Assembly (NCBI GenBank): GCA_025453925.1
Contig: JALOPK010000104.1
Span: forward strand, 1-9,423
Source of the DNA: Candidatus Eiseniibacteriota bacterium
GTDB taxonomy: Bacteria; JAFGKV01
Length of the DNA stretch: 9,423 nt
Reading direction: 5' to 3'
Of this stretch, positions 1 through 9,423 are shown in pieces. The notes under the pieces are model-generated. The model saw only the letters and a list, made by a program, of their open reading frames with translations, was not told the DNA's origin and did no database searches. The translations under genes were made by a program, and so were the position numbers. The stretch's first letter is position 1, and each line of letters begins with the position of its first letter.

Positions 1-1
1 G

Positions 2-1030
2 CTCATGGAGGGGAATCCCCATCTGCTTCTCGAAGGCATGGCCATCTGTGGTTTCGCCACGGGAGCCACCATGGGGTACATCTACGTCCGGGGCGAGTAT
101 CGACGTTCCATCGACATCTTGCAGCAGGCGATCGATCAGGCCCGAGCGGCAGGCCTTCTGGGGAATGATCTATTCGGGTCGGGCTTCGGCTTCGACGTGT
201 GCATCAAGGAGGGCGGCGGCGCCTACGTGTGCGGCGAGGAGACCTCGCTCATCAACTCCATGGAAGGGAGACGCGGCTATCCCCGATTCAAGCCGCCGTT
301 CCCCGGCCAGGCCGGGTTCCGAAACCTCCCCAGCACCGTCAACAATGTAGAAACCCTGATGTCCGTGCCGATGATCATGGAGAAGGGCCCGGAATGGTAC
401 AAGGCGGTCGGCCCACTCACCTGCCCGGGGACCAAGCTGTACTGCCTCTCGGGTGCGCTGAACCAGACCGGTCTCGTGGAACTGCCCATGGGGACGACCC
501 TGCGCGACATCATCGACACCTATGGCCGCGGGATCAGGAACGGCGGCCGGTTCAAGTTCGCCCAGGTGGGAGGAAGCGCCGGGGGAATCCTCGCGGAGGA
601 CCTTCTCGACCTGCCGCTTGATATCGACACGCCGGCGAAGCACGGCGTGACGCTGGGCTCGGGTGTCGTCTTGGTGTGCGATGAGACGGTCTGTCCGGTG
701 GACTTCCTCCTCCAGACCCTGTCGTTCTTCGAACACGAGTCATGCGGCCAGTGTGTGCCGTGTCGAGTGGGAACCGCCCACCTCCACCACCATGCCCTCC
801 GGCTGGCGGGACGGAAGGCGGAGCCGTCTGATCTGGAGCAGATGCTGGAGACAGCGCGCCTGATGAAGAAGTCCTCCTTCTGCGCGCTGGGACAATCGCC
901 GATCATGCCGGTGGAGACCATGCTCAAGTGTTTCCACGGCGAGTTCGAGGCGCACTGCCGGCCGGAATACGAATGCCCGGAGTGTGATCGTTCGCTGGCG
1001 GCGTACTACCCGAGGGGAACCTCTCACTGA
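2..1030 (+). CDS. nuoF: NuoF-family NADH-binding FMN/Fe-S subunit, 5'-truncated by window edge
   Basis: The product is the NADH-oxidising subunit of a complex I-like or soluble NAD-linked complex. It passes electrons from NADH to FMN and a [4Fe-4S] cluster, or the reverse when paired with a formate dehydrogenase or hydrogenase. The open frame runs in from the left edge; the first methionine (base 5) lies inside the conserved MEG-PHLL-EGM stretch, so roughly 100 or more N-terminal residues are missing. Counting from that methionine, a flavin/NADH-site segment GGGAYVCGEETSL is at 70-82, an SLBB-like region at about 145-205, and cluster ligands SCGQCVPC (C247, C250, C253) with C293 in SSFCALG. 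The protein ends in a short tail with C318, C324 and C327, not the full 2x[4Fe-4S] ferredoxin domain of HydB/HndC-type subunits. An OFA transporter follows on the same strand. Family is certain; the parent complex (Nuo, formate dehydrogenase or hydrogenase) is not. Confidence 0.93.
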   Translation, partial: LMEGNPHLLLEGMAICGFATGATMGYIYVRGEYRRSIDILQQAIDQARAAGLLGNDLFGSGFGFDVCIKEGGGAYVCGEETSLINSMEGRRGYPRFKPPFPGQAGFRNLPSTVNNVETLMSVPMIMEKGPEWYKAVGPLTCPGTKLYCLSGALNQTGLVELPMGTTLRDIIDTYGRGIRNGGRFKFAQVGGSAGGILAEDLLDLPLDIDTPAKHGVTLGSGVVLVCDETVCPVDFLLQTLSFFEHESCGQCVPCRVGTAHLHHHALRLAGRKAEPSDLEQMLETARLMKKSSFCALGQSPIMPVETMLKCFHGEFEAHCRPEYECPECDRSLAAYYPRGTSH

Positions 1031-1293
1031 AGGTGTCCCGCGGAGGGCTGCCTGACGCCAGGGCGGATGCGGCAGGTCGTGTCGCATCCTGCCTTGTCTC
1101 GCGGATCCCCGGCCCTGGGTGTCCCCACTTGAGTTTTGTGGGGGCGTTCGGCATCTTGCCGGAGTCGATGTGGAAGAGGTCTCTCGGGGCGGCGACTAGC
1201 GGCGATGAACTGCGCGGGTATGCGTTGCCCCGGGAGTCGCGAGATTCCTCGGGGCGTTGAATTGTCTCTGGCGTGAGTCGGATGCCCGTTGGG

Positions 1294-1320
1294 ACTCCGG
1301 CCTCTCCGCGAGGTCGGAGT
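1294..1320 (+). promoter_or_regulatory. Leader hairpin upstream of the OFA transporter
   Basis: ACTCCGGCCTC (1294-1304) pairs with GAGGTCGGAGT (1310-1320) around a 5-nt loop. This gives an 11-bp stem with a single G-U wobble, 55 bp before the transporter start codon. It could be the end of the upstream transcript, an attenuator or an mRNA-stabilising stem. There is no downstream T-run, so a terminator role is uncertain. Confidence 0.4.
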
Positions 1321-1362
1321 TACTGCGGGGGTCAGGCGAAGAGAGTGTGCCCACACCCTTCA

Positions 1363-1370
1363 GAGAGGAG
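1363..1370 (+). promoter_or_regulatory. Ribosome binding site deciding the transporter start
   Basis: The purine-rich GAGAGGAG lies 5 nt before ATG at 1376. The same frame is open further upstream to an ATG at 1289, but those 29 extra codons encode an Arg-rich, non-membrane stretch unlike the family N-terminus, and that ATG has no comparable site. This fixes the start at 1376. Confidence 0.8.
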
Positions 1371-1375
1371 AACCT

Positions 1376-2653
1376 ATGGGAGAAGAGGCACTGGAGAAGA
1401 AACGCTGGTGGATCGCCGCGGCAGCGGTGCTGATGCAACTCTGCCTCGGCACTGTGTATGCCTGGTCGGTGTTCAAGGGACCCCTCAAGACCATGCACGG
1501 GTGGGGGGAGACCGCCACCCAGGCCACCTTCATGATCTGCATCGGCGTGATCGGGATCTCGGCTGCCTTCGGAGGCATCCTGGTGGACAAGCGTGGCCCG
1601 CGATTCGTGGCGACCGTGGGAGGGATTCTGTTCGGAGTGGGTACCCTTCTGGCCGGTCTCGCCGACCAGATGGGAAGCCTGCCACTCCTCTACTTTGGCT
1701 TCGGCCTGGTAGCCGGGTTAGGCAATGGCTTCGGATACGTGACCCCCATCGCGACGCTGATCCGGTGGTTCCCTGATAAACGAGGCCTGGTCACGGGCCT
1801 GGCCGTGATGGGCTTCGGCGCAGGCGCGTTCTTCATGGGGCGCATCGCCCCCGCCATGATCAACAGCTACATGGTGAAGGACGCTGCGGGCATCGTCACC
1901 GCCTCAGGCGTGGCAAAGACCTGGTACATTTGGGGCGTCGTGTTTCTGGTGCTGGTGACCGCCGCAGCGCAGCTCTACAGGAATCCGCCGAAGGGATGGC
2001 TGCCCGCCGGATTCACTCCTTCTCCGAAGAAGGGTGTCTCTGCCGCAGAGTCGCGCAACCTCGCGGAAGCCGTGCGTGTGCCCCAGTGGTGGATGCTGTG
2101 GGCCATGCTGTTCCTCAATATCTCGGCTGGTCTGGGGTTGCTCTCCCAGCTTTCTCCGATGGCGCAGGACGTACTGCGGTCGCGCATCGCCGATCCGAAG
2201 GCATTGGCGGTGGCGGGCGGCACCATCCTCGCGATCGCGTCCATCTTCAACGGCCTGGGCCGCCTGTTCTGGGCATGGCTCTCTGACGGAATTGGCCGCC
2301 GCATGGTGTTCATCGTCATGTTCCTGACCCAGGCGATCCTCTACATCCTGCTCCCGCAGGTCGGCAGCCAGGTGCTGTTCACCGTGATTGCCTGCTACCT
2401 CCTCGCATGCTATGGAGGAGGTTTTGCCACCATGCCCGCGTTCGCGGCGGACAGCTTTGGTCCCGCGAACATCGGTCGGGTGTACGGCACCATGCTCACC
2501 GCATGGAGCGCGGCGGGCGTGGTTGGTCCGCTGGTGTTTGCCCAATTCAAGAGGCAGACGGCCCTCTACCTGGCCGCCGGCCTTCTTGTAATCGGGCTCC
2601 TCTTCGCCCTCGCGTATCGCAGGCCTGAGCCCAAGAAAGTCGAAGCAGCGTAA
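1376..2653 (+). CDS. OFA-family MFS transporter (oxalate/formate antiporter-like)
   Basis: This 425-residue inner-membrane transporter of the major facilitator superfamily belongs to the oxalate/formate antiporter family, whose members move small mono- or dicarboxylates. Two six-helix halves are visible, split by a hydrophilic loop at about 202-235. Family marks include LCLGTVYAWSVF (22-33) in TM1, DKRGPR (71-76) after TM2, WFPDKRGLVTG (131-141), NGLGRLFWAWLSDGIGRR (292-309) and GRVYGTMLTAW (367-377). From memory of OxlT, the oxalate-binding Arg272 corresponds to R296 here. The OxlT Lys355 position in the TM11 YTAK-type motif appears to be Trp377 (LTAWS). That argues against oxalate as substrate and for a monocarboxylate such as formate or pyruvate. 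The start at 1376 is set by GAGAGGAG. The gene lies 345 bp after a NuoF-type subunit and ends before a strong hairpin. Family assignment is firm; substrate is inference. Confidence 0.9.
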   Translation: MGEEALEKKRWWIAAAAVLMQLCLGTVYAWSVFKGPLKTMHGWGETATQATFMICIGVIGISAAFGGILVDKRGPRFVATVGGILFGVGTLLAGLADQMGSLPLLYFGFGLVAGLGNGFGYVTPIATLIRWFPDKRGLVTGLAVMGFGAGAFFMGRIAPAMINSYMVKDAAGIVTASGVAKTWYIWGVVFLVLVTAAAQLYRNPPKGWLPAGFTPSPKKGVSAAESRNLAEAVRVPQWWMLWAMLFLNISAGLGLLSQLSPMAQDVLRSRIADPKALAVAGGTILAIASIFNGLGRLFWAWLSDGIGRRMVFIVMFLTQAILYILLPQVGSQVLFTVIACYLLACYGGGFATMPAFAADSFGPANIGRVYGTMLTAWSAAGVVGPLVFAQFKRQTALYLAAGLLVIGLLFALAYRRPEPKKVEAA

Positions 2654-2671
2654 GCCGCTTCCCGAGTCCTC

Positions 2672-2706
2672 CGTTGGCCTCTCCGGCAGTGCCGGAGAGG
2701 CCAACG
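2672..2706 (+). terminator. 17-bp perfect hairpin after the transporter gene
   Basis: The arm at 2672-2688 (begins CGTTGGCC, ends CCGGCA) is perfectly complementary to 2690-2706, with one unpaired central base (G2689). It starts 18 bp after the OFA stop codon. The stem is very GC-rich, but the following bases are GTGTGCAGGGG rather than a T-tract. A transcription terminator or 3'-end stabilising hairpin of the T-less type is the most likely role. Confidence 0.7.
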
Positions 2707-3398
2707 TGTGCAGGGGGGTACCGTCTGCGAGCCCGCCATGAGACCTCCGCGGATTCCCGAGGCCCGGCTCAGTCTGACCCCGCAGTCAACACCATTGCCT
2801 CTGCCCGCGTTCGGTCTCCCCTCCTGTGAGCTGGACACGGGACACACTTAACACTGTGGGGGCGAGATGCGGTGGCAGGAGATGGTAGCGCCCTCTGCCA
2901 GAATGCGTCGTCCTTTCGCGAACGGCCATGTGGGCACAGCACAGCACGAGTGCGAACAGAGGATTCGGCGGAGAGGACACCCCTTCTCCACGGGGGAGAA
3001 GGCGGGGTTGAGGGGGCGCGTGTGGTTCCCGGGGCCGATGGCTGAGAGCGGATAGTCGACAGCCCCGGCGTGCTGTCCCCTCCGCCTCATCCTCTCCGCC
3101 GGGCGAGGAGATGGCGTGGCAGACCACGGCCGCAGACACGCGGCCTCCCCGCCACCGACCGTGTCACCTGTGGGCAACCGCCAGTCCTGTGAGAGGGGGA
3201 TGAGAGAGACATGACTCGCCGCAGTCGCCCGTCCTCATGAGTCGTGCTGCTGAATCCATCATCCGACGTGTTCGTGCTGCCGAGCGGACCACCAGACCAG
3301 GCTTTCCCCTGTCGCCATCTCGCCGGCGTCATCCCCGCGACACTCAGCCCGGAGGCCGTGGCTCTCCAAGCCCGGCCGTCGAGCTGCTTCAGGGTGAA
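2707..3398. other. About 690-bp gene-free region
   Basis: Open frames on both strands here are Arg/Pro-rich, mutually overlapping and carry no recognisable domain, so I call no gene. Inside are a REP-like composite inverted repeat (2966-3101, listed separately) and a short GACAGC/GCTGTC stem (3058-3063 with 3072-3077). The 10-mer TGTGGGGGCG at 2855-2864 also occurs at 1137-1146. The stretch from 3180 to 3398 shows no structure that I can name apart from leading into the padR promoter. Confidence 0.5.
2966..3101. repeat. REP-like composite inverted-repeat element
   Basis: The sequence CGGCGGAGAGGA (2966-2977) is the exact reverse complement of TCCTCTCCGCCG (3090-3101), bounding 136 bp. Inside, CCTTCTCC (2982-2989) pairs with GGAGAAGG (2995-3002) around a 5-nt loop, and GACAGC pairs with GCTGTC (3058-3063 with 3072-3077). 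The minus strand reads as the CCCCCTCAACCCC / CTTCTCCCCC style of dispersed intergenic repeat seen in many GC-rich genomes. No ORF inside looks real. It may be a REP/MITE-like non-autonomous element; a single copy in this window cannot prove mobility. Confidence 0.5.
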
Positions 3399-3440
3399 GA
3401 TGTGATTTCTTGACAATACATCAAACAGATATATCATGAT
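3399..3440 (+). promoter_or_regulatory. padR promoter with overlapping dyad operators
   Basis: A consensus -35 box TTGACA (3410-3415) is followed after 16 bp by TATCAT (3432-3437), a five-of-six match to the -10 box, in an AT-rich island that stands out from the GC-rich surroundings. The -35 box sits inside an inverted repeat, GATGT (3399-3403) with ACATC (3418-3422), which carries the ATGT...ACAT half-sites known from PadR operators, though with a 14-nt rather than the classical 8-nt spacer. A second palindrome, ATCATGAT (3433-3440), overlaps the -10 box. Autorepression by the PadR product is a reasonable inference. Confidence 0.7.
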
Positions 3441-3456
3441 GGAATACCTGTCAATC

Positions 3457-3462
3457 AGGAGG
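3457..3462 (+). promoter_or_regulatory. Ribosome binding site for the GTG-initiated padR gene
   Basis: A perfect AGGAGG lies 8 nt before GTG at 3471. It decides the start, since no ATG is placed suitably and the PadR fold begins immediately after this codon. Confidence 0.85.
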
Positions 3463-3470
3463 TTGTTCCC

Positions 3471-4070
3471 GTGGCGCGGACGAACAAGACGAGGTACGCC
3501 GTTCTCGGACTTCTGAGCAGTGGGCCGAAGTCGGGCTATGACATCAGGCGGGAGAGCGAACACGGTATAGGCCACTTCTGGCATGAAACCTATGGTGCGA
3601 TCTATCCCATGCTGAGGCGGCTCGAGGAGGAAGGCCTGATCCAAGGGGAATCGGGCGGGCACGGCCGGCGCCCGAGACGCGTCTACCCCATCACGCCACG
3701 GGGCCTTGATGCGCTGCGGGCCTGGCTGGCCGCACCGCCCGAGCGGTCGCGCGTCCGCGACGAGCTTCTGTTGAAGGCCTACTTCGGGCGGGAGGCGAGA
3801 GATGCCCTCCTTCGGCACGTACAGCGCTGCAAGGTCGAGTCACTGGCCCGCTTGGCGGAACTGGACGGAATCCGTCGCCGACTGGAGCAGTGCTGCTCAT
3901 CGCATCCCGACCAACCGTTCTGGCTCATCACCGTGAGCATGGGAGTGCACCGGGCCAGAACCTGCGCGAGTTGGTGTGACGAGACTCTCCAGCGGATTCG
4001 ACGTCTTGACGCCCCCGAAGTCTTCACCGTTGAAGAGCATACCACCACCGGACCGGAGGCAGTGACGTGA
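3471..4070 (+). CDS. PadR-family transcriptional regulator
   Basis: This 199-residue DNA-binding regulator has the classical two-part PadR layout. The N-terminal winged helix spans about 5-85 and includes YAVLGLLSSGPKSGYDI (9-25), the GAIYPMLRRLEEEGLI helix (42-57) and a basic wing around GRRPRRVYPITPRG (65-78). The C-terminal Vir_act_alpha_C-like helical dimerisation part spans about 92-175. Members usually repress neighbouring genes and are relieved by small aromatic or amphipathic ligands. Translation starts at GTG behind a perfect AGGAGG. The gene ends in a 4-bp overlap (GTGA) with the amidase start, so the two are translationally coupled. The promoter upstream carries dyads over both the -35 and -10 boxes, consistent with autoregulation. 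The ligand is unknown; an amidase substrate or product is the natural guess. Confidence 0.93.
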   Translation: MARTNKTRYAVLGLLSSGPKSGYDIRRESEHGIGHFWHETYGAIYPMLRRLEEEGLIQGESGGHGRRPRRVYPITPRGLDALRAWLAAPPERSRVRDELLLKAYFGREARDALLRHVQRCKVESLARLAELDGIRRRLEQCCSSHPDQPFWLITVSMGVHRARTCASWCDETLQRIRRLDAPEVFTVEEHTTTGPEAVT

Positions 4071-5134
4071 TCTCTCTGCGAAACATCCTCGGTGTCATCT
4101 CCCTTGTGTCCCTCGCCACGGGCATCGGCGTGAAGCCAGCGGAAGGGTGTTCCGCCTTCTCCTGTACGACGGGGGGCGCGGTCATCACCGCGAAGAATTA
4201 CGATTGGACGCTGGGGGATGGCCTGCTTATCGTGAACCAGCGGGGAGTCACCAAGACGTCTCGCCTCTTCCCGGACCCGCAGGCTCCACGATGGACATCC
4301 CGCTATGGCAGTGTGACCTTCAACCAGTATGGCCGGGATCTGCCCCAAGGCGGCATGAACGAGGCCGGTTTAGTCGTCGAGGTGCTCTGGCTGGAGGGTA
4401 CCGAATACCCGGCCGATGATGCCCGTGACGACATCGGATGCTCGCAGTGGGTGCAAAACCAGCTGGACACCGCGGCCACAGTGGAAGAGGTGATTGCCTC
4501 GTTTGCCAAGATCCAGATCAGAGCTCAGGTGCCGTTGCACTTCTTCGTTGCGGACAGTACTGGGTGCACCGCGAGTCTGGAGTTCATTGAGGGGCGGCAG
4601 GTGTTCCACGCCGGTGACGCCATGCCGGTCCAGGTGCTCACCAACTCGCCCTACGCGGAGGCTCTCGAATGCTTCACGTCGTGGTCACGTCGGAGTGAGG
4701 ACGTCCCCACGTCTTCCGGTTCTCTGGATCGCTTTGTGCGCTGTGCATCCATGACGCGGCAAGCGACCGCTGCACCGGACGCGTCAGAATTCGCATTCGG
4801 CATTCTGGATGGGGTCCGCCAGCCGGGTTTCACCCAATGGAGCACTGTGTATGACCAGACCCGCCGCGTGGTGTCCTTGAAGACCCTGGGGAACCCGACA
4901 GTGCGGTCCATCGACTTCGCCGCGCAGGATTTCGCGTGCGGCCGCCCGGTGTCCATTGCCGACATCGACGCCTCGCCGATTGGTGGTGCAATCGCATGGC
5001 GGCCCTATTCCTACCAGGACAACCTCAACCTCGTGACGAAGACCTACCGCGGAACGCCCTTCCTTCATTCCGTGCCCGACTCACTCTATGCCGTGATTGC
5101 CGGGTATCCGGAACAATCGCGATGCACGCGGTAG
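4067..5134 (+). CDS. Exported linear amide C-N hydrolase (choloylglycine hydrolase / penicillin V acylase superfamily)
   Basis: This 355-residue Ntn-hydrolase cleaves a linear amide (C-N) bond. Known relatives act on conjugated bile salts, penicillin V or N-acyl homoserine lactones. An N-terminal signal peptide (hydrophobic about 8-22) ends at AEG just before Cys28, which would become the N-terminal nucleophile after processing. Other active-site candidates are Asp46 in AKNYDW, Asn98 in GGMNEAG, Asn193 in LTNSPY and Arg222 in LDRFVR. The arginine that precedes the Asp in bile salt hydrolases is Lys43 here, as I recall for the GKNYDW subgroup, so bile-salt activity should not be assumed. The GTG start overlaps the padR stop by 4 bp and has CGGAGG 7 nt upstream. 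Location is likely extracytoplasmic. The family is firm; the substrate is unknown. Confidence 0.9.
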   Translation: MISLRNILGVISLVSLATGIGVKPAEGCSAFSCTTGGAVITAKNYDWTLGDGLLIVNQRGVTKTSRLFPDPQAPRWTSRYGSVTFNQYGRDLPQGGMNEAGLVVEVLWLEGTEYPADDARDDIGCSQWVQNQLDTAATVEEVIASFAKIQIRAQVPLHFFVADSTGCTASLEFIEGRQVFHAGDAMPVQVLTNSPYAEALECFTSWSRRSEDVPTSSGSLDRFVRCASMTRQATAAPDASEFAFGILDGVRQPGFTQWSTVYDQTRRVVSLKTLGNPTVRSIDFAAQDFACGRPVSIADIDASPIGGAIAWRPYSYQDNLNLVTKTYRGTPFLHSVPDSLYAVIAGYPEQSRCTR

Positions 5135-5252
5135 GCCTGCGTCGCGGTAGGTGGCACGACCGCGAACTGGACTCCACCGGTCAGAGACTCGCGCGCCACG
5201 AGGACGTGAACGCCCATGCCGCCGAGATGGCCCGAGCATGTACCGGACGGCG

Positions 5253-5301
5253 GCACTCGCGCACCGTCTAGCACCGGCCGGTGCCCGATCCCGGCGAGTG
5301 C
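5253..5301. terminator. Nested palindromes between convergent genes, candidate bidirectional terminator
   Basis: GCACCGGCCGGTGC (5271-5284) is a perfect 14-bp palindrome. It is enclosed by an outer 8-bp inverted repeat, GCACTCGC (5253-5260) with GCGAGTGC (5294-5301). A third short repeat, GATCCC (5287-5292) with GGGATC (5308-5313), runs into the stop codon of the minus-strand adenosine kinase gene. Its place between two converging transcription units favours termination from both sides. No T-run accompanies it. Confidence 0.5.
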
Positions 5302-5311
5302 ATCACGGGGA

Positions 5312-5794
5312 TCAGGGGTGGTAGCCGATATCCTTGAGGAACCGGTGTCGCGCCTCCCGATCCTGGGGCGCCTCGATCCCCAGCGGGGATCCGCCATCGA
5401 TCACACCCAGTAAGGCGCGGCCTCCTCCGGCCTGCATGACGATCACCTGCACGGGGTTGGCAGTCGCGCAGTGGAGGGCACAGACCTCTGGTACCGCCTT
5501 CAACGCCCCCATGACGTTGATCGGATAGGCGTCCTTCAGGACGATTACCAGCGCATGCCCGACGCCGATGGCCATGGCATTGCGGACCGCCACCTCCTCG
5601 AGGGATGGCTCATTGCCATCGTGGCGTATGAGCCGCTCCTGGCTCGCCTCATTGAACGCGATTCCGAAGCGGATGCGCGGGGCGGATCCCGCCAGGGCCT
5701 GATACACGTCATCTACGGTCTTGATGAAGTGCGCCTGTCCCAGAATGATGTTGCAGCCCTCAGGAATCTCCAGCCGAACCAGTTCAGTCTGCAT
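5312..5794 (-). CDS. Adenosine-specific kinase (PF04008 / DUF355 family)
   Basis: This is a small cytosolic protein of 160 residues, the usual full length for the family. It aligns from end to end by eye with the adenosine-specific kinase family known from archaea and scattered bacteria. Recognisable blocks are the NIILGQAHFIKTVDD stretch (15-29), RIRFGIAFNEAS (40-51), AIGVGHALVIVLKDAYPINV (75-94), the CALHCATANPVQVIV block (104-118), GVIDGGSPLGIE (129-140) and the C-terminal FLKDIGY. A structural-genomics based proposal assigns nucleoside binding and adenosine phosphorylation; physiological function is poorly established. It is the last gene of the minus-strand cluster. Its ATG lies inside the end of the AI-2E-family gene (11-bp overlap), and AAGGAG sits 10 nt upstream (plus-strand 5805-5810). 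It has no obvious link to glycan synthesis. Confidence 0.9.
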   Translation of the reverse strand: MQTELVRLEIPEGCNIILGQAHFIKTVDDVYQALAGSAPRIRFGIAFNEASQERLIRHDGNEPSLEEVAVRNAMAIGVGHALVIVLKDAYPINVMGALKAVPEVCALHCATANPVQVIVMQAGGGRALLGVIDGGSPLGIEAPQDREARHRFLKDIGYHP

Positions 5795-7001
5795 CGTGCG
5801 GGTTCTCCTTGCATTCTGGGGCAGGCGCCCCCTTCAGGTAGTAGGCGGACGTCCGGTACTTGGCGAGTGCCATGCTGCCGCCGAGTCGGACCAAGGCTGC
5901 CGCGGGAACCGCGAGGAGGACCCCGGCGGCGCCGAACAGCGTTGCGGCTCCCACCACGGACACTATCACCACGGCAGGGTGCAATCCCATGCGGGCGCGC
6001 ATGATCTGCGCGGAGATCACCACGCTGTCCAGGACTTGCACCACCGCGAACACGACTCCGACTTTGACAAGATACGAGAGTGGATGCCCGACCGTGGGGG
6101 CGAGGAGAATCGCGATGGCGAGGCTCGCGATGAGCCCGATGGTGGGAATGATGTTGAGGGCACCCGCCACGAGGCCGAGGAGTGCCGCATAGGGTGCCCG
6201 CAGCAGGGCCAATCCCGATGCCGTGAGCACGCCCACGAGGAGGGCAACCAGCAGCTGACCGCGGAACCATGAGCCGATAATCGCATCGATCTCACGGCCC
6301 ACCGCGGTTGCGGCTGGCAACTGGAGTGGCGGTATCAGCGCCCGAAGCCAACCGGAGAGGCGGTCAATCTGCACGAGCAGGTAGAAGCTCACCACCACGA
6401 CCAAGACGAGGCTGATGACCCCGCTGAGTGCGCCGGACAAGGCTTTGGTGACGTCGAGTGCGCCCTTGGCGAGGCGGGACAGTACGGTGTCGGCACCCAA
6501 GATCCTCTCCCGAATGTCGACGAACTCAAGCGGCACGCCAAGCCGCTGCGTCCTCGCCTGCAGATCCGCCCACCACCGGCCCGCGGCGGCCGATGCCTCG
6601 GGGAGGTGCGAGATGATATCGCGAATCTGCCCCGCCGCGGTGGGAAGCACCAGCAGCGCGATCGCCACCATCAGCCCCGTGAGCAGGAAGACCAAGAGGA
6701 ACGCGCCTAGGAGCCTCGGGATGCGGAGTCGCTGGAGCCGGTCCACAAACGGGTCAAGCAGGTAGGCCACGGCGGCGCCCCAGACGAAGGGCATCAACGC
6801 TCGCCGGGCCAGGTACAGGAACCACAGGACAAGCAGGGTCGTGGTGGCGACGAGAACCCGCACGACCCACTGCGACCGCCGCATCGGATACAGAAAGAGC
6901 CACACGAGCAATGCGAGAAGCAGTGGCGAGAGCACCGGGGTTACCTGCCACAGGAACAGCAGGAAGAACAGAATACCAAGGATGGTAAACTCGTGCGTCA
7001 T
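5784..7001 (-). CDS. AI-2E family (PerM/YdiK-like) integral membrane protein
   Basis: This 405-residue polytopic inner-membrane protein belongs to the AI-2E/PerM family, whose members have been linked to autoinducer-2 export, Na+/H+ antiport or general permease roles. Hydrophobic segments lie at about 7-38, 44-63, 69-82, 97-120, 191-211, 247-268, 272-301, 309-330 and 341-371. A soluble stretch with amphipathic helices lies at about 125-190, as the family shows. Conserved spots include WFRGQL (245-250), NIIPTIG (283-289), GLHPAVVIVSVVGA (339-352) and GAAGVLLAVPAAA (357-369). It starts 29 bp after the glycosyltransferase stop; I see no strong Shine-Dalgarno, so translational coupling is possible. 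Its end overlaps the kinase start by 11 bp. Substrate unknown; signalling by AI-2 is not implied, as no luxS is in view. Confidence 0.9.
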   Translation of the reverse strand: MTHEFTILGILFFLLFLWQVTPVLSPLLLALLVWLFLYPMRRSQWVVRVLVATTTLLVLWFLYLARRALMPFVWGAAVAYLLDPFVDRLQRLRIPRLLGAFLLVFLLTGLMVAIALLVLPTAAGQIRDIISHLPEASAAAGRWWADLQARTQRLGVPLEFVDIRERILGADTVLSRLAKGALDVTKALSGALSGVISLVLVVVVSFYLLVQIDRLSGWLRALIPPLQLPAATAVGREIDAIIGSWFRGQLLVALLVGVLTASGLALLRAPYAALLGLVAGALNIIPTIGLIASLAIAILLAPTVGHPLSYLVKVGVVFAVVQVLDSVVISAQIMRARMGLHPAVVIVSVVGAATLFGAAGVLLAVPAAALVRLGGSMALAKYRTSAYYLKGAPAPECKENPHDAD

Positions 7002-7030
7002 CGTGGGTCTCGGCGGCTATCCGGCGTCAC

Positions 7031-7744
7031 CTACCTCCGCAGCAAGCCATACTTCACGATGCAGTGGAGGGCCCTGACCGCGTCTTTCCACCCGATCTTC
7101 TTGCCCTCGCTGTAGTCGCGGCCCGAGTATGACACGCCGACCTCGTACACGCGGGCTTTCAGTCTCGCCACCTTCGCGGTGACTTCGGGCTCGAATCCGA
7201 AACGATCCTCCGCGAGCGTGATCCGCTTGATTACGTCCGCCCGGAAGGCCTTGTAGCCCGTCTCCATGTCCGTGAGGTTGAGGTTCGTCACCATGTTGGA
7301 AAGAAGCGTCAGGAGCCTGTTGCCGACGGAGTGCCAGAACAGGAGCACTCGATGGGATTCGCCGCCAGCGAACCGGGAGCCGTATACGACGTCGGCCTTC
7401 CCGGCAAGAAGGGGCTGCAGCATTTTCGGGTAGTCCTGCGGGTCGTACTCGAGGTCGGCGTCCTGGACCAGGACGATATCGCCGCGTGCTTCCTGAAAGC
7501 CGCGGCGGAGCGCGGCGCCCTTGCCCATGTTCCTGGGCTGCCGGAAGACGCGAAACCCCGGCCGGTCCGCATAAGCGGCCAGCACGCCATCGGTGCCATC
7601 GCTGGAGGCGTCGTCCACCACGACGATCTCCTTTGGCATGCCGGCATCTTGCGCGCTGACGCGGTCAAGGACGACCGCGACGGTGGCCCGTTCATTGTAG
7701 ACCGGGATCACCACCGACAGAAGGGGCCGGCCGGGATGGGTCAT
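7031..7744 (-). CDS. GT2 glycosyltransferase, DPM1-like (polyprenyl-phosphate sugar transferase type)
   Basis: This 237-residue GT-A fold family 2 glycosyltransferase probably moves a sugar from a nucleotide donor to a polyprenyl phosphate or glycan acceptor at the cytoplasmic membrane face. It shows the nucleotide-binding start LLSVVIPVYNE (8-18), VVDDASSDGT (42-51), RNMGKGAALRRGF (71-83), the metal-binding DAD at 95-97 within VLVQDADLEYDP, and the acceptor-side METGYKAFR (160-168). The length and the lack of C-terminal membrane helices match soluble DPM1-like enzymes. The gene begins 12 bp after ugd, with AGGA overlapping the ugd stop, so the two are co-expressed. The pairing suggests that UDP-glucuronate or a derivative may be the donor for an envelope polysaccharide or glycolipid, but donor and acceptor cannot be read from sequence. 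Confidence 0.92.
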   Translation of the reverse strand: MTHPGRPLLSVVIPVYNERATVAVVLDRVSAQDAGMPKEIVVVDDASSDGTDGVLAAYADRPGFRVFRQPRNMGKGAALRRGFQEARGDIVLVQDADLEYDPQDYPKMLQPLLAGKADVVYGSRFAGGESHRVLLFWHSVGNRLLTLLSNMVTNLNLTDMETGYKAFRADVIKRITLAEDRFGFEPEVTAKVARLKARVYEVGVSYSGRDYSEGKKIGWKDAVRALHCIVKYGLLRR

Positions 7745-7756
7745 CAGCGGAGGTTC

Positions 7757-9097
7757 CTATGGCCTCCCGATCGCGACATACTCGAACCCGATGGCGCGCA
7801 TCTCGACCGGATCGAGCATGTTACGGGCGTCAACGAGGATCGGATAGTTCATGGTGCTCTTCACCCGCGGCATATCGAGGCGTTTGAATTCGTCCCACTC
7901 GGTCATGAGCAGCAGCGTGTCGGCATCCCGGGCAACGGCATAGGGGTCGGAGCAGAACTCAACATCCTGCAGGTAGTGTGAAGCCTCGCCTGTCGCATGC
8001 GGGTCGTAGGCGCGCACGCGGGCTCCGTCTGCTTGGAGCGCCCGAATGATATCCACGGAGGGTGCCTCCCGCATGTCATCCGTGTCAGGCTTGAACGAGA
8101 GCCCCAGGACGCCGATGGTCTTACCCCGGATGATCCAGAGCGCCTTCTTTATCTTCTGGACCACAAGATCCCGTTGGCTGTGATTGATGCGCGCCACCTC
8201 GTCCAGCAACTTGAACTCGTATCCGAGGCTATTCGAGATCTTCCTGAAGGCGGCCACATCCTTCGGGAAGCAGCTTCCGCCATAGCCCGCGCCCGCACGG
8301 AGGAACTCCGGGCCGATCCGCCGGTCGTACCCCATGCCCTTGGCGACCATGGTCACGTCGGCGCCCGAGAGCTCGCAGACGGCCGCCACGGCGTTGATAA
8401 AGCTGATTTTCATGGCGAGGAAGCTGTTGGAGGCGTGTTTGATGAGCTCGGCGCTCTTGACATCCGTCACGACGAACTGAGCGGGGCCATCCTTCTCAAG
8501 GGAGCACTCGCAGCCGCTGAACGAGCGGTTGATGATGGGTTCATAGAGTTCGCGCATGATCTCGGCGGCGCGAGCGCTTCCCGCGCCCACGACGATCCGG
8601 TCAGGGTACATGAAGTCGTAGATCGCCGCACCTTCCCGGAGGAACTCTGGGTTGCTGACCACGTCGAACTCGACAGCGTGGCGGTTATTGAGGCGGATGG
8701 TCCGATCCACCCACTGGCCCGTCTGCACGGGAACGGTGCTCTTCTCGCTCACGACGCGGTAGCCATCCATGTAGCGGGCGACTTCCCGCGCCACGGCCTC
8801 GATATAGCTCAAATCGGCTTCGCCGTCTGGCTTCGGAGGGGTGCCGACAGCAACGAAGATGACCAGCGCGTGCCGGACGCCCTCTTCCATCGATGTCGTC
8901 ACGCGCAGCCGGCCCGTCTGCATGTTTCGCGCCACCAGCTCAGGAAGCCCCGGCTCGTAGATGGGCATGTGGCCACGGGTGATCATCTCAATCTTCTTCT
9001 GGTCGTTGTCCACGCAGACGACTTCATTGCCTATCTCTGCCAGGCAGGCCCCGGTGACCAGACCGACGTGCCCTGCGCCTACGATGGTGACGTTCAT
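7757..9097 (-). CDS. ugd: UDP-glucose 6-dehydrogenase (UDP-glucose/GDP-mannose dehydrogenase family)
   Basis: This 446-residue cytosolic enzyme carries out the two-step NAD+-dependent oxidation of UDP-glucose to UDP-glucuronate, a precursor of capsule, exopolysaccharide and modified glycolipids. It carries the Rossmann motif GAGHVG (7-12), acidic D30 in VVCVDND, GTPPKPDGEADLSY (85-98), SEKSTVPV (117-124), SNPEFLREG (148-156), K220 and N224 in ELIKHASNS, the catalytic loop GYGGSCFPKD (271-280) with nucleophile Cys276, and the C-terminal domain GLSFKPDTDDMREAPS (332-347). A short Cys-containing insert (GCECSLEKDG, 195-204) precedes the central domain. ATG at 9097 is chosen because GAGGAG (plus-strand 9103-9108) lies 5 nt upstream and the Rossmann fold begins at residue 1; the in-frame ATG at 9172 would add 25 atypical residues. 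It heads the minus-strand cluster. Confidence 0.94.
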   Translation of the reverse strand: MNVTIVGAGHVGLVTGACLAEIGNEVVCVDNDQKKIEMITRGHMPIYEPGLPELVARNMQTGRLRVTTSMEEGVRHALVIFVAVGTPPKPDGEADLSYIEAVAREVARYMDGYRVVSEKSTVPVQTGQWVDRTIRLNNRHAVEFDVVSNPEFLREGAAIYDFMYPDRIVVGAGSARAAEIMRELYEPIINRSFSGCECSLEKDGPAQFVVTDVKSAELIKHASNSFLAMKISFINAVAAVCELSGADVTMVAKGMGYDRRIGPEFLRAGAGYGGSCFPKDVAAFRKISNSLGYEFKLLDEVARINHSQRDLVVQKIKKALWIIRGKTIGVLGLSFKPDTDDMREAPSVDIIRALQADGARVRAYDPHATGEASHYLQDVEFCSDPYAVARDADTLLLMTEWDEFKRLDMPRVKSTMNYPILVDARNMLDPVEMRAIGFEYVAIGRP

Positions 9098-9102
9098 GAC
9101 AG

Positions 9103-9108
9103 CTCCTC
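9103..9108 (-). promoter_or_regulatory. Ribosome binding site deciding the ugd start
   Basis: The minus strand reads GAGGAG followed by 5 nt and then ATG (9097-9095). This supports the 446-residue form over the longer open frame. Confidence 0.8.
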
Positions 9109-9184
9109 TGAATGCTGCGGCCGCGCCTATCGTGGCGTGGCTTCGAAAGGGGATGCCTCCTGGGATGGCCACCTTCCCGTGCTG

Positions 9185-9236
9185 GCTCCGGCGCAGCCGG
9201 CGGTGCGCGCACCGGCAACCGGTTGACAGCCGGAGC
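9185..9236 (-). promoter_or_regulatory. Structured leader with nested palindromes upstream of ugd
   Basis: An outer stem GCTCCGGC (9185-9192) with GCCGGAGC (9229-9236) encloses two perfect palindromes, CGGTGCGCGCACCG (9201-9214) and CAACCGGTTG (9216-9225). It lies 88-139 bp upstream of the ugd start codon, in the expected leader. It may be a regulator binding region or a folded 5' UTR. No riboswitch class is recognised, and I could not find a convincing -35/-10 pair on the minus strand. Confidence 0.4.
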
Positions 9237-9337
9237 AGTTCAGGGCAGGTTGGCCGTCGGACGGCTTACTCACCGTTGGGATGCCGCATTGACGCGAGGC
9301 CACTCAGGTAAGGCCGTCGCGGCTCATGCGTCAAGGC

Positions 9338-9393
9338 CCTGGCCTCCCACGGGCCGATGTTTCACGTGAAACATCGGCCCGTGGGAGGCCAGG
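9338..9393. repeat. 56-bp perfect palindrome, no loop, containing parS
   Basis: Every base from 9338 to 9365 pairs with its mirror position from 9393 to 9366; the symmetry breaks immediately outside (C9337 faces C9394). Twenty bases on each side extend the parS core. It lies about 240 bp upstream of ugd. As RNA it would form a very strong hairpin, so it may also terminate a transcript entering from the right, though there is no T-run. Confidence 0.9.
9358..9373. promoter_or_regulatory. parS: parS site (ParB/Spo0J-binding centromere)
   Basis: The 16-bp palindrome TGTTTCACGTGAAACA is an exact match to the consensus parS sequence known from Bacillus subtilis and conserved across most bacterial phyla. 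ParB (Spo0J) loads here and spreads as a CTP-dependent clamp, then recruits SMC and interacts with ParA. parS sites cluster near the replication origin, so the window probably lies in the origin-proximal part of a chromosome, or on a large replicon with its own par system. No parA or parB gene is in the window, which is normal for secondary sites. Confidence 0.85.
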
Positions 9394-9423
9394 CGGAGGC
9401 GGTTCATCAGCCGGAAATCCTGG

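Follow-up and report, generated by a model that had tools for sequence, protein, structure and literature searches.

Why should a bacterial centromere site lie at the exact centre of a 56-bp perfect palindrome? Chromosomal parS is regarded as an element of 16 bp. ParB, a CTPase, binds this core as a dimer, closes into a clamp and slides outwards, and the clamps spreading from parS mark the region for segregation by ParA. The DNA analysed here (the window, 9,423 nucleotides in all) is contig C68 of a draft genome of a Candidatus Eiseniibacteriota bacterium (3.9 Mb, 502 contigs, 82% complete), and its right-hand limit is the end of that contig.

The parS core and its genomic setting

The palindrome occupies positions 9338-9393, with its axis between 9365 and 9366. 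Its two 28-nt arms (9338-9365 and 9366-9393) are 100% complementary and have no spacer (0 nt), which makes it by far the top-ranking inverted repeat of the whole window. At its centre, positions 9358-9373 read TGTTTCACGTGAAACA, an exact match to the chromosomal parS consensus, that is, the nucleation site of ParB; the sequence-only reading had reported such a core within such a palindrome, and both were confirmed. Outside the core remain a left arm (9338-9357, plus strand) and a right arm (9374-9393, plus strand), each of 20 bp and the latter the exact reverse complement of the former. Given the core, a further 20 pairs would all match by chance with a probability of about 0.278^20 (~1e-11) under the local base composition. 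Read as RNA, the palindrome is predicted to form a strong hairpin (z = -8.3). Elsewhere in the window, a 17-bp perfect hairpin with a 1-nt loop (2672-2706) follows by ~19 bp the stop codon of a lactate/oxalate-type MFS transporter gene; it has the motif TGGCCTC in common with the parS arms, probably by chance.

The exact 16-mer was found in its own genome only in the window and in contig C449, and since the two contigs overlap, the C449 copy is a second view of the same site. When up to 3 mismatches were allowed, 7 sites were recovered (including the two exact matches) against 5 for a reversed-pattern control, which corresponds to background level. C449 begins inside the palindrome, its positions 1-77 aligning with window positions 9347-9423 at 97% (BLAST) and its parS lying at 12-27, so that C68 and C449 represent one locus. 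Directly downstream of parS and beyond the end of the window, C449 carries parA (112-912) and then parB (866-1720), with ~64 bp between the end of the palindrome and the start of parA. The last 30 bp of the window (9394-9423, plus strand) are identical to C449:48-77 and constitute the start of the parA leader, continuing into parA and parB. On the other side of the site lies ugd (7757-9097, minus strand), encoding a nucleotide-sugar (UDP-glucose) 6-dehydrogenase (TIGR03026, 445.7 bits over its cut-off) and transcribed away from parS. Two blocks common to a same-genus relative may contribute to a promoter, as judged from the alignment: TTGACA at 9223-9228 (plus strand), a candidate -35 element directed towards parA, and TTGACG at 9289-9294 (plus strand), a candidate promoter element located 68-69 bp before parS in both genomes. 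A promoter scan gave no full match.

Two relatives were compared, one genome of the same genus (G001) and one of the same family (G002). G001 presents on one contig the order ugd (minus strand), parS, parA and parB, followed by two neighbours that are also present on C449, a TIGR02757-like and a rubrerythrin-like ORF as read from their translations, and this shared gene order supports the joining of C68 and C449. In G002 the order parS-parA-parB is kept, with parS ~95 bp before parA, and the site is thus found at the orthologous position in both relatives. In the draft assemblies of all three genomes dnaA and parS are on different contigs; rsmG was not found in the genome of the window and lies elsewhere than parS in the two relatives. 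In another genome (L058; G046:C78, 4113 bp), 10 bp separate parS from the end of its contig, a situation similar to that in the genome of the window, and assemblies may tend to break at parS.

The ParB encoded on C449 is of the chromosomal type (TIGR00180, 181.5 bits) and scores below the cut-off for Noc. Its R157 and G185 align with R173 and G201, two positions reported to be invariant in present-day ParB but altered in Noc (PMC7383237), and the contact residues listed in the same work are likewise present (Q146, G154, K155, S156, N162 and R188). The Noc binding site (NBS) is also palindromic and read by a ParB paralogue, but it has another sequence, and the protein described here carries R and G, as ParB does, where Noc has Q and R; a Noc site was therefore ruled out by both core sequence and ParB residues. 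The identification of the site as parS, already proposed by the sequence-only reading, is backed by parA and parB on the overlapping contig, by synteny in two relatives and by these specificity residues, and neither of two findings that could have spoken against it was made: the genome does have parB, and the palindrome is not found again as a terminator. The evidence thus supports a genuine parS, a bacterial centromere whose core is the TGTTNCACGTGAAACA consensus.

Arm symmetry at parS and at other palindromes

Cellular parS sites were collected regardless of their flanks, from regions of a broad genome set and from 80 loci around ParB genes, giving a sample of 148 distinct sites with the exact core. 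Symmetry was extended by 4 pairs or more at 26 of these, against ~0.8 expected from composition, an expectation that rises to ~1.7 (by hand arithmetic) if the preference for A at the first two flank positions is included. At least 6 extra pairs occurred at 12 sites (0.06 expected) and at least 8 at 9 sites (~0 expected). The excess at intergenic sites spans about 20 genomes; the longest palindrome of the survey, of 58 bp, is from a Clostridium genome, followed by that of the window, and others reach 36-42 bp. At flank positions 1-8 of the 148 sites, left and right flanks agree more often than the base preferences of each position would allow, indicating true symmetry and not a longer motif, and the arm sequences are unrelated among extended sites. 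At least 4 extra pairs were seen at 22 of 89 intergenic sites versus 3 of 56 located inside ORFs. The earlier expectation that parS normally lacks long palindromic flanks consequently holds for most sites, which have 0-3 extra pairs, but fails for this intergenic fraction. No significant enrichment of extended sites was seen immediately before parA (9 of 39 sites there versus 17 of the other 109, p = 0.33), and T-tracts were not enriched among them (6/26, versus 30/122 at non-extended sites).

Some individual sites deserve description. The 58-bp perfect parS-centred palindrome of the Clostridium MAG (L084, position 4084), the longest found, lies ~100 bp upstream of parA. In L197 (G175:C22:1-3000), six exact parS lie within ~1 kb immediately before parA, and the closest of them to this gene has a 42-bp palindrome; L204 (G174:C54:28500-31500) presents an unusually dense array of eleven exact parS within ~1.1 kb.

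Other palindromes were used as controls. Of 68 other 16-bp palindromes in the same cellular DNA, 2 had at least 4 extra pairs, and one of these two is a terminator-like hairpin. For parS on viral contigs, at least 4 extra pairs were found in 5 of 141 sites and at least 8 in none, among the matches listed. LexA boxes reached at least 4 extra pairs in 2 of 143 cases, this control being drawn from viral contigs because cellular DNA yielded just 4 exact matches. CIRCE, the operator of HrcA, showed at least 4 extra pairs in 5 of 30 cellular copies versus 0.14 expected, although its location in mRNA leaders means that it is not a clean neutral control. Two CIRCE copies (L334 and L354, both at position 1501) carry 8 and 6 extra symmetric pairs, respectively, outside the HrcA operator. 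Like parS, CIRCE is an old, conserved inverted-repeat operator with excess flank symmetry; it differs from the site in the window in its 9-nt spacer, its mRNA-leader location and its shorter arms (up to 8 extra pairs seen). Among other palindromes in viral DNA 12 of 166 are also long, so the contrast between viral and cellular sites is specific to these operators and is not to be over-read. parS is not alone in showing excess arm symmetry, which is stronger at long-lived cellular palindromic operators than at viral ones. Exact chromosomal parS sites occur on many viral contigs (at least 120 stretches, L214-L333), some forming arrays of up to five, and these are possibly decoys or hitch-hiking sites for the host ParB.

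Arm differences and their possible origin

In their overlap, C68 and C449 differ only at position 9349 (A in the window contig, G in C449) and at position 9382 (T in the window contig, C in C449), which are exact partners across the palindrome axis and changed together, and for this reason both alleles keep full symmetry over their readable part. Paired change at partner arm positions is expected of a palindrome shaped by template switching, and the A9349:T9382 versus G:C difference is of this kind, being one pair seen in two contigs of one draft genome. C449 starts at about the point where this palindrome would cause a graph assembler to fold back, given an odd word length near 41. The first C449 word would then already have contained both polymorphic positions, so that the pairing probably came from the reads.

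The relatives show that the long arms are not required, since symmetry at parS covers the 16-bp core only in the same-genus genome and 20 bp in the same-family one. This agrees with the earlier suggestion of a species-specific parS form, as the same-genus relative is without long arms. About half of the left-arm positions are the same as in the same-genus left flank (ungapped alignment, counted by eye). The right arm is asymmetric in the relatives, and the right flank is too different from that of the one same-genus genome for arm changes to be polarised. The parAB leaders of both relatives fold no better than shuffled sequence, and a conserved RNA leader structure was accordingly rejected. 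The same-genus parS lies within an offset inverted repeat (L044, 1758-1796; CCGTCGATG ... CATCGACGG) that takes in one half of the core and is possibly what is left of an older palindrome.

The reading that we favour, with a probability of roughly 0.6, is that the site is an ordinary, working parS; template switching during replication would have given its arms their symmetry, and the arms would be largely neutral. ParB dimers would bind the 16-bp core, leaving the 20-bp arms outside the recognition sequence, and by covering the leader ParB probably represses parAB, as suggested by its family. The need for ParB binding would keep the core as a perfect inverted repeat and hence as a permanent seed, at which the nascent strand may turn back on itself and use one flank as the template for the other; the same switching would convert single mutations into paired ones. 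Arms of arbitrary sequence would then be gained and lost from species to species and build up wherever they do not disturb a gene, probably remaining largely neutral, with a minor role as hairpin or cruciform being possible. Such switching is a well-established source of mutation: at inverted repeats that are imperfect, it makes the arms match fully and changes partner bases together (PMC8794818). Quasipalindrome reporters in E. coli lacZ offer a further precedent for the mechanism (PMC7202029). Acting at a core kept by ParB, template switching would explain why the arms are arbitrary and why the nearest relatives lack them, as well as the intergenic bias and the paired polymorphism, and the excess symmetry of a different palindromic operator, CIRCE, is in line with it. 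Two results fit this account less comfortably: the few extended arms at other cellular 16-bp palindromes (2/68) count against template switching, and the little excess in viral parS and viral LexA boxes obliges a purely mutational explanation to invoke young age or different replication of those sites.

A more tentative explanation, possible but rather doubtful, is that the arms themselves are selected, either as a cruciform extruded under supercoiling or as an extended RNA hairpin in the parAB leader that would aid ParB loading or tune parAB expression while the sequence drifts. Such selection would equally predict covariation and sequence-free arms, and the strong predicted hairpin, the coupled A:T to G:C difference and the excess symmetry at intergenic parS across the surveyed genomes are all in its favour, as is the weak excess in viral parS among the matches listed, where such a role might be absent. 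It is opposed by the same-genus and same-family sites, which lack long arms at the same position and whose leaders fold like shuffles, by the lack of significant clustering of extended sites before parA, and by the majority of parS sites being armless. The remaining explanations are far less probable. That both contigs end in or near the palindrome, where graph assemblers stall, could point to a fold-back artefact at a contig end, responsible for the palindrome or for the paired polymorphism. This is very hard to reconcile with a window contig that crosses the palindrome and continues for 30 bp more, with C449 confirming the sequence up to parA, with a left flank and a gene order on both sides that are collinear with the same-genus genome, and with parS palindromes of 38 to 58 bp found well inside other contigs.

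The sequence-only reading had also considered a combined centromere and terminator hairpin, and a site read by a second dimeric protein, neither of which withstood the comparison. The long G+C-rich stem would suit a terminator, and several extended sites elsewhere lie shortly downstream of a stop codon; yet no T-tract follows the stem, no terminator-like call was made there, and no gene ends into the palindrome because ugd is transcribed away from it. Considering also that T-tracts are equally frequent at extended and non-extended parS, such a dual element is highly improbable, and an intrinsic terminator, understood as a G+C-rich hairpin plus T-tract after a gene end, was rejected. Symmetry would likewise suit any dimeric regulator, but BLAST of the region revealed no further copy of the arms in the genome, and the arms are neither conserved in the genus nor related among species with equally long ones, so that recognition by a second DNA-binding protein has very little to recommend it. 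The absence of other copies in the BLAST search also led to rejection of a recurrent repeat element.

Known systems and significance

The site in the window shares with chromosomal parS of ParABS systems the same exact 16-bp core, the position beside parAB and a ParB with parS-type specificity residues, and is distinguished from most surveyed sites by its 20-bp perfectly symmetric arms. It resembles the products of quasipalindrome template-switch mutation, which likewise perfects imperfect arms and makes paired changes around an inverted repeat (PMC7202029; for an origin of RNA stems by this route see PMC8794818). Unlike the reporters, it is a natural protein-binding site with a seed kept by selection, and template switching is an inferred origin here. 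While parS itself is known, no description of its long-arm form and of the recurrence of this form in unrelated bacteria was found in the open-access literature.

In summary, among intergenic cellular parS sites that match the core exactly, roughly one in four extends its symmetry by 4 pairs or more (20-21 at most), and the arms are unrelated in sequence. It seems unlikely, though worth stating, that at parS generally a mutational or selective process builds long, sequence-free symmetric arms and that these, as cruciform or hairpin, give the centromere a second layer with a function of its own, helping to load ParB or controlling parAB. If the arms do arise by template switching, protein-binding palindromes would be seeds that reshape the neighbouring DNA, and parS would offer a natural place to measure this process; if they are instead selected, bacterial centromeres would have an unrecognised structural layer.
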